Part shown: one piece after another, positions 1 through 64,000 of the stretch
How the letters are laid out: the number at the start of each line of letters is the position of its first letter
Position numbering within the stretch: the stretch's first letter is position 1
Assembly: GCA_945903265.1 (NCBI GenBank)
Contig: CAMDNQ010000010.1
Coordinates: 70,372 to 134,371, forward strand
Length of the DNA stretch: 64,000 bases
Source: Candidatus Sulfopaludibacter sp. SbA3
GTDB taxonomy: Bacteria; Acidobacteriota; Vicinamibacteria; Vicinamibacterales; UBA2999
Reading direction: 5' to 3'
Notes under the pieces: model-generated
Database searches by the model: none
The model's input: only the letters and a program-made list of their open reading frames with translations
What the model was told of the DNA's origin: nothing
Translations under genes and position numbers: made by a program

Positions 1-363
1 GGCATTGGCTTCATTACGCTGACCCGCGTGCAGGTGTCGGCCGATCTGCAGGTCGCGCACATCTTCTACACCATGCTCGGCGACGACAAAGCGCGTCGCG
101 ACACTGCCAGAGCCCTCGAGCGCGCAACGCCGTTCCTGCGGCGCCACGTGGGCAGCCGGCTGCGGCTGCGGCGTGTCCCCGAAATCGACTTCCGCTTCGA
201 CCAGGCGGTCGCCCACCAGGACCGCATCGAGCAGATCCTGCGCGACCTGCACGAAGAGGAACGTCAGCGGGCATCCAGTCCCGATGGCAGCGCGGATGAC
301 AGCGCCGACAAAAGCGCCAATGCAAGCGCCAATGCCGCACCCGATGACGACAAGCCCGAGTAG
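1..363 (+). CDS. rbfA: Ribosome-binding factor A, C-terminal part (5' end outside window)
   Basis: RbfA binds the 30S subunit and helps mature the 16S rRNA 5' end. The reading frame is open from base 1; the ORF track starts only at an internal GTG (28). The first residues (GIGFITLTRVQVSADLQVAHIFYT) match the RbfA core, where a strand carrying ITxTRVxVSxDL is followed by AxIFxxML. The fold ends near residue 85 and is followed by a Ser/Asp/Ala-rich tail without predicted structure. The stop overlaps the start of the DHH phosphoesterase gene, as in the common rbfA-nrnA-truB-rpsO-pnp block. Confidence 0.88.
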   Translation, partial: GIGFITLTRVQVSADLQVAHIFYTMLGDDKARRDTARALERATPFLRRHVGSRLRLRRVPEIDFRFDQAVAHQDRIEQILRDLHEEERQRASSPDGSADDSADKSANASANAAPDDDKPE

Positions 364-1354
364 CGCCGCCCGCCAGCAGGCGGCCGACGAAATCCGCAGA
401 CGACAGCGCTTCGTGCTGTCGTGCCACGTGCGCCCGGACGGCGACGCTCTCGGATCCGAGCTGGCGATGGCGTACGCGCTGCGCGCGCTCGGCAAGCAGG
501 TCCGGATCGTCAACCGCGATCCGGCTCCCCCGCCGCTGATGGCGTTTCCCGGCGTCGCCGACATCGAGATCGCAGGGCATGTCGACGACCCCGGCGATGC
601 GGTCATCGTCATGGAATCGGGCACGTTGTCGCGGACCGGCGTGACGGGCCTCGAGCGCGGCTTCATCATCAACATCGACCATCACCTCGGCAATGCCATG
701 TACGGCGCGGTCAACTGGTTCGACGTCTCGGCGGCGGCGTGCGCCGAGATGGTGTTCGATCTGGTGGCCGACCTCGGTGTCACGTTGACGCCGGAAATTG
801 CGGTCCACGTCTACGTGGCGATCCTGACCGACACGGGGTCGTTTCACCATTCGAGCATTTCGCCCCGGACGTTCGACATCGCGCGGCAGTGCACGGAGGC
901 GGGCGTGGATCCGCCGGCGGTCGCACGCGCCGTCTTCGACAGCAACAGCCTCGGGCGCCTCAAGCTGTTCGGCGCGGTGCTGAGCGGAATGGAGCTCGAT
1001 CCGAGCGAACGCGTGGCCACGCTGTTCGTGGACCGCACGCTCACATCCGATTGCGGCGGAACCTACGAGGACACGGAAGGACTGATCAACCTTCCCCTGA
1101 CGGTGAAGACCATTCAGGCCGTCGTGTTCTTCAAGGAAGAAGGCCCCGACGACTGGCGCGTCAGCATGCGGTCGAAGGGCGACGTCGACATCAACGCGGT
1201 CGCCAGGGCATACGGCGGCGGCGGGCACAAGAACGCCTCCGGCTGCAGCGCCGTCGGACCCTATGGAGCGGTCAAGCAGGCCTTCCAGCAGAAAATCCTG
1301 GAGCAGATCGAGCAATGCACGGCGTCCTCGTCGTCGACAAGCCGCAAGGACTGA
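344..1354 (+). CDS. nrnA: DHH/DHHA1 phosphoesterase, NrnA-like (oligoribonuclease / pAp phosphatase)
   Basis: Members of this family degrade 2-5 nt RNA oligomers and often also dephosphorylate pAp, using manganese. Visible motifs are the first metal motif HVRPDGDALGS near the N-terminus, the DHH motif NIDHHLGN near residue 110, and the DHHA1 glycine loop GGGGHKNASG near the C-terminus. The tracked ORF begins at 173, but that part lies inside rbfA and is not conserved. ATG 344 (or ATG 332), overlapping the rbfA stop, gives the usual length of about 336 residues. The 3' end overlaps truB by 40 nt, which suggests coupled translation. Which of the two activities dominates cannot be told from sequence. 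Confidence 0.88.
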   Translation: MTTSPSSAARQQAADEIRRRQRFVLSCHVRPDGDALGSELAMAYALRALGKQVRIVNRDPAPPPLMAFPGVADIEIAGHVDDPGDAVIVMESGTLSRTGVTGLERGFIINIDHHLGNAMYGAVNWFDVSAAACAEMVFDLVADLGVTLTPEIAVHVYVAILTDTGSFHHSSISPRTFDIARQCTEAGVDPPAVARAVFDSNSLGRLKLFGAVLSGMELDPSERVATLFVDRTLTSDCGGTYEDTEGLINLPLTVKTIQAVVFFKEEGPDDWRVSMRSKGDVDINAVARAYGGGGHKNASGCSAVGPYGAVKQAFQQKILEQIEQCTASSSSTSRKD

Positions 1355-2208
1355 CGTCGCACGACGTCGTCGCCGCCGCGCGGCGGCTCCTCGGCGAAAG
1401 CCGCATCGGACACACCGGGACGCTCGATCCGATGGCCACCGGTGTGCTGGCGCTGGCGATTGGCCGCGCGACCAGGCTCGTGCGATTTCTGTCTGCGTCG
1501 GACAAGGAATACGACGCGACGATCCGGTTCGGCGTGACGACGGATACCTACGACGTCACAGGGACGGAGACCAGCCACACCGGCCTGACGCCGGACATCG
1601 ATGCGGTGATGCGCGGGCTCGACGCGCTGCGCGGCGACTACCTGCAGATGCCGCCTGCCTACTCGGCAAAGAAAGTTCAGGGCCAGCGCGCATACGAGCT
1701 CGCGCGCGCGCAACGCGACGTCACGCTCGCGTCGGTGCCGGTGCGGGTGTCGCGCGTCGAGCTCGTCGAGGTGTCAGACGGGACCGCGCGTGTGACGCTC
1801 ACCTGCTCTGCGGGGTTCTACGTGCGGTCGTTCGCGCACGCCCTGGGCGAGCTGACGGGGACCGGGGCGGCACTCGCCGGGCTGCGCCGCACGCGCAGCG
1901 GCGATTTCCTGCTGCAGGACGCCGTCGGCCTGAATGCCCTGGATGAGGGACGCGGCGCATCCAGGGTGGTGCCGATGGAGGCGTTGTTGCGGGATATCCC
2001 CGCCGTGACGCTGACGCCGCTGGGGCGCCAGCATGTGACCCACGGGCGGGAGCTGGCAGCCACCGACTTCGAGGCCGTCCAGCCAGCCCAGACCCGCACT
2101 CCGCGGCCTGAATGGACCCGCCTGCTCGACGCCGAAGGGTCGCTGGTGGGCGTCGCCACCGCCGGAACGAGCCCCGATTCTTTGCATCCCTCTCTGGTGC
2201 TGATATAA
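1315..2208 (+). CDS. truB: tRNA pseudouridine-55 synthase TruB
   Basis: TruB converts U55 of the tRNA T-loop to pseudouridine. The protein opens with GVLVVDKPQGLTSHDVV and carries the catalytic motif HTGTLDPMATGVL with the nucleophilic aspartate at residue 38. The ORF track extends the frame upstream to 421, but that is the shadow of the phosphoesterase gene. ATG 1315 gives 297 residues, the normal bacterial TruB length, including a C-terminal PUA-like extension. It starts inside the preceding gene and ends just before rpsO. A candidate promoter for rpsO overlaps its last codons. Confidence 0.93.
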   Translation: MHGVLVVDKPQGLTSHDVVAAARRLLGESRIGHTGTLDPMATGVLALAIGRATRLVRFLSASDKEYDATIRFGVTTDTYDVTGTETSHTGLTPDIDAVMRGLDALRGDYLQMPPAYSAKKVQGQRAYELARAQRDVTLASVPVRVSRVELVEVSDGTARVTLTCSAGFYVRSFAHALGELTGTGAALAGLRRTRSGDFLLQDAVGLNALDEGRGASRVVPMEALLRDIPAVTLTPLGRQHVTHGRELAATDFEAVQPAQTRTPRPEWTRLLDAEGSLVGVATAGTSPDSLHPSLVLI

Positions 2209-2209
2209 A
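2182..2209 (+). promoter_or_regulatory. Candidate sigma-70 promoter for rpsO-pnp
   Basis: TTGCAT (2182-2187) and TATAAA (2204-2209) are separated by 16 nt and lie over the truB stop codon, about 115 nt upstream of the rpsO start. The position matches the usual separate promoter in front of rpsO-pnp. It is a motif match only. Confidence 0.5.
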
Positions 2210-2278
2210 ATAAGTCTTTTAGGGATCCACATTTAGCGGCAACAGAGGCGGCAATAGAGCACATACGGCGGTTCGGTG

Positions 2279-2296
2279 GATTGCGACGACGCAATC
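2279..2296 (+). promoter_or_regulatory. Hairpin in rpsO leader, possible S15 autoregulatory element
   Basis: GATTGCG-ACGA-CGCAATC forms a perfect 7-bp stem with a 4-nt loop, 27 nt before the rpsO start codon. In many bacteria S15 represses its own mRNA through a structured leader here. The structure is visible, but the S15-binding role is only an inference from position. Confidence 0.35.
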
Positions 2297-2323
2297 AGGT
2301 CTGACCCGTTCGTGGAGGAACCC

Positions 2324-2593
2324 GTGGCGTTTACGAAAGACCGCAAGACCCCGATCATCACCACCTACCGCACGCACGACAGCGATACAGGCTCCCCGGA
2401 AGTCCAGGTGGCCCTGCTGAGCGAGCGGATCAACTACCTCACAGAGCATTTCAAGACCCACGCGAAGGACCACCATTCGCGACGCGGCCTGCTGAAGCTC
2501 GTCGGCCAGCGGCGCCGGCTGCTCGACTACCTGAAGAGCAAGGATTCAGAGCGCTACGCAGAGCTGATTAAACGCCTCGGCATCCGTAAGTAA
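2324..2593 (+). CDS. rpsO: 30S ribosomal protein S15
   Basis: S15 binds the central domain of 16S rRNA and is an early assembly protein. The sequence contains the family pattern [21 protein letters not shown], then [21 protein letters not shown] and the terminal [16 protein letters not shown] 2324, preceded by GGAGG with a 5-nt gap, gives exactly 89 residues, the standard S15 length. The tracked ORF start at 2276 adds an unconserved extension over the leader hairpin and is rejected. pnp follows after 18 nt. Confidence 0.95.
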
Positions 2594-2611
2594 TCGACGG
2601 TTCTGACAATC

Positions 2612-4756
<2,145 letters not shown>

Positions 4757-4758
4757 GC

Positions 4759-5139
4759 ATGACACGCAGGCGCCTTGGCCTGCTGTTACTGAGCGCGGGC
4801 GCGTTCATCGTGGCGCGCCCGCTCGTTCGACGCCTGCGGGCCCAGGAACAGGTTCCCAACCGGCCGGAATTCACGCTGGTCGGCCGCAACTACCGCTACT
4901 CTCCAGATCGCCTCGACGTCACCCAGAACGATCTCGTCAGGCTGACGATTCGCAGCGAGGATATCGCCTACAGCTTCACCATCGACGAATACCGCATCGT
5001 CCGCCGCGTTCCTGCGGGCGGGAGCACCACGTTCGAGTTCCACGCCGACCGGCCCGGCACCTTCCGCTTCTACAGCAACCTGACGAGCGACAGCAGCCAC
5101 GCGGAGATGCAGGGGCAGCTGGTCGTCAAACCGCGCTGA
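4759..5139 (+). CDS. Cupredoxin-fold periplasmic protein lacking the usual copper cysteines
   Basis: A 126-residue protein with a basic N-terminus and hydrophobic stretch (signal or anchor, about 5-22) followed by one small beta domain. The order of elements, with YSFTIDEY, a PAGGSTTFEF strand and a terminal FYSNLTSDSSHAEMQG segment, follows the cytochrome oxidase subunit II / nitrous oxide reductase cupredoxin pattern. The terminal His and Met ligands remain, but the two Cys of the CxxxC loop are Ser/Asn and the first His is Tyr, so a CuA centre cannot form. It may bind one copper weakly or have a structural role. It starts 3 nt after pnp. Confidence 0.6.
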   Translation: MTRRRLGLLLLSAGAFIVARPLVRRLRAQEQVPNRPEFTLVGRNYRYSPDRLDVTQNDLVRLTIRSEDIAYSFTIDEYRIVRRVPAGGSTTFEFHADRPGTFRFYSNLTSDSSHAEMQGQLVVKPR

Positions 5140-5146
5140 TGCATCT

Positions 5147-5716
5147 ATGACGGACGTCCTGACTCGATCCAGGAACGGCGAGGTGGCGTGCACGGCGCAT
5201 GCTCCGCCCAGGGGCAGCCTGCGGTGGCAGGTCGAAGGCTGGCAGGCCATCCCCGCGGCTGACCTCACGCCCGGTGACGAATGCCTCCAGTGCGTCCTGG
5301 CGCCATCGGTCCGGCGGGGGGACTTCGACGCGGTCGCGGCGGATCTCCGGCGCGTGGCGTCTCGCAGCCACTCGCCGCTGACGGTCATCAATCAATACAT
5401 CGAGAGCCTGCCCCTTCCGATCCTGGTGGCCGACCAGGCGGGAAACTACGTCGGAGCCAATTTCGAGGCGTATGCCCTCACGGGGTTCTCACGGAAGGAG
5501 CTCCTGAACTGCTCGGTGGCGGACCTGACGCCGCCAGCCGATCTGTCGGACGAAGAACGGCTCTGGAAGGCCTTCGTCCGCTCGGATGGGCAGAGCGGAG
5601 TCTACACGCTGCGCTGCAAGGATGGTCGGACGCTGCGCGTGCGGTACGATGCGTTTACGAACATCGCTGACGGGTTTCACATCTCCTTTCTGACAGCGCC
5701 CGCGCCGGCCTCCTAG
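5147..5716 (+). CDS. PAS-domain protein of unknown role
   Basis: A soluble 189-residue protein. Residues about 85-185 form one PAS domain, with LPLPILVADQAGNYVGAN, then a GFSRKELLNCSVADLTP segment and a terminal beta sheet (DGRTLRVRYDAF). The N-terminal 70 residues contain a CLQC pair and a short helical part and match no domain known to me. No kinase, cyclase or DNA-binding output domain follows, so it probably acts as a small sensor that binds a partner. It ends tail to tail with the cyclase-family gene, overlapping it by 4 nt. Confidence 0.65.
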   Translation: MTDVLTRSRNGEVACTAHAPPRGSLRWQVEGWQAIPAADLTPGDECLQCVLAPSVRRGDFDAVAADLRRVASRSHSPLTVINQYIESLPLPILVADQAGNYVGANFEAYALTGFSRKELLNCSVADLTPPADLSDEERLWKAFVRSDGQSGVYTLRCKDGRTLRVRYDAFTNIADGFHISFLTAPAPAS

Positions 5717-6604
5717 CGGATAGCTGTCGGGGCCACCGTCGACCCCGTGCCCCCCACCAGCTTCAGCGGCTGCACGACGAGCGCGAACTCGTAGGCACGC
5801 GCCGCCGCCAGTTCCTCGAGGCGCAGGCTCTCCAGCAGGAAGATGCCGTTGACGACCAGCATGATCTGGTGAACCGGATTCGACAGCTTCGGGTCGGGAT
5901 CCGGCGTGACGTTCACAGGGGCGGTATCCATCCCCACCAGCATCGGGTCCTGGCGTGCAAGCCACTCGGCTCCGGCCGTACCGAGGCCTGGGTTGACCCG
6001 CATGTAGCGCGCGTTGTCCTTGCCCCAGAGCTTCCCCCATCCGGTATGAACGATCAGGGCATCGCCAGGCTGAACCGTCATCTGCTGCCGCTTCAACGCC
6101 TGCTGCAGATCATCGACCGTGATTTCGTAGCTGTCGGGCAGCATCTCGACGCCCTTGAGCGCGGCGACGTCGATCAGGACGCCGCGGGTCATCAGCGAGC
6201 CAACCTGCTCGATCCCGCCCTTCGTGAATCCGTTGCGGGTGGCGATGTCATCCACCTTGAAACAGTTGTAGATGCTGTCGCCAATGGTCTGATGGGCGAA
6301 GGTGTCGAACTGCGTACCGACCTGGCCGATTTCCGCCAGCACGATCTCCTCGTTGCTGCCGCGCCGGTTCGATCCCTGGAGCGCCGTCGTGCGCTTCGTG
6401 TGCATCTCGAACGTGCGCGTCGCCTGGAGGGGCATGTCCATCGTCAGCGGGCGACCAAGCTCGAACACCTGCCCCGCGCTGATCGGCTGCGCCCCATTTG
6501 GAGGGACACCGCGCGCTGTCAGCGGGTGGCTGCCATGACTGGGCGGATGCGGCGCCGGCCGTGCCGAGGACGAGGGCGAAGGCGATGACGGGTGCGTGTC
6601 GCAT
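5713..6604 (-). pseudogene. Cyclase-family (kynurenine-formamidase-like) secreted protein, frameshifted near N-terminus
   Basis: Two frames together make one protein. The first, from ATG 6604, gives a signal peptide (MRHAPVIAFALVLGTAGAASAQ) and the start of the mature domain (RCPSKWGAADQRGA). The second, from about 6470 to 5713, continues with VFELGRPLTMDMP through the metal-site region (GTQFDTFAHQ) to the C-terminus. About 17-20 residues that I expect between them are missing and the frame changes, which fits a small out-of-frame deletion near 6470-6490. If the change is real, the gene is inactive. A sequencing error cannot explain the missing residues but could explain the frame. The first metal-site His of the HxGTHxD pattern is Gln here, a variant known in this subfamily. 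Confidence 0.65.
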
Positions 6605-6652
6605 GAATGGCTCCTTCTGATTGGTGCGCAGCGGCGAATGCTACTGCACGCC

Positions 6653-7519
6653 TCAGAGAAATGCGAGCAGTTCGGCGAGCGTCTCGTCCGGGCATTCCTC
6701 GGCGAGGAAATGTCCCCCCGGCAACGCCTTGCCGTGAACGTCCGCCGCCTTGTCCCGCCAGATCTCCATCACAGGATCGAGGCGGCCGACGGTGCCGCGC
6801 TCGCCCCACAGGACGAGTAATGGGCACGTCACTTTTTTCGCGCCATCCTCCTGCGCGTGGTCGAGATCGATCGTGGCGCCGGCGCGGTAGTCCTCACAGG
6901 TCGCGTGGATCGTCGCAGGGTCGCTGAAGCACCGCAGGTACTCGGCAAAGGCTTCGGGCGCAATGGCGCTGGTGCCGCCTGTGGGCCGCTCGAATCTGGA
7001 GCGCAGATACATCTCGACGCTGTTCCCGATCAGCGTTTCCGGCAGCGGTGCTGGCTGGATGAGGAAGAACCAGTGGTAATACTGCGTCGCGAACGCCTTC
7101 GTGACGCGGTCATAGGGTAGCGGCACGATGTCGAGCACCGCGGCTTTCGTCACAGCGTGCGGGTGTTCGACAGCCAACCTCCACGCGACCCGGCCGCCGC
7201 GGTCGTGACCGACGACCGCGAAGCGATCGAAGCCCAGCGTCCGCATCACCTCGATCTGGTCGAGCGCCATGGCCCGTTTCGAATAGTTCGCGTGGTTGTC
7301 ACCGCCAGGCGGCGTGGAGCTGTCGCCGTAGCCGCGAAGATCCGTCATGACGACGGTGAACCTCTCGGCCAGCCGCGGCGCCAGCATGTGCCACAGGACA
7401 TGGGTCTGCGGATAGCCGTGCAGTAGCAGCACGGGCGGACCGCTTCCGCCGTAGACGACGTTAATCATCGCGCCGGATGTCGCAACCCGGCGCCGCGAAA
7501 AGCCTGGAAAAAACGTCAC
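6653..7519 (-). CDS. Alpha/beta hydrolase resembling fluoroacetate dehalogenase
   Basis: A cytosolic alpha/beta hydrolase of 288 residues. It has the oxyanion region LLLHGYPQTH, nucleophile loop VGHDRGGR (Asp106, Arg107, Arg110), acid Asp130, base His270 in PGGHF, and cap residues His149-Trp150 and Tyr211. These correspond to the residues that bind carboxylate and fluoride in the Rhodopseudomonas fluoroacetate dehalogenase, although the Trp185 equivalent is not evident. GTG 7519 is preferred because VTFFPGFSRRRV aligns with the N-terminus of that family; the tracked start at 7723 is antisense-like noise. The start overlaps the nuclease stop by 4 nt. Haloacetate dehalogenase or epoxide hydrolase activity are both possible. 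Confidence 0.78.
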   Translation of the reverse strand: MTFFPGFSRRRVATSGAMINVVYGGSGPPVLLLHGYPQTHVLWHMLAPRLAERFTVVMTDLRGYGDSSTPPGGDNHANYSKRAMALDQIEVMRTLGFDRFAVVGHDRGGRVAWRLAVEHPHAVTKAAVLDIVPLPYDRVTKAFATQYYHWFFLIQPAPLPETLIGNSVEMYLRSRFERPTGGTSAIAPEAFAEYLRCFSDPATIHATCEDYRAGATIDLDHAQEDGAKKVTCPLLVLWGERGTVGRLDPVMEIWRDKAADVHGKALPGGHFLAEECPDETLAELLAFL

Positions 7520-8385
7520 CGAGGCGGAAGACGTGGAAGGCTTTGATTCAGGACGGCCGCGAGCCGAAGCCCCGCACGCGCGAGACGGCGATCGAGGGCC
7601 GGCAGGTGCGCGCGATAGTACGCCTCGTTCACTTCGCCCTTCGCGGGCAGGAGCGCCGCCTTCGCGAGACCGTGCGATTCGATCGCCCAGGCGTCCGGCG
7701 TTCCAACTGGCTGCGTATCCCACCCGTTGGCCATGATCTGCCGCGACAGCTCCGCCATGTATTGCGCGTCACTCAGTTCACGATGTGCGAGGAGCCCCGA
7801 GTCCCACACGCCGTGCAGCTGGCACGGGAACGCCGCGCCCGCCGTACCGCGGCATTCAGGCGACCCGAACGCGATCACAGGGATACCGTTGCCTCCGCGC
7901 GCAGTTTCAAGCGCATGAAATGGCTGGTGCAAATCGCCGATGAAGTGCACCAGGAACTTCAGGGCCACCGCGCGATCCGCGCGATCGGCCGAGGTGTCCG
8001 CGAGCCGCTGCTGGTTGTACAGAATCCGATCGACGACGCAGTCACGCCAGCGGTCGCCCCGTGAACCCGCCGACACGCCTGGCTGCCGCGGGCAGTCCCG
8101 ATCGCGCTCGTACCGCGTGGCGTCGAGTGGAAGATTCACAAAATGCCAGGGCCCGGTCGCGTTGTGGTCGACCCGGTGGTCGTCAGCCCACGACGCGACC
8201 TCGGCCAACGTCGTGTCCGGCAGCAGCCATTCGACATTCGCGCGCGCAGCCGGCGTGAGCCGCGCGGTCGCCACGAGCGCCACCAGCCGGTGGCCCTGCA
8301 CGCCCCAGGCCTGCAGGTGCTCGGAAAGAAGACCGCCCATCGCGAGGCACGCGATGAGGGCGGCGAGATTCCGGGTGCGCATCAT
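7516..8385 (-). CDS. Secreted S1/P1-type zinc nuclease
   Basis: S1/P1 nucleases use three zinc ions to cleave single-stranded nucleic acids and 3'-nucleotides. ATG 8385 gives a signal peptide ending LQA, so the mature enzyme starts at Trp in WGVQGH, as required because the N-terminal Trp is itself a zinc ligand. The remaining ligands are visible: the Asp of SWADDHR, His of GPWHFVNLP, His/Asp/His in HFIGDLHQPFH, and His/Asp in HGVWD. The length, 289 residues, is normal. The 270 nt of extra ORF upstream of 8385 is not conserved. The gene is coupled to the hydrolase downstream. Confidence 0.9.
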   Translation of the reverse strand: MMRTRNLAALIACLAMGGLLSEHLQAWGVQGHRLVALVATARLTPAARANVEWLLPDTTLAEVASWADDHRVDHNATGPWHFVNLPLDATRYERDRDCPRQPGVSAGSRGDRWRDCVVDRILYNQQRLADTSADRADRAVALKFLVHFIGDLHQPFHALETARGGNGIPVIAFGSPECRGTAGAAFPCQLHGVWDSGLLAHRELSDAQYMAELSRQIMANGWDTQPVGTPDAWAIESHGLAKAALLPAKGEVNEAYYRAHLPALDRRLARAGLRLAAVLNQSLPRLPPR

Positions 8386-8401
8386 GGGAAGGATAGACCG
8401 A

Positions 8402-9094
8402 TCAGACAAAGGGAGCGAGCTCACTGATCGCCGTCGAGGCCAGCAGGTAAGGCTGCTGCACGGACACCGCCATCCGGCGAGTGGCGCCGAACAGGCCTCG
8501 AATGGACGCGCGTGCGCGGATGCGGTCCCGAAGGCTCGCGCCGCTGGCCACGTAACCCCACATGTGTTCGAGCGCGTTCGCGAGGCGGTTTCGGGTTGGA
8601 ACCTCGCGAAGCACCAGCACCAACTCCTCGGCCAGACCGTCGAGCGGCGCTCCACGGCGCATCCTCGCCACCCTGCGGCCGATGCCCCGATAGAGCGAAG
8701 GGTCGCGTGCGAGGACCGAATATTTGTGGTGCGCCCACAGCTCCTGCGCGGACCGTGGCAGGTGGATGCGGCCGTCCTGCCGGCCGACGTACTTTGAGGT
8801 CAGCAGGCTGTACTGCGCCGCGACGGGAGTGACGAAGAGACCCGGCCATCGAAGGCGGGGCGAGCGCCGGATCGGGGACCGATCGAGGTACCCGCGAAGC
8901 CGCATCTCGGCGACGAGCCACGCATGCCGCTGCGCCAGCCCGCTGAGACACCCGACCCATCGCAGGGTTTCCGGGTGGCGCGCATAGCCCGTCTTGCCAT
9001 CTACAAGAATGGAGCGCAGGCCGTGCAGCTCACGGTGTTCACCGAGGAGACTCTGCCGGTTGAGGTAGCCGGCGGGCACATCCCAGATCCGCAC
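8402..9094 (-). CDS. Pyrimidine-dimer DNA glycosylase-like protein fused to DUF1722
   Basis: Residues 1-80 (MRIWDVPAGYLNRQSLLGEH, then RELHGL and HPETLRW) match the endonuclease V / pyrimidine-dimer glycosylase family; Glu in HREL corresponds to catalytic Glu23 of the T4 enzyme. The N-terminal Thr nucleophile of T4 is replaced by Arg if the initiator Met is kept, so an alternative amine would be needed. Residues about 105-190 (QELWAHHKYSVLARDP and NALEHMWGYV) match DUF1722, which is otherwise found with YbgA and photolyase-related genes. A repair role for UV damage is therefore reasonable but untested. The start is GTG 9094, 15 nt after the preceding gene's stop. Confidence 0.72.
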   Translation of the reverse strand: MRIWDVPAGYLNRQSLLGEHRELHGLRSILVDGKTGYARHPETLRWVGCLSGLAQRHAWLVAEMRLRGYLDRSPIRRSPRLRWPGLFVTPVAAQYSLLTSKYVGRQDGRIHLPRSAQELWAHHKYSVLARDPSLYRGIGRRVARMRRGAPLDGLAEELVLVLREVPTRNRLANALEHMWGYVASGASLRDRIRARASIRGLFGATRRMAVSVQQPYLLASTAISELAPFV

Positions 9095-9109
9095 GCCTTC
9101 CCATCGTCC

Positions 9110-9895
9110 CTACGGCGCGGCGACGGTCAGGCCGCGCACGCCATTCTGTTCTATCAGTCGCGCGACCAGACCTGACGTCTTGATGTCCCCGACGAACGAC
9201 CGCAGGTATGCCGCGCCCGCCTCGCGCCCCTTCGGTGTCCCGACCCCCTGCTGCACCGTCGTGAACCCGCCGGCCAGGACGCGGGACCCGGGAAGCTTCT
9301 CCACGAACGTGAGCAGCACCGGCCTGAGGCCGGCCACCGCGTCCAGCTTTTCGTCCACGAGCCGCTTGATCGCCCCTTCCACCGCGACGGCGCGCTCAAG
9401 TTGTGCGTGCTGCAGCGTGCGCGTCAGGAAGAGATCGTAGGCACTTTTTTCCGAGACCGCGATGCGGACGCCGGCGCGATCGACATCGGCCACGTTCTGC
9501 AGAGGCGACCCTGCCGGCACCAGATAGGTCGATTCAATCTCGACATAGGCGCCCGCGAAATCGATCTCGACCGCCCGGGCAGGCTCGATGCCGAGAAACC
9601 CCACGTCCCAGTCGCCGGTTGCCGCGCTGTCGGCCAGGGCGCCGGCCGACTCATAGGCCACGATATCGACAGGGACATCTAGCCGCCGGCCCAGCTCGCG
9701 CGCGAGGTCTACCGCGACGCCGCGCGGCTCGCCGGTCGCCGGGTCTCTGCCCGTCAGGAGCACGTTGTTAAAATTAAGCCCGGCGCGCAATCGCCCGCCC
9801 GGCGCCAGGTCGGCGCGTGCCGCCTGATCCGGCGACGGGGACGCACAGGCCGAAAGGAGAACAACAGCGGCGCACACGACTGCAAGTCCGTACAT
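9110..9895 (-). CDS. Family 3 extracellular solute-binding lipoprotein
   Basis: The 261-residue product starts MYGLAVVCAAVVLLSACAS, a lipoprotein signal with the lipobox LSAC, then the PBPb fold: GRLRAGLNFNN, EPRGVAVDLAREL, DVGFLGIEPAR and AGVRIAVSEKSAYDLFL. Such proteins bind amino acids or small organic acids in the periplasm. No permease or ATPase lies beside it, so its transporter is elsewhere or it acts as a sensor. The ORF track joins it to an upstream noise frame; ATG 9895 shares one base with the protease stop (TGATG), which marks coupled translation. Confidence 0.82.
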   Translation of the reverse strand: MYGLAVVCAAVVLLSACASPSPDQAARADLAPGGRLRAGLNFNNVLLTGRDPATGEPRGVAVDLARELGRRLDVPVDIVAYESAGALADSAATGDWDVGFLGIEPARAVEIDFAGAYVEIESTYLVPAGSPLQNVADVDRAGVRIAVSEKSAYDLFLTRTLQHAQLERAVAVEGAIKRLVDEKLDAVAGLRPVLLTFVEKLPGSRVLAGGFTTVQQGVGTPKGREAGAAYLRSFVGDIKTSGLVARLIEQNGVRGLTVAAP

Positions 9896-10941
9896 CAGGT
9901 CCTTCCGGATTCCCACGCCCTCGCGGCCTCGATGCGCGCAGCCATCGGCGGGTGCGAATAGAACAGGATTTCGACCAGGCGCGATGGACGCTCTTCGGCC
10001 AGATTCTGCGCGCCCAGCCGCTTCATGGCGCTCATGAAGCCAGCCGCGTTGCCGGTCATCTCGAGAGCATACAGGTCCGCGCGGCGCTCCTGCGCACGGG
10101 AGAGGGCGTTGACGACCGGCAGCAACAGGATGGACACGGCGCCGAGGGCCAGCAGCAGCAGCGGCAGCGCCGCCACGTCGTCCTTCCCCACCAGGCCAAA
10201 CCGGCCCGATGCCATGGCCAGCACGCGATCCGCCAGATAGAGCCCGATGGTCAGCAGGACTGCCTCGATCGCGAGCGCCTTCCAGATGTCGTGGTGCACG
10301 TGATGTGACAGTTCGTGCGCGAGGATCACTTCGATCTCTTCGTCTGAGTGCTCGGCCAGGAGCGTATCCGACAGGAGAATGCGGCGGGTCCGGCCAATGC
10401 CGGTGAGCGCCGCGTTCGCCTTGCGCGTCTTCTCGCTCATCCGCCATTCGAATACGCCGAGGATGCTGGTCCCGGCGCGGCCGGCGAGGCGCACCAGCCG
10501 GTCCACCAGGGCCGGGCGATCCAGAGGCCTGAATGTATAGAACAGCGGCAGCAGGTAGACGGGCGCGAGCTGCGCCATGACCACGAGGAGCACGATGAAG
10601 CAACCCGACGCGATCAGCCACCACCGCTCGGGACTGAGACGCAGCAGCGCCCAGACGATGAGCGCCGCACCGATCGCCAGCGCCATGCCCAGCGCCGCGC
10701 TTTTTCCCTGATCCGCCCACCACTGCGCCATCGCCTGCGTCGACAGGCCGTAGCGACGCTCGAGCGTCACTCCCTGGTAGAACGCGAACGGCATCTGCAG
10801 CGCCTCGCTCACAAGGACCAGCGCGACGACGTACAGCACCAGCGTGAGGATGGATATCCCGCCCGACGCGGCTGTGGCGCCATCGCGGAGGGCGGCTGAC
10901 CACCCGGAGACCAGAAACACGAAAAGAAAGATGGCCGCCAC
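9895..10941 (-). CDS. M48-family (Ste24-like) membrane metalloprotease
   Basis: An integral membrane zinc protease with several transmembrane segments before and after the catalytic motif HELSHH (HExxH) and a downstream ERRAD glutamate ligand. The shape is that of Ste24/CAAX prenyl protease 1 homologues, which in bacteria probably act in membrane-protein quality control. The tracked start is GTG 10941, at the edge of the first membrane helix. The frame stays open upstream to CTG 11007, which overlaps the smc stop (CTGA) and would add [15 protein letters not shown], a basic cytoplasmic N-terminus that looks native. The gene probably starts at that CTG, giving about 370 residues. Confidence 0.85.
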   Translation of the reverse strand: MAAIFLFVFLVSGWSAALRDGATAASGGISILTLVLYVVALVLVSEALQMPFAFYQGVTLERRYGLSTQAMAQWWADQGKSAALGMALAIGAALIVWALLRLSPERWWLIASGCFIVLLVVMAQLAPVYLLPLFYTFRPLDRPALVDRLVRLAGRAGTSILGVFEWRMSEKTRKANAALTGIGRTRRILLSDTLLAEHSDEEIEVILAHELSHHVHHDIWKALAIEAVLLTIGLYLADRVLAMASGRFGLVGKDDVAALPLLLLALGAVSILLLPVVNALSRAQERRADLYALEMTGNAAGFMSAMKRLGAQNLAEERPSRLVEILFYSHPPMAARIEAARAWESGRT

Positions 10942-11003
10942 GGCGGTGCCCGCGACGGCGGCGCGGCGGTGGAGGCGATGGTACCGCGAGGCCTTGTCTT
11001 CGT

Positions 11004-14000
11004 TCAGTTCAACTGCACCGAAATGAGTTTCGAGACTCCCGGCTCCTCCATCGTGACGCCATACAGCCGGTTCGCAATTTCCATCGTCCGGCGGTTATGC
11101 GTGATGAGGATGAACTGCGTGCGGTCGAGCATGCCGCGCAACATATCGACGAACCGCCCGACGTTCGCATCGTCGAGGGGCGCATCGATTTCGTCGAGCA
11201 GACAGAACGGGCTCGGCTTGTACTTGAAGATCGCGAACATGAGCGAGATTGCCGTCAGCGCTTTTTCACCACCGGAGAGCAGCTGCACGTTCTGGAGGCG
11301 CTTGCCCGGAGGCGAGGCGACGATGTCGATCCCGCTCTCGAGCGGATCGTTCTCGTCGAGGAGCGTCAGACCGGCGTGGCCGCCGCCAAACAGCGTGCTG
11401 AATGTCTCCTGGAAGTTCTGCTGGATGGCGGTGAAGGCTTCCTGGAAGCGCGCGGTCGATGTTTCGTCGATCCGCTTGATCGCCTCTGCCGTCTGCGAGA
11501 TCGAGTCGGTAAGATCCTTGCGCTGCGTCGTCAGGAAGAGATGGCGGGTCTCGAGCTCGTCGAACTGCTCGATCGCCATCATGTTCACCGGTCCCAGCCG
11601 ATCGATCTTGGCCTTCAGGGTCGTGATGGCCTCTTCGGCCGTCATCACTCCGGTACGAGCCGCGGTGTAGGCGGACTCGACCGCGTCGGCGGGTGCCCCC
11701 GCGAAGTCCCCATCCTCTGCGTCGGGATCGGGCTCGTCTGCGGTGATCGCCGCGGCGTCCGGGGTTGCCTCGCCGGCCTGCTCCATCCGCTCCACGTCGG
11801 CGAGGACTTCCTCGAGCGAGCACTGCATCGTCTCCACGCACAGCTGCGACAGATGGCCAAGGTCGCTTTCCGCGGTGGCGCGCGCGATTTGCAGCTCGCC
11901 CGCCTGGCTGCGAATCTCTTCGAGCCGCCGCCGTGCGTCACGAATCGCGATGTCCTGGGCATCCACCTTCACGCGCATGTCCGCGGCTGCCTCGTCGGCG
12001 GCCCGGACCTCGTCGCGGAGGGCATCGAGCGCCTGGATATCGGCATCCAGCGCCGTCGTGGCGTCGGCGATGGCCGCCAGAAGCCCCTCGCGCCGCGTCC
12101 GCGCCTGATCGAGTTCGGCCGCACGAGCGGTAATGCGGGTTTCGATATCGCGAGCCGCTTCCTCCAGCCGGACGACTTCGGCGGCAAGCGCCGCCGCGCG
12201 CTCGATCATCGTGGCATGGGTCGCGCGGCTCTCCGCGACGCGAGCCGAGCGTTCTTCGACCGTCTCACGGGCCATCATCAAGCGCCCCTGGGCCGCCGAC
12301 AGATCGGCCTCGGCAATCCGCTGCTCCTCGAAGAGGCGCGCAATCGATGTTTCGGCCTCGGCATATCGGGCGTCGAGCGTGGCGCGCTCGTCGTCAGCCT
12401 GCCGGAGCTCGAGCGAGATGAGGTCGCCCTTCCGCGCCAGACGCGTCGACTCCTCCACCGCGCGCGCAACCTGGGCCTCCTGCCCGACGATCGCGACCTC
12501 CTGGCGGTGCTGCTCCGCGGTCAGTCCCGCAAGCGCCGCGCTCACTTCTGCGATGACGGTGTCGAGCCGCGAGCCTTCGTCGGCGAGGCGCGCTGCTTCG
12601 GTCCTCTCCGTCGCAAGGCGCTCGTGCAGCTCCTTGATCTCGCGTTTAGTCGCGAGGATGCTGCGCGACTCGACGCGCAGGCCTCCGGACACCAGATGCG
12701 GACCGCGGAAGAGGTCGCCCTCGATTGTCGCGACGGGTGCCGACGTCTGCCGTGACATCGTGACCGCCTGCTCGAATGTGTCGGCGATATACGCCTCGGG
12801 CACGACTTTCTGGATTGTGGCGACATGCGGACCGCTGATGCGCAGGACGTCCGCGATCGGCACGATCCCGGGCATTCTCATGGCCTGCTGCGGGTGGTAG
12901 CCGTTGGAGCCCGGATCGATCACCACGAAACCGCAGCGTCCGGCACCCTGCTCCCGGACGAGTCCGAGGCCCGCGGCCGCCTGGTCATGCCGCTCGACCA
13001 CGACATGCTGCAGAAGATCCCCGAGACAGGCTTCGACGGCGCGTTCGTAGCGGCGATCGACGTCCAGATAGTCGGCGACCGCGCCCTGCTGACTGACCTT
13101 GCCGTTGGCCTGGACCAGCACCATCCTGGCCGCATCCCCGAACTCTTCGCGGCTCCCCTCCATGTCGGTCAGCGACGTCAGCCGCGCCTCGCTGCGGGCC
13201 AGCTCCTGCTCGCGCTCCCGGACGACCCGCGCGTGCTCCTCCTGCCGCGTACGCGCGGCCGCCAGCTCGGACTCGCGGCCGGCGGCGTCGAGCCGCACCT
13301 GCTCGAGCGCGGCGCGCGCGCGGCCCAGCGACTGTTCGGCGGCGGCACGATCGGCTTCCGTCGTCTCGGTTTCGCGCCGGAGATCCTCACGCTCGATGTC
13401 GAGCTTGCTCAGCGTTGCGGCGACACGGTCACGCTGCGCGGCCGCATGTTCCATGGCATGGCGGAGCGCGGTCGCGGCATTCAGCGCGGAAAAGACGCTC
13501 CCCCGCGTGGCTTCGACATCGCTTTCAAGCCCTTCGATCTGCTGCTGGGCGCGGGCGTGTTCCGCGGTCGCATCGGTCAGCGCGTCGGCGGCCGCATCGC
13601 GGGCACGTTCGGCCTCGCCGGCGGCCTGGGCGCGATCCGCCACGGCGACGCGCGCGGGCTCCCGGCGGCCTTCAAGCTCCGACAGTTCGGCGGTGATGTC
13701 GGACGCGCGGGCGGCCAGCATCTCCGCCTGCTGCCGATTCAGCTCCTGCTGCTGCTGCCGGCGCTGGATGTCGAGTTCGCGGGCGTGGGCGTCTTCGCGC
13801 ACCCGCGCGACGCGGCTGTCGGCCTCGGCCTGCTCGATTCTGAGGCGCGCCAGGTCCGCTTCGACCTCCGCCACATGACCCGCCGCAGCGGTCTCCCGCT
13901 CGCGCGCTTCAGTGAGCCGGGACCGGGCGGCTTCGATCGCCGCCGACAACTCGCGCCCTCGACGGGCGAGGAGGACCTTCTCCCAGCGGCGCAGCTCGTC

Positions 14001-14816
14001 GCGCAGTTTCTTGTACCGGCGGGCTTTCGCGGCCTGGCGCTTGAGCGTGCCGCGCTGCTTTTCGACCTCGAAGACGATGTCGTCGATGCGGGTGAGATTC
14101 TGCTGCGCTGCTTCGAGCTTCATCTCCGCGGAGCGCCGGCGCGAGCGGTATTTGGTGATGCCCGCGGCTTCCTCAATCAGCTGGCGGCGGTCGGCCGGCC
14201 GCGAGCTGAGGATCATGCCGATCTTGCCCTGCTCGATGATGGCGTAGGCCTTCGCGCCGAGGCCCGTATCCATCAGCAACTCGTGCACGTCGCGAAGCCG
14301 GCAGACTTCGCCGTCGATCAGGTACTCGCTCTCACCGGAGCGGTACAGGCGGCGGGTGACTTCCACGTCGCGCGTGAAGAGCTCCGCGGCCGCGTGAACG
14401 GCCTGCAGCGTCTCGTGGCTGTGCCCGTTGCCGTTGCCGTTCCCGTGTCCATTCCCATTGCCGTTGCCGTTGCCGTTGGAATGACCGTGCTCCGGCTCCG
14501 CTGAGACTGGCTGGAACCCGGCAAGCTCGACGTCGTCGGCTCTCGGAGGAACCGGCAGCCCTGTCAGTCGCAGGGTGACTTGTGCGGTCGCCCCCGGCTT
14601 CCGCGCGTCGCTGCCGCTGAAGATGACGTCTTCCATGCGCTCGCCGCGCAGGCTCTTGGCGCTCTGCTCGCCCAGGACCCAGGTAATGGCGTCGGCCACG
14701 TTGCTCTTGCCGCAGCCGTTGGGTCCGACGATGGCCGTCACTCCCTGATCGAAGGCAAGCTCCGACCGATCGGAGAACGACTTAAAGCCATGTATTGCGA
14801 GGCGTTCTAGGCGCAT
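11004..14816 (-). CDS. smc: Chromosome segregation protein SMC
   Basis: SMC forms the condensin ring that organises and segregates the chromosome. The 1270-residue protein has the N-terminal ATPase lobe with Walker [10 protein letters not shown] (31-39), a long coiled coil, a hinge around residues 520-680, a second coiled coil, and the C-terminal lobe with signature [11 protein letters not shown] and Walker [14 protein letters not shown]. An unusual Gly-Asn-His repeat sits in the N-terminal lobe at residues 110-134. ATG 14816 is followed by the usual [14 protein letters not shown]. It is the first gene of a leftward run. No scpA or scpB is in the window. Confidence 0.95.
14415..14489 (-). repeat. 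(Gly-Asn)n / His low-complexity insert inside smc
   Basis: About 75 bp of near-perfect GGCAAC-type hexamers (opposite strand gttgcc/gttccc) encode HGHSNGNG...GHSH. The codons vary slightly between units, so the tract is partly diverged rather than a clean microsatellite. It keeps the reading frame. Confidence 0.9.
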
Positions 14817-14915
14817 GAGTTCCCTGAAATCTGAAAAAACTGGTGACTGGGCGAAGGCGGGCTCAGTCTAAACAAGGCCTACCCCTAGTGGCAAGGCCAA
14901 AGTAACACCACTATA

Positions 14916-14936
14916 TTTTGGGTTGGGACCCCAAAA
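14916..14936. promoter_or_regulatory. Inverted repeat in the ctpA-smc gap
   Basis: TTTTGGG (14916-14922) and CCCAAAA (14930-14936) flank a 7-nt loop. It lies downstream of the ctpA stop and upstream of smc on the same strand. There is no T-run after it in the transcription direction, so it could be a weak terminator or an operator. A TATAGT box just after it (minus strand, about 14910) may be a -10 element for smc, but no good -35 was found. Confidence 0.3.
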
Positions 14937-14964
14937 GGCGGGATGGTGCTACGACGAAAAAAGC

Positions 14965-16587
14965 TTATCGAGCGGCGCGCGTCGGAGCCGTTCCGAGCTT
15001 CATCAGCGCTTCAGCCTCCGGGAAGAGGGTCAGCGCGTGCTGGAGCTGCGGATCCTGTCGCGAGAGGTTGCGGCGCGCGGCCTCGACGCCGAAGAGATCC
15101 AGGTCGATTTCGAAGCGGATCATTGCGCGAATGAACGCCAGATCCTGCTGCCAGGCGGCCTCGTCAATCTTCACCCTGGCCTTCTCGACGTGCTGCTTGA
15201 ACTCGGCGACCATCGCGTCGGTCACCTGGAAGTCCCCGGAGAGCTCCCGGAAACCCGACGTCGGGGTCGTCGTGATGCGCCGATCGCCCGAGCGGGAAAA
15301 CCGCTGCGCGTAGGTGTCGAACAGGTTCCGCGCGAAGAGCGTCCGTCCAAAGCGCGTCGGGTTGAATCCTTCGAGCGGGCCGTCGAATCGGCGATCCGGC
15401 TCGACGCCGCCGCCGCTGTAGACCCGCCGCCCCGCGTCGGTGAACTTCAGGTCCTCGGGCTGGTGCTCCTTCGCCGCATCCTGTTCGCGCAGCGTATAGG
15501 TCAGGTATTCGTCGAACGCGCCGTCCCACGGACGCTGAATCATCCGGCCACTCGGGGTGTAGTACCGGGCTGTCGTCACCGCGACGCCCGCGCCCTCGCT
15601 GACGCGGTACACCGACTGCACGAGCGCCTTGCCGAACGTCGTCTCGCCGACGACCAGCGCCCGGTCGTGATCCTGGAGAGCGCCGGCGACGATTTCCGAC
15701 GCGCTGGCACTGTTGCGATTCACGAGCGTGACGACGGGAAGCTCGGTGTAATCGCCCTGCTGCGTCGCGCGGTAGTCCTGATCCGAATTCGGCACGCGGC
15801 CCCGCGTGTAGACGATCATGTCGCCCTTCGGCAGGAAGCGATTCGCGACCTTGATCGCCTGGTCGAGCGCGCCGCCCGGATTGCCGCGGAGGTCGAACAC
15901 GAGGCGCCGCATCCCTTTGCCCGTCAGGTCGCGCAGCGCACGTCCGAGCTCCTGGTCGGTGTTTTCGCCGAAGTCCGAGAGCAGGACGTAGCCGGTCGTC
16001 CCGTCGAGCATGAACGACGCGCGCACCGTCGGAATGTGAATCTCGTCGCGCACGACGTCGAGCTCGATCAGCTTCTCGTAGCCCGCGCGCATGATGGCGA
16101 TGTGCACCGGCGTGCCGCGCGGCCCGCGGAGCACCCGCACCGCTTCGTCGCTCGTCCAGCCCTTGGTGTCCTTGCCCTCGATCTGCGCGATCACGTCGCC
16201 GCGGCGGAGTCCCTTCTGGTACGCGGGGGAACCCTCGAAGAGCGAGAAGACGGTGATGGCGCCGTCGACCACCTGAATCGAGATGCCGAGGCCGTAGTAG
16301 CGCCCCTCCTGCCGCTCGCGCATCTGCGCATACGTCCGGGGGTCCATGAAACTCGAATGGGGGTCGAGGGTCTGGAGCATCCCCGAGATCGCGCCGTACA
16401 CGAGACGGTCGGATTCGACGTCCCCGACGTAGTTGGCCTCAATCGCGTCCAGGGCGGCTGTAAAAACCTTGTATTGCTCCGGAATCTGGTCCTGGGCGAC
16501 CAGGGCGCTCCGGCCGTAAAACCCGCCGAGCAGGGCGCAGAAGGCGACCGTAAAGACGGAGGCGGATAACATCCGGTAGCGGCGCAT
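14965..16587 (-). CDS. S41-family carboxyl-terminal processing protease (CtpA-like)
   Basis: A periplasmic, membrane-anchored serine protease that trims or degrades envelope proteins. It has an N-terminal hydrophobic anchor (about 8-30), a PDZ domain (YYGLGISIQVVDG to GLRRGDVIAQIEG, about 95-175), and the tail-specific protease domain with catalytic Ser in NSASASE and Lys in TFGKALVQ. The C-terminal 130 residues, rich in charged helices, extend past the usual catalytic core. The gene is divergent from tatA and its promoter region is shared. ATG 16587 lies only a few bases after the candidate -10 box, so a later in-frame ATG (16572) is a possible alternative. Confidence 0.9.
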   Translation of the reverse strand: MRRYRMLSASVFTVAFCALLGGFYGRSALVAQDQIPEQYKVFTAALDAIEANYVGDVESDRLVYGAISGMLQTLDPHSSFMDPRTYAQMRERQEGRYYGLGISIQVVDGAITVFSLFEGSPAYQKGLRRGDVIAQIEGKDTKGWTSDEAVRVLRGPRGTPVHIAIMRAGYEKLIELDVVRDEIHIPTVRASFMLDGTTGYVLLSDFGENTDQELGRALRDLTGKGMRRLVFDLRGNPGGALDQAIKVANRFLPKGDMIVYTRGRVPNSDQDYRATQQGDYTELPVVTLVNRNSASASEIVAGALQDHDRALVVGETTFGKALVQSVYRVSEGAGVAVTTARYYTPSGRMIQRPWDGAFDEYLTYTLREQDAAKEHQPEDLKFTDAGRRVYSGGGVEPDRRFDGPLEGFNPTRFGRTLFARNLFDTYAQRFSRSGDRRITTTPTSGFRELSGDFQVTDAMVAEFKQHVEKARVKIDEAAWQQDLAFIRAMIRFEIDLDLFGVEAARRNLSRQDPQLQHALTLFPEAEALMKLGTAPTRAAR

Positions 16588-16595
16588 ATGTGAAA

Positions 16596-16624
16596 ACTAT
16601 AAACGGTTACCTTGACCCCGTCCA
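16596..16624 (-). promoter_or_regulatory. Candidate sigma-70 promoter for ctpA
   Basis: On the minus strand TGGACG (16624-16619), a 17-nt spacer and TATAGT (16601-16596). The predicted start lies about 2-5 nt from ATG 16587, which would make the mRNA nearly leaderless. It overlaps the tatA promoter on the other strand. Confidence 0.4.
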
Positions 16625-16641
16625 GACCGCGTTTCTATAAT
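16612..16641 (+). promoter_or_regulatory. Sigma-70 promoter for tatA-tatC
   Basis: TTGACC (16612-16617) and a perfect TATAAT (16636-16641) with an 18-nt spacer, 41 nt before the tatA start. This is the best housekeeping promoter match in the window. Confidence 0.75.
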
Positions 16642-16682
16642 CGTATGAATAACTTGCGGGAAATTGAGCAGGAGTCCTAGCC

Positions 16683-17012
16683 ATGTTTGGTTCCATTGGA
16701 ATGCCCGAGCTGATCATCATCCTGGTGATCGCCCTGATCATCTTCGGGCCCCGCAAGCTGCCTGAGCTTGGCCGGTCGCTTGGCCGGAGCATCGGGGAGT
16801 TCAAGAAGGCCTCGAACGAGCTGCGCAACACGCTCGAGGAGGAGATCCGCATCGAGGAGCAGCGCGACAACCGCGCCGCGATCCGCGCGGAGCAGGATAC
16901 GGCGCTGGCGGCCGCGGCGGCCCCGCCGTCCGCCACCCCTCCACCGGTGACGCCTGCGCCGCCGGCCAGCGAGACCGTCACGCGTACGCCCGGCGCCGGC
17001 CCGGCGGCCTAG
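16683..17012 (+). CDS. tatA: Twin-arginine translocase subunit TatA/TatB
   Basis: TatA oligomers form the passage for folded proteins across the inner membrane. The 109-residue protein has one N-terminal membrane helix (about 7-22) followed by the conserved [14 protein letters not shown] hinge and an amphipathic helix, then a charged helix and an Ala/Pro-rich tail. An AGGAG-like site sits upstream of ATG 16683. Only one TatA/B-type gene is present beside tatC, so this may be a minimal TatAC system in which one protein does both jobs, unless tatB lies elsewhere. Confidence 0.93.
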
Positions 17013-17019
17013 TGGCGCT

Positions 17020-17841
17020 GTGGCGCTGATTCCCTTCCCCAACAACACGCCGGCGCCGGTGCCGGAAGACGACTTCGATCAGGATCCAGACGCTCTTCTC
17101 GACACCGACGGCGGCGGGAAGATGTCGTTCCTCGACCACCTGGACGAGCTGCGGCGGCGGATCCTGTATGCCGTCGTCGCGCTGTTCATCGGGTTCGTGA
17201 TCTCGTTTTTCTTCATCAACGACATCTTCGATTTCATCATGCGGCCCCTGCAGGCGATGCTGCCCCCCGGCGGGACGCTCGTCTTCACCGAGCCGACCGA
17301 AGCGTTCATGCTCAACATCAAGATCGCGCTGATTGCGGGCCTCATCCTCGCATCGCCGGCGGTCTTCCTGCAGCTGTGGCTGTTCGTGGCGCCCGGCCTG
17401 TACTCGCACGAGAAGAAATGGGCGATCCCGTTCGTGGTGATGTCGTCGCTGTTTTTCGTGGCCGGCGCCGCGTTCTCCCACTACGTCGTCTTTCCGTTGA
17501 CGTGGAAATTCTTCGTCAGCTTCACGAACGACATCCTGACGTTCATGCCGCGCATCTCGCCGGCCTTCTCGCTCTACCTGCGGCTGCTCCTGGCCTTTGG
17601 CCTGGTCTTCCAGATGCCGACGCTGGTCCTGTTCCTGGCGCGCATGGGTGTCGTCAACGCCCGGTTCCTGATCAAGAACTTCAAGTTCGCCGTGCTGATC
17701 ATGGTGATCGCGTCGGCCGTGATTACGCCCGACGGCGGCGGCGTCTCGCTCGTGGCGATGACCGGACCGATGATCCTGCTCTACGGCTTGAGCATCGTGC
17801 TGGCCTGGCTGTTCGGAAAAAAGAAGACCATCGCCGCCTGA
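17020..17841 (+). CDS. tatC: Twin-arginine translocase receptor TatC
   Basis: TatC recognises twin-arginine signal peptides. The 273-residue protein has a soluble N-terminal extension of about 33 residues (Pro/Asp-rich), then the family opening MSFLDHLDELRRRI and six hydrophobic segments, with the conserved TEPTEAFMLNIKIAL loop. GTG 17020 follows tatA by 7 nt. The C-terminal KKKTIAA is cytoplasmic. Confidence 0.95.
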   Translation: MALIPFPNNTPAPVPEDDFDQDPDALLDTDGGGKMSFLDHLDELRRRILYAVVALFIGFVISFFFINDIFDFIMRPLQAMLPPGGTLVFTEPTEAFMLNIKIALIAGLILASPAVFLQLWLFVAPGLYSHEKKWAIPFVVMSSLFFVAGAAFSHYVVFPLTWKFFVSFTNDILTFMPRISPAFSLYLRLLLAFGLVFQMPTLVLFLARMGVVNARFLIKNFKFAVLIMVIASAVITPDGGGVSLVAMTGPMILLYGLSIVLAWLFGKKKTIAA

Positions 17842-17842
17842 C

Positions 17843-18778
17843 GTGGTGATCCGGTCGTCACAATCGCCGCAAATTGAACGCCTGGTGGAGGACCTCCGCG
17901 GCCCTGCGGGCAGGCGCGATGCCGCCGTGGCGCGGCTGCGCATCATCGGGCCGCGGGCCGTCGAGCGCATCTCCGCGCTCGTGGCGTCGGATGCGCCGCC
18001 GGCGGCGCGCGCCGCGGGACTGCGGGCGCTGGAGGGTAGCGACGACGACCGGGCCCTGCGTGCGGCGGCGGCCGCAAGCGGCGAGACCGACGCCGCCGTG
18101 GCGCTCGCCGCCATCGGCGTGCTGCGCGGGCGCCTCACGTGCGAAAGCGGTACCGAGATCCTCGATCTGATCAGCAGCATCGCCCTCGACGCAGAGCGAT
18201 CGAAGGACGTCCGGCTCGCGGCGCTGGATGCGCTCTCAGAGCTCCCGCGCCACGTCGTTCAGCCGCTGCTGCAGCAGGCAGACATGGGCGGTGGCAGCCC
18301 TGTCGCGACAACCGGGGGGACAACCGGCTTCGACGATCCGACTGCCGCGACGGAGTGGATGGCGGCCAACGGGGCGGCGCCCCTGTCGACCCTGCACGAC
18401 CTGGTGCTCGACCTGCGCGAACGGGAGCGCCGCGAGCCGTCGGCACGCACGCGTCAGCGATGGGCGCTCGCACGCGGCGCCGTCCATGCGGTACTCGCGA
18501 GGCGCGGCAGCCGGGTGGCGTTGTACGACCTCAGGGAGACCTTCGACGCAGCCAACGAGCCGCTGCCGCTCGACTTCCTGGCGGCGGCGACGATGCTGGG
18601 GGACACGGCGACGCTCGAGCCGCTGGCGCGGGCCTGGACCGCGGCAGCCGCGCGGGAAACCTGGTGGCGCGATCGGCTGCGCGATGCCGCCGCAGACATC
18701 ATCAAACGGGAGAAGCTCTCGGGACGGAGCGCAGTCGTGAAACGAATCAGGAGCCGATGGCCCGGCTTCCTGGCGTGA
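17843..18778 (+). CDS. Alpha-helical HEAT-like repeat protein, function unknown
   Basis: A 311-residue protein made almost wholly of Ala/Arg/Leu-rich helices. Units such as RDAAVARLRIIGPRAVERIS, ARAAGLRALEGS and VRLAALDALSELPRHVVQPL look like HEAT/PBS-lyase repeats in the first half. The second half is helical but less regular. There is no signal peptide or catalytic motif. The start GTG 17843 comes one base after the tatC stop, so it belongs to the tat transcript. A scaffold or chaperone role is possible but not shown. Confidence 0.6.
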   Translation: MVIRSSQSPQIERLVEDLRGPAGRRDAAVARLRIIGPRAVERISALVASDAPPAARAAGLRALEGSDDDRALRAAAAASGETDAAVALAAIGVLRGRLTCESGTEILDLISSIALDAERSKDVRLAALDALSELPRHVVQPLLQQADMGGGSPVATTGGTTGFDDPTAATEWMAANGAAPLSTLHDLVLDLRERERREPSARTRQRWALARGAVHAVLARRGSRVALYDLRETFDAANEPLPLDFLAAATMLGDTATLEPLARAWTAAAARETWWRDRLRDAAADIIKREKLSGRSAVVKRIRSRWPGFLA

Positions 18779-18787
18779 CTGTGTTTT

Positions 18788-20248
18788 TTAGTAGGACTTC
18801 GCGAACCAGGCGTGCACCGTCGCCGATGACCCGCACTTCACACACGCCTTCCCCGTCGCCGGTTCGCTCGCGAACGGAATATTCCTGATCGTCGCCTGCG
18901 TCTCGGTCTTGATCGCCGCTTCGCACGCGTCCGACCCGCACCAGGGCGAGATCACGAAACCCGGACGCCCGTCCATGATGCTTGTGAACTCCTCGTAGGA
19001 ATCCGTGTTCGAGGTGTGCGCGTCGCGGAACTTCACCGCGCGCTCGAACAGCGCGCGCTGAATCGTATTCAGCAGCTCCTCGACGGCCGGGACGAGACCC
19101 TCCATCGGCGTGAAGAGCTTTTCGCGCGTGTCCCGGCGCGCCAGCACGACCTGCGATTTCTCCAGGTCCTTCGGACCGATCTCCATCCGGATCGGAACGC
19201 CCCGCAGCTCCCACTCATTGAACTTCCAGCCGGGCGTCTGTGAGTCGCGGTCGTCCAGAAACACTCGAATCCCGCGGGCGACCAGTTCAGCCTGGATCGA
19301 CTGTGCCTTCGGCAGGACGGTCTCTTTCCAGTTGCCTCTGGGGATCGGCACGATGACCACCTGATAGGGGGCGATCTTCGGCGGCAGAATCAACCCGCCG
19401 TCGTCGCCGTGGACCATGATCACGCCGCCAATCAGACGCGTGGACACGCCCCAGGACGTAGTGTGGACGTACTGCACCGACTTGTCGCGCGCCTGGAACT
19501 TGATCTCGTAGCTCTTCGAAAAATTCTGCCCGAGGTTGTGCGACGTGCCGGCCTGCAGCGCGCGCCCGTCGCGCATCAGCGCCTCGATGGAATACGTGCG
19601 CTCCGCTCCGGCGAATTTCTCGCTTTCCGTTTTCTGGCCGTCCATCACGGGCATCGCGAGTTCGGTTTCCGCGAAGTCCTTGTAGACGCCGAGCATGCGC
19701 AACGTTTCTTCCTGCGCTTCTTCGGCCGTCTCGTGCGCCGTGTGGCCCTCCTGCCAGAGGAACTCCGTCGTCCGCAGGAAGAGCCGCGTCACTTTTTCCC
19801 ATCGGACGACGTTCGCCCACTGATTGATCAGGATCGGCAGATCGCGCCACGACTGGATCCACTTGGCGTACATCGTCCCGATGATGGTTTCCGACGTCGG
19901 ACGGATCACCAGCCGCTCTTCGAGCTTCTCGGTGCCGCCATGCGTGACCCACGCCACCTGGGGCGCAAAGCCTTCGACGTGCTCGGCCTCGCGCATCAGC
20001 AGGCTTTCGGGGATCAACAGCGGGAAGTACGCGTTGACGTGGCCGGTCGCCTTGAACCGCTTGTCGAGCCCCTGCTGAATCAGCTCCCACATGGCGTAGC
20101 CGTACGGGCGGATCACCATGCAGCCTTTGACCGGCGAGTAGTCGGCCAGCTCGGCGCGGCGGACGACGTCGATGTACCAGCGGCCGAAGTCCTGCGACTG
20201 GGGCGTGATCGAGGTTGGAAAATCGGGAATATCGTTTTCGTTAGACAT
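18788..20248 (-). CDS. proS: Prolyl-tRNA synthetase, archaeal/eukaryotic-type (ProS type 3)
   Basis: Charges tRNA-Pro. The 486-residue protein lacks the editing insertion of the long bacterial type and instead has the compact class II core (RPTSETIIGTMYAKWI, FLRTTEFLWQEGHTAH, and the motif 3 region), an anticodon-binding domain and the C-terminal zinc-like domain with CGSDACEAA and CVKCG that ends in Tyr (AKSY). This is the archaeal/eukaryotic-type form, which also occurs in several bacterial phyla. It overlaps the 3' end of nadB by 8 nt and converges with the HEAT-like gene, 9 nt apart. Confidence 0.95.
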   Translation of the reverse strand: MSNENDIPDFPTSITPQSQDFGRWYIDVVRRAELADYSPVKGCMVIRPYGYAMWELIQQGLDKRFKATGHVNAYFPLLIPESLLMREAEHVEGFAPQVAWVTHGGTEKLEERLVIRPTSETIIGTMYAKWIQSWRDLPILINQWANVVRWEKVTRLFLRTTEFLWQEGHTAHETAEEAQEETLRMLGVYKDFAETELAMPVMDGQKTESEKFAGAERTYSIEALMRDGRALQAGTSHNLGQNFSKSYEIKFQARDKSVQYVHTTSWGVSTRLIGGVIMVHGDDGGLILPPKIAPYQVVIVPIPRGNWKETVLPKAQSIQAELVARGIRVFLDDRDSQTPGWKFNEWELRGVPIRMEIGPKDLEKSQVVLARRDTREKLFTPMEGLVPAVEELLNTIQRALFERAVKFRDAHTSNTDSYEEFTSIMDGRPGFVISPWCGSDACEAAIKTETQATIRNIPFASEPATGKACVKCGSSATVHAWFAKSY

Positions 20249-21782
20249 GTAGGCGGTCAGCGACGTGTTTCTTCCAGTGTAGATCGTCGTGCGAGGGAAA
20301 ATCGGCGCGAAAGTGGCCGCCGCGGCTTTCGGTGCGCCTGAGTGCCGCCCCCGCGATGAGCCACCCGACGGTCACGATGCTCGCGAGCCGGCGGGCCTCG
20401 GGATCCGCGCTGCTCGCCATGCGCCCGGCGAGGACCGTCGACGCCCAGCCGCCAAGGTGGGTGACCGCCTCCTCGAGCCGATCGTGCGTGCGGACCAGAC
20501 CGGCATGGCGCCACATGAGGTCCCGCACCTCGTGGACGGACGGGCACGGCGCCTCTCTCGCGGGCACCCGTACATCGTGCCGATCGCTGCGGCACGTGCC
20601 GGCGAGGACGCCATGCGTCATCGCCTCCGCTGCGCGGGCGCCGAACACGAGTCCCTCGAGCAGCGAATTGCTCGCAAGCCTGTTGGCGCCATGCACCCCT
20701 GTGCAGGCGACTTCTCCCGCCGCGACCAGACCGGGCACGGACGTTCTTCCGTACAAATCAGTCTCAACCCCGCCCATCACGTAGTGGGCGGCCGGACTGA
20801 CGGGGATGCGGTCGGTGGCCAGATCGAGACCGGCGTGCGCGCACGCGGCGGCAATCGTCGGAAACCGCCGCCGGACAAAGTCAGGGTCGAGGTGCGCCAG
20901 CGTCAGGTACACCGGCGCGCCCGTCCGCTCCGCTTCGCGGACCATCGCGCGCGCGACCAGGTCACGGGCAGCCAGATCGCCTGCCGGCTCGTAGCGCTCC
21001 ATGAACGGCTCGCCCGCGCCGTTGATCAGACGTGCCCCTTCGCCCCGCAGCGCCTCCGACAGGAGAAACCGCGGCGACCCTTCCATGCTGAGGACCGTGG
21101 GATGAAACTGCACGAACTCGAGATCGGCGATGCAGGCGCCGGCACGGGCGGCCATGGCAATGCCGTCACCGGTGGCGATAGCGGGGTTGGTTGTTTCGCG
21201 AAACACCTGTCCGGCCCCGCCGGTGGCCAGGAGCGTCTGAGGCGCCGCCACGGTGCCAGTCGTATGAGCCGTGACAAAGCTGACGCCGCGGCAGATCCCG
21301 TCGTCGAGCATCAATTCCGTGGCACTCGCGTCGTCAACAACCTGTATGGCCGCCGTCTGACTGACGCGCGACCAGAGCAGGCGGGCGATCTCGCGTCCCG
21401 TTGCGTCGCGCGCGTGCAGCACGCGGCGCACGGAGTGCGCCGCCTCGCGGCCGAGCGCGGGCCGTCCGTCGGGCTCCCTGTCGAACGCGGCACCCCATTC
21501 GAGCAGTTCGCGTACGTAATAGGGGCCTTCGCCCACGAGTACGTCGACGGCTTCCGGCACGCAGAGACCATCCCCTGCCGCGATCGTGTCCTGCGCGTGC
21601 AACTCGGGAGAATCGTCGTCGCCCATCGCCGCGGCGATGCCGCCCTGCGCGTACCCGGTGTTGCTCTCACTCGGATCCGCTTTCGTGAGGACCGCGACGC
21701 GGCCGAACGGCGCCAGCGCCAGCGCCGCGCGCAATCCGGCGATGCCGCTGCCGATGACGAGAAAGTCAGCCTCGATGAGCAC
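20241..21782 (-). CDS. nadB: L-aspartate oxidase
   Basis: Oxidises L-aspartate to iminoaspartate, the first step of de novo NAD synthesis. It shows the FAD motif VIGSGIAGLRAALAL, the substrate/FAD region ESNTGYAQGGIAAAM, and the conserved HGANRLASNSLLEGLVFG segment typical of NadB and fumarate reductase flavoproteins. Its 513 residues match the family. nadA and nadC are not in the window. The 5' end is only 23 nt from divergent aroB. Confidence 0.93.
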   Translation of the reverse strand: MLIEADFLVIGSGIAGLRAALALAPFGRVAVLTKADPSESNTGYAQGGIAAAMGDDDSPELHAQDTIAAGDGLCVPEAVDVLVGEGPYYVRELLEWGAAFDREPDGRPALGREAAHSVRRVLHARDATGREIARLLWSRVSQTAAIQVVDDASATELMLDDGICRGVSFVTAHTTGTVAAPQTLLATGGAGQVFRETTNPAIATGDGIAMAARAGACIADLEFVQFHPTVLSMEGSPRFLLSEALRGEGARLINGAGEPFMERYEPAGDLAARDLVARAMVREAERTGAPVYLTLAHLDPDFVRRRFPTIAAACAHAGLDLATDRIPVSPAAHYVMGGVETDLYGRTSVPGLVAAGEVACTGVHGANRLASNSLLEGLVFGARAAEAMTHGVLAGTCRSDRHDVRVPAREAPCPSVHEVRDLMWRHAGLVRTHDRLEEAVTHLGGWASTVLAGRMASSADPEARRLASIVTVGWLIAGAALRRTESRGGHFRADFPSHDDLHWKKHVADRLHV

Positions 21783-21805
21783 GGTGCTATCCTATCAACC
21801 CACCC

Positions 21806-22909
21806 GTGACCGTCGACCTCCTGAACGAGCCTGTACGCATCGATGTCCACGCCGGATCGCAGGTTGCCCCGATCTGGATCGGCGACGGCATCAGCGAACG
21901 GATCGGCGCAATCCTCGACGAGCACGCGGTCGGTGCGCGCCGCCTGATCGTCTCCAATCCCGTTGTCTGGCGCCTGCACGGCGAACGTATCGTGCGCGCG
22001 CTCGGGGCCGTGGAACCGATCCTGGTCCCTGACGGCGAGCGCTACAAGAACCTGCAGTCGGTATCGAAGATCTACGAGGCGCTGATCCGCGCAGGCGCCG
22101 ACCGCGGCAGCGTTATCGTTGCCGTCGGCGGGGGCGTGCTCGGAGACACGGCAGGGTTTGCAGCCGCAACGTTTCTCCGCGGCATCCCGGTGGTCCAGGT
22201 TCCGACGACGCTGCTGGCGCAGGTGGACAGCGCGATCGGTGGCAAGGTCGGAGTCAATCACGCGCTCGGCAAGAACCTGATCGGCGCCTTCCACCAGCCG
22301 GCGGCGGTCCTCATCGATCCGGCCCTGCTGACCACATTGCCGAGGCGCGAATTCCGATCGGGGCTGTACGAGGTCGTCAAGTACGGCGTCATTGCGAGCC
22401 CCGATCTGTTCGAGCGCCTGCTCCGGCAGACCAAGTCGATTTTCGCGAAGGATCCCGCTGTCATCGTGCCGGCGATCGTCGAGTCGTGCCGGATCAAGGC
22501 TGACGTGGTGTCGAAGGACGAACGGGAAAGCGGGCTGCGCCGCATCCTCAACTACGGGCACACCGTCGGTCACGCCATCGAGTCGGTGACCAAATATCGC
22601 CGCTTCCGGCACGGCGAAGCGATCGCCTACGGGATGCTGGCCGCCGCGGATCTCGCCGTGGCACGTGGCGCGCTTGCGGACGTACACCGGCAGGCGATCG
22701 CGAAGCTGATCGGGCAGCTCGGTCCGTTGCCGCCGATCCTCGATCTCACGATCCCCGAGATTCTGGAGGTCGTCCGCCGCGACAAGAAAGTCGTGAACGG
22801 GAAACTCCACTTCGTGATTCCGATACAGATCGGCGCGACCGTCACGATTGACGACGTCACGGAGGACGAACTGACGGCGGTCCTTCGACGGATGGGATTG
22901 AAGCAGTGA
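21806..22909 (+). CDS. aroB: 3-dehydroquinate synthase
   Basis: Makes 3-dehydroquinate from DAHP in the shikimate pathway using NAD and a divalent metal. Diagnostic segments are VAVGGGVLGDTAGFAAATFLRG, PTTLLAQVDSAIGGKVGVN, the metal ligands in GLYEVVKYG, and LNYGHTVGHAIE followed by RHGEAIAYGM. The start is GTG 21806 and the length of 367 residues is normal. It ends 1 nt from the stop of the PilR-like gene on the other strand. Confidence 0.95.
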   Translation: MTVDLLNEPVRIDVHAGSQVAPIWIGDGISERIGAILDEHAVGARRLIVSNPVVWRLHGERIVRALGAVEPILVPDGERYKNLQSVSKIYEALIRAGADRGSVIVAVGGGVLGDTAGFAAATFLRGIPVVQVPTTLLAQVDSAIGGKVGVNHALGKNLIGAFHQPAAVLIDPALLTTLPRREFRSGLYEVVKYGVIASPDLFERLLRQTKSIFAKDPAVIVPAIVESCRIKADVVSKDERESGLRRILNYGHTVGHAIESVTKYRRFRHGEAIAYGMLAAADLAVARGALADVHRQAIAKLIGQLGPLPPILDLTIPEILEVVRRDKKVVNGKLHFVIPIQIGATVTIDDVTEDELTAVLRRMGLKQ

Positions 22910-22910
22910 G

Positions 22911-24326
22911 CTAGGTCAGGCCAAAGTCGCGCATCTTCTGCAGCAGCACTTTGTAGCTGATCTGCAGCACCTCCGCCGCCCGCTCCTTGCTTCCGCCTGC
23001 CACTTTGAGCGCCTCGCCGACCTTGCGGCGCTCCACTTCCGTCGCGACCCGGCGCAGCGCTTCTCCCATCGTCCCGGACAAGTCGATGTCCGACCAGGGA
23101 TCGGCGGTCATGCCAGGCGGATCGAAGGAACCCTCGCGGTCTGCGGGCGCGCCCGGGCGGAACGACAGGTTCAGGTGCCGCGGAAGAATCGTGTTCGCAT
23201 CGCTCAGGATCACCGCCCGCTCCATGCAGTTCTGCAGCTCGCGGACGTTGCCGGGCCAGGGATAGGCGCACAGCTCGTCGAGCGCCGCCACGGTGAGCGT
23301 GAGCGTCGGCTTCGTCATGTCGCGCGAAAATTTCTCCACAAAGTGATGCGCGAGGATCGGGATGTCGCCGAGGCGCTCGCGCAGCGGCGGGATGGTGATG
23401 GGAAACACCGACAGCCGGAAGTACAGATCTTCCCGGAACTGATGGGACGCGACTCCGGCCTTCAGGTTGCGGTTCGTGGCGGCGACGACGCGCGCGTCCA
23501 CGTGCAGCGATACATTCCCGCCGACCCGCTCGAAGCTTTTCTCTTCGAGCGCCCGGAGAATCTTCGCCTGCAGCGGCAGCGGCAGGTCTCCGATCTCGTC
23601 CAGGAAGAGCGTGCCGCGGTGCGCCATCTCGAACCGGCCGGGCTTGCGCGCGGCCGCGCCGGTAAACGCGCCCTTTTCATGGCCGAAGAGCTCGGATTCG
23701 AGCAGGTTCTCGGGAATCGCGGCGCAATTGATCGCGACAAACGGTCCGTCGGCGCGCGGACTCAGCGCGTGAAGCGCTCGCGCGAAAAGCTCCTTGCCCG
23801 TGCCGCTTTCACCCTGCAGCAGAACCGTTGCATCGGTTCCGGCGGCGCGATGCAGCTGCTCTGAGACCTGCCGCAGGTGTGGGTCCTCGCCGATGATGCG
23901 CGGCGCGCCGCGGCGCACGGCCAGCTCCTCTTTCAGCAGCATGTAGTCGGCGAGCATGCGCCGCTGCGCGATCGCCCGTTCGACCATCAGATTGAGATGG
24001 TCGGGATCGACCGGCTTTGCCAGGAAGTCCATCGCCCCTTCCTTCATCGCCGTCACGGCGTCCTGCACGCTGCCGTACGCCGTCATCACGACGACCTGGA
24101 GCTCAGGATCCAGCTCCTTGGCGGCCCGAAGGACGCCCAGGCCGTCACCGTTCGGCAGCTTGAGATCAGTGAGGACGACGGCGGGACGCGACTGACGAAG
24201 ATGCTGGATGGCTTCGGGCTCATCGCGCGCTTCGAGCACGCTGTGCCCCTGCGCTTCCAGCGCGTGGCGCAGCATGGCCCGCAGCGAATCTTTGTCTTCG
24301 ACTAAGAGGACCGGAAACGAAGACAG
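22911..24326 (-). CDS. Sigma-54-dependent response regulator, PilR/NtrC-like
   Basis: A 471-residue activator: receiver domain (phospho-acceptor Asp54 in LTDLKLPNG, Lys in AKPVD), AAA domain with Walker A GESGTGKELFA, sigma-54 contact loop GAFTGA, Walker B LFLDEIGD, and a C-terminal Fis-type helix-turn-helix (ERAAEVLQISYKVLLQKM). The tracked start (ATG 24275) cuts off the first beta strand and the acidic pair (VLLVED) needed for phosphorylation. The frame is open back to CTG 24326, directly after the TAG of the upstream gene and preceded by AGGT, so CTG is the likely start. The position beside pilin genes and a pilin sigma-54 promoter suggests PilR; the partner kinase is probably the one at 29595-30860. 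Confidence 0.88.
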   Translation of the reverse strand: MSSFPVLLVEDKDSLRAMLRHALEAQGHSVLEARDEPEAIQHLRQSRPAVVLTDLKLPNGDGLGVLRAAKELDPELQVVVMTAYGSVQDAVTAMKEGAMDFLAKPVDPDHLNLMVERAIAQRRMLADYMLLKEELAVRRGAPRIIGEDPHLRQVSEQLHRAAGTDATVLLQGESGTGKELFARALHALSPRADGPFVAINCAAIPENLLESELFGHEKGAFTGAAARKPGRFEMAHRGTLFLDEIGDLPLPLQAKILRALEEKSFERVGGNVSLHVDARVVAATNRNLKAGVASHQFREDLYFRLSVFPITIPPLRERLGDIPILAHHFVEKFSRDMTKPTLTLTVAALDELCAYPWPGNVRELQNCMERAVILSDANTILPRHLNLSFRPGAPADREGSFDPPGMTADPWSDIDLSGTMGEALRRVATEVERRKVGEALKVAGGSKERAAEVLQISYKVLLQKMRDFGLT

Positions 24327-24899
24327 CTACCTGACCCAGCCGGCGGGGACGCCCGTGCGCCGGGCTTCGTCCTGGAGAGCGGTGAGGGCTTTCTGCTGCT
24401 GCGCGATTTCCTGTTTGACGCGTTCGAGCTCCGCGAGCGATTTCTCGCGGTCGGCCGCGACGACGTTGCGCTGCGCCGGGTCGTCGCGGTTCACGAAGTC
24501 CGCGGTCAGCGCGTTGATGCGGCTCTGCAGCGCTTCGGAAAACGTCTGCAGCCTCGCGAGCGAATCGCGCGCCGCTGCCACCTTCTTGCGCCAGTCGGCC
24601 TCGGTCGCAGGCGTTGCGGCGGCGCCCGGTGCTGCGCCTCCAGGGGTCGTCGCGGGCGCTCCCGCCGCAGGAGCTGCTGGAGTCTCGGCGGGGGGCACCG
24701 CCGGAGCCGCCGCGGCGGGCGGAGGGGCACTGGGCCGCGGCTCGGTGCGGAGACTATCGTTCGTGTAGACCTTGCCGGGCCTGGCGATCGCCTTCCGGCG
24801 CTCGGCTTCCTGCCGGGCGACGTCGGCGAGCGACTGCCCCTGTGCCGCCGGTGCACAGAGCAGCATGAATCCGACGACGGTGAGGATGGCCTTGTGCAT
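24327..24899 (-). CDS. Secreted coiled-coil protein, function unknown
   Basis: A 190-residue exported protein: signal peptide MHKAILTVVGFMLLCAPAAQGQ, a short conserved segment SLADVARQEAERRKAI, an Ala/Pro-rich linker (about 55-100), and a C-terminal coiled coil (LARLQTFSEALQSRI and LERVKQEIAQQQKALTALQDE). I know the N-terminal pattern from Acidobacteriota hypothetical proteins but no function. Its stop is directly followed by the putative CTG start of the PilR-like gene, so the two are probably translated together. Confidence 0.6.
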   Translation of the reverse strand: MHKAILTVVGFMLLCAPAAQGQSLADVARQEAERRKAIARPGKVYTNDSLRTEPRPSAPPPAAAAPAVPPAETPAAPAAGAPATTPGGAAPGAAATPATEADWRKKVAAARDSLARLQTFSEALQSRINALTADFVNRDDPAQRNVVAADREKSLAELERVKQEIAQQQKALTALQDEARRTGVPAGWVR

Positions 24900-24941
24900 C
24901 AGTTAGGATTCTCCGGCCCCGCGAGGGGATCGTCAAGCACG

Positions 24942-25460
24942 TTACGGCGCCTCGGTCCATGAGAGCCGCTCCACGACAACACCCGTGTCCGAGGAGGTCA
25001 GCCGCGCCGTGACCGCGACCGATCGCCGGCCGCCGGCCGGTCCGAACGCGGCCGCCCGGATTCCCGCGATGCGCTCGGACGCGGCAGCATGTGACGATTC
25101 GGTCAAGTCGGCAAGCCACACGATCACGTACGGATCGACGCCACGCGCCGTCCGGTGCAGCATGTCACTGAATGGGCCATAGGCATACACCTGGTACCCC
25201 GGAGTGGCGTCCGACATTCCGGAGCGGGGCGACGCCCCGTCGATGAACGTCGAGCGCCCGCCCGTGTCGAGTATGTCCGACCAGTCGGAGCGCGCCAGTT
25301 CGTCGATCGCAAATTCCGCCGCGGCATCCGCGGCATAGAACAGCGCCGTCCCGTCGCGGAAGGAGCCGGCAATCATCGTCTCTGTTGCGCTTCCGATCGC
25401 CATCGCCGAGGACACGGCCGCCAGCACCACTCCCAGCAGCATCGTGAGCACGAGCGGCAT
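24942..25460 (-). CDS. PilX-like minor pilus protein, set A
   Basis: A 172-residue protein with an N-terminal hydrophobic helix (LVLTMLLGVVLAAVSSAMA) followed by ETMIAGSFRDGTALFYAADAAAEFAIDEL, the pattern of PilX/PilX_N proteins. There the helix lacks the classical Gly/Phe..Glu prepilin site and is followed by a residue stretch ending in AADAG/AAEAG. The remainder is a small globular domain. It follows the PilW-like gene by 2 nt. PilX-type proteins sit in the pilus tip complex and prime assembly. It is short compared with most PilX proteins. Confidence 0.68.
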   Translation of the reverse strand: MPLVLTMLLGVVLAAVSSAMAIGSATETMIAGSFRDGTALFYAADAAAEFAIDELARSDWSDILDTGGRSTFIDGASPRSGMSDATPGYQVYAYGPFSDMLHRTARGVDPYVIVWLADLTESSHAAASERIAGIRAAAFGPAGGRRSVAVTARLTSSDTGVVVERLSWTEAP

Positions 25461-25462
25461 CG

Positions 25463-26089
25463 CTAGCCGCCACCCGGCGCGCGAAGCGCTATGTCCACAA
25501 CGACGTCCGCGGATGGGACGCGCAGCACCGTGTCCGGCCTGCGCGTGTGACGCACGACGCCTTCGACGCGGAGGACGATCCGAACACGCCGGATGCGCTC
25601 CGCCTCTCCGCAGGACGGTACGCCGACGGCATGCTCATCGAAACAGGTGAAGAGCGCACTGGCGACGTGGTCGACAACCGGGAGGTCCGTGCTGCCGTCC
25701 GCCCGCCGCAATTCAGACAGGTTCGTGCGGTCATCGACTCTTACGTAGTACGAGCGCGTGGTCATGCCGCCGCCCTCTGCAGGCATGTAGCGTACGGTCA
25801 CGCCGCTCTCGGACGAGCCGGGCTGATAGGCCGTTACCGCGGGCACGCCGGGCGGCAGGCCCGACCCCGCCATCCTGATGTCGCGTGTGAGGCTGTCCAC
25901 CGCCGCGCGAAGACGCTGGGTCACATCGATCGACTCGAGTTGAACGCGGAGCGCGGCCTGCGCCGGTTGTGCCAGGGCGAGCCCCGCCGCCATGATCGCG
26001 AGCGTCATCGCCATCGCGAGCAACAGCTCGACAACGGTGAAGCCGCCTACGCCACGGCTTCGGTGTCCAAGGCCGCGGACCCTCATCAT
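25463..26089 (-). CDS. PilW-like minor prepilin, set A
   Basis: ATG 26089 gives MMRVRGLGHRSRGVGG, then the prepilin site G/FTVVELLLAMAMT with the conserved Glu+5, and a long N-terminal helix. The globular domain has PilW-like elements (QRLRAAVDSLTRDIRMAG) and one cysteine pair (TCFDEHAVGVPSC). The tracked start at 26206 adds a Cys-rich frame that overlaps the PilV gene and is rejected. The start overlaps the PilV stop as ATGA. Length 208 residues. Confidence 0.75.
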   Translation of the reverse strand: MMRVRGLGHRSRGVGGFTVVELLLAMAMTLAIMAAGLALAQPAQAALRVQLESIDVTQRLRAAVDSLTRDIRMAGSGLPPGVPAVTAYQPGSSESGVTVRYMPAEGGGMTTRSYYVRVDDRTNLSELRRADGSTDLPVVDHVASALFTCFDEHAVGVPSCGEAERIRRVRIVLRVEGVVRHTRRPDTVLRVPSADVVVDIALRAPGGG

Positions 26090-26454
26090 GGGATTGGCTG
26101 TGCGCGGATGGTTTCGAGCCGGACCGGTGCGATCGCCCTGCCGGGCGTGGATACCTCGACGGCAATGGCAACAACAGCCCGTGGTGGCCGTGGCGTGACG
26201 GTCCACCGCCGCAACAATCTCCCGTCCACGACGTCGGAGGCATCGACCGGAGCCGCGTCATAGGGACCGGATCGCAATTCTTCGAGTTTCTGTGCCGCCG
26301 CGAGCGTCGCGCGCGTGGTGTCCCGCGCGCGCGCCGCGGCGAGGGTCGAGACGACGCTCACCTGAACCAGGGCGACGAGCGCGGTCGCCAGCACCGTGGC
26401 GGCCACGACGGTCTCGATCATCGTGAAGCCACCTTCGGCGCGAGGGTCAGGCAC
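26086..26454 (-). CDS. PilV-like minor prepilin, set A
   Basis: Prepilin of 122 residues from GTG 26454: leader VPDPRAEGG, then FTMIETVVAATVLATALVALVQ with Glu+5 and the usual membrane helix, followed by a short head domain (ARDTTRATLAAAQKLEELRSG) typical of PilV/GspI-type proteins. The tracked start at 26559 is not supported. GGAGG sits only 2 nt before this GTG, too close for normal initiation. A sigma-54-like promoter ends about 12 nt upstream, so translation may be leaderless. It is the first gene of the minus-strand minor-pilin set. Confidence 0.7.
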   Translation of the reverse strand: MPDPRAEGGFTMIETVVAATVLATALVALVQVSVVSTLAAARARDTTRATLAAAQKLEELRSGPYDAAPVDASDVVDGRLLRRWTVTPRPPRAVVAIAVEVSTPGRAIAPVRLETIRAQPIP

Positions 26455-26466
26455 ATCCTCCGTCAG

Positions 26467-26481
26467 GCAACGCCGGTGCCC
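26467..26481 (-). promoter_or_regulatory. Candidate sigma-54 promoter for minor-pilin set A
   Basis: Minus strand GGGCACC-GGCG-TTGC has the same GGCAC-N5-TTGC core as the pilA promoter. The consensus is TGGCACG-N4-TTGC. The predicted transcript start (about 26455) is next to the GTG start codon. Confidence 0.5.
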
Positions 26482-26723
26482 GCCTCTGGCCCTTCGTGAC
26501 TTGTTGACCGATAAGGAGTTAGAGGATGTGCCGCTGCGGCGTGGTGACGTTCCGGCCACTCCGTCCAGACCCGCAAAGTATCAATCCGTCACCCTCTCTT
26601 ATGGGGCTGCGCACGACAGTTTTGTAATCGCTGTGTGATGAAATGCGACACGGAAACCAGAAACCCTTGAAACATCAACAACTTAGGCTCGGAATGTATC
26701 TTGTTCTAGAGCCATCCAGATTC

Positions 26724-27158
26724 ATGCGCTCCTCTACCGCCGGTTTCACGCTGATTGAGACGCTGATCGTGGTCGCCCTCATCTCGATCCTTGCTGGCGT
26801 GGCCGCTCCCGTCGTCGCCGGCGGGATGGCCAGGTACAACCTGACCACGGCCGGTCAGCAGGTCGCGAGCACGATTCGAGCGGCGCGATTTCAGGCGGTG
26901 GGCCGCAACGTGGCGCTCAAAGTGCGCCTGAATTTTCCCGCCGCCGGCCAGTATCAAATCGTGCAGGATGCGGATGACGCGGCGGTCGGACAGGTACAGA
27001 TTCTCCCGGCGGGCATCACGTTCAGCGCACCTGTCGACGTTCGGGTCACCACGGCCGGCCGATTCCTCGCGAATGCCAATTTCCGAATCACAAATGGAAC
27101 CGCGGCGACCGACCGCATCATCACCGTCGCGACAAGTGGCCGTGTCATCCTCCAGTAA
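26724..27158 (+). CDS. FimT/GspH-like minor prepilin, set B
   Basis: A 144-residue prepilin from ATG 26724: MRSSTAG then FTLIETLIVVALISILAGVAAP with Glu+5, followed by the FimT/GspH pattern QQVASTIRAARFQAVGRN and a beta-rich head. The tracked start at 26643 is unlikely because it adds an unusual 27-residue leader. In type IV systems this class is part of the minor pilin tip complex. It is the first gene of the plus-strand set. No convincing promoter was seen in the 269-bp gap before it. Confidence 0.75.
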   Translation: MRSSTAGFTLIETLIVVALISILAGVAAPVVAGGMARYNLTTAGQQVASTIRAARFQAVGRNVALKVRLNFPAAGQYQIVQDADDAAVGQVQILPAGITFSAPVDVRVTTAGRFLANANFRITNGTAATDRIITVATSGRVILQ

Positions 27159-27576
27159 CCGCGCGGGGGGAAGCAGCGTTGTCGAAGGCGGCTTTACGCT
27201 TATCGAAGTGATGATCTGTACCCTCATCCTCACGACGGGGATGCTGGGGATCGCAGGGCTCCTTGGCGTGACCACGCAGATGCACTTCGGTGCCCGCGAA
27301 GCCGCACGGTCGACCCGGCTGGCCCAGGAGAAGATCGACGACCTGATGAAGCTGGACCTCGACACCAACGCGCAGGTCGCCGTCGGCGGCAGCCTCACGG
27401 CGAACAACGCCAACCATTTCGAGTCGCCGCTCAACGGCATCACCGTCCGCTGGACGGTCGCGGCGCACGCCAGCGGCAACGATGATCTTCGGGTGCTGAC
27501 GGTGCGGGTGGAAAACCTCCGAGCGCAGCAGTACGGCCGCCGCATCGAATTGAGCACGATCATCCGCCAATGGTGA
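27142..27576 (+). CDS. PilV-like minor prepilin, set B
   Basis: GTG 27142 (GTG 27136 is also possible) gives SSSSNRAGGSSVVEGG, then FTLIEVMICTLILTTGMLGIAGLL with Glu+5. The following QMHFGAREAARSTRLAQEKIDDLMKL is typical of PilV. It overlaps the FimT-like gene by 17 nt and the next gene by 7 nt. Length about 144 residues. Unlike its neighbours it has only one cysteine, in the membrane helix. Confidence 0.72.
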   Translation: MSSSSNRAGGSSVVEGGFTLIEVMICTLILTTGMLGIAGLLGVTTQMHFGAREAARSTRLAQEKIDDLMKLDLDTNAQVAVGGSLTANNANHFESPLNGITVRWTVAAHASGNDDLRVLTVRVENLRAQQYGRRIELSTIIRQW

Positions 27577-28259
27577 GACAAGGCGCTTCGAGCGAACGTG
27601 GCTTTACGCTGATCGAGTTCATGATCGCGGGGCTGATCACGACCGTGGTGCTCGGCGGCACGATGATGCTCGCGTCACAGCTCCAGCAGGCCTACACCAC
27701 TCAACTGGATGACGCGGCGGTCGAGGAAGAGGCGCGCTTCTCGCTCGACTGGATCGAACAGGCCCTGCGCAATGCCGGGAGCAACCCGTACTCGATCAAC
27801 AGCCTGGTGTCGTCCTGCCCAGGCGCGGGGACGTTCGCGGCAATCGACATTGACGGTGACGCAGACGGGGACCTCGTGACGACCGACGATATTCGCATCC
27901 TCGCGGACATCAGCCCGCCGAATGGCCTCATCGGAAGCACGGTCGCCGGTGCCTGCGATCCAACCAGCACAAACGAGGACATCACCATCGCCTTCGACAA
28001 CGCGAACCTTGTCCTCACGCGGCAGGACAATACGGTCGACGCCAACCCGGTCGTGATGACCGAGCCGATTATCACGGCCGTGCAGTTTGCCTATTTCCTG
28101 GCGGACGGCGTGACCGCCACCGCCAACGAAAACCTCGTGTCGTACGTGCGGGTACGCGTCACCGGCCAATCGGTGCCAAAACAGAACATCTACGACGTCG
28201 ATAACGCGTTCACGACCACCACGCTCGAAACGATGGTCCGCATTCGGATTCGATCATGA
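27570..28259 (+). CDS. PilW-like minor prepilin with calcium-binding-like loop, set B
   Basis: A 229-residue prepilin: MVRQGASSERG then FTLIEFMIAGLITTVVLGG with Glu+5, and the PilW-like VEEEARFSLDWIEQALRNAG. Residues about 89-100 contain DIDGDADGD, an Asp/Gly loop like thrombospondin-3 or dockerin calcium sites. Two cysteines (SSCPGAG and AGACDPT) flank this part and could form a disulfide. The start overlaps the PilV stop by 7 nt and the stop overlaps the PilX start as ATGATGA. Confidence 0.75.
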   Translation: MVRQGASSERGFTLIEFMIAGLITTVVLGGTMMLASQLQQAYTTQLDDAAVEEEARFSLDWIEQALRNAGSNPYSINSLVSSCPGAGTFAAIDIDGDADGDLVTTDDIRILADISPPNGLIGSTVAGACDPTSTNEDITIAFDNANLVLTRQDNTVDANPVVMTEPIITAVQFAYFLADGVTATANENLVSYVRVRVTGQSVPKQNIYDVDNAFTTTTLETMVRIRIRS

Positions 28260-29620
28260 TGACTGAGCACAGACGCGCCGCCCGCCGCGATTCCGAGCGA
28301 GGATCCGCGATCATCACCGTCCTGCTGCTCCTGCTGCTCATGACGGGGCTGGCCGCCGCCCTCACCGTCAGCGGCCGGACGGAATCGCTCATTACCCGGA
28401 ACCACCAGTCCCGCGCGCAGGCCCGCGCTGCGGCGGAGGCCGGCCTGAATCACGCCGTGCAAATCGCGGTCGACTACCTGCAGACGGTTGATCCGGTGAA
28501 TATCCCCGGCGCGCTGGACGCCCTGCTCGTCAATCCGGTCGCGCTCGCCGGCGTCGCCTTCGCCACGCCGACGGCTGTGGCAGGCGCGATCGACGCCGCC
28601 ACCTCGTACCAGGTGTTCCTCATGGACGAGGACGATCCGGACCGCGGCGCGGCGGCGACGAATCTCACCGCCGACGCCGATGCCGACAACGATGAAGACG
28701 GCGCCGAACTGACAGACAACAACAGGACACTCGTATTCCGGGCGATCGGCACAGCGCAGGGTGGCGCCACCGTGACGCTGGAAGCGCTGATTTCGCCTGT
28801 TGAACTTGGCGCGATCGTCGCCGACGGCGATCTCGACATTTCCGGGAGCGTGTCGATTACGGGTGGAGACGATGCCGACGTCCATTCAAATGGCGATCTC
28901 ACGATCGACGGCAGCGCGACCGTCGACTCCGGCGGCATGACGTCGACCGGCGAATACGACGGGCCTGCGCCTGGCTACGGTGGCGCCGCTGAAAAGCCGC
29001 TGCCCCAGGTCAGTGCGGAGGATTACAAGCACCACGCCGACTATGTGCTGACGGACATGGGCGCGTTGACGTGCAACAGCGCTGGAGGCTGCACCAGTCC
29101 GGCGACCGGCGTGGCGTATGGCTACGGCGCCACCATGTGTACCGCTGCTGCGAGCGGCAACGGCTGCCGGGCGGACTGGGGATGGCGCTTCGCGGGCGGC
29201 GCCTGGTCGATGGGCAGCGCCGGTACGCCGCAGAACGGCACGTTCTACGTCGAGACCGACGTCAGCATCTCGTCGGGACCGACGCTCACGATGACGCTCA
29301 TCGCGGAAGGGTCGATCGACATCAGCGGGAGTCCGAACCTCACGGCACACACAAACGAGCTGCTGTTCGTCACCGACGGCGATCTCGATATCTCCGGGGG
29401 CGTCGATACCGATGTCATCGCTCAAGGCCAGATGCTCGTCCACGAGCAGTTGAGCATCAGCGGCAACGCCACGCTGGGCGGCCAGATCATCGTCGAGGAT
29501 GCGGCCAACAACCACAGCCTCGTTGACAGCAACTCGATTTCCGGCAACGTCACGATCAACTACAACGGCACGCTCGGCACCAACCAGTTCTTCGTTACCG
29601 GCTGGCGGGAAGTCCGCTAG
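28256..29620 (+). CDS. PilX-type pilus protein with C-terminal beta-solenoid repeats, set B
   Basis: Residues 1-60 are PilX-like: a basic start, hydrophobic helix SAIITVLLLLLLMTGLAAALTV and the QSRAQARAAAEAGLNHA segment. An acidic loop (DADADNDEDGAE, about 140-150) may bind calcium. The rest (about 184-454) is repetitive: DGDLDISGSVSI, NGDLTIDGSATV, EGSIDISGSPNL, DGDLDISGGVDT, EQLSISGNATLG and SNSISGNVTI, which fits a beta-solenoid. Four cysteines form two close pairs in the middle. This large, probably surface-exposed module suggests an adhesin or tip protein. It overlaps the convergent PilS-like gene by 26 bp. Confidence 0.75.
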   Translation: MMTEHRRAARRDSERGSAIITVLLLLLLMTGLAAALTVSGRTESLITRNHQSRAQARAAAEAGLNHAVQIAVDYLQTVDPVNIPGALDALLVNPVALAGVAFATPTAVAGAIDAATSYQVFLMDEDDPDRGAAATNLTADADADNDEDGAELTDNNRTLVFRAIGTAQGGATVTLEALISPVELGAIVADGDLDISGSVSITGGDDADVHSNGDLTIDGSATVDSGGMTSTGEYDGPAPGYGGAAEKPLPQVSAEDYKHHADYVLTDMGALTCNSAGGCTSPATGVAYGYGATMCTAAASGNGCRADWGWRFAGGAWSMGSAGTPQNGTFYVETDVSISSGPTLTMTLIAEGSIDISGSPNLTAHTNELLFVTDGDLDISGGVDTDVIAQGQMLVHEQLSISGNATLGGQIIVEDAANNHSLVDSNSISGNVTINYNGTLGTNQFFVTGWREVR

Positions 29621-30860
29621 CCGGGAACGTCAGCTCGACGGCCGCGCCTCCGGCGGCCGACTGCCCCACCGAGACACGGCCGTTGTGCATCACCACAATC
29701 TCCTGCACGAGTGACAGTCCGAGCCCGGTCCCCCTGGCGCGCGTCGTGAAGAACGGCTGAAACACCCGCTCCCGATCCGCCGCCGGAATGCCCGGGCCGT
29801 TGTCTTCGACCGTAATCCGGCCGACGCCGCGGGCATCAATCACACCTCTGATCGCAATGCGAGGTTCGAGACCGGCCGTCGCGCAGGCCTCGGCCGCATT
29901 CCGAATGAGATTGCCGAACACCTGGCGCAGCAGCGCGTCGTCGCCATCGGTCGGCGCGAAGTCGCCTGACACGTCGACGCGCGTGCCCGCGGGAAGCTCC
30001 TGGCGGAGGTCGTCAGCCGCGCGCTGCGCGATGCGCCCCAGATCCACCGGAGCAAACGAGAGCCGTTCGGGACGAGCGAAGTTGAGGAAGTTCGTGACGA
30101 CCTGGCCCAGCGTGTCGGCCTCCTGGCGAATGCCTTCGACGTAAGGCCGATAGGTTGCCGGCACCGACGAAGGGTCGATCAAGCGGCTGTACCCGTGAAT
30201 GGTCGCCAGGCCATTCCGGAATTCATGCGCGATCCCGGCGGTCAGCTCGCCCAGACGCGCGAGCGTCTCCTTGAGCCGCAGCTGCTCTTCGAGCTCGACG
30301 ACGTTGGTCAGGTCCGAGAACAGGCAGATGACGCCGTGGTCTCGCCCGCTCCCGAGGGGCGACACGCTCACGCCAAAGTGGGACGCCGCGCCGTTCGCGG
30401 CAATCTGGATGGATCGCCGGACGATCGGGTTGGCCCCCTGCAGTGCCTCGGCGATGACATCACGCAGCGGCGCCGCATCCTGCAGCAGCACGTCGTACGA
30501 CGTGCCGACCGGATCGGCCGCGATATCGAGCAGTCTGCGCGCCGCGGGATTGAGAATCTCTATGCGGCCGTCTCTGTCGACGACAAGGAGCCCCGCCGTC
30601 AGGCTTTCCACGATCTGATGACTGAGGCGCTCGGACGCGGCGGCGCGCGCGCTCATCGCCTGCTCCTGCGCGCGAAGCTTCGAGACAGCCTCCTGCAGCG
30701 CGCCGGAAAGCATCGCCACTTCCGAGCCACCGGTCTGGCGCATCCGGCGCTTCGCGTCGCGCACGCCGGCAACCAGTCTGAGCAGCGTAAAGGTCAGGAT
30801 GCCGGCAAACACGGCGACCATCACCGTGAGCCCGAGGAAGGCGTAACCGTACTCGGTCAC
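29595..30860 (-). CDS. PAS-containing sensor histidine kinase, PilS-like
   Basis: GTG 30860, sharing bases with the prepilin peptidase stop (GTGA), gives 421 residues. One membrane helix (about 8-28) is followed by a coiled coil, a PAS domain (about 80-190, LTAGLLVVDRDGRIEILNP), the HisKA helix with phospho-acceptor His212 in AGIAHEFRN, and an ATPase domain with N box NLIRNAAEA and DNGPGIP / GTGLGLSL. The tracked ORF runs to 31595 only because the peptidase gene is open in this frame. PilS normally has six membrane helices, so this is a simpler sensor. Its place in the pilus cluster makes it the likely partner of the PilR-like regulator, though the two genes are not adjacent. Confidence 0.85.
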   Translation of the reverse strand: MTEYGYAFLGLTVMVAVFAGILTFTLLRLVAGVRDAKRRMRQTGGSEVAMLSGALQEAVSKLRAQEQAMSARAAASERLSHQIVESLTAGLLVVDRDGRIEILNPAARRLLDIAADPVGTSYDVLLQDAAPLRDVIAEALQGANPIVRRSIQIAANGAASHFGVSVSPLGSGRDHGVICLFSDLTNVVELEEQLRLKETLARLGELTAGIAHEFRNGLATIHGYSRLIDPSSVPATYRPYVEGIRQEADTLGQVVTNFLNFARPERLSFAPVDLGRIAQRAADDLRQELPAGTRVDVSGDFAPTDGDDALLRQVFGNLIRNAAEACATAGLEPRIAIRGVIDARGVGRITVEDNGPGIPAADRERVFQPFFTTRARGTGLGLSLVQEIVVMHNGRVSVGQSAAGGAAVELTFPASGLPASR

Positions 30861-31627
30861 TGGTAGAACGACAGATACCAGGCGAGCAGCGGCTCGCCGA
30901 CCAGCGCGGCCGCCAGCGCGCCGAGCGCGAGAAAGGTTCCGAACGGCAGCGCCGCCTGCATCGTGCCGCGGCCGCTCGCCATCAATCCCACCCCCACGGC
31001 GGAGCCCGCAAACGACGCGAACATCAACGTGAGCAGCGTCAACGGCCAGCCGAGAAAGGCGCCGATCATCGCGAGCATCTTCACGTCTCCCATCCCCAGA
31101 CCTTCCTGTCCGCGGATCCGGTAGTACGCCTCGGCGATGGCAAAGAGCACCCCGGCGCCGATCGCAATTCCGATGAGCGACGAGATCCAGCCAGGCGGCA
31201 GGAACCAGCTGGCGGCAAAGCCGGCCGCGATGCCGGGCAGCGTAATGACATTGGGCAGGATCTGGTGCTCGAGATCGATGGCGAACAGCACGATGAGGGC
31301 GCACGCGAAGACTAGCCGGACGGCGAGAAGCGCGGAGAACCCGTAGACGAACAAGGCCCCGACGAAGACGACGGCGGTGATCGCCTCGACGAGCGGGTAG
31401 ACGATCGAGATGCGCGTGCCGCAGGTGCGGCAGCGCCCGCGGAGCACCATCCAGCTGGCCACCGGGATGTTCTCGAACCACGCAAGGTGGCGGCCGCAGG
31501 CCATGCACCGGGAACCGGGCCAGGCCACCGACTCCCGTCGGGGCAATCGATAGATGCAGACATTCAGGAAGCTGCCGACCACGAGCCCGGCGCACGCGAA
31601 CGCGAGTATCAGCGGGATCGCGATCAC
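30857..31627 (-). CDS. pilD: Prepilin peptidase / N-methyltransferase
   Basis: Cleaves and N-methylates prepilins at the inner membrane. All hallmarks are present: the N-terminal GSFLNVCIYRLPR, two CxxC pairs (CMAC and CRTC) for the methylase domain, and the two catalytic aspartates in AIDLEHQILPN and GMGDVKMLAMIG, with about eight membrane segments. GTG 31627 overlaps the stop of the upstream gene (GTGA) and the length of 256 residues is normal. Substrates in the window are the major pilin and the F-type minor prepilins. Confidence 0.95.
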   Translation of the reverse strand: MIAIPLILAFACAGLVVGSFLNVCIYRLPRRESVAWPGSRCMACGRHLAWFENIPVASWMVLRGRCRTCGTRISIVYPLVEAITAVVFVGALFVYGFSALLAVRLVFACALIVLFAIDLEHQILPNVITLPGIAAGFAASWFLPPGWISSLIGIAIGAGVLFAIAEAYYRIRGQEGLGMGDVKMLAMIGAFLGWPLTLLTLMFASFAGSAVGVGLMASGRGTMQAALPFGTFLALGALAAALVGEPLLAWYLSFYQ

Positions 31628-32532
31628 TGAATCAGGCGCTGCGGCTCGCGCGGCAGCGGAGACAACCGCGACCCCTCCCCCAGCGCCACGCTGCCGGCTT
31701 CGAGCCGATAGGGCACTCCCGTCGGATCGACCGGGAGGCTGCGCAGGTAGCCGGCGCGGCCCAGATCGTCCCAGCTGCGCGGCACCGCCCCGTAACGTTG
31801 CTGGAAGGCCCCCACGATCTGGAAGAGTTGATCGATCTGATCCATGGCGTCGAGCTGCTGCAGACGCCGCACGGCCTCATTGCGGAATGCCTCGTTCACT
31901 CCGGTGCGCGCGACTTCCTGCCACAGCAGGCGCGATGACTGCCGGTTGCCCCCTTCCGCCAGCGTCGTCGCGGCCAGCTGCGCGAGCCAGAATGGCGCGC
32001 CCGGGAGGTCGCCGGCGCGCTGGAACCATTCGGCCGCCTGCGCGTAGTCGTGACGCCACCAGTAATGGACGAACCCGATCCACTGGGCAAACTCCCACTT
32101 GTCCGGCTGCACCCGCAGTCCTTTTTCGAGCAGGACGATGGCGAGATCCGGCCGCCCCGGTCCGTCCGGCGGAGCCTCGGCCAGGAATGTCGAACCGAAG
32201 TAGTACGCCACGTTGAAGCGAGGGTCGAGCGAGGTCGTGAGATCCAGCAGCGGATACAGAAGGTCGTACTGCTTGTTCGGATCCGTCGAAAGCCTGGTGC
32301 CGCCGTAGTGCTGGACCGCGCGAATCCAGTACAGGTCGGCGAGCACAGCGTCGTAGGACAAGGCCATGCGCGACATCGCCGCCGGCGATCGCACGTACAG
32401 CAGATTCTCGGCGGTGTCGGGCGTCGCGGCTTCGAGCCGCCCCTGCGTGTGCTGCAGACTGACGATGGCCGCCATGAGTGCGACCACGAGCGCCCCGGAC
32501 ATCCAGGCCCCCCGGGGATCGGACCGCGTCAC
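31624..32532 (-). CDS. TPR-like inner-membrane protein, possible PilG counterpart
   Basis: GTG 32532 (overlapping the permease stop as GTGA) gives 302 residues. A single N-terminal membrane helix (MSGALVVALMAAIVSL) is followed by helical repeats rich in Tyr and Trp (AQWIGFVHYWWRHDYAQAAEWF) that resemble TPRs, and a C-terminal segment with GAVPRSWDDLGRAGYL. In Myxococcus the order pilA-pilG-pilH-pilI-pilD places an uncharacterised protein next to a pilus ABC transporter, and this gene could be its equivalent. That assignment rests on order and is not a sequence match I can prove. Confidence 0.58.
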   Translation of the reverse strand: MTRSDPRGAWMSGALVVALMAAIVSLQHTQGRLEAATPDTAENLLYVRSPAAMSRMALSYDAVLADLYWIRAVQHYGGTRLSTDPNKQYDLLYPLLDLTTSLDPRFNVAYYFGSTFLAEAPPDGPGRPDLAIVLLEKGLRVQPDKWEFAQWIGFVHYWWRHDYAQAAEWFQRAGDLPGAPFWLAQLAATTLAEGGNRQSSRLLWQEVARTGVNEAFRNEAVRRLQQLDAMDQIDQLFQIVGAFQQRYGAVPRSWDDLGRAGYLRSLPVDPTGVPYRLEAGSVALGEGSRLSPLPREPQRLIQ

Positions 32533-33344
32533 TTGAAGTCCCGCCTGGTGAACACGAGCACGGACCCCGTCAGCAGGAGCGCGATGTACGCGAGGCCGTA
32601 CGCGACTGTCACCGCCAGATAGCCCGGTGCGATCGGGAGCGCGTACACGACCTGCGATTTGATGTCGAACGCGGCGAAATTCGGCAGCAGGTAGTAAAGC
32701 GCTCGCGCCAGGCCCGCCGCGACCGGCGACTCCACGATGTTCTCGAAATTCCGAAGGTCGGCATTGAAGTGGCCGATGACCCACAGTCCGAAGGTGAGCG
32801 CAGCCGACAGGAAGGGGCTCGAGAAGGTGGAAAAGAAGAGCGCGATGGCCGTCACGAGCAGCAGTTCGACGACAATCAGGGCGACCGCGCGCAGCATGCC
32901 GGCATCGAGGGCAGGGGCCGCCCATACCGATTTCTGTTCCTCGGTGAACTGCGCGTCCATGTAACCCAGCACCAGATACAGCGCGGCGGTCATCACCACG
33001 ACGTTGACGAGCAGCGTCAGCGCCAGGCCCGCGTACTTGCCCAGGATGAACTCGCGCCGTCCCAGCGGCTTCGACAGCAGGCTGTAGATGCTGCGGCGTT
33101 CCACTTCCTTCCAGACCAGGCCGATGCCGATGAAGACGGCAATGAGCAGACCGAACGTGCCGATGGCCGCAAGGCCGAGATCCTTGATGATCTTGACGTC
33201 CTGTCCCGCCGTCAGCTGGCCAATCAGGTAGGCCGCCCCCATGAGAATGACGGCGAAGGCGACGAGGTTGTACAGCACCTTGTCGCGCACGGACTCCTTG
33301 AAGACGTTGATGGCCACGTGGGCGATGATCCGCATGTCAGCCAT
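32529..33344 (-). CDS. ABC-2-type transporter permease, possible PilI counterpart
   Basis: A 271-residue membrane protein with six hydrophobic segments of the ABC-2 type, starting MADMRIIAHVAINVFKESVRDKVLYN. The tracked start at 33431 is extra noise; ATG 33344 overlaps the ATPase stop by 8 nt. The ATPase-permease pair lies between the major pilin and prepilin peptidase genes. In Myxococcus, pilH and pilI encode such a pair and are needed for pili, so a role in pilus assembly is plausible. The substrate is unknown. Confidence 0.75.
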   Translation of the reverse strand: MADMRIIAHVAINVFKESVRDKVLYNLVAFAVILMGAAYLIGQLTAGQDVKIIKDLGLAAIGTFGLLIAVFIGIGLVWKEVERRSIYSLLSKPLGRREFILGKYAGLALTLLVNVVVMTAALYLVLGYMDAQFTEEQKSVWAAPALDAGMLRAVALIVVELLLVTAIALFFSTFSSPFLSAALTFGLWVIGHFNADLRNFENIVESPVAAGLARALYYLLPNFAAFDIKSQVVYALPIAPGYLAVTVAYGLAYIALLLTGSVLVFTRRDFK

Positions 33345-34290
33345 TGGACGAACGCTGTGCTCCGGTGACCTGCCGCATGAAAAAGTCCTCGAGCGTCTCT
33401 CGAATGGGCGTGAGCGACACCAGCTGCGCACCTGAGGCGGTCAACGTCGCCAGCACGCGCTCGGGTGCCGCCGACGCCGGCAGTTCCATCGCGAAGCGCT
33501 GGCCGTCGATAGGGACGGCGTTGACGATCTCCCTGTCCGCGCGCGCCTGCGACAGCGCGTCCGGCGTCACCCCCGACATGACAAGCTCCCACCCGCGTAC
33601 CTGAAACGCGAGCAGCTCGCTCAGCTGCCCCGACGCCACAAGCCGGCCCGCGGCCACGATGGCGACGCGGCTGCACAGCGCCTCGGCATCGGCGAGCACG
33701 TGTGAGCTGAAGAAGACGGTGCACCCCCGGTCGCGCAGCTGGAGGATCAGCTGCCGGATCTCGCGGCGGCCGAGCGGGTCGAGACCAGACATCGGCTCGT
33801 CGAAGAACACGACGTCGGGATCGTTGATGAGCGCCTGGGCGATCCCCACGCGCTGGATCATGCCCTTCGAAAACTTCCGGAGCTGGAGGCGGCGCTCGGC
33901 GCCGATGCCGACGGTGTCGAGAAGCGACGCCGCACGGCGGCGGCGTTCGGCAGCCGGATATCCGAACAGACCGGCGAAATACTCGAGGAGCTCTTCCGCC
34001 GTGAGGTAATCGTAGAAATACGGATTCTCCGGCAGGTATCCGATGCGCCGCCTCACCTCGACGTCGCCGACCGGGCGGCCAAGAATCTCCGCGCGGCCGG
34101 AGGAGGGGTACATCAGCTGCATGAGCAGCTTGAGGGTTGTCGTCTTGCCGGCGCCGTTCGGGCCCAGGAACCCGAATACTTCGCCCGTACGGACCGTGAG
34201 CGAGAGTCGGTCGAGGGCGATGTAGGGGCGCGGACGCCAGAAGCCGACGCGGTAGTGCTTGGTCAGGTCCTCTGTTCGAATGGCGTCCAT
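33337..34290 (-). CDS. ABC transporter ATP-binding protein, possible PilH counterpart
   Basis: A 317-residue ABC ATPase with Walker A GPNGAGKTTT, Q-loop YLPENPYFYD, signature FSKGMIQRVG, Walker B VVFFDEPMSGLDP and the switch His in FFSSH, then a C-terminal regulatory domain of about 80 residues. It is of the ABC-2 export family (NatA/CcmA-like). ATG 34290 is 3 nt after the VKOR-DsbA fusion. The permease follows with an 8-nt overlap. Because of the position in the pilus cluster it probably supports pilus biogenesis, as pilH does in Myxococcus. Confidence 0.85.
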   Translation of the reverse strand: MDAIRTEDLTKHYRVGFWRPRPYIALDRLSLTVRTGEVFGFLGPNGAGKTTTLKLLMQLMYPSSGRAEILGRPVGDVEVRRRIGYLPENPYFYDYLTAEELLEYFAGLFGYPAAERRRRAASLLDTVGIGAERRLQLRKFSKGMIQRVGIAQALINDPDVVFFDEPMSGLDPLGRREIRQLILQLRDRGCTVFFSSHVLADAEALCSRVAIVAAGRLVASGQLSELLAFQVRGWELVMSGVTPDALSQARADREIVNAVPIDGQRFAMELPASAAPERVLATLTASGAQLVSLTPIRETLEDFFMRQVTGAQRSSNG

Positions 34291-34293
34291 CGG

Positions 34294-35502
34294 TTACTGC
34301 GTGGCCGGCTGGGTCCTTTTCAGCTCGTAAGCAATCGCCGCGTCGAAATACGACGGCCGCAACGTGGAGGCGATCCGGATCCCGTTGATGAAAAAGGTTG
34401 GCGTACCCGTGATCTGCAGCTTCTGCCCCAGCTGGGCGTCACTCCGGACCGCGTTCAACACCGTCGGGTACTTCGCGTCGAAGTCGGTGACCTGGGCGAT
34501 ATCGGCGAGCGCCGTCTTCACGGTATCGCGCGTCAGCGTCGACTGATTATCGAACAGCCAGGCCTCCATCTCTCGATGGCGATTCTTCTCGCGCGCAAGC
34601 CTGACAGCGACCGCCGCTTCGCACGCGGCGCCGTGAATGCCGCCGGTGTTGCACTCGGACTCCAGCGGATAATCCACGTTCAGGAAGGCGACTTGTCCGG
34701 GGTACTCAGATTCGTACTTCTGTTGAATCGATTTGTAGGCCACATAGGCCTGCCGGCACGCGGGACATTGAAAGTCGTTGAACTTGGCAACGACGACCTT
34801 CGCCCCCTCGGCCGGAAGGCCCAGATCGAGGCGAGGCTGCATGGCGAGCCAGGCTTCGAACTGCGCGGCTTCTTCGGCGCTCAGCACTTCCGTCGCCGCC
34901 GGAACCTCGGAGACCACACTGGCCGTGGCGCGCTGCTCTGTGGGGAACCAGAGCACCAGCGCGATGGCCGCAACAAGAAGGCCACCCGCCGCAGCCGCGG
35001 TCGCCGGACTCGCCAGGACATCCTGGAGATCCCGTCCCACTCGGCGAGGCAACGCAGACAGGTCCGAAGCCGCGGCGCCGGAGACGATAAACAGCCCGAT
35101 CACGGCCACATACATCGTCAGACAGAGTGGACACATCTGGCGGAGGACGAAGAAGGACGCATACCCGAGGTAGAGGACGCCGGCCAGTCCGATCGTCGAG
35201 AGCACGAAGATGTATCCCGCGACGCGTCCGGCCTTCTCGGACCCGGCGGGCCGCATGCCGAACACGCCGAGCAGCAGGACAGCGGCCGACCAGATGGCGC
35301 CACCGGCGGCAACAGGCACGCCGAAGAGATAGCCGAACCGGCTCGTCATCACGGCTTCGCAACTGACCGTTTCGCTGACGTCACAGAAGCTGGTGTAGGT
35401 CGGATCGGCCACCAGCCTGTAGTGCACATAGAGCGAGGCGACGGACGCCATGAGACCGGCGGCGGCCAGGAGCAGGATGAGGGTGCGCGCGTGCTTCTTC
35501 AT
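34294..35502 (-). CDS. Vitamin K epoxide reductase-thioredoxin (DsbA-like) fusion
   Basis: A 402-residue fused disulfide-forming protein. The N-terminal half is a VKOR domain with membrane helices, the Cys pair of FCDVSETVSCEAV and the active-site CxxC in QMCPLCLTMY. After a linker (about 165-215) the periplasmic domain is DsbA/thioredoxin-like with FNDFQCPACRQAY and the cis-Pro loop GTPTFFING. It should take electrons from folding proteins and pass them to quinone. ATG 35502 is chosen because MKKHARTL precedes the first helix; no clear ribosome site is seen. It lies directly downstream of the major pilin terminator and upstream of the ABC pair. The major pilin and most minor pilins have Cys pairs. 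Confidence 0.9.
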   Translation of the reverse strand: MKKHARTLILLLAAAGLMASVASLYVHYRLVADPTYTSFCDVSETVSCEAVMTSRFGYLFGVPVAAGGAIWSAAVLLLGVFGMRPAGSEKAGRVAGYIFVLSTIGLAGVLYLGYASFFVLRQMCPLCLTMYVAVIGLFIVSGAAASDLSALPRRVGRDLQDVLASPATAAAAGGLLVAAIALVLWFPTEQRATASVVSEVPAATEVLSAEEAAQFEAWLAMQPRLDLGLPAEGAKVVVAKFNDFQCPACRQAYVAYKSIQQKYESEYPGQVAFLNVDYPLESECNTGGIHGAACEAAVAVRLAREKNRHREMEAWLFDNQSTLTRDTVKTALADIAQVTDFDAKYPTVLNAVRSDAQLGQKLQITGTPTFFINGIRIASTLRPSYFDAAIAYELKRTQPATQ

Positions 35503-35538
35503 AGAGATGGTGGGAGGTATCCTGCGGCATCCTACAAC

Positions 35539-35580
35539 AAAAAGCCCCGGGCTCCGGGATATCACCCGAAGCCCGAGGCC
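35539..35580 (-). terminator. Intrinsic terminator after the major pilin
   Basis: Minus strand GCCTCGGGCTTCGGG-TGATAT-CCCGGAGCCCGGGGC, then TTTTT. The stem is about 15 bp with few mismatches. It lies 23 nt after the pilA stop and ahead of the VKOR fusion, so most pilin mRNA should end here, which explains how pilin can be made at high level while the downstream genes stay low. Confidence 0.85.
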
Positions 35581-35602
35581 TGGAGCTTGAAGCCCGAACC
35601 GC

Positions 35603-36136
35603 TTACTGGAGGGCGATGCCGCCGGCGATCGTCGCGATGGCCGCGTTGTCCTGACGAATCACGCCAGACTCGTTGGTCGCGAAGAAACGGGTCCCGGTCG
35701 TACCGAGAGTCTGCGGCAAGGCGGTCGCGTAGAACTGGGTCTGGGTCGCAACGGCGCTGAGGCAGATGTCAGCCGCGAGCACCGCGGCGCCCGCCGGACC
35801 AGCGGCATTCGTAAAGGTGTAGCCGCTCTTGGCCGTTCCGCCGTTGAACGCGAGGGCAAGATCGGCGGGCACGAAGGCCGGGGTATTCGCGACCGGAGCT
35901 GTGACCAGTCCCGTCGCTGCCGCGCTAATGTCGTAGCCGCCGCCGCCACAGCTCGAGGCGTACGTCGCCTGCGCGCTGCTGATGGTGCGAATCGAGCCGA
36001 TGGCCGACGCCTCGTTACCCGACATGCGGGCGCGGAGCAGACCGGGGATCGCGATCGCCGCAATGATGCCGATGATGGCCACGACGATCAGCAGTTCGAT
36101 CAGCGTGAAACCCTTGTTGTCCTGAATCTTCTTCAT
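35603..36136 (-). CDS. pilA: Type IVa major pilin
   Basis: ATG 36136 gives MKKIQDNKG then FTLIELLIVVAIIGIIAAIAIPGLLRARMSGNEASAIGSIRTI, a textbook type IVa leader, cleavage site and N-terminal helix, with Glu+5. GGAG is 8 nt upstream. The 177-residue protein has Gly/Ala/Thr-rich beta strands and two cysteines (SSCGGGG and ADICLSA) that could form the usual disulfide. A sigma-54-like promoter lies about 72 nt upstream of the start codon and a strong terminator follows. The tracked start at 36223 is rejected. Confidence 0.93.
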   Translation of the reverse strand: MKKIQDNKGFTLIELLIVVAIIGIIAAIAIPGLLRARMSGNEASAIGSIRTISSAQATYASSCGGGGYDISAAATGLVTAPVANTPAFVPADLALAFNGGTAKSGYTFTNAAGPAGAAVLAADICLSAVATQTQFYATALPQTLGTTGTRFFATNESGVIRQDNAAIATIAGGIALQ

Positions 36137-36219
36137 TCCAGTGCTCCTCAAATGTGGTGTCCGTGATACCGGCCGCCGGAGAGTGCCTCTCGGCACCGGC
36201 AGCGAACGGGCTCCATATC

Positions 36220-36234
36220 GCAACTGGTGTGCCC
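36220..36234 (-). promoter_or_regulatory. Sigma-54 promoter of pilA
   Basis: Minus strand GGGCACA-CCAG-TTGC against the consensus TGGCACG-N4-TTGC: the GG at -24, CAC and the TTGC at -12 all match with correct spacing. The predicted start is about 36208, giving a 72-nt leader. A PilR-like activator gene is in the window. Confidence 0.75.
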
Positions 36235-36237
36235 GAT

Positions 36238-36266
36238 CTGAAAACGTGTTCAGTTGTTACCGTAAC
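36238..36266. promoter_or_regulatory. Two dyads upstream of the pilA promoter
   Basis: CTGAAAACGTGTTCAG (36238-36253, one mismatch) and GTTAC-C-GTAAC (36256-36266). They lie just upstream of the -24 element. They could be binding sites for an activator or repressor of pilin; no known site was recognised. Confidence 0.35.
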
Positions 36267-36284
36267 TTGTTGTGTATAGATGAT

Positions 36285-36716
36285 TTACAAGACTAGTCTG
36301 GCGTTTGGCCGGCCTGTCAAAAGTGCCCTGTGGACAATTTTTGGCAGTCGCGACTGACATTCAATGTCAGTCGGCGCCGGGTCGAATGGCTGTATGTCTG
36401 TGATGCGAAAGCGGTAATAGCTCAAACCGATGGGCGGCGCTGCCGCCGAAAACCCCGAAAACCGCTCTCGCCAGGCTGGCAGCGTCTCCGCAGTCTGGGC
36501 CCGGCCCTGTGTCAGGGCCATGTCGAAGAACGGGCCGGCCGCCAGTCCCGCGGGGTTCCACCAGACGGCGCTGCTGTCGGAAGCGACCGCCACGAATGCC
36601 CCACCCATCCCCATGGCGCGGCTCCCCACGGACTCCACCACCTGCGCGGACGCAGGCGCGCCGACGCCCAGGCAGATCCCGGCGGCCGCGAGCGAAATGA
36701 CCCGGCGAATGTTCAT
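36285..36716 (-). pseudogene. Truncated outer-membrane protein (PorV/UPF0164-like), N-terminal remnant
   Basis: From ATG 36716 the 143-residue product begins with a signal peptide (ISLAAAGICLGVGAPASAQ) and SRAMGMGGAFVAVASDSSAVWWNPAGLAAGPF, the conserved start of a family of roughly 300-400-residue beta-barrel proteins. The similarity runs to DIQPFDPAPTD and then stops; the final 25 residues are unrelated and the ORF ends. The breakpoint falls on a perfect palindrome at 36351-36373, so the remainder of the gene was probably lost by recombination there. It is placed upstream of pilA, whose promoter lies just beyond its stop. Confidence 0.62.
36345..36373. repeat. Perfect 23-bp palindrome overlapping a 12-bp palindrome
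   Basis: CGACTGACATT-C-AATGTCAGTCG (36351-36373) has 11-bp arms around one base. CAGTCG-CGACTG (36345-36356) overlaps its left arm. It marks the break in the truncated outer-membrane gene. Confidence 0.9.
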
Positions 36717-36735
36717 ACGGGGATATAATTTTCTA

Positions 36736-36755
36736 AATTTTGACTAATCAAAATT
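36736..36755. promoter_or_regulatory. 20-bp dyad AATTTTGA-CTAA-TCAAAATT, candidate operator
   Basis: Perfect 8-4-8 inverted repeat in a short AT-rich island between the truncated outer-membrane gene (minus) and the Yip1-like gene (plus). It resembles FNR/CRP-like half-sites (TTGA..TCAA), but the total spacing is 2 bp shorter than the FNR consensus. Confidence 0.45.
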
Positions 36756-36813
36756 ACGTGGAAGACCCGTCGGTGGCCCGGCGGCAGCTGAAAAAACAGC
36801 TATCGTATCAGAT

Positions 36814-37527
36814 GTGTGTGTGAGCGCCGTCGCCCCGCTGCCGGCCCGGATGGCTGGCATCGTCCGCAGACCGCGCGCCACCTGCTCCACGCTGAAATCC
36901 CTCCCCGTCTGGGCGGATGTCCTGATCATCACGTTTCTCATAACCGCGGCGCTCTCGGCTGCCCTGCTGGAAACACGCGTCGGACAACTGGCGCTGCTCG
37001 ATCAATGGGAACGGACCGCGACGGCATTTGGGCAGGACGTCTCGGATGAACAGTACGAGTCGATGCGCGCCGCCAGTGACAAAGGCGCGGTCTATGCGGT
37101 CGCCAGCTCGCTGGCCGCGGGTCCCGGCGTGGCGTTTGGCCTCGCCGCCCTGCTCTATGCCGGTTTCCGCCTGACCGGCGCGCGCGGCGTGGCCTACCGG
37201 CAGGTTCTCAGCGTCGTGGCGCACGCGGGCGTGATCCTGCTGCTGCGCCAGGTCATCGCCACCCCCATCGTCTACGCGCGCGAGACGCTCGCCAGCCCGG
37301 TGACGCTCAATCTGTTCTTCACGGTGCTCGACGAGGCGTCGCCGCTTGCACGATTCCTCGCGGCGGTCGACCTCTTCGTCGTCTGGTGGCTTATCGTGAT
37401 TGCCATCGGCATGTCCGTGCTGTCCGGCCGCCCTGCGCGCCGACTGGCGATCATGTTTGTTGCGGTATACGCGCTGCTCGCCGCCAGCCTCGCAGCCGTG
37501 ATGGCACTGACGGGAGGAACCGCGTGA
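36814..37527 (+). CDS. Yip1-like polytopic membrane protein
   Basis: A protein of about 237 residues with five hydrophobic segments (VLIITFLITAALSAALL, AAGPGVAFGLAALLYAGF, VLSVVAHAGVILLL, FVVWWLIVIAIGMSVL and IMFVAVYALLAASLAAVMAL), with the Yip1-type spread of conserved residues. GTG 36814 or 36820 is the likely start; the ATG at 36812 is out of frame. Its stop overlaps the start of the adaptor gene. Its function is unknown, but Yip1-like proteins often sit beside efflux adaptor-permease genes. Confidence 0.6.
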   Translation: MCVSAVAPLPARMAGIVRRPRATCSTLKSLPVWADVLIITFLITAALSAALLETRVGQLALLDQWERTATAFGQDVSDEQYESMRAASDKGAVYAVASSLAAGPGVAFGLAALLYAGFRLTGARGVAYRQVLSVVAHAGVILLLRQVIATPIVYARETLASPVTLNLFFTVLDEASPLARFLAAVDLFVVWWLIVIAIGMSVLSGRPARRLAIMFVAVYALLAASLAAVMALTGGTA

Positions 37528-38885
37528 CCAGAACACGAGTGCTCATCGCGGTCGCGGTGTTGCTGGCGATTGCGGGCGCGGGGGCCGCGGTCTGGCTGCG
37601 GCGACCCGACGTGCCCGCGGTCGTCGTTGAGGCGATCCGCAAGCGTGACCTCGAGGCGATCGTGTCCGCGTCGGGCAAGATCCAGCCGCAGCGGCAGATC
37701 AACGTGTCGGCGAACACGATGGGCCGCGTCACGCGCCTCGCCGTGCAGGAGGGCCAGCGCGTCCGCGCCGGACAGTTTCTGCTGGAGATCGACCCGCGTT
37801 CCCTCGCAGGACAGTTGCAGCGCGGCGAGGCGAGCGTCGCGGTGGCGCAATCAGCCCTGCAACAGGCGCGCACCTCGGTCGAACAGGCGCGGACGATGCT
37901 CGACCTTGCGCGGCAGAATCTCAGGCGGCAGGACGAACTGTGGAAGGGCGGCCTGACCACACGCGAGTCCCTCGAGCGCGCGCAGAACGAAGTCGACGTG
38001 CGCGAAGCGGAGCTCAAGGCGCGCGACCAGGAGATCCACACACGTGAGGAGCAGATCAAGCAGGAACAGGCGGGGCTCGCGACGACGCGGTACACGCTCA
38101 GTCAGGTCATCATCTCCGCGCCGATGGACGGGGTGGTGACCCGCCGCAACATCGAGGAAGGCGAGAACGTCGTCGTCGGCACGATGAATAACGCGGGCAC
38201 CGTCCTCCTGACGATCGCCGACATGTCGGTCATCGAGGCCGAAATCGATGTCGATGAGACGGACATTCCGGAAGTCGAGCTCGGGCAGAACGCACGGATC
38301 ACGATCGATGCGGTGCCCGATCGAACGTTCCGCGGCCGCGTGACAGAAATCGGGAACAGCCCCATCCAGGCCCAGGGCCAGAACACCGACAACGCGAACG
38401 CGGCGCAGGCGACCAACTTCAAGGTCTCGATCACGATCGATGACGAGGTGCCCGACGTCCGGCCCGGGTTTACCTGCACGGCAGAAATCACGACCTCGAC
38501 GCGCGCGATGGCGGTCGCCGTGCCGATCCAGGCGCTCACCGTCCGCGAGCTGCTGTACGACGCCGCGGGGACCCTGGTCCGCGAGCCTCCTCCGGCGCGT
38601 CCGAGCCGCTTCGGCTTTTTCAGAGCCGCAGCGCCCACGACGCCGCCTCCCCCGCCCGAGACGCCGCCAGGGCATACGCGCAGGGAGACCGAAGGTGTCT
38701 TCGTCTTCCGTGACAACCGCGCGGTGTTCGTCCCGGTAACCGTCGGCATTGCGGGCGAACGCTACTTCGAGGTGCTGTCTGGCGTCGCCGAGGGCGACCG
38801 CGTCATCACGGGCCCGTTCACGTCCGTTCGCGAGTTCGCAGACGGGTCCGAAGTGCGCATCGAGGAACCGCCCGCCAGACAGTAA
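37524..38885 (+). CDS. MacA-like periplasmic adaptor (membrane fusion protein)
   Basis: GTG 37524 (GGGAGGAA upstream, overlapping the previous TGA) gives 453 residues. An N-terminal membrane helix (VLIAVAVLLAIAGAGAAVWL) is followed by the biotinyl-lipoyl region (ASGKIQPQRQINVSA and EGQRVRAGQFLLEID), a long coiled-coil hairpin (about 100-190), the second lipoyl half (VIISAPMDGVVTRRNIEEGE), a beta barrel, and a C-terminal membrane-proximal domain with an inserted Pro-rich loop (about 365-395). This is the HlyD/MacA adaptor that links an inner-membrane permease to an outer-membrane channel. The two permease genes follow directly. Confidence 0.88.
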   Translation: MTRTRVLIAVAVLLAIAGAGAAVWLRRPDVPAVVVEAIRKRDLEAIVSASGKIQPQRQINVSANTMGRVTRLAVQEGQRVRAGQFLLEIDPRSLAGQLQRGEASVAVAQSALQQARTSVEQARTMLDLARQNLRRQDELWKGGLTTRESLERAQNEVDVREAELKARDQEIHTREEQIKQEQAGLATTRYTLSQVIISAPMDGVVTRRNIEEGENVVVGTMNNAGTVLLTIADMSVIEAEIDVDETDIPEVELGQNARITIDAVPDRTFRGRVTEIGNSPIQAQGQNTDNANAAQATNFKVSITIDDEVPDVRPGFTCTAEITTSTRAMAVAVPIQALTVRELLYDAAGTLVREPPPARPSRFGFFRAAAPTTPPPPPETPPGHTRRETEGVFVFRDNRAVFVPVTVGIAGERYFEVLSGVAEGDRVITGPFTSVREFADGSEVRIEEPPARQ

Positions 38886-40108
38886 TGCAGCAGATCTTCG
38901 AGTCGATCGCGATTGCCCTCCGTGCCATCTGGGCCAACAAGCTGCGATCGTTCATGACGGTGCTCGGCAACATCGTCGCCGTGACATCCATCGTCACGGT
39001 CGTCTCGCTGATTCAGGGCCTGAACGCGATGGTCTCGAGGGCCATCGTCACCGACGTCGGCGCCGACTCCTTCACCATCCAGCGCCTGCCGCCGGTGCGG
39101 ACGGCGGAGGACGAAGAGCGCACGCGCAATAACCCGCCTGTCACGCTGCGGGAAGCGGAGGCTGTCGCCCGATTCAGTCCGGAGATCCGCGCGGTCATGG
39201 CGCAGGCGCAGCGCCGCGGCAACGTCAGCTACCGGGGCCAGGTGCTCGAGAACATCCAGATACAGGGGGTGACGAGCGAGTATCTCGAGTTCGAGACCTT
39301 CGATGCCGAACGGGGCCGCATGATGACGGCCAGCGAAGTCGACCGGAATCAACCCGTGGCCCTCCTGGGATGGGACGTCGCCGAACAGCTCTTTGGCGAG
39401 GTCACGCCACTCGACAAGACCCTCGACATCCAGGGCACGCATTTCCGCGTCGTCGGCGTCAGCGCGCAGAAAGGCGGGGTGTTCGGCGCGTCGATGGACG
39501 GCTTTGCGGTCATCCCGCTCGGCGCGCATCTGCAGATGTTCGGCGCGCGCCAGTCGCTGGCCCTGATGATCAAACCCACGTCTCCGGCGGCACTCCGCAC
39601 GGCCATGGACGACGCGACAGTGGCGCTGCGGGTGGCGCGGCGGATGGCGCCGCGCGAGCCGGACAACTTCGGCATCTACACGTCTGACACCCTGCTCGGT
39701 ATTTACGAGCAGGCGACGACGGGGATCTTCGCGGTGCTCGTCGGCGTGGTGGCGCTTTCGCTGCTCGTCGGGGGCATCGTGATCATGAACATCATGCTCA
39801 TGGTGGTCAGCGAACGGACGCGCGAAATCGGGCTGCGCAAGGCCGTCGGCGCGCGGCGGAAGGACATCATGTCGCAGGTGCTCACCGAGTCCATCACGCT
39901 GTCGACGATCGGCGGGCTCGGCGGCATCCTGCTCGGGTTCCTTGCGGCACGTGGCATCTCGGCGGTCACGCCGCTCCCCGCCAGGCTGGAACCCTGGTCG
40001 ATCGCGCTCGGGATTGGCATCACGGCGATCGTGGGTCTGTTCTTCGGTGCGTTTCCCGCGTCCCGGGCGGCGCGGCTGGACCCCATCGAGGCGCTGAGGC
40101 GCGAATGA
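38885..40108 (+). CDS. MacB-type ABC transporter permease 1 (FtsX-like)
   Basis: A 407-residue protein with the MacB/FtsX layout: one N-terminal helix (LRSFMTVLGNIVAVTSIVTVVSLI), a periplasmic domain of about 230 residues, then three C-terminal helices beginning IFAVLVGVVALSLLVGGIVIMNIML with the TREIGLRKAVGARRKDI loop. ATG 38885 shares one base with the adaptor stop (TAATG). There is no ATPase domain or adjacent ATPase gene, whereas MacB proper carries a fused one. Confidence 0.85.
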   Translation: MQQIFESIAIALRAIWANKLRSFMTVLGNIVAVTSIVTVVSLIQGLNAMVSRAIVTDVGADSFTIQRLPPVRTAEDEERTRNNPPVTLREAEAVARFSPEIRAVMAQAQRRGNVSYRGQVLENIQIQGVTSEYLEFETFDAERGRMMTASEVDRNQPVALLGWDVAEQLFGEVTPLDKTLDIQGTHFRVVGVSAQKGGVFGASMDGFAVIPLGAHLQMFGARQSLALMIKPTSPAALRTAMDDATVALRVARRMAPREPDNFGIYTSDTLLGIYEQATTGIFAVLVGVVALSLLVGGIVIMNIMLMVVSERTREIGLRKAVGARRKDIMSQVLTESITLSTIGGLGGILLGFLAARGISAVTPLPARLEPWSIALGIGITAIVGLFFGAFPASRAARLDPIEALRRE

Positions 40109-41391
40109 TTACCGCGCACTTCGGAGAAATCGCGATTCTGGCATTTGCGACGCTGCGCGCGAACAAGCTCCGCTCGGCGCTCACCGTGCTCGGTGTCGTC
40201 ATCGGCATCACGGCGATTGTGGGCATGACGTCGCTCATCCGCGGGTTCGACGAGTCGCTCCGCGAAAGCATTCAGCAGCTGGGGCCCGACACGATCTTCG
40301 TCGCGAAGTTCAGCGGCGTCAGCCTGGCGGCCGGACGCGACTTCGCCGAGCTGCTGCGGCGTCCCAACCTGACGGTGGACGACGCCAAGGCGATCGAGAA
40401 GCTCTCCCCATCGGTCGGCATCGTCGACATCTGGCTCGGCGCCGGCGGGCCGCCGACCCAGACGCGCGTGTTTTACCGCGGCGACCAGACGAAGATGCTG
40501 GCGGTGCTCGGCGCCACCGAGAACTTCGTCAACATCAACTTCCTCGAGCTCCAGGCCGGACGGTTCTTCACCGAAGGCGAAGTGTCGCGGCGGCGGAACG
40601 TCGTCGTGCTCGGGCAGACGCCGTATCAGGCGCTCTTTGGCGCGACGGGGACCGATCCCGTCGGCAAGCGCGTGCGGATCGGCCCCGTCGAGTACAGCGT
40701 CGTTGGCGTGGTCGGCAAGCGCGCCGCCGCCGGCGGTTTCGATCTCGGGCAGGACGACTTCGTCGTCATTCCGGAGACGACCTACCGACGTCAGTTCGGC
40801 ATTCAGGTGTTCCGCCAGGGCAACCAGACCCATCAGAGCGTCCTCATCGCGGTCGCGCCGCACGACGGGGCTTCACGCGAGCAGTTGACAGAGGAAGTCC
40901 AGGAAATCATGCGCGTCCGGCATGCCCTGCGGGTCGACGAGCCGAATGATTTCGATGTGGTCAGCCAGGACGCGGCGGTCGAGGTGTGGGAACAGGTCAG
41001 CCAGGCGACGTACCTGGCGCTCGTGGTCATCTCGTCGATCGCACTGATGGTCGGCGGCATCGGCGTCATGGCGATCATGACGATCTCGGTGACCGAGCGG
41101 ACGCGCGAAATCGGGTTACGGAAGGCGCTTGGCGCGAGACGGAAAGAGATTCTGTTTCAGTTCCTTGCCGAGGCCGCGGTGCTGACATCGGTGGGTGGGG
41201 TGATCGGGATCGCGCTTGGCAGCGCGATCGGCCTGATGGTCAGTCTGCTGACCGGGTTTCCGGTGTCCCTGCCGTGGTGGTCCTTCGCCATCGGCATCGG
41301 GTTCTCCGCCACCATCGGCATCCTGTTCGGGATGGTGCCGGCGATAAGAGCCTCGAGGCTGGACCCAATAGAAGCACTCAGATACGAATAA
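40105..41391 (+). CDS. MacB-type ABC transporter permease 2 (FtsX-like)
   Basis: A 428-residue paralogue of the preceding gene with the same layout: N-terminal helix LRSALTVLGVVIGITAIVGM, a periplasmic domain, and three C-terminal helices with RTREIGLRKALGARRKEI. Its start overlaps the upstream stop as ATGA. The two permeases probably pair as a heterodimer and use an ATPase encoded elsewhere. It ends at a nested inverted repeat that separates it from the convergent glnB. Confidence 0.85.
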   Translation: MITAHFGEIAILAFATLRANKLRSALTVLGVVIGITAIVGMTSLIRGFDESLRESIQQLGPDTIFVAKFSGVSLAAGRDFAELLRRPNLTVDDAKAIEKLSPSVGIVDIWLGAGGPPTQTRVFYRGDQTKMLAVLGATENFVNINFLELQAGRFFTEGEVSRRRNVVVLGQTPYQALFGATGTDPVGKRVRIGPVEYSVVGVVGKRAAAGGFDLGQDDFVVIPETTYRRQFGIQVFRQGNQTHQSVLIAVAPHDGASREQLTEEVQEIMRVRHALRVDEPNDFDVVSQDAAVEVWEQVSQATYLALVVISSIALMVGGIGVMAIMTISVTERTREIGLRKALGARRKEILFQFLAEAAVLTSVGGVIGIALGSAIGLMVSLLTGFPVSLPWWSFAIGIGFSATIGILFGMVPAIRASRLDPIEALRYE

Positions 41392-41393
41392 CT

Positions 41394-41448
41394 CCCAACT
41401 CCCAAGACACCAATTCCCAAGCTGGGAGTTGCGTGTCTGGGAGTTGGG
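41394..41448. terminator. Nested inverted repeat between convergent permease and glnB genes
   Basis: CCCAACTCCCAAGACAC (41394-41410) pairs with GTGTCTGGGAGTTGGG (41433-41448) with one bulged A. A second, shorter hairpin with stem CAATTCCCA/TGGGAGTTG fills the loop. It lies in the 65-bp gap between two converging genes and probably acts as a bidirectional terminator. There is no clear T-run. Confidence 0.6.
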
Positions 41449-41456
41449 CGTTGGTC

Positions 41457-41786
41457 CTAGCTCTCCTTCTCGCCCGTGCGAATCCGGTAGCTTTCCAGCA
41501 CCGGGAGCACGAACACGCGGCCGTCGCCGATCTCGCCTGTTCTCGCCGCCCCGACGATCGCCTTGATGGCATCGTCGGCAATCGCATCGGGAACGACGAT
41601 CTCGATCTCCATCTTCGGGAGCAGACTGACGTTGTACTCCTTGCCGCGGTAGATGGCCGTGTGGCCCTTCTGCTTGCCGTGGCCGCGCACTTCCGTCACG
41701 GTCATTCCCGAGATATTCAATTTGGCGAGCGCGTCCTTGACCTCGTCCACCTTGTTCGGCCGGACGATGCTCTTAATCAGCTTCAT
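41457..41786 (-). CDS. glnB: Nitrogen regulatory protein P-II
   Basis: P-II integrates nitrogen and energy state by binding 2-oxoglutarate and ATP/ADP, and its T-loop can be uridylylated by GlnD. The 109-residue protein has all signatures: RGHGKQKGHTAIYRGKEY with Tyr51, the IVVPDAIADDAIKAIV segment and GEIGDGRVFVLPV. GGAGG lies upstream of ATG 41786. It follows amtB by 48 nt, the usual amtB-glnK pairing, so it is functionally GlnK-like, although GlnB and GlnK cannot be separated from sequence alone. Confidence 0.95.
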   Translation of the reverse strand: MKLIKSIVRPNKVDEVKDALAKLNISGMTVTEVRGHGKQKGHTAIYRGKEYNVSLLPKMEIEIVVPDAIADDAIKAIVGAARTGEIGDGRVFVLPVLESYRIRTGEKES

Positions 41787-41834
41787 ACGATTCCTCCAAT
41801 ACAGACCTGCCGTGGCGACATCACTGCGCGCCGC

Positions 41835-43085
41835 TTAAAACGAACCGTGGCGCGTTGCCGTTGCGCCGCCGACGTGGAGATACGCTTCCTCTCCGTGGCT
41901 CGTGATATCGAGCCCGGTTCCCTCTTCCTCGACCGTCGCGCGCAACGGCATCACGAGGCCAATCAGCTTCAGCAGAATGAAGCTCGCGCCCGCACTGTAA
42001 ACGAACGCGGCGAGCACCGCGGTGCCCTGAATCAACACCTGCCCCGGATTGCCGGCGATGGCGCCGTCGAACAGTCCGTTGATGCTCTTCTCCGCGAAGA
42101 CGCCCGTCAAGAGGGCGCCGACCGTCCCGCCGACGCCGTGGGCGGCCACCACGTCGAGCGAGTCGTCCAGTGACGTCTTGGCGCGGATGATCAGCGCGAA
42201 GTAGCTCGGTACCGCGGCGATGGCACCCAGGAAGATCGCGTTGATGGGGCTGATGAAGCCGGCGGCCGGCGTCACGGCGACGAGGCCGACGACGATCGCC
42301 GTGGCGGCGCCGACGGCGGTCGGCTTACCCGACCGCATCAGGTCGAGGAAGGTCCAGACGACCAGCGTGGCCGCAGGCGCCAGCATCGTGGTGACGAACG
42401 CCAGGCTCGCGATCGGGCCGGCCACGAGCGCGCTGCCCGCGTTGAAGCCGAACCAGCCGAACCAGAGCAGGCCCGCGCCCAGCAGCGAGAACGGCACGCT
42501 GTGGGGCAACACGGACTGCGAACCGTACTCGCGTCGCTTCCCCACCACAATGGCCGCCACGAGCGCCGCGGCGGCGGCGTTGACGTGCACCACCGTGCCG
42601 CCGGCGAAGTCCCACGCGCCCATGTCGGCGAGCCATCCGCCGCCCCACACCCAGTGGGCAACCGGCGCGTAGACCACGATCGACCAGAGCGAGATGAAGA
42701 TGACGTAGGCCGAAAACCGCATGCGCTCAACAATCGCGCCTGAAATCAGCGCGGCGGTGATGATGCAGAACGTCCCCTGAAACGCCATGTAAAGCATGTG
42801 CGGGAACGTCAGCGGGACGATGGCGCCCGTCTCGGCGAGCCCGACGCCGTTCAGGAACGCGAACGACATGTCGCCGATCCAGTTGCTGCCCGGCGTCAGC
42901 GCCAGCGAGTAGCCAATCAGGGCCCAGAGCACGCCCACAAACCCCAGTGAGATGAAACTCATCATCATGGTGTTGAGCGCGTTCTTGGACCGCACCAGGC
43001 CTCCGTAGAAGAAAGCCAGCGCCGGTGTCATGAGCAGCACCAGCGCGGTCGATATCAACATCCATGCTGTGTCAGCTTGATTCAT
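41835..43085 (-). CDS. amtB: Ammonium transporter AmtB (copy 1)
   Basis: A trimeric inner-membrane ammonium channel. The 416 residues have 11 predicted helices, the DFAGGTVVHVNA signature with the first pore His, and DVVAAHGVGGTVG with the second. The C-terminal tail (EEEGTGLDITSHGEEAY) is the part that P-II blocks. The N-terminal 160 residues are almost identical to copy 2, so the pair is a recent duplication or is under gene conversion. A terminator lies just upstream, between glnD and this gene. Confidence 0.95.
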   Translation of the reverse strand: MNQADTAWMLISTALVLLMTPALAFFYGGLVRSKNALNTMMMSFISLGFVGVLWALIGYSLALTPGSNWIGDMSFAFLNGVGLAETGAIVPLTFPHMLYMAFQGTFCIITAALISGAIVERMRFSAYVIFISLWSIVVYAPVAHWVWGGGWLADMGAWDFAGGTVVHVNAAAAALVAAIVVGKRREYGSQSVLPHSVPFSLLGAGLLWFGWFGFNAGSALVAGPIASLAFVTTMLAPAATLVVWTFLDLMRSGKPTAVGAATAIVVGLVAVTPAAGFISPINAIFLGAIAAVPSYFALIIRAKTSLDDSLDVVAAHGVGGTVGALLTGVFAEKSINGLFDGAIAGNPGQVLIQGTAVLAAFVYSAGASFILLKLIGLVMPLRATVEEEGTGLDITSHGEEAYLHVGGATATRHGSF

Positions 43086-43099
43086 TCCTCACCTCGGTC

Positions 43100-43125
43100 A
43101 AAAAAGCCGCCGTAGAGGGCGGCGG
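43100..43125 (-). terminator. Intrinsic terminator between glnD and amtB copy 1
   Basis: Minus strand GCCGCC-CTCTAC-GGCGGC followed by TTTTTT, ending 15 nt before the amtB start codon. Because it lies in the leader of amtB it might also work as an attenuator for read-through from glnD. Confidence 0.75.
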
Positions 43126-43155
43126 TCCTCGCGGTTGCGCTCGTCACCGTGCCTG

Positions 43156-45702
43156 TCACAGTGCCTCGAGCGTGGTCTGGAGATCGACGGTCAGGGCGCG
43201 CTGCTGCTCGGGATCGAGCTTGGCGCCGGCCCTGCTGATGTGGAAGACGTCAATCGCGCGCTCGCCTTCCGTTGAAATCAGCACGAGTTCGACGTTGCAG
43301 CCGTGCCGGGAGATCACACGGCTGATGCGATAGAGGAGTCCCAGGACGTTCGAGGCGACGATGTCGAGGATCGTGTAGCGCTGCGAGACGTCGTTGTCCA
43401 TGCGCACGACCGGCGCGATACGCGACGCCGTGCGGGACAGGAGCACGCCCTGCTCGCGGCCGCGCAGGAGGTCGGTGACTTCCGAGCGGCCGGACACCAC
43501 GTCCTGCAGCACGTACAGGACCTGGGCGTGCGCGTCGGGGTTCAACGCCAGGAACCGTTCATCGTCGGTGAACTGGAAGACGTCGAGGATGAGCCCCTTC
43601 GGGTTGGTCAGCGCCTGGCCGCGCAGGATGTTCATCCCGAACGACGAGAGCACGCCGCAGATGTTGGAAAACAGGAACTGCTTGTCGAGCGTGACGGCAG
43701 CGAGCGTCCAGACGCCGTCCGTCTGGTCGAGCGACAGGTGCACTTCGTCCGGACCGATGTCGCGCGCCAGGCGCACGTGCTGGTAAATCGCCGCGCGTGG
43801 AAACAGCTGCAGGTACCGCTGCGGGAGTCCCTCGAGAAAGCTCGTAATCTCGGCGTCGGGCAGGTCGGCGGGCCGCCACGTCAGGAGCTCGGTCAGCCCA
43901 GACTGATTGCGCTCGATCAGTTCGTCACCGTAGCGCTGCGTGAGGTGGTTGTACGTGTCGACGTAGAGCCGCCAGACCAGTTCTTCCTTCCACGGCGTCA
44001 ACGTCTCTGGGCTCACGGCCTCGATGTCGGCCAGTGTCAGGAGACACAACATCTTCAGCCGCTCTTCGGTGCCAAGCATCCGCGCGAAGTCTTTGACGAT
44101 CTCGGGATCCTCGGTATCGCGCCTGAAGGCGACGAGCGACATCTTGAGGTGCTCTTCGATCAGGAACAGCACCATCTCGCGCGCTTCCGCCGGAAGCTGC
44201 AGCCGGTCGAGGACACCCGCCGCCATACGGACGCTTTCGGGAGCGTGCTCCTCGTCGCGCCACTTCCCGACGTCGTGAAGGAGCAGCGCCAGCACCAGCA
44301 GTTCCGGATTCGTCACACTCGCCGCCACGGCCTTGAACCGCTCGCGCCCCTTGATATCGGCGTTGACGAGACGTTCGAAGTTCCGGATCGTGAGGAGCGT
44401 GTGCTCGTCGACGGTGTACTTGTGGTAGAAGTCGCGCACGACCCGCCACGAGATGGCATCGAACTCCGGAAACACCTGCCCCAGCAGCCCGCAGTCGTGC
44501 ATCTGCGACAGCGCGACGTAGAGGCCGGGGCGCGGTTTCAGCAGCCGCAGCAGCGCGCTCCGATCGCGCGCCTCCGCCACGAAATCCTCCGGCTTGTAGC
44601 GCTCGACATGCTGCTGAATGCATGAGAGCGCTTCATCAGTCACTTCCGTGCCCGCGTCGAGCGCCGCCTGAAACGCGCAGATCCACGACGCCGGCGTCCG
44701 CGCCGCCTGCACCGGATCCAGAAAACGGATGCCGTCTCGGGACAGCCCGAGATTGGGACCGACCGGCATGGGTGCGGTCCGCCGCGCCCACGCCAGCGTC
44801 CGGCTGACGATGCGCGCGTGGCGGAAGTAGTCGCTCATCAGCCGCTCGACGCGGTGATGGGGCTCTGCGCCGGCATACTCGAGCAGGTCCGCGGTGCGTT
44901 CCTGAAGCTCGTGGCTCAGCACGTTGTGGTTGCGTCCGGCCTCGAGGTGCAGGATCGACCGCACCCGGAAAAGAAATTCCTCGGCTTCGTCGACCCGGCC
45001 CGAATCCGCCGGGCCGCGCTGGAGCAGGAGCGGATCGGTCAACGCGGCGATCGTCCGCGCCGCCATCAGATCGCGAAGCGCCCCGGGCGCCTCTTTGACG
45101 TCCGGTTCGAGCTGATACAGCGTGTCGTTGAACTGCGCGTGGCGTTCTTCGACGAGCGTGATCAGCGATTTCACGATGTACGCGTGGGTTACCGGCGTAT
45201 GGAACATCGCCTGCAGCCGGTCGAACAGCGCCGGCGCGCCGGCGACCAGGCGCGCATCGAGCAGGGCCAGGAGGAATTCGGGGTTATCGATTTCCAGCTC
45301 CGCAAACTCGTCGATTTCGCGGACCTGATGCCCGACGACCACGCCGACGTCCCAGAGCGGATGCAGGAAATTGCGGAGGAACCGTTCTTCAGACGCCCCG
45401 ATGCGGCCGCCAAACAGCAGCAACAGATCGATGTCCGAATGGAGACTGAGATGGCGCCGCCCGTATCCGCCGAGCGCGATGACCGCCACAGGGCGATCCG
45501 GAACACCCGCCTCCACGTACAGGTCGGCGAGCAGGACGTCGACGCGCGAGGCGTGCCGCTCGAGTGCCGCACGGCCGCCGGCACCGCGCTCGACCTCGGC
45601 ACGCAGCGCACTGCGCGCCTCGTCGAGCGAGGTCCTCAGCGAGGCGCCCGCGCTCGTCTCGGCAGTCGGCATGTGGAGAGGATCCTTGGGGTCAACAGGC
45701 AT
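43156..45702 (-). CDS. glnD: P-II uridylyltransferase / uridylyl-removing enzyme GlnD
   Basis: Modifies P-II according to glutamine level. It has the nucleotidyltransferase motif ALGGYGRRHLSLHSDIDLLLL, a GlnE-like helical region, an HD domain (LLLHDVGKWRDEE around residue 480) and two ACT domains at the C-terminus (LDKQFLFSNICGVLSSFGMN, and TILDIVASNVLGLLYRISRV). Length 848 with ATG 45702. A perfect 14-bp hairpin ends 5 nt before this ATG and would hide any ribosome site. ATG 45672, with AAGGA 10 nt upstream, is a good alternative start. Confidence 0.92.
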   Translation of the reverse strand: MPVDPKDPLHMPTAETSAGASLRTSLDEARSALRAEVERGAGGRAALERHASRVDVLLADLYVEAGVPDRPVAVIALGGYGRRHLSLHSDIDLLLLFGGRIGASEERFLRNFLHPLWDVGVVVGHQVREIDEFAELEIDNPEFLLALLDARLVAGAPALFDRLQAMFHTPVTHAYIVKSLITLVEERHAQFNDTLYQLEPDVKEAPGALRDLMAARTIAALTDPLLLQRGPADSGRVDEAEEFLFRVRSILHLEAGRNHNVLSHELQERTADLLEYAGAEPHHRVERLMSDYFRHARIVSRTLAWARRTAPMPVGPNLGLSRDGIRFLDPVQAARTPASWICAFQAALDAGTEVTDEALSCIQQHVERYKPEDFVAEARDRSALLRLLKPRPGLYVALSQMHDCGLLGQVFPEFDAISWRVVRDFYHKYTVDEHTLLTIRNFERLVNADIKGRERFKAVAASVTNPELLVLALLLHDVGKWRDEEHAPESVRMAAGVLDRLQLPAEAREMVLFLIEEHLKMSLVAFRRDTEDPEIVKDFARMLGTEERLKMLCLLTLADIEAVSPETLTPWKEELVWRLYVDTYNHLTQRYGDELIERNQSGLTELLTWRPADLPDAEITSFLEGLPQRYLQLFPRAAIYQHVRLARDIGPDEVHLSLDQTDGVWTLAAVTLDKQFLFSNICGVLSSFGMNILRGQALTNPKGLILDVFQFTDDERFLALNPDAHAQVLYVLQDVVSGRSEVTDLLRGREQGVLLSRTASRIAPVVRMDNDVSQRYTILDIVASNVLGLLYRISRVISRHGCNVELVLISTEGERAIDVFHISRAGAKLDPEQQRALTVDLQTTLEAL

Positions 45703-45706
45703 GATG

Positions 45707-45745
45707 CGGGAATACCGATGCGGGGAATCTTCATCGGTATTCCCG
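45707..45745. promoter_or_regulatory. Perfect 14-bp inverted repeat at the glnD 5' end
   Basis: CGGGAATACCGATG (45707-45720) and CATCGGTATTCCCG (45732-45745) with an 11-nt loop. It fills the gap between the gcw_chp gene and glnD, ending 5 nt before the tracked glnD ATG. There is no T-run. It could control translation, end transcription or bind a protein. Confidence 0.7.
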
Positions 45746-45756
45746 TGTCGTGCAAC

Positions 45757-46566
45757 CTAGAACGCGAATCCGAGACCGATCGACGCGATCCCTGCGGAGT
45801 CCTGGCCGTTGTAGATCTTGACGGTGTCGCCGAAAGCCTGGAACTCGACCCCGCCGTGAATGTTCGCGTGCGCGCCCAGGGGCACCGTGACGAGGCCGCC
45901 GATGCTGAAGTAACCGAACGTCTCGTCCTCGCCCGCCGCCTCGTAGTAGTTGCTGCCGCTGAGGCCGACCTTCACCGGCACCGCCAGCGATGCGCGCGCG
46001 CCGGAGTAGCCGGGCGCGACGCCCAGCTCGATGTAGGTGCCTTTCGCCGTGCCAGCGTCCGCCTGCCCTTCATCGGTCAACTCGAAGGCGACCAGGCCGT
46101 AGGGATTCAGCGCCACGCCCCCAACCGGGCCCGGCGTCGAAAGCTTGACGGCAAGTTCCTTCACGTGCGCGAAGCGATCCGCCGGGCTGGTGTACGACGT
46201 ATAGGTGAACCCGAGCGTGGCGTTCGAGAATCCGAATCCAAGGGTGCCGTAGATATCGGATTCGTACCACTTGTTGTCGTCCAGAGCGGTATGAAACGCG
46301 TTCCAGCTCCCGACATTGAGGGTCATCGTCTTCAGGCCGCCGTCGCCGCGGTAGGGCGTGAACCCAAGGTCGACGAATGGCCAGATGGACATGCCTTCCG
46401 TGTTCTGACGCAGCCCGCGGAAGTTGTACTGGTTCACGAAGTCCAGTCCACCGGTAACGACGACGACTGGAGGCGGATCCTGGGCCCACGCCGGCGTGGC
46501 CGTCGCCATCACCGTGAACACTGCCAGAGCCGAGAATCCAAACCGCATTGCGCGCATAAACGACAT
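45757..46566 (-). CDS. Outer-membrane beta-barrel protein of the gcw_chp (TIGR02001-like) family
   Basis: A 269-residue exported protein: signal peptide (MRFGFSALAVFTVMATATPAWAQ), then the pattern VVTGGLDFVNQYNFRGLRQNTEGMS and repeated strands of alternating residues, ending in the aromatic GLGFAF typical of barrel proteins. This family is often found beside amt and P-II genes, as here, and may form an outer-membrane route for a nitrogen compound; that role is not established. GGGAGG lies 10 nt upstream of ATG 46566. Confidence 0.7.
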   Translation of the reverse strand: MSFMRAMRFGFSALAVFTVMATATPAWAQDPPPVVVVTGGLDFVNQYNFRGLRQNTEGMSIWPFVDLGFTPYRGDGGLKTMTLNVGSWNAFHTALDDNKWYESDIYGTLGFGFSNATLGFTYTSYTSPADRFAHVKELAVKLSTPGPVGGVALNPYGLVAFELTDEGQADAGTAKGTYIELGVAPGYSGARASLAVPVKVGLSGSNYYEAAGEDETFGYFSIGGLVTVPLGAHANIHGGVEFQAFGDTVKIYNGQDSAGIASIGLGFAF

Positions 46567-46638
46567 TAGTCTGTGCCTCCCTAGGTTGTGACGAATGGCG
46601 GCGGCGCTACGCCGCGCCGCCCCCGAATGTAATGAGTG

Positions 46639-47937
46639 CTACGCGTCGCTCTTGACCGGGTGCAGCATCGGCTGCAGGTTTGAGGCGCCGCCGACGGCCG
46701 CAATCGCGGGCGTCGTACCGCCCGTGTGCAGATAGGCCTCTTCACCGTGCTGCGTGAGGTCGAGGCCGACGCTCTCCTCCTCACTCGCCGCACGGAGCGG
46801 CATCACGACGCTAATCAGCTTGAGCAGAACAAAGCTCATGACGCCGCTGTAGAGAATCGCCGCCAGAACCGCCGTGCCCTGAATCAGGACCTGGCCCGGA
46901 TTGCCGGCGATCGCGCCGTCGAACAGGCCATTGATGCTCTTCTCGGCGAAGACACCCGTCAGCAGGGCGCCGACCGTGCCGCCGACGCCGTGCGCGGCGA
47001 CGACGTCGAGCGAATCGTCCAGTGAGGTCTTGGCCCGCAGAATCAGCGCGAAGTAGCTCGGAACCGCCGCAATGGCGCCAAGGAACATCGCATTCATCGG
47101 GCTGATGAAGCCGGCCGCCGGCGTGATGGCGACGAGGCCGACGACGATCGCGGTGGCCGCGCCGACGGCGGTCGGCTTGCCCGAGCGCATCAGGTCGAGC
47201 ATGGTCCAGACGATCAGCGTGGCGGCGGGCGCCAGCATCGTCGTCACGAAGGCGAGGCTCGCAATCGGGCCGGCGACGAGCGCGCTTCCCGCATTGAAGC
47301 CGAACCAGCCGAACCAGAGGAGGCCGGCGCCAAGCAGCACGAACGGCACATTATGCGGAAGGAGCGACGACGATCCGTATCCGGAACGCTTGCCGACCAC
47401 CAGTGCCGCGACGAGCGCCGCGGCTCCCGCGTTGACGTGCACGACGGTGCCGCCCGCGAAATCCCACGCACCCATGTCGGCGAGCCATCCGCCGCCCCAG
47501 ACCCAGTGCGCCAGCGGCGCGTAGACGACGACTGACCAGAGGCAGATGAACGTCAGGTAAGCGGGGAACCGCATCCGCTCGACAATCGCGCCCGAGATCA
47601 GCGCGGCGGTGATGATGCAGAAGGTGGCCTGGAAGGCCATGTAGAGCATGTGCGGGAACGTGAGCGCCACGATCGCGCCGGTCTCGTCAAGGCCCACGCC
47701 GTTCAGAAACGCCAGCGACAGATCGCCGATCCAGTTATTGCCGGCCGTGAGGGCCAGCGAATACCCCACTGTCGCCCAGAGCACACCGACGAAGCCGAGC
47801 GAGATAAAACTCATCATCATGGTGTTGAGCGCGTTCTTGGAGCGGACCAGGCCGCCATAAAAGAACGCGAGGGCCGGGGTCATCAACAGGACCAGGGCCG
47901 TCGAGATCAACATCCATGCGGTGTCAGCTTGATTCAT
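46639..47937 (-). CDS. amtB: Ammonium transporter AmtB (copy 2)
   Basis: A 432-residue close paralogue of copy 1, with the same pore motifs (VVHVNAG, AAHGVGGTVG). It differs mainly at the C-terminal tail, which is longer (HTGGTTPAIAAVGGASNLQPM). It is the first gene of the minus-strand nitrogen cluster. The upstream gap holds a candidate sigma-54 promoter and a long leader hairpin, which suggests it is induced when nitrogen is limiting. Confidence 0.95.
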   Translation of the reverse strand: MNQADTAWMLISTALVLLMTPALAFFYGGLVRSKNALNTMMMSFISLGFVGVLWATVGYSLALTAGNNWIGDLSLAFLNGVGLDETGAIVALTFPHMLYMAFQATFCIITAALISGAIVERMRFPAYLTFICLWSVVVYAPLAHWVWGGGWLADMGAWDFAGGTVVHVNAGAAALVAALVVGKRSGYGSSSLLPHNVPFVLLGAGLLWFGWFGFNAGSALVAGPIASLAFVTTMLAPAATLIVWTMLDLMRSGKPTAVGAATAIVVGLVAITPAAGFISPMNAMFLGAIAAVPSYFALILRAKTSLDDSLDVVAAHGVGGTVGALLTGVFAEKSINGLFDGAIAGNPGQVLIQGTAVLAAILYSGVMSFVLLKLISVVMPLRAASEEESVGLDLTQHGEEAYLHTGGTTPAIAAVGGASNLQPMLHPVKSDA

Positions 47938-48102
47938 TTCCTCACCTCAGTAGTCAGCGTGCGCCGGTGGATACGGTGCCCAGTCGCGGCGCGGGGGCAT
48001 CCGGGCTCCTGTTCCCCACGACCACGCGACGCGACTGGGATTCGAGTTGTTAAAACGGGAACGGCGGCGATGGTGCCGTCGTGACGCGTCGCATCTGTTT
48101 GA

Positions 48103-48117
48103 GCAAGATGGACGCCA
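48103..48117 (-). promoter_or_regulatory. Candidate sigma-54 promoter for amtB copy 2
   Basis: Minus strand TGGCGTC-CATC-TTGC, followed by T: perfect TGGC and TTGCT with correct spacing against TGGCACG-N4-TTGCT. The predicted start, about 48091, gives a leader of about 150 nt that contains the 10-bp stem hairpin. Confidence 0.55.
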
Positions 48118-48201
48118 GAGGTTGGAGTGCCAACAGGGCACGCGATCGACCAATTTACTGAGTAAAACACGCGATCGTAAATTCAAGACCCTCGTCACTC
48201 A

Positions 48202-48350
48202 CGACATAATTGTCGTAACTCGAATTAACGTCGACATCATTGTCTGATTGGTCGAATGCCTTGGAACCGCGTGCCGTGTCCCACGATTTTCGCCGCGCGA
48301 TGTGTACGACATCTTTGTAGCTCAGTACGAATCTGACGACACAAATGTCG
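48202..48350. repeat. Four CGACA-N4-TGTCG dyads in two pairs
   Basis: Centres at 48208.5 (CGACA-TAAT-TGTCG, perfect, ACGACA..TGTCGT extended), 48238.5 (CGACA-TCAT-TGTCT), 48313.5 (CGACA-TCTT-TGTAG) and 48343.5 (CGACA-CAAA-TGTCG, perfect). Each pair is exactly 30 bp apart and the pairs are 75 bp apart. They look like tandem sites for a dimeric regulator. Confidence 0.75.
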
Positions 48351-48482
48351 AGTATCGACACGCCACCGGCGCCTGACTATGATGCGTTTCGCGCGTCGCC
48401 GGGTTTGCTCCCAGCGGGCCCGGTCCGACTCATCCGCTTCAGGCGCCAGGACTTAGCCCGGTCGGTCAGGAGGGGTACCCGT

Positions 48483-50579
48483 ATGAAGGTCTACGACGCA
48501 ACGAGCATCCGCAATGTGGCTCTGGTCGGCCACGGGGGGTGCGGCAAGACACAGCTGGTCTCCGCACTCTTGTTCGCGGCCGGCGCCGTCAATCGCCTCG
48601 GCAAGGTTGACGACGGATCGACGACCACCGACTTCGACGACGAAGCCATCACCCGCAAGCACACCCTCGCAGCCAGCCTCGCCCACGCCGAGTGGCGCAG
48701 CACAAAAATCAACATCATCGATACCCCCGGATTCGCGAACTTCCTGACCGATGCCCGCTCGGCGTTGCGCGTCGTCGAAGGCGCGCTCGTCACCGTGGAT
48801 GCGGTCGCGGGCGTCGAAGTACAGACGGAAAAGCTGTGGGAGGAGGCGGCAGGGGTCAATCTGCCGCGCATCATCGCCGTCAACCGGCTGGAGCGCGAAC
48901 GGGCAAGCCTCGATCGCACACTGGAGGCGCTTCGCAGCCATCTCGCCCGCGAGATCGTCCCGATTCAGCTGCCGCTCGGCGAAGAGCGGGGCTTCACGGG
49001 CGTCGTGGATCTTGTCGCGATGAAAGCCATCTCGTTCCCGGCCGACGGCAGCGGCAAGCCGACCGAGGGCGAGATTCCCGCGGAGCTCGCCGACCGCGCG
49101 ACACAGGCGCGCGAGCAGCTGATCGAGATGGTGGCGGAGGTCGACGAGACGCTGATGGAGGCCTTCTTTGCCGAGGGCACGCTGACGCAGGAGCAGCTGG
49201 TGGCCGGTCTCCGCTCCGCCACGACGGCAGGCCGTCTGTTCCCGCTCGTCTGCACGTCCGGACTGCACGTGATCGGCATTCAGCCGCTGCTGGATTCCAT
49301 CGTGAACTACGTGCCGTCGCCGGCGGAACGCGACTTCCCCGCCGTGTCCAGGGACGGCGCCGAAACGACGGTGAAGGCGTCCGATTCCGGACCCTATTCG
49401 GCCTTTGTCTGGAAAACGATTGCGGATCCGTTTGCGGGACGCATCACGATGCTGCGCGTCGTCTCGGGAACGCTGAAGTCGGATTCGACGGTGCACAACC
49501 TCCAGCGAAACACCGCGGAACGGCTCGGGCACCTGCTCGCCCTCCAGGGCAAGAGTCAAACTCATGTCGCCGACCTGAAAGCGGGTGATCTCGGCGCGGT
49601 GGCCAAGCTTAAGGACACCCATACCAACGACGTCCTGGCCGACAAGGCGACGGCCGTCCGGTTCACCGATATCAAGTTCCCGGAACCGGTGATTGCGTAC
49701 GCCATCGAGCCGAAGACGCGCGGCGACGAAGAAAAGATCAGCACGGCGATGCAGCGGCTGCGGGAGGAGGATCCGACCATCGGGTACTCGCGCGATCCGC
49801 AGACCCACGAGCTGCTGCTGTCAGGGCAGGGTCAGATCCATATCGAAGTCACGGTGGCCAAGTTGAAGCGCAGGTTCGGGGTGGAAGTGCTGCTGAAGCC
49901 GCCGAGGATTCCGTATCGCGAGACGATCATGGCGGCGACGGAGGCGCACGGCCGGCACAAGAAGCAGACCGGGGGACACGGACAGTTCGGTGACTGCAAG
50001 ATCCGCGTGGAGCCGCTGCCGCGGGGCAGCGACTTCCAGTTCGAGGACGACATCTTCGGCGGCTCGATCCCGCGTCAATTCGTGCCGGCGGTGGAAAAGG
50101 GCATCCAGGAGGCGCGGATGCGCGGCTTTCTCGCCGGGTTCCCGATGGTCGACTTCAAGGCGACGGTGTTCGATGGCTCGTATCACCAGGTCGACTCCAA
50201 CGAACTGTCGTTCAAGATGGCCGGATCGCTTGCGTTCAAGGACGCCATGTCCCGGGCGCGGCCAACCATCCTCGAGCCAATCATGAAGGTCGAGGTCTAC
50301 GCGCCCAGCGACTTTGCCGGCGACCTGATGGGCGACCTGAACGGCCGGCGTGGACGCATCGCCGGCATGGATACCCGCGGGCCGATGACCGTCATCCGCG
50401 CGCAGGTGCCGATGTCGGAGATGCTCAGCTACGAGCAGCACCTCACATCGGCGACGGGTGGCCGGGGCACGTATCACATGGAGTACTCGCACTACGAAGA
50501 AGTGCCGCAGCACCAGCAGACGAGAATCATCGCGGCAGCCAGGGCGGAACGCGGCCACGAGGTCGCGGAGGAAGCCTGA
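48483..50579 (+). CDS. fusA: Elongation factor G paralogue (EF-G2 type)
   Basis: A 698-residue translational GTPase with all EF-G domains. The G1 motif is GHGGCGKTQL, with Gln where EF-G usually has Thr, switch II is DTPGFANF in place of the usual DTPGHVDF, and the G4 motif is NRLERERA in place of NKxD. These changes mark the divergent EF-G2-like group rather than the main fusA. ATG 48483 is preceded by AGGAGG; the track start at 48345 runs into the dyad region and is rejected. The main EF-G gene normally lies in the str operon, outside this window. Confidence 0.9.
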   Translation: MKVYDATSIRNVALVGHGGCGKTQLVSALLFAAGAVNRLGKVDDGSTTTDFDDEAITRKHTLAASLAHAEWRSTKINIIDTPGFANFLTDARSALRVVEGALVTVDAVAGVEVQTEKLWEEAAGVNLPRIIAVNRLERERASLDRTLEALRSHLAREIVPIQLPLGEERGFTGVVDLVAMKAISFPADGSGKPTEGEIPAELADRATQAREQLIEMVAEVDETLMEAFFAEGTLTQEQLVAGLRSATTAGRLFPLVCTSGLHVIGIQPLLDSIVNYVPSPAERDFPAVSRDGAETTVKASDSGPYSAFVWKTIADPFAGRITMLRVVSGTLKSDSTVHNLQRNTAERLGHLLALQGKSQTHVADLKAGDLGAVAKLKDTHTNDVLADKATAVRFTDIKFPEPVIAYAIEPKTRGDEEKISTAMQRLREEDPTIGYSRDPQTHELLLSGQGQIHIEVTVAKLKRRFGVEVLLKPPRIPYRETIMAATEAHGRHKKQTGGHGQFGDCKIRVEPLPRGSDFQFEDDIFGGSIPRQFVPAVEKGIQEARMRGFLAGFPMVDFKATVFDGSYHQVDSNELSFKMAGSLAFKDAMSRARPTILEPIMKVEVYAPSDFAGDLMGDLNGRRGRIAGMDTRGPMTVIRAQVPMSEMLSYEQHLTSATGGRGTYHMEYSHYEEVPQHQQTRIIAAARAERGHEVAEEA

Positions 50580-50591
50580 CCTCGACGAACG

Positions 50592-50642
50592 CGGGCACAC
50601 AGTCAGCGACAGTGCGGCTACGGTGCAGCTACTGTGTGCCCG
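50592..50642. terminator. Bidirectional terminator between fusA paralogue and the secreted operon
   Basis: CGGGCACACAGT (50592-50603) and ACTGTGTGCCCG (50631-50642) are perfect 12-bp arms around a 27-nt loop. The right arm covers the stop codon of the converging gene. There is no T-run. Confidence 0.5.
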
Positions 50643-52959
50643 TGACTCCTGCGCCGGTGAGCCTTACGGTGAAAGGCACCGGAGCCGCTGTTACGAACGC
50701 CCGCAGGAACTCCATTTCCGCCGGCTGATAGATCCGACGCACTTCCGCGTCCCATCCGTACGTCGGTCCGTCCGGATGCGGAGCTCTCAGCTGGATCGAG
50801 TCGTACACCGTCTGCGCTGCTGCCGACGCCGAAGCCGAAGCCGAAAACGTCTGGAACTCGTCGATCTCCATCTGCAGGAACATGTGGCGATCAGCCACCG
50901 TCCCCTCGCTCATCGAGCTGCTTCCGAACTCACGATTGACGGCGTCCGATAGCGGCGCTGCGAACCCACTGTGAGCGACCGTTTCGAACTCCCGGGTCAG
51001 GTCGAGCGAGAGAAACGCCGTGGCGCTGCGGCGAGACGCCACCAGCACGGTGCCCGGCGGTGTGCGGTTATCGAGCATCATCATTTTTTCGTGGGTGACG
51101 CCCGCGGATACGATACGCACCATTCGGAGCACCGCCTGCCGGCCGGTCGTGTACGTGACCACGAGCGCCAGCGGTCGGGTCCACACTCGAACCGTCGGAT
51201 CGTGGATCTCGAACGTCGTGGGATCGGGTTCGCTGCCGTGCCGGAGCCACGTGCGACCGACGCTGCGGCCGTCCACAACGAGCGGGACGGGGTTCACGTC
51301 GCCGGTCCAGCGCGCCTCAATCTTCGCCAGAATCGGCTCGGGATGCCTTGTCGCCGGGTCGACTGGCATATTGGTCGCCAGCGTCCCCGTCACGTGGTGC
51401 GCAACGATTCGCCATGCACACGAGCGGGAATCGGTGCGGATTGTAGAAGTCGTGTTTGCAGCGGGTCCCGCGGAGGAACCGGCCGGCGCCGCGCAGAAGA
51501 ACTCGGTCCCGGCGGCATACGTGGTCTGGCGGATATCGACATGCGGCACCGTAAACACCTGCGCCGCAACGGCGTCGTCTTCGGCGCCGAGGCGGCCCCT
51601 GAATACCAGTACGTGTTTCGCAGTCGCCCTGGCGTCGGAGGGAATCGCGATTCGCTCGAAGGTGTAGAGATCGCCAGGCGCCAGCCGGATCCGCTCGCCG
51701 CTGCCAAGCGTGGCCAGCTTCGTCCGGCGCTCTCGCGTTGAATCGGGATCGTGGCGTGCCCAGATCTCGAACACCCCTTCCATCTCTTCGTCGCTCGTGT
51801 TCCAGACGTCCATGCGGACGCCGGACGCGTCCCAGGTCACGTCGGTGACCGCCAGCGATCCGCGGAAGAAGTAGTCGAGCACCCCGCGCGCATAACCGAC
51901 GGCCCGCGGGAGCATGTGCATCGCGACCTGGTTCCAGACGAGCGGGTCGACGCATGGATACGGCGCGCGACCTACGGGCAGGCGCAGGGACATCGCGTCG
52001 GACGCGCATTCTGCCTTGAGCGGGTTGGCAGGCAGCAGTCCCTGTCCTGGGGGCCGGCTAAAATATCGCCGAACCTTGCCGAGCGGAGTGACCAGGTTGA
52101 CGGGAATCAGTCCGGCATCCGTCGGCGACGGATACTGCCCGCGCAAGGTGTCTTCGCTGAAAAAATTGGCGTTCGAGATTTCGGCCAGACCGGCGGCGAC
52201 GGGCGCGCGTGAGTCGGCACCAACGGTCACGCCTGGATTGCTGCCGTCGTAATGGTCCGCATCGACGAGAGCGGCGACTGAGGTTGGCGTGACCGCAGGG
52301 ATGGGCGCAGCAAGATACCTGGCCAGAAACTGCGCTTCCTGCGTCGCGTTCGCTTCGTGCTGGCTCCCGACCCACGCCTCGTAGGAGTTCCTGATCCTCA
52401 TCGCACCCAGCGGATGCATGTCATTCCGCGTGTGCTCAGGCACCGATGCATCAACGACAAGGTGCATCACCTGGCCTAACGCGCGGAACAAATCGGCCCA
52501 CAGTGCTTCCCGCGTGACTGGATCGTCTTCGGTCAGGGCCGAGTAATAGAGCCGGCGTGCTGCCGACCAGGACCAATCCTGGGAGGAGTCATGCATCCAC
52601 GCGACTGATGAACCAACGCTCAATGGACCGACTCTCAGTCCGGCGCGATCCAAGGGCTGTAAAGGGTCATGGAAGTGGTGGGTAAAGCGGACGTGATCGT
52701 CTTCGCGGATTCCGCCCTCGCCGAGCCATTGTTCGACCGTAAGCTGCTGGCGACCTCTTCGGAGTGACGTTAACCTTCCACGCGCAAGCGCCAACCCATG
52801 GTGGAGATACGAATCGAAATTCCACAGACCGACAATTCCAGCGGCATAAACGTTGATCGTCCTGTGGGTTTCTACGCCAAGCGCAAACGCTTGCGAGCTG
52901 GCCAAACAAACACCCGAAAGGAGTAGGCAAACGCCCACCCGCTGCTTGTTCCTGTTCAT
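50629..52959 (-). CDS. Secreted zinc phospholipase C / P1 nuclease-like protein with large C-terminal region
   Basis: A 776-residue exported protein with signal peptide (CLLLSGVCLASSQAFA). Residues about 30-210 follow the zinc-dependent phospholipase C/P1 nuclease fold: His32 (ETHRTIN), Asp88/Asp89 and His94/95 (REDDHVRFTHHFHD), His166, Asp170 and His176 (MHLVVDASVPEHTRND), and His201/Glu202. These are close to the three-zinc ligand set. The rest (about 370-776) has beta-rich segments I cannot name, with paired cysteines and an Ala/Ser-rich patch near 725. ATG 52959 overlaps the lipoprotein stop (ATGA). It might act on lipids or nucleic acids, or the fold may be used for binding only. Confidence 0.65.
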   Translation of the reverse strand: MNRNKQRVGVCLLLSGVCLASSQAFALGVETHRTINVYAAGIVGLWNFDSYLHHGLALARGRLTSLRRGRQQLTVEQWLGEGGIREDDHVRFTHHFHDPLQPLDRAGLRVGPLSVGSSVAWMHDSSQDWSWSAARRLYYSALTEDDPVTREALWADLFRALGQVMHLVVDASVPEHTRNDMHPLGAMRIRNSYEAWVGSQHEANATQEAQFLARYLAAPIPAVTPTSVAALVDADHYDGSNPGVTVGADSRAPVAAGLAEISNANFFSEDTLRGQYPSPTDAGLIPVNLVTPLGKVRRYFSRPPGQGLLPANPLKAECASDAMSLRLPVGRAPYPCVDPLVWNQVAMHMLPRAVGYARGVLDYFFRGSLAVTDVTWDASGVRMDVWNTSDEEMEGVFEIWARHDPDSTRERRTKLATLGSGERIRLAPGDLYTFERIAIPSDARATAKHVLVFRGRLGAEDDAVAAQVFTVPHVDIRQTTYAAGTEFFCAAPAGSSAGPAANTTSTIRTDSRSCAWRIVAHHVTGTLATNMPVDPATRHPEPILAKIEARWTGDVNPVPLVVDGRSVGRTWLRHGSEPDPTTFEIHDPTVRVWTRPLALVVTYTTGRQAVLRMVRIVSAGVTHEKMMMLDNRTPPGTVLVASRRSATAFLSLDLTREFETVAHSGFAAPLSDAVNREFGSSSMSEGTVADRHMFLQMEIDEFQTFSASASASAAAQTVYDSIQLRAPHPDGPTYGWDAEVRRIYQPAEMEFLRAFVTAAPVPFTVRLTGAGVTGTQ

Positions 52960-53474
52960 CGATAATCACCGCATTGAAGCCTCGCTTTGTACGCATCCTG
53001 CGCCGCAACGAAGCTCGCCACGCTACTGTGCGCCGCAGCCATGAGTCCAAGAGGCTCAAACTTGCATTGTTCGTCCCGAGTCAGTAGCTGTCGCATCCCA
53101 ATGAATGTCGGATCGACGTAAGGCCTACCCTCGCCGGTTACGACGGCAGCGCCTTCCGTCACGTAGCCGGGCACGAAGACGTCGATTCGCGGCGCATTCA
53201 CCCACGCCGTCATCCATCGCCTCTCATACGGAATCTCGAAGCGACCGGCGGCATCCGTGACCGTCTCGCGTGCGTCGTAAAACGATTGACCCGAATGAAG
53301 GCTGGGACGGTCGCGGACCCACATCACCATCACGTGGGCGCCGGCGATCGGGTCGCCGGTATCGAAGTCGACCACCTGCCCGCGAAAGGGGCCCCACTGC
53401 TCCTGTCCCATCCGGCATGCGGCCGTGAGGGACAGCGCGACGAGGCAGAGAGCCATGCGCGTCAGAATTGCCAT
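52956..53474 (-). CDS. Lipoprotein with carboxypeptidase-regulatory-like (Ig-type) domain
   Basis: ATG 53474, with GGGAGG 8 nt upstream, gives 172 residues: a lipoprotein signal MAILTRMALCLVALSLTAAC with Cys in the lipobox, then a beta-sandwich beginning FRGQVVDFDTGDPIAGAHVMV, the pattern of CarboxypepD_reg domains (GxVxDxxTGxPIxGAxV), with AAGRFEIPY later. The last 50 residues (RDEQCKFEPLGLMAAAHSS) are helical. The start lies inside the upstream gene and the stop overlaps the phospholipase-like gene, so the three genes are translationally linked. Confidence 0.7.
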   Translation of the reverse strand: MAILTRMALCLVALSLTAACRMGQEQWGPFRGQVVDFDTGDPIAGAHVMVMWVRDRPSLHSGQSFYDARETVTDAAGRFEIPYERRWMTAWVNAPRIDVFVPGYVTEGAAVVTGEGRPYVDPTFIGMRQLLTRDEQCKFEPLGLMAAAHSSVASFVAAQDAYKARLQCGDYR

Positions 53475-56026
53475 AACCGCCACCTCCCGTCAGCATCCAG
53501 CGCAAACGACACCGGGAACGAGAACATCAACCCGTCCACCGCCCGCATCATCTCGCATTCGACCCGATCTCCCTCGACACCGACGATATCGATGTCCGTG
53601 AATATCGCATCAACCTCCGCAAGCGCCGCGCCGAGCTGCTCGAAGTAGTCGCGCCAGACCTGGCGCCGTGCCGTGTGAACGAATGCTGCCGCCTGGCCGG
53701 CATCCCCCTGCCGCAGCGCGTCCTTCAGGCCGTTCCAGACGGTACGAAGAGCCAGTTCGAGCGCGGGGCGATCGTAGGCGGTGACAGCGGCGCGCCGCTG
53801 CTGCGACAGGCCATCAGCTGTTGTCACGGCGATCGTTGCGAGAAATGCGCCTGCGGCGCCATACATAAACTGCCGCTCGTCTGGCCGCTCGCCTGAATAG
53901 TCGACCGTCCCGTCGCTCTCGAGATCGATCGTGTACATCCCACTCGGGAGAGACGCGACACCAAACGACACGGTCAGCGGCACGATTCCGGCCGCTGGCA
54001 CGGCCGGAATCCCCGTGCGCGGCCCGGCAGCCTCCTGCACCAACAGGTCGACCGCGTGGAGAGCCACGGCTCCCGTGCCGTCTGTCGCGGTGACCACGAT
54101 GTTCTTTTGGCCGTTCAGCACCGGCACTTCGAACGCGAATCGTCCTCCAACCACCGGGGCGGTGACCGCATCCGTCAGCAGGCGTAGCTCCGCAGGAAGA
54201 GGAACTGACACCCTCAGGGGCGAGACCCCGCCCGCCTCGCCGCGAACCCATACCGTGGGTGTCGTGACCACCGTGCCCGGCTGGGGCTCGGCGACCTCAA
54301 GGCGCACGGCTCCAACCTGAAACTCCCACTTCGCAGGCGTCGCATCCTCGTTCCCTGCGAGATCGCGCGCTCTGACCTCGAAGGTGTGACCGCCCACCGC
54401 CAGCTGCTCGAAGGTCTCACTGGTGCCCGCCTGATACGGCGACCAGGCCTCGAGGTCGAGACGCCACGAATACTCGATCACTGGCGACAGAAGATCGATG
54501 CCGCCGAAGGTGAACATTGCCGATCGTTCCGCAATGTGGCGCGCTGGGTGTTGGACGAGCGAGACGTGCGGCGGCGTACGGTCGATGACGAGAAGCTGCG
54601 CCGCGCTCGCGTGATTGCCCGCACGATCCGCGGCAATCGCCGTCAGCGTATGCACACCCTCGGCGATCCGCCCGACATCCGCGACCGCCTGCGCCGCAAG
54701 GTGCAATTCGCCTCCGGCCGCGTGGGCGCCTCCAACCTCCGCGTCGTCCAGGAGAAAGCGGAGCGACGCCATTCCCGAGCCCTCGTCCGTGCCGCTGGCC
54801 GCGAGCGTGGTCGCATCGCGGACGTATGCGGCAACGGCAGGTGACGTCAGCGTCACGGCCGGAGGCCTGTCGTCATGGACAACGACGCTGCGGGCCGGCG
54901 GGCTGGCAAGTCCAGCGCCCTCCGCCCCTGTTGCCACCACGAGGACCGTCGTCGCACTGTTCGGGGCGAGTGCAGCCCTCGTTTCGAATCGTCCCGTCCT
55001 CTCGTCAGCCGTGGTCACTGCCTGGACCGCACCGTCCGCGAACACCTCCACGAGGGAAGCGCGGTCTGCCGTACCCGCCACAGCGACGGACGGTTGGTTG
55101 GTGAAACCTGGAAGCGATGTGATGGGTGCGGAGGGCGCCATGAACCGCCACAGCCGCCCGTCCGGCCAGGCGTCAGCCGCGAGCAGGTGCCCGGACGGCT
55201 CCAGCGCAACCGCCCCAGGACCCCGCAATCCCGTGGCAAACCGCGTGGTGCGGCCAGACGACTCCTCGTATTTCAGGATGCCGGCCCGTGCCGCGCCGCC
55301 AGCGCCCACGGGCCACCCGCTGATATACGCATTGCCAAACCGGTCTGCCACGATTCCCCTTGCGTGCCACCGCCGGACAATCGGCGTCACGCTGCCGACG
55401 GACCCGTCCGGGTGAAGGCGCACTCTTTCGACTGATGTCGGCGTGGCGATGAGCAGCGCCGACTCGGTCACCGCCAGCGCACGGACGGCCGGCATGCCCG
55501 ACATGACGGTCACCAGACCGCCCGATGGTTCGAGGCTTCTCACCTCATCCCCGCCGCGCCCGTGCACGGCAATCCAGACCCGCCCGTCGGGGCCGACCGC
55601 GAGCGCGGACGGCTGCCTCAGATCGCCGGCCGCGACGACCGTGCTGCCACCCGGTAACAGCTGCAGCAGACGCCCTGCACGCGCCTCAAGGATGAAGACG
55701 CTGCCATCATCAGTCGTCGCGACTCCCACGGGAGCATGCAGATCGCGAAGCGCTACTTCGGCCACCCCATCTGCCGAAATCCGGCTGAGCGTGCCTGCCA
55801 CTCTGTCGGCGACGAGCAGCGCGCCAGTCGGCTCCGCCGCCAGGCCGGACACGTCCGCGAAGCCGGACCCGACCACGTGAGCGGATGCGAGCGCCTCGAA
55901 CCCGGGTTCATGCGGCGCTCCACGGCCCTGAGGCACTCTCGCATCACCAGGGACGCTCATCGCGGTCCCGATGAGGAACGACGCGACGCGGAGCTGCCGG
56001 AGGGAGAGGCGCCAGGAGTGAGACAT
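53462..56026 (-). CDS. Secreted NHL/SMP-30-type beta-propeller protein with Ig-like repeats
   Basis: An 854-residue exported protein with N-terminal signal (LRVASFLIGTAMSVPGDA). Residues about 45-330 contain NHL-type blades (SGLAAEPTGALLVADRVAGTLSRI, PVGVATTDDGSVFILEARAGRLLQL and LAVGPDGRVWIAV). Residues about 385-670 hold Ig/bacterial-Ig-like domains (PPAVTLTSPAVAAYV, TPPHVSLVQHPARHI and ARDLAGNEDATPAKWEF), then a PKD-like part (VPLTVSFGVASL) and a C-terminal domain of about 90 residues (ALELALRTVWNGLKDALRQGD) that looks NTF2-like. The layout suggests an extracellular sensing, binding or scaffold protein. It leads a three-gene operon; the lipoprotein gene overlaps its end by 13 nt. Confidence 0.7.
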   Translation of the reverse strand: MSHSWRLSLRQLRVASFLIGTAMSVPGDARVPQGRGAPHEPGFEALASAHVVGSGFADVSGLAAEPTGALLVADRVAGTLSRISADGVAEVALRDLHAPVGVATTDDGSVFILEARAGRLLQLLPGGSTVVAAGDLRQPSALAVGPDGRVWIAVHGRGGDEVRSLEPSGGLVTVMSGMPAVRALAVTESALLIATPTSVERVRLHPDGSVGSVTPIVRRWHARGIVADRFGNAYISGWPVGAGGAARAGILKYEESSGRTTRFATGLRGPGAVALEPSGHLLAADAWPDGRLWRFMAPSAPITSLPGFTNQPSVAVAGTADRASLVEVFADGAVQAVTTADERTGRFETRAALAPNSATTVLVVATGAEGAGLASPPARSVVVHDDRPPAVTLTSPAVAAYVRDATTLAASGTDEGSGMASLRFLLDDAEVGGAHAAGGELHLAAQAVADVGRIAEGVHTLTAIAADRAGNHASAAQLLVIDRTPPHVSLVQHPARHIAERSAMFTFGGIDLLSPVIEYSWRLDLEAWSPYQAGTSETFEQLAVGGHTFEVRARDLAGNEDATPAKWEFQVGAVRLEVAEPQPGTVVTTPTVWVRGEAGGVSPLRVSVPLPAELRLLTDAVTAPVVGGRFAFEVPVLNGQKNIVVTATDGTGAVALHAVDLLVQEAAGPRTGIPAVPAAGIVPLTVSFGVASLPSGMYTIDLESDGTVDYSGERPDERQFMYGAAGAFLATIAVTTADGLSQQRRAAVTAYDRPALELALRTVWNGLKDALRQGDAGQAAAFVHTARRQVWRDYFEQLGAALAEVDAIFTDIDIVGVEGDRVECEMMRAVDGLMFSFPVSFALDADGRWRLWQF

Positions 56027-56204
56027 CGTTGCGCATTCGCATCAGCAACGACGGCGCCTGACGGGCGAGCCGACTGGCGTGGCGCCAATCTGATGGTTCC
56101 GTGCGGGTTAGCACGATTCGTCTACGGGGGGCGGAGACAGGGCGTGTCGAAACGTTAACCCCGGTTGCGCGGCACGCCGTACGACACGGACAGCCGTACG
56201 TAGA

Positions 56205-56230
56205 ACGGGCCGGCTCGGCAGCCGGCCCGT
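56205..56230 (-). terminator. Hairpin downstream of the ribosomal operon
   Basis: ACGGGCCGGCT-CGGC-AGCCGGCCCGT has perfect 11-bp GC-rich arms with a 4-nt loop, 26 nt after the rplQ stop in transcription order. No T-run follows, so it may act as a 3' stabiliser or a Rho-assisted end. Confidence 0.6.
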
Positions 56231-56255
56231 GCAGGAGTGATCGAGAACGAACGAA

Positions 56256-56849
56256 CTAGGAACCGCCGGCCTTCCGCGGCGTCGTCGACCTGCGGGACGA
56301 TCCCTTGGTCTGCCCGCCGGACTGCCCCTTCGATCCGCTGTCGTCGTTCTTGCCGCCGCGCATCCGGGATGCCGCGGCCTTCAGACGATCGCCGACGCCC
56401 TTGGCCTTCGGCTTCGCGGCTTCCTTGTCGGCGGCCTTCTGCTCGGCCTCGCGCGGGTTGAATTCGCTTCCCACCAGCTCGATCTGCGCAACATCGGCAC
56501 CGTCGCCCCGGCGGCTGCCAATCTTGAGGATGCGCGTGTAGCCGCCAGGCCGCTCGGCAAAGCGAGGCGCGATGGTGTCGAACAGCTTGACGACGACCGC
56601 CTTGTCGTTCAACTCGGCCGCCACGAGCCGGCGCGCGTTGAGCCCCCGGCCGTTCGCCGTTTCGCTGGCCGCGGCTCCCCGCTTGGCAATCGTGATGAGC
56701 CGCTCGACGAACGGACGAAGCTCCTTCGCCTTGGGAAGGGTGGTCTCGATCCGCTCGTGCCGGATCAGCGCCACCGCCTGGTTGCGCAGCAGCGCAATCC
56801 GGTGCTCGGTGACGCGTCCGAGCTTTCGATGTGCAACGTTGTGTCTCAT
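56256..56849 (-). CDS. rplQ: 50S ribosomal protein L17 with long C-terminal extension
   Basis: L17 lies at the exit-tunnel side of the 50S subunit. Residues 1-117 match the family from [29 protein letters not shown] to [27 protein letters not shown]. An additional 70 residues, rich in Lys, Ala, Gly and Ser, form a disordered basic tail that most L17 proteins lack. It is the last gene of the operon; the hairpin at 56205-56230 follows. Confidence 0.95.
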
Positions 56850-56855
56850 GGTGCG

Positions 56856-57842
56856 CTATTCCTGATGTACCTGCGCCGGCTGGTCGAGGCGCATCCCGAG
56901 ATTGAGGCCCATGCCGTGCAGGATCTCCTTGATCTCGTTGAGCGACTTCCGGCCAAAGTTCTTCGTACGGAGCATCTCCGCTTCCGTCTTCTGGACAAGC
57001 TCGCGAATGGTGCGGATGTTCGCGTTCTTGAGACAGTTGTATGACCGCACGGACAGCTCGAGCTCCTCGACGCTCTTGTCGAGATTCTCGTTGGTCACGA
57101 CGCCGCGCTCCTGGCCGCCCTGCGCCTCCTGCATGTCGTCATCCGCGTCCTCGACGTTGATGAAGATGTTCAGGTGGTCGCGAACGAGCTTGGCCGCCAG
57201 CGACACGGCGTCGCGCGCCGCTACGGAGCCGTTGGTCCAGACGTCGATCGTCAGCTTGTCGTAGTCGGTCGTCTGGCCCAGGCGTGCCGCCTCGACCAGG
57301 TAGTTCACCTTCTTCACCGGCGAGTGGACCGAATCAATCGGAATCCAGCCAATGCCGAGGTCTTCATCGAAGTTCTTGTCGGCCGACACGTAGCCGCGGC
57401 CGCGCTTGATCCGGAGCTCCATGTGGAGCTTCCCGCCCGCCGAAATCGTGGCGATGTGCGCTTCCGGCTCGAGTATCTCGAGATCCGCGTCCACGCTGAT
57501 GTCCTTCGCGCGGACGATACCCGGCTTCTCCACACGGACACTCAGCGTCTTCGTCGCATCGCTGTGCATCTTCAGCGGAATCTGCTTCAGGTTGAGAATG
57601 ATGTCGGTCGCGTCCTCGACCACGCCTGGAATCGGCGAGAACTCGTGCAGGACGCCGTCAATCTTCACCGCCGTGATGGCAGCGCCTTCAATCGAGGAGA
57701 GCAGCACGCGCCGCAGCGAGTTGCCAATCGTGGTGCCGAAGCCGCGCTCGAACGGCTGCGCGTAGAACCGGCCGAACCGGTCGGTGAGGGTGTCGCGCTC
57801 CAACTCGAGACGCTTCGGACGCTGAAAACCTTTCCAGAGCAT
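56856..57842 (-). CDS. rpoA: RNA polymerase alpha subunit
   Basis: A 328-residue protein. The N-terminal assembly domain ([27 protein letters not shown]) is followed by an acidic linker of about 25 residues and the C-terminal domain that binds promoter DNA and activators ([38 protein letters not shown]). Normal length and order in the alpha operon, between rpsD and rplQ. The start follows a structured 129-bp spacer. Confidence 0.97.
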
Positions 57843-57865
57843 GTGCGTTCCTTTCGCGAACGGGC

Positions 57866-57970
57866 CGGCAGTCCCGGCCTCCAGACCTGCATGTGTGTCC
57901 GCCGGCCTCCCACCGCAGGTCTGTAAGGCTGCGGGCCGACGGGTGCGAACGCGCGGACGAAAGCCCGCGC
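57866..57970 (-). promoter_or_regulatory. Structured spacer between rpsD and rpoA
   Basis: Contains the inverted repeat CAGACCTGC (57882-57890) / GCAGGTCTG (57915-57923) and, near the rpsD stop, GCGCGG-ACGAAAGC-CCGCGC. Possible roles are processing, attenuation or S4-mediated control, as known for alpha operons. None is proven here. Confidence 0.35.
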
Positions 57971-57971
57971 G

Positions 57972-58601
57972 CTACTTGCTATAGAGCTCGACGATGAGCT
58001 GTTCCTGCACGGGCAGATTGATCTGCTCGCGCGTGGGCACCGATCCCACCGTGGCCGCGAGCGCCTCGGCGTCGAAGCGGAGCCACTCGGGAACGCCGCG
58101 CCCCTTCACTTCCTCGAGCGCATGGAGAATCGCCGGCGCGTTCTTGCTGCGCTGGCGGACGGCGATCACGTCGCCCGGCTTCACCGAATACGACGGAATG
58201 TCGACCTTGCGGCCGTTGATGGTGAAGTGGCCGTGTCGCACGAGCTGCCGCGCCTGCGCACGCGAGGTCGCGAAGCCCAGACGGTAGGTCACGTTGTCGA
58301 AGCGCCGCTCGAGCAGCTGCAGGAGCGTCTCGCCGGTGATCCCGCGGGTCCGCTCCGCCTGCTCGAAATAGCGGCGGAACTGGTCCTCGAGGACCCCGTA
58401 AATGCGCTTCACCTTCTGCTTTTCGCGCAGCTGCACGCCGTAGCCGACGAGCTTCTGCTTCCGCGTCTTGCCGTGCTGCCCGGGCGCGAAGTTGCGCTTC
58501 TCGATGCCGCACTTGTCCGTGTAGCAGCGCTCGCCCTTGAGGAACAGCTTCATGCCCTCCCGGCGGCACAGACGGCAGACCGGACCTATATATCTCGCCA
58601 T
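57972..58601 (-). CDS. rpsD: 30S ribosomal protein S4, zinc-binding form
   Basis: A 209-residue S4 with [18 protein letters not shown] and CYTDKC at the N-terminus, giving four Cys in C-x2-C-x13-C-x4-C order, the zinc-binding type. The RNA-binding S4 domain is at 95-155. S4 nucleates 30S assembly and in many bacteria represses its own operon. It precedes rpoA, which is the usual order. Confidence 0.96.
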
Positions 58602-58602
58602 G

Positions 58603-59049
58603 TCAGACCCTTCTCCGTTTCGTCGGCCGGCAGCCGTTGTGCGGGATCGGCGTGACGTCGCGGATCGACTTCACCTCGATGCCCACCGTCTGCAGCGCCC
58701 GGATGGCCGACTCTCGACCGGAGCCGGGACCCTTCACGCGCACCTCGGCGGATCGCAGGCCGTAGGTTTTCGCCGCGTTGCCCGCATTCATCGCCGCCTG
58801 CGTGGCCGCGAACGGCGTCCCCTTGCGGGAGCCCTTGAATCCGATGCCGCCGGCGCTCGACCAGGCGATCACGTTTCCTTCGATGTCGGTAATCGTGACG
58901 TGCGTGTTATTGAAGGACGCGTAGATGTGCACGTAGCCGTGGTGCACGACCCGCTTCTCTCCGCGCTTCTTGAACGCCTTCTTGGGCTTCTTTGTCCCCT
59001 CGCCCTTCTCGGGGGCGCCGGAGGTTGCTGCTGCGTCTGCTTTAGCCAT
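58603..59049 (-). CDS. rpsK: 30S ribosomal protein S11
   Basis: A 148-residue S11 with an N-terminal extension of about 30 residues (Ala/Glu/Lys-rich), followed by the conserved [35 protein letters not shown] and the C-terminal [16 protein letters not shown]. It lies in the 30S platform near the decoding site and begins 10 nt after rpsM. Confidence 0.96.
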
Positions 59050-59059
59050 GTCTTAACTC

Positions 59060-59434
59060 TTAGACCGTTTTCTTCTTGGCGACCGCGCCCTTGCGCGGGC
59101 CCTTGCGCGTCCGCGCGTTCGTCCGCGTCCGCTGGCCGCGCACCGGCAGATTCCGGCGGTGGCGCAGGCCGCGATAGCAGCCGATCTCCATCAGCCGCTT
59201 GATGTTCATCGAGATCTCCTTGCGGAGGTCGCCCTCGACGCCGCCCACTTCCTCGATGACCCGGCTGATCTTCCGGACGTCGTCTTCCGACAGGTCCTTG
59301 ATGCGGATGTCGGGGCTCACGCCCGCCGCGCTCAGGATGTCGTTCGACCGTTTGCGGCCGATCCCGTAGATATAGGTGAGCCCGATCTCGATGCGCTTGG
59401 TGCGCGGAAGATCGACGCCAGCAATACGTGCCAT
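59060..59434 (-). CDS. rpsM: 30S ribosomal protein S13
   Basis: A 124-residue S13 with the classical [26 protein letters not shown] opening, the helix-hairpin-helix part, and the basic tail ([25 protein letters not shown]) that contacts tRNA in the P site. Standard length and position after rpmJ. Confidence 0.97.
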
Positions 59435-59437
59435 CGG

Positions 59438-59551
59438 TTATCCCTGCCTCTGCTTGTGTTTGCTGTTCGTGCAAATGACGCGCACCACGCCGCGGCGGCG
59501 CACCACCTTGCACTTGTCGCAAATCTTCTTCACGGACGCCCTGACCTTCAT
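59438..59551 (-). CDS. rpmJ: 50S ribosomal protein L36 (missing from the ORF track)
   Basis: The 37-residue product [37 protein letters not shown] is a canonical L36 with Cys11, Cys14, Cys27 and His32 as zinc ligands. It was found by reading the gap between rpsM and infA on the minus strand. Its start overlaps the infA stop by 4 nt (ATGA). Confidence 0.96.
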
Positions 59552-59766
59552 AAGTCCAGCTTTCGCACAATTCTTCCGCGCGTGACGTCACGCGCCGTCA
59601 ACTCGATTACCACTCGATCCCCGACGATCAGCCGGACGAAATTCAGGTCCGGTCCGCCGCCGACGTGCGCCGTCACGCGGCTCCCGTCGATCTCCACCCG
59701 ATACAAACCGCTCGGCAGCTGCGCCTCGATCGTCCCCTCGGCCAGCCGCGGCTCAGTGCTTACCAA
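59548..59766 (-). CDS. infA: Translation initiation factor IF-1, divergent
   Basis: A 72-residue OB-fold protein. Elements [45 protein letters not shown] match the S1/IF-1 fold and its typical ending. The core helix region ([14 protein letters not shown]) departs from the usual HISGKMRMNYIRI. The start is TTG 59766, overlapping the map stop by 7 nt. Position between map and rpmJ is the classical infA place. Confidence 0.9.
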
Positions 59767-60560
59767 CGGCGCTCACTAACGGCAACCGCCTGGGGCACCT
59801 GCGCCGGATCGGCCTGAAGACGCGTCAGAATCTCGCACCCCTCGCCCGTCACGACGACCGTGTGCTCGAAGTGCGCCGAGAGACGTCCATCGCGCGTCAC
59901 CGCGGTCCACCCGTCGTTCAGCACCTTCACGCCGGCGCCGCCCGCGTTCACCATCGGCTCAATCGCCAGGACCATCCCCTCCGAGAGTCGTGGTCCGCGG
60001 CCACCAGGGCCATAGTTGGCGATCTGCGGTTCCTCGTGAAGCGACGTGCCGATGCCGTGCCCCACGAACTCGCGAACCACCGAAAAGCCATGCGCTTCAA
60101 CGTGCTGCTGAACCGCCGCGCCGATGTCCGACACCCGCGCTCCTGGTTTCACCGCGTCGATTCCGCGGGACAGCGCTTCCTGCGTCACCGTCAGCAGCGC
60201 TTCCGCGTCGGCAGCAACGCGCCCGACGGGGATCGTCACCGCGCAGTCGCCAAAAAACCCGTTCAGCTTCGCGCCCATATCCAGCGAGAGCACGTCGCCT
60301 TCCACCAGCCGCCGGTCCGAGGGGATGCCGTGCACCACCTGCTCGTTCACCGATGCGCAGACGGTGGCCGGGTACCCGTGGTACCCCTTGAACGCCGGCT
60401 CGGCGCCGGCGTCGCGGACCAGCGCTTCGGCGGTGGCGTCGATCTCCATCGTCGTCGCCCCGGGGACCACCATCCGCCGAAGCTCGGCGAGGATGCGGGC
60501 CACCAGCTGGTTCACCGTCCGCAGCTTGTCAATTTCGGCGCTCGATCGACAAACGATCAT
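59760..60560 (-). CDS. map: Methionine aminopeptidase type I
   Basis: Removes the initiator Met. The 266-residue enzyme has the five metal ligands: Asp in SLDMGAKLNG, Asp in GDCAVTI, His in VGHGIG, Glu in AIEPM and Glu in HFEHTVVV. It has no N-terminal zinc-finger extension. It follows adk by 9 nt in the common secY-adk-map-infA order. Confidence 0.95.
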   Translation of the reverse strand: MIVCRSSAEIDKLRTVNQLVARILAELRRMVVPGATTMEIDATAEALVRDAGAEPAFKGYHGYPATVCASVNEQVVHGIPSDRRLVEGDVLSLDMGAKLNGFFGDCAVTIPVGRVAADAEALLTVTQEALSRGIDAVKPGARVSDIGAAVQQHVEAHGFSVVREFVGHGIGTSLHEEPQIANYGPGGRGPRLSEGMVLAIEPMVNAGGAGVKVLNDGWTAVTRDGRLSAHFEHTVVVTGEGCEILTRLQADPAQVPQAVAVSERRW

Positions 60561-60569
60561 CGCCGCTCC

Positions 60570-61253
60570 CTACCTCTGTGCGCTGAGCGGCAGCCCCAGG
60601 CCCGCGCGCGTCGCGTCCATGATCGTCGCCTCGATCTCCGCCGTCACAAGGTCCGGCGCCTGCGCGCCGTTGACCGTCCGGAACGTCGGCCGATCGCGGT
60701 AGTAGTCGACCACCGGCTTTGTGCTCTCGTGATACACCCGCAGGCGCTCCAGCACGATCCGGTCGTTATCGTCGCTGCGGTGCACGAGCACCCCGCCACA
60801 GACGGTGCAGTTCGTCGCCGCCGTATCCAGCGGGTCGGCATTGGCTCCGCATCCCGAGCAAATCCGTCGCGTGCTCAGCCGCCGAACGAGCTCGGCTTTC
60901 GGCACCACGATATCGACAATCACCAGCGGGTCGGATCCACGTTCCACCATGAGCTGGTCGAGCGCCTGACCCTGCACCACGGTGCGCGGAAACCCGTCAA
61001 GAACGAATCCCGCCTTCGTATCCGAATTCTTCAACCGCTCGCGCACGATGCCGACGATCGTGGCGTCGTCCGCCAGCTCGCCGCGATCCATCTTCTGCTT
61101 CGCGACGAGCGCGAGCGGAAGCTCGTTCTTGATCCCCTCGCGGAGGATGTCGCCCGTCGAAATCTTCGGCAGGCCATGCGCCCGGGCGAAGGATTCGGCC
61201 TGTGTCCCTTTGCCCGCGCCCGGAGCGCCAAGCATGATGACATTCAACGCCAT
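60570..61253 (-). CDS. adk: Adenylate kinase, zinc-LID form
   Basis: Converts AMP and ATP to ADP. P-loop GAPGAGKGTQ at the N-terminus, the AMP-binding and core segments (STGDILREGIK, VLDGFPRTVVQGQAL), and a LID with four cysteines (CSGCGANADPL, then CTVCGG) that bind zinc. Length 227, long form. It begins 5 nt after secY. Confidence 0.96.
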   Translation of the reverse strand: MALNVIMLGAPGAGKGTQAESFARAHGLPKISTGDILREGIKNELPLALVAKQKMDRGELADDATIVGIVRERLKNSDTKAGFVLDGFPRTVVQGQALDQLMVERGSDPLVIVDIVVPKAELVRRLSTRRICSGCGANADPLDTAATNCTVCGGVLVHRSDDNDRIVLERLRVYHESTKPVVDYYRDRPTFRTVNGAQAPDLVTAEIEATIMDATRAGLGLPLSAQR

Positions 61254-61258
61254 CAGGA

Positions 61259-62647
61259 CTACCCGCGTCGTCCGCGGATGCGCGTCTTCTTCATGAACCC
61301 GTCGTAGTGCCGCATGATGAGCTGCGACTCGACCTGATTCACGGTATCCATGGCCACACCGACCACGATCAACAGCGAGGTGCCGCCGAAATAGAACGTC
61401 ACGCCGGCGCCCTGGGTAAACCAGGTGGGCAGCGCCGCATCGAGCTGCTCACCGATGAACGGAATCGGCGCCACGCGGAAACCGGTGAGCAGGAACTCGG
61501 GCAGCAGGGCCACACACGCCAGGTACAGGGCGCCGACAAGCGTCAGGCGCGCCAGGATCATGTCGATGTGCTCCGCGGTCCGCTTGCCGGGACGGATACC
61601 GGGGATGAACCCCCCGTACTTCCGCATGTTCTCGGCGACGTCATCCGGATTGAAGATGATGGCCGTGTAAAAATAGCAGAAGAAGACGATGCCGACGACA
61701 TACAGCAGGTTGTAGAGCGGCATGCCGTACGCGAGCTGGTCGGCCACCGAGCGGCCCCAGCTCCCCGCCTCGAACATCATCGCAATCGTGGCCGGGAAGG
61801 CCAGAATGGACGAGGCGAAGATCACCGGAATGACGCCGCCGGTATTGACCTTCAGCGGGATGTGCGTGCTCGCGCCGCCGTACTGCTTTCGTCCCACGAC
61901 GCGCTTGGCGTACTGCACCGTAATGCGCCGGTGGCCGCGCTCGACGAAGATAATCGCGCCCACGACCGCCACCATCACCACGAGCAGGAAGATGATCCGC
62001 AGCAGGCTGATCTGGCCGGTGCGCATCTGATCGAGGGTCGTCAGCACCGCTGACGGCAGCCCGACCACGATGCCCGCGAAGATCAGCAGCGACATGCCGT
62101 TGCCGATCCCGCGCTCGGTAATCTGCTCGCCGAGCCACATGACGAACATCGTGCCGGTCGTCATCGTGAGGACGCACATGAACCTGAAGCCCCAGCCCGG
62201 ATCGAACACCAGCGGGAGTCCGCCGGCGATCTGCGTCTGCCGTTCCAGGAAGAACGCGATGCCCAGCGACTGGACGATCGCGAGCGCGAGCGTCAGGTAC
62301 CGCGTGTACTGCGTGATCTTCCGGCGCCCCAGCTCGCCTTCCTTGGAGATGCGCTCGAGCGTGGGCCACACCACCGTCAGCAGCTGCAGGATGATCGACG
62401 CGCTGATGTACGGCATCACGCCGAGCGCGAAGATCGTCATCTGCGCGAGGTTGTTCCCCGAGAACATGTTGTAGAGCCCGAACATCGTGTTCCGGGTCTG
62501 CTCCGCCAGGAGGGCCAGCGCCTCGGTGTTCACACCGGGCGTCGGAATCACGCCGCCGACGCGGTACACGCCAAGGATCGCCAGCGTGAACAACACGCGG
62601 TTGCGCAGGTCCGTAACGGCGAACAGGTTCTTGAGCGCGTTTTCCAT
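61259..62647 (-). CDS. secY: Protein translocase subunit SecY
   Basis: The central channel of the Sec machinery. The 462-residue protein has ten predicted membrane helices, with GVYRVGGVIPTPGVN, the plug region and the cytoplasmic loop 5 (KRVVGRKQYGGASTHIPLKVNTGGVIPVIFASS) all intact. It follows rplO by 2 nt. Confidence 0.97.
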   Translation of the reverse strand: MENALKNLFAVTDLRNRVLFTLAILGVYRVGGVIPTPGVNTEALALLAEQTRNTMFGLYNMFSGNNLAQMTIFALGVMPYISASIILQLLTVVWPTLERISKEGELGRRKITQYTRYLTLALAIVQSLGIAFFLERQTQIAGGLPLVFDPGWGFRFMCVLTMTTGTMFVMWLGEQITERGIGNGMSLLIFAGIVVGLPSAVLTTLDQMRTGQISLLRIIFLLVVMVAVVGAIIFVERGHRRITVQYAKRVVGRKQYGGASTHIPLKVNTGGVIPVIFASSILAFPATIAMMFEAGSWGRSVADQLAYGMPLYNLLYVVGIVFFCYFYTAIIFNPDDVAENMRKYGGFIPGIRPGKRTAEHIDMILARLTLVGALYLACVALLPEFLLTGFRVAPIPFIGEQLDAALPTWFTQGAGVTFYFGGTSLLIVVGVAMDTVNQVESQLIMRHYDGFMKKTRIRGRRG

Positions 62648-62649
62648 CC

Positions 62650-63096
62650 CTACGCCAACACCTCGGTAGCGCCGCCGGCCGCGGCAATCTTCTCCGCCGC
62701 CTTGCCGCTGAACTTGTGCGCGTGAACCGTCAGCTTCTTCGACACATCCCCGCGCGCCAGCACCTTGATCTTCACGTTCTTGCTGCGGACGATGCCCTGC
62801 TCGCGGAGCAGTTCCGGGGTGACCACCGTGCCAGCGTCAAACCGCTCGGTCAGGGTGTCGATGTTCACCACGGCGTACTCGATCGCGAACTCGTTGTGGA
62901 ACCCGCGCTTCGGGATGCGGCGATGCAGCGGCATCTGGCCGCCTTCGAAGCCGCGCTTGAACTTGAATCCCGACCGGGACTTCGCGCCCTTGTGGCCGCG
63001 TCCCGCCTGCGTGCCGGACCCGGACCCGTGTCCGCGCCCCACGCGCTTCTTGGAGAACTTCGACCGGTCGGATGGTTTGAGATTCGAGAGATCCAT
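62650..63096 (-). CDS. rplO: 50S ribosomal protein L15
   Basis: A 148-residue L15. The Gly/Arg-rich N-terminal loop ([22 protein letters not shown]) threads into 23S rRNA; the C-terminal domain has [25 protein letters not shown]. Normal length and order between rpmD and secY. Confidence 0.96.
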
Positions 63097-63101
63097 CGTT
63101 C

Positions 63102-63311
63102 TTACTCCGTCACTTCGATGAGGTGACGCACCTTGTGAATCATGCCGCGCGTCGCCGGCGTGTCCGGCAGCTCCACCGAGTGGCGGATCTTGCGCAGCCC
63201 CATGCCCTGGACCGTCTTGGCCTGCGTGTTGTTGAAGCCAATCGTGCTCTTGATCAGCGTCACGGTGAGCCGCTTCGCCGCGGTTTTCTGCTGTGCGGCC
63301 TTCTTAGCCAT
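63102..63311 (-). CDS. rpmD: 50S ribosomal protein L30
   Basis: A 69-residue L30 with a short Lys/Ala/Gln-rich extension, then [28 protein letters not shown]. It overlaps rpsE by 8 nt and precedes rplO by 5 nt. Confidence 0.95.
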
Positions 63312-63822
63312 GGATGAGCTCGCTCTCTTCCTTGCCGCGGTACCGGGCCACCAGCGCCGGGTCCTTCAGCTCCATCAGGCCGCTGAACGTCGCGCGCACG
63401 ACGTTGTGCGGGTTGGCGGAGCCGAGCGACTTCGTCAGCACGTTGGAGATGCCGCACGACTCGACGACCGCGCGCACCGCGCCGCCGGCAATCAGTCCGG
63501 TGCCTTCCGGCGCCGGCTTCAACAGCACGCTGCCGGACCCGAACCGCCCCACCACCTGGTGGGGGATCGTCGTGCCGCGGAGCGGCACGCGGATCAGGTT
63601 CTTCTTGGCGGCTTCGATCCCCTTCTTGATGGCCGACGGCACTTCCTTCGCCTTGCCGACGCCAAAGCCGACGTGCCCGTGCCCGTCGCCGACGACAACC
63701 AACGCACTGAAGCTCAGGTTCTTGCCGCCCTTGACGACCTTCGTGACGCGGTTGATCGAGACGACCGTGTCCTTGATATCGAGCTGGGACGCGTCGATCT
63801 TCTCGCGCATCCTGTTCATCAT
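63304..63822 (-). CDS. rpsE: 30S ribosomal protein S5
   Basis: ATG 63822 gives a 172-residue S5, with [26 protein letters not shown], the [14 protein letters not shown] loop and the C-terminal [32 protein letters not shown]. The tracked start at 63861 would run into rplR. GTG 63828 is a nearby alternative. Near the decoding centre, S5 takes part in fidelity. Confidence 0.96.
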
Positions 63823-63829
63823 TCCCACG

Positions 63830-64000
63830 TCAGAACTCCAGGCCCGCTTCGCGAGCCGCATCGGCGACCGCTTTGATGCGGCCGTGATAGAGGAACCCGT
63901 TCCGGTCGAATACGACGCGCTTCACACCCTTTTCGATCAGGCGCGATGCGATGGTCTTGCCGATGGCCTGCGCGCCGGCGACGTTGCCGCCCTTCGCCTC
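63830..64000 (-). CDS. rplR: 50S ribosomal protein L18, C-terminal part (5' end outside window)
   Basis: The minus-strand frame open from the window edge reads [22 protein letters not shown], then [30 protein letters not shown] and TGA. This is the conserved C-terminus of L18, which binds 5S rRNA. It is absent from the ORF track because the start lies outside. Its stop ends 8 nt upstream of the rpsE start. Confidence 0.95.

Follow-up and report, generated by a model that had tools for sequence, protein, structure and literature searches.

Four 14-bp dyads in the gap between an ammonium transporter gene (amtB2) and a gene for an EF-G paralogue in Candidatus Sulfopaludibacter sp. SbA3 are likely to be upstream enhancer sites for a sigma-54-dependent ammonium-assimilation operon, where they would be bound by a GAF-AAA+-Fis activator related to NifA and AnfA. 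These dyads, which lie in a 64,000-nt window (the whole stretch of DNA that was analysed), form two pairs. The distal pair consists of dyad 1 (48202-48215, perfect, CGACATAATTGTCG) and dyad 2 (48232-48245, CGACATCATTGTCT), with centres at about -117 and -147 from a predicted sigma-54 start, and the EF-G-proximal pair of dyad 3 (48307-48320, CGACATCTTTGTAG) and dyad 4 (48337-48350, perfect, CGACACAAATGTCG), with centres at about -222 and -252. Two of the four 14-mers are perfect and two have one mismatch each, their consensus is (C/A)(G/T)ACA-N4-TGT(C/A)(G/T) and the spacing inside both pairs is exactly 30 bp. An earlier sequence-only reading had given the same four positions, two perfect dyads and two 30-bp spacings, all of which are exact, and had argued that such spacing is unlikely by chance. 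This argument stands, since no pair scoring at least 19/20 (spacings 15 to 60) arose when the 545-bp gap was dinucleotide-shuffled 3000 times, and the spacing is kept across genera. If no more than one mismatch in 16 positions is allowed, the 3.5-Mb genome has two 30-bp pairs, both of them within the amtB2–EF-G gap, and the paired motif is therefore not scattered at random, which a genome scan had been proposed to reveal. The single perfect dyad (CGACANNNNTGTCG) is another matter, with 18 occurrences in the genome, and wherever its context outside the gap was looked at (10 cases) it falls within a called ORF, as GAC...GTC codons in GC-rich DNA would lead one to expect. A lone motif match therefore carries little meaning, and a regulon defined by the single motif was rejected on these grounds.

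It is these scattered single dyads that would speak for chance repeats, a reading that the shuffles, and above all conservation in relatives and in held-out genomes, reduce to a negligible probability. EF-G orthologues were taken from 40 related genomes and oriented. In all 12 same-family genera with an extractable gap and a nitrogen operon beside EF-G, 30-bp dyad pairs are kept, 11 having both pairs and one (L028) the EF-G-proximal pair only, although these genomes are related and such counts are not independent. Scanning spacings from 14 to 79 gave a clear maximum at 30 bp. The interval between the two pairs varies from 105 to 191 bp across genera and the DNA between them changes, and the dyads are therefore islands of conservation. 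Two pairs were also found in four out of four held-out loci (L280, L282, L286 and L339, of 80 named loci), which contributed nothing to motif derivation. The alignment of homologous gaps that had been suggested as a test thus bears the dyads out, and on this comparative evidence they are real, forming two evolutionarily conserved pairs rather than chance repeats. The distance between the two pairs tends towards whole numbers of helical turns (Rayleigh p 0.003-0.01 at 10.5 bp, in related genomes), which is suggestive only. Some Amt promoters that have no EF-G beside them (L166, L168, L172) carry the second pair too. On the EF-G side of the distal pair, a tail resembling GATTGGTCGAATGC is kept as well in several genera (48246-48259 in the window; L018, L019, L021, L280, L282).

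The genes downstream of the distal pair form a candidate operon for ammonium transport and assimilation, amtB2-torF-glnD-amtB1-glnK (41457-47937, minus strand), with intergenic gaps of about 50 to 70 bp. It starts with amtB2 (46639..47937; PF00909, TIGR00836), followed by a gene for a TorF-like outer-membrane protein (45757..46566), which was named by eye, has no Pfam or NCBIfam match and stays in the operon in relatives. Next come a glnD-like PII uridylyltransferase gene (43156..45702; PF08335, and TIGR01693 at 482.9 bits, short of the 519.4 cutoff), a second ammonium transporter gene, amtB1 (41835..43085), and, as last gene, glnK/glnB for PII (41457..41786; PF00543). The two Amts are 89% identical, amtB2 leading the five genes and amtB1 standing second from the end. 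In relatives, amt, torF and glnD tend to remain grouped, and the leading gene is sometimes torF or a distant Amt (about 33% identical); where that distant type leads, it sits behind the same promoter.

This promoter is a predicted sigma-54 (-24/-12) element, TGGCGTCCATCTTGCT, at 48102-48117 on the minus strand. It has the GG-N10-GC form and faces amtB2, and its sequence is conserved between genera, as is the number of base pairs that separate it from the distal pair. In all 11 two-pair genera a box (typically TGGCGTCCATCTTGCT) faces the nitrogen operon, at a distance of 84-90 bp to the distal pair in all but one (L026, 78 bp), and in three of the four held-out loci it is found at 86-88 bp. When all loci are pooled, the histogram of pair-to-box distances has 15 cases in the 80-89 bp bin and at most four in every other 10-bp bin, a peak within the range of some 80-200 bp upstream, with distance kept, that activator sites would occupy. 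The sigma factor itself is encoded in the genome (rpoN, PF04552 at G000:C1:294917-295390). From the predicted box, transcription would start near 48091. The sequence-only reading had placed the dyads where sigma-54 activators of amtB bind, which a sigma-54 promoter at a fixed distance corroborates, and 117-252 bp upstream of the amtB start, which holds for the predicted transcription start and not for the start codon at 47937, from which they are about 271-406 bp away. A genome scan with a strict sigma-54 consensus gave fewer matches than the control and is therefore useless alone as a regulon finder.

The EF-G paralogue (48483..50579, plus strand) has an AGGAGG just upstream of 48483, which is probably its true start since this position is conserved and has a good ribosome site; the longest reading frame begins at 48345, within dyad 4. 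Its putative sigma-70 promoter is TCGACA-N17-TATGAT (48355..48383), whose TATGAT is kept before EF-G genes of the family. A rival proposal is that the amtB side is incidental and that it is the EF-G paralogue which is controlled, by a repressor or an activator at the dyads. In its favour, the proximal pair stops 5 bp short of the EF-G -35 box, and four genera keep this pair at a constant position with respect to TATGAT. However, anywhere from 32 to 140 bp lie between this pair and TATGAT across genera, EF-G orthologues without a neighbouring nitrogen operon have no convincing dyads, and Amt promoters away from EF-G keep their pairs, all of which makes this proposal improbable. The EF-G-like gene, upstream of which the sequence-only reading had also placed the dyads, is thus probably a bystander rather than the main target, as far as comparison of orthologues can tell, and was rejected in that role. 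In three genera (G007, G005, G018; loci L289, L290, L321), the gene divergent from EF-G is the GAF-AAA+-Fis activator itself. There, the activator–EF-G gap measures only 120-190 bp and has no dyads.

What binds the dyads is very likely an activator, and the evidence points to a NifA/AnfA-type GAF-AAA+-Fis sigma-54 activator as best candidate. Running a 44-position profile of the pairs over the 40 genomes gave matches at promoters of genes for such activators (L224, L228, L230, L231, L232) and at loci where the activator adjoins Amt (L222, L223, L227). In Pfam terms, the activator is composed of GAF (PF01590/PF13185), AAA+ (PF00158) and Fis-type HTH (PF02954) domains, with intact GAFTGA (or GAFTDA) and Walker A motifs. 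Its distribution follows that of ammonium transporters, as it is present in 25 of 32 genomes with Amt vs none of eight without (Fisher 8e-5). Pairs scoring at least 14/20 were found upstream of Amt in 20 of the 25 genomes with the activator vs none of the seven without it (p = 2e-4), a set that overlaps the discovery set, with co-occurrence counts that are not independent in related genomes and one of the 20 (G017) probably being spurious. Two genomes (G031, G033) are counterexamples, carrying activator and Amt without a good pair. Pairs with sigma-54 boxes also lie upstream of Amt genes that are not beside EF-G, and pairs are found upstream of PII and glnD genes too (L225, L219).

The same operator recurs at the promoter of the activator gene, where a 30-bp pair lies close to the start codon (z ~6.6 at spacing 30, against 1.4 for a control stretch). 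Most of these own-promoter pairs lack a sigma-54 box, a hint at self-repression or fine tuning, and the activator would probably tune its own gene via the same kind of pair. In a phylum-wide sample, 55 of 199 genomes have the activator. In families outside the order, which were not used for motif derivation, its promoter often has pairs (e.g. TTACAAAATTGTAA-N16-GTACAATTTTGTAG, z ~7.4), the operator taking the form TACA-N4-TGTA, and in 10 of the 20 regions examined, amt, PII, glnA, glnD or gltB is found no more than a few kb from the activator gene. In the genome under study, the activator gene is partial (G000:C37:19771-21135; L064, L266), 79% identical to the 523-aa copy in G028, and cut by a contig end, and its promoter is therefore not readable.

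Could another protein bind the same enhancer? NtrC commonly controls amtB in Proteobacteria, and the genome has about 20 sigma-54 activators (some 19 besides the candidate), several of which adjoin histidine kinases, so that an NtrC-type response regulator, or some other sigma-54 activator, is conceivable in this role. At E. coli glnAp2, the sigma-54 promoter of a nitrogen gene, NtrC dimers have two strong sites that lie roughly 110-140 bp upstream and about three turns from each other, and both the pairing and the distance are similar here. Against NtrC, its half-site in E. coli is another one than that of the dyads, which recur phylum-wide at the promoter of the GAF activator, and the best NtrC-like orthologue (AAA+ part about 50% identical) also turns up where Amt or dyads are lacking (e.g. 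in G020, G023, G034, G036) and therefore does not track the sites. On this evidence about NtrC, we regard this alternative, although the most serious one, as unlikely. The candidate itself is no NtrC, having a GAF instead of a receiver domain and scoring 334 bits with TIGR01818, for which 558.6 are needed. Even less probable, to a very marked degree, is a CRP/FNR-family or other one-domain dimer. Its FNR sites have the same 5-4-5 geometry, but their half-site is not the same, positions of about -117 and -147 at a fixed distance from a sigma-54 promoter are unusual for that family, and it is a sigma-54 activator family that tracks the motif. The dimeric regulator that the sequence-only reading deduced from the dyad form is therefore upheld as activator-site geometry, whereas the likeness to FNR sites which it remarked on looks coincidental, the closest published site being that of AnfA.

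AnfA is indeed the best point of comparison for the GAF-AAA+-Fis candidate. In Rhodobacter capsulatus, AnfA recognises TAC-N6-GTA, with two sites at the anfH promoter (PMC7294313), and this half-site spacing is that of the dyads when they are written (G/T)AC-A-N4-T-GT(C/A). Both proteins combine a GAF domain, a sigma-54 AAA+ domain and a Fis-type HTH, as VnfA does, and in both systems a sigma-54 promoter is preceded by two dyad sites. They differ in their targets, since AnfA controls the Fe-nitrogenase, whereas here the targets are ammonium transport and assimilation (amt, PII, glnD) rather than an alternative nitrogenase, and a search of the 40 genomes for the nifH family gave nothing above cutoff. 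They also differ in that the GAF cysteine motif of AnfA is mostly absent, being missing in five of seven orthologues, with three close cysteines in the other two (G026, G038), as judged by cysteine positions and not against the exact published motif. As for NifA, TIGR01817 is the best-scoring NCBIfam model for the GAF and AAA+ parts, and three orthologues score 516.9, 519.2 and 504.3 bits, just under the curated equivalog cutoff of 528.85, and the candidate is therefore not called NifA. In contrast to NifA, which binds TGT-N10-ACA (PMC2820453), the operator here is ACA-N4-TGT, nitrogenase went undetected, and the TIGR01817 match stops before the DNA-binding end, which fits the differing operator. 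A parallel from another phylum is DVU1949 of Desulfovibrio vulgaris, described (PMC4641369) as a one-component sigma-54 activator with predicted control of nitrogen metabolism/transport and autoregulation, and likened here by that predicted role rather than by sensor domain or motif.

If the GAF-AAA+-Fis activator acts as we think likely, each 14-bp dyad would bind one dimer, and the 30-bp spacing, about three helical turns, would place two dimers side by side, which may help to seed the AAA+ hexamer. By DNA looping, this assembly would then reach RNA polymerase-sigma-54 at 48102-48117 and switch on amtB2-torF-glnD-amtB1-glnK. The second pair may be (i) an extra enhancer module or (ii) a site common to the divergent side. 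The activator would probably sense nitrogen status by way of its GAF domain, on which PII/GlnD would act, a plausible loop by analogy because the operon encodes both PII and the PII-modifying GlnD, and PII inhibits AnfA via the GAF domain in R. palustris (PMC12093980).

In the literature, we found no description of this dyad operator or its regulator, and no paper in which ammonium transport is tied to a NifA-like activator in Acidobacteria, which are among the commonest soil bacteria. The window supplies a concrete operator, promoter, operon and candidate regulator, the last being a NifA/AnfA-type activator that, to go by genomic evidence, apparently serves ammonium assimilation in non-diazotrophs. 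A NifA/AnfA-like protein over ordinary ammonium uptake, with nitrogenase undetected, bears on the origin of nitrogen-fixation activators. A wider reading, which we offer tentatively as a fair guess that could well fail, is that nitrogen assimilation (amt, PII, glnD, glnA, gltB) in much of the Acidobacteriota might be governed chiefly by a one-component activator of this type, and not by NtrC, with 30-bp (G/T)ACA-N4-TGT(C/A) pairs as sigma-54 enhancers and auto-operators, PII gating via GAF and no involvement of nitrogen fixation. If this were true, nitrogenase activators might have been recruited from such a regulator.

Two minor observations concern the profile matches. Tandem 30-bp repeats in coding DNA, with GACAACATCGTC-like units, can be mistaken for the paired motif and account for false matches (G000:C2:218828-218929; G011:C20:72849-73071; G017:C111; G022:C169; L220), and matches at 30-bp steps that resemble such repeats were discarded (G011:C20, G017:C111, G022:C169, G009:C37, G024:C28, G024:C43, G000:C2:218828). 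Three other loci (L215, L217, L229) have pairs with sigma-54 boxes 85-89 bp off, at genes without an obvious tie to ammonium (e.g. efflux-like genes beside L217), and these are possible further targets.
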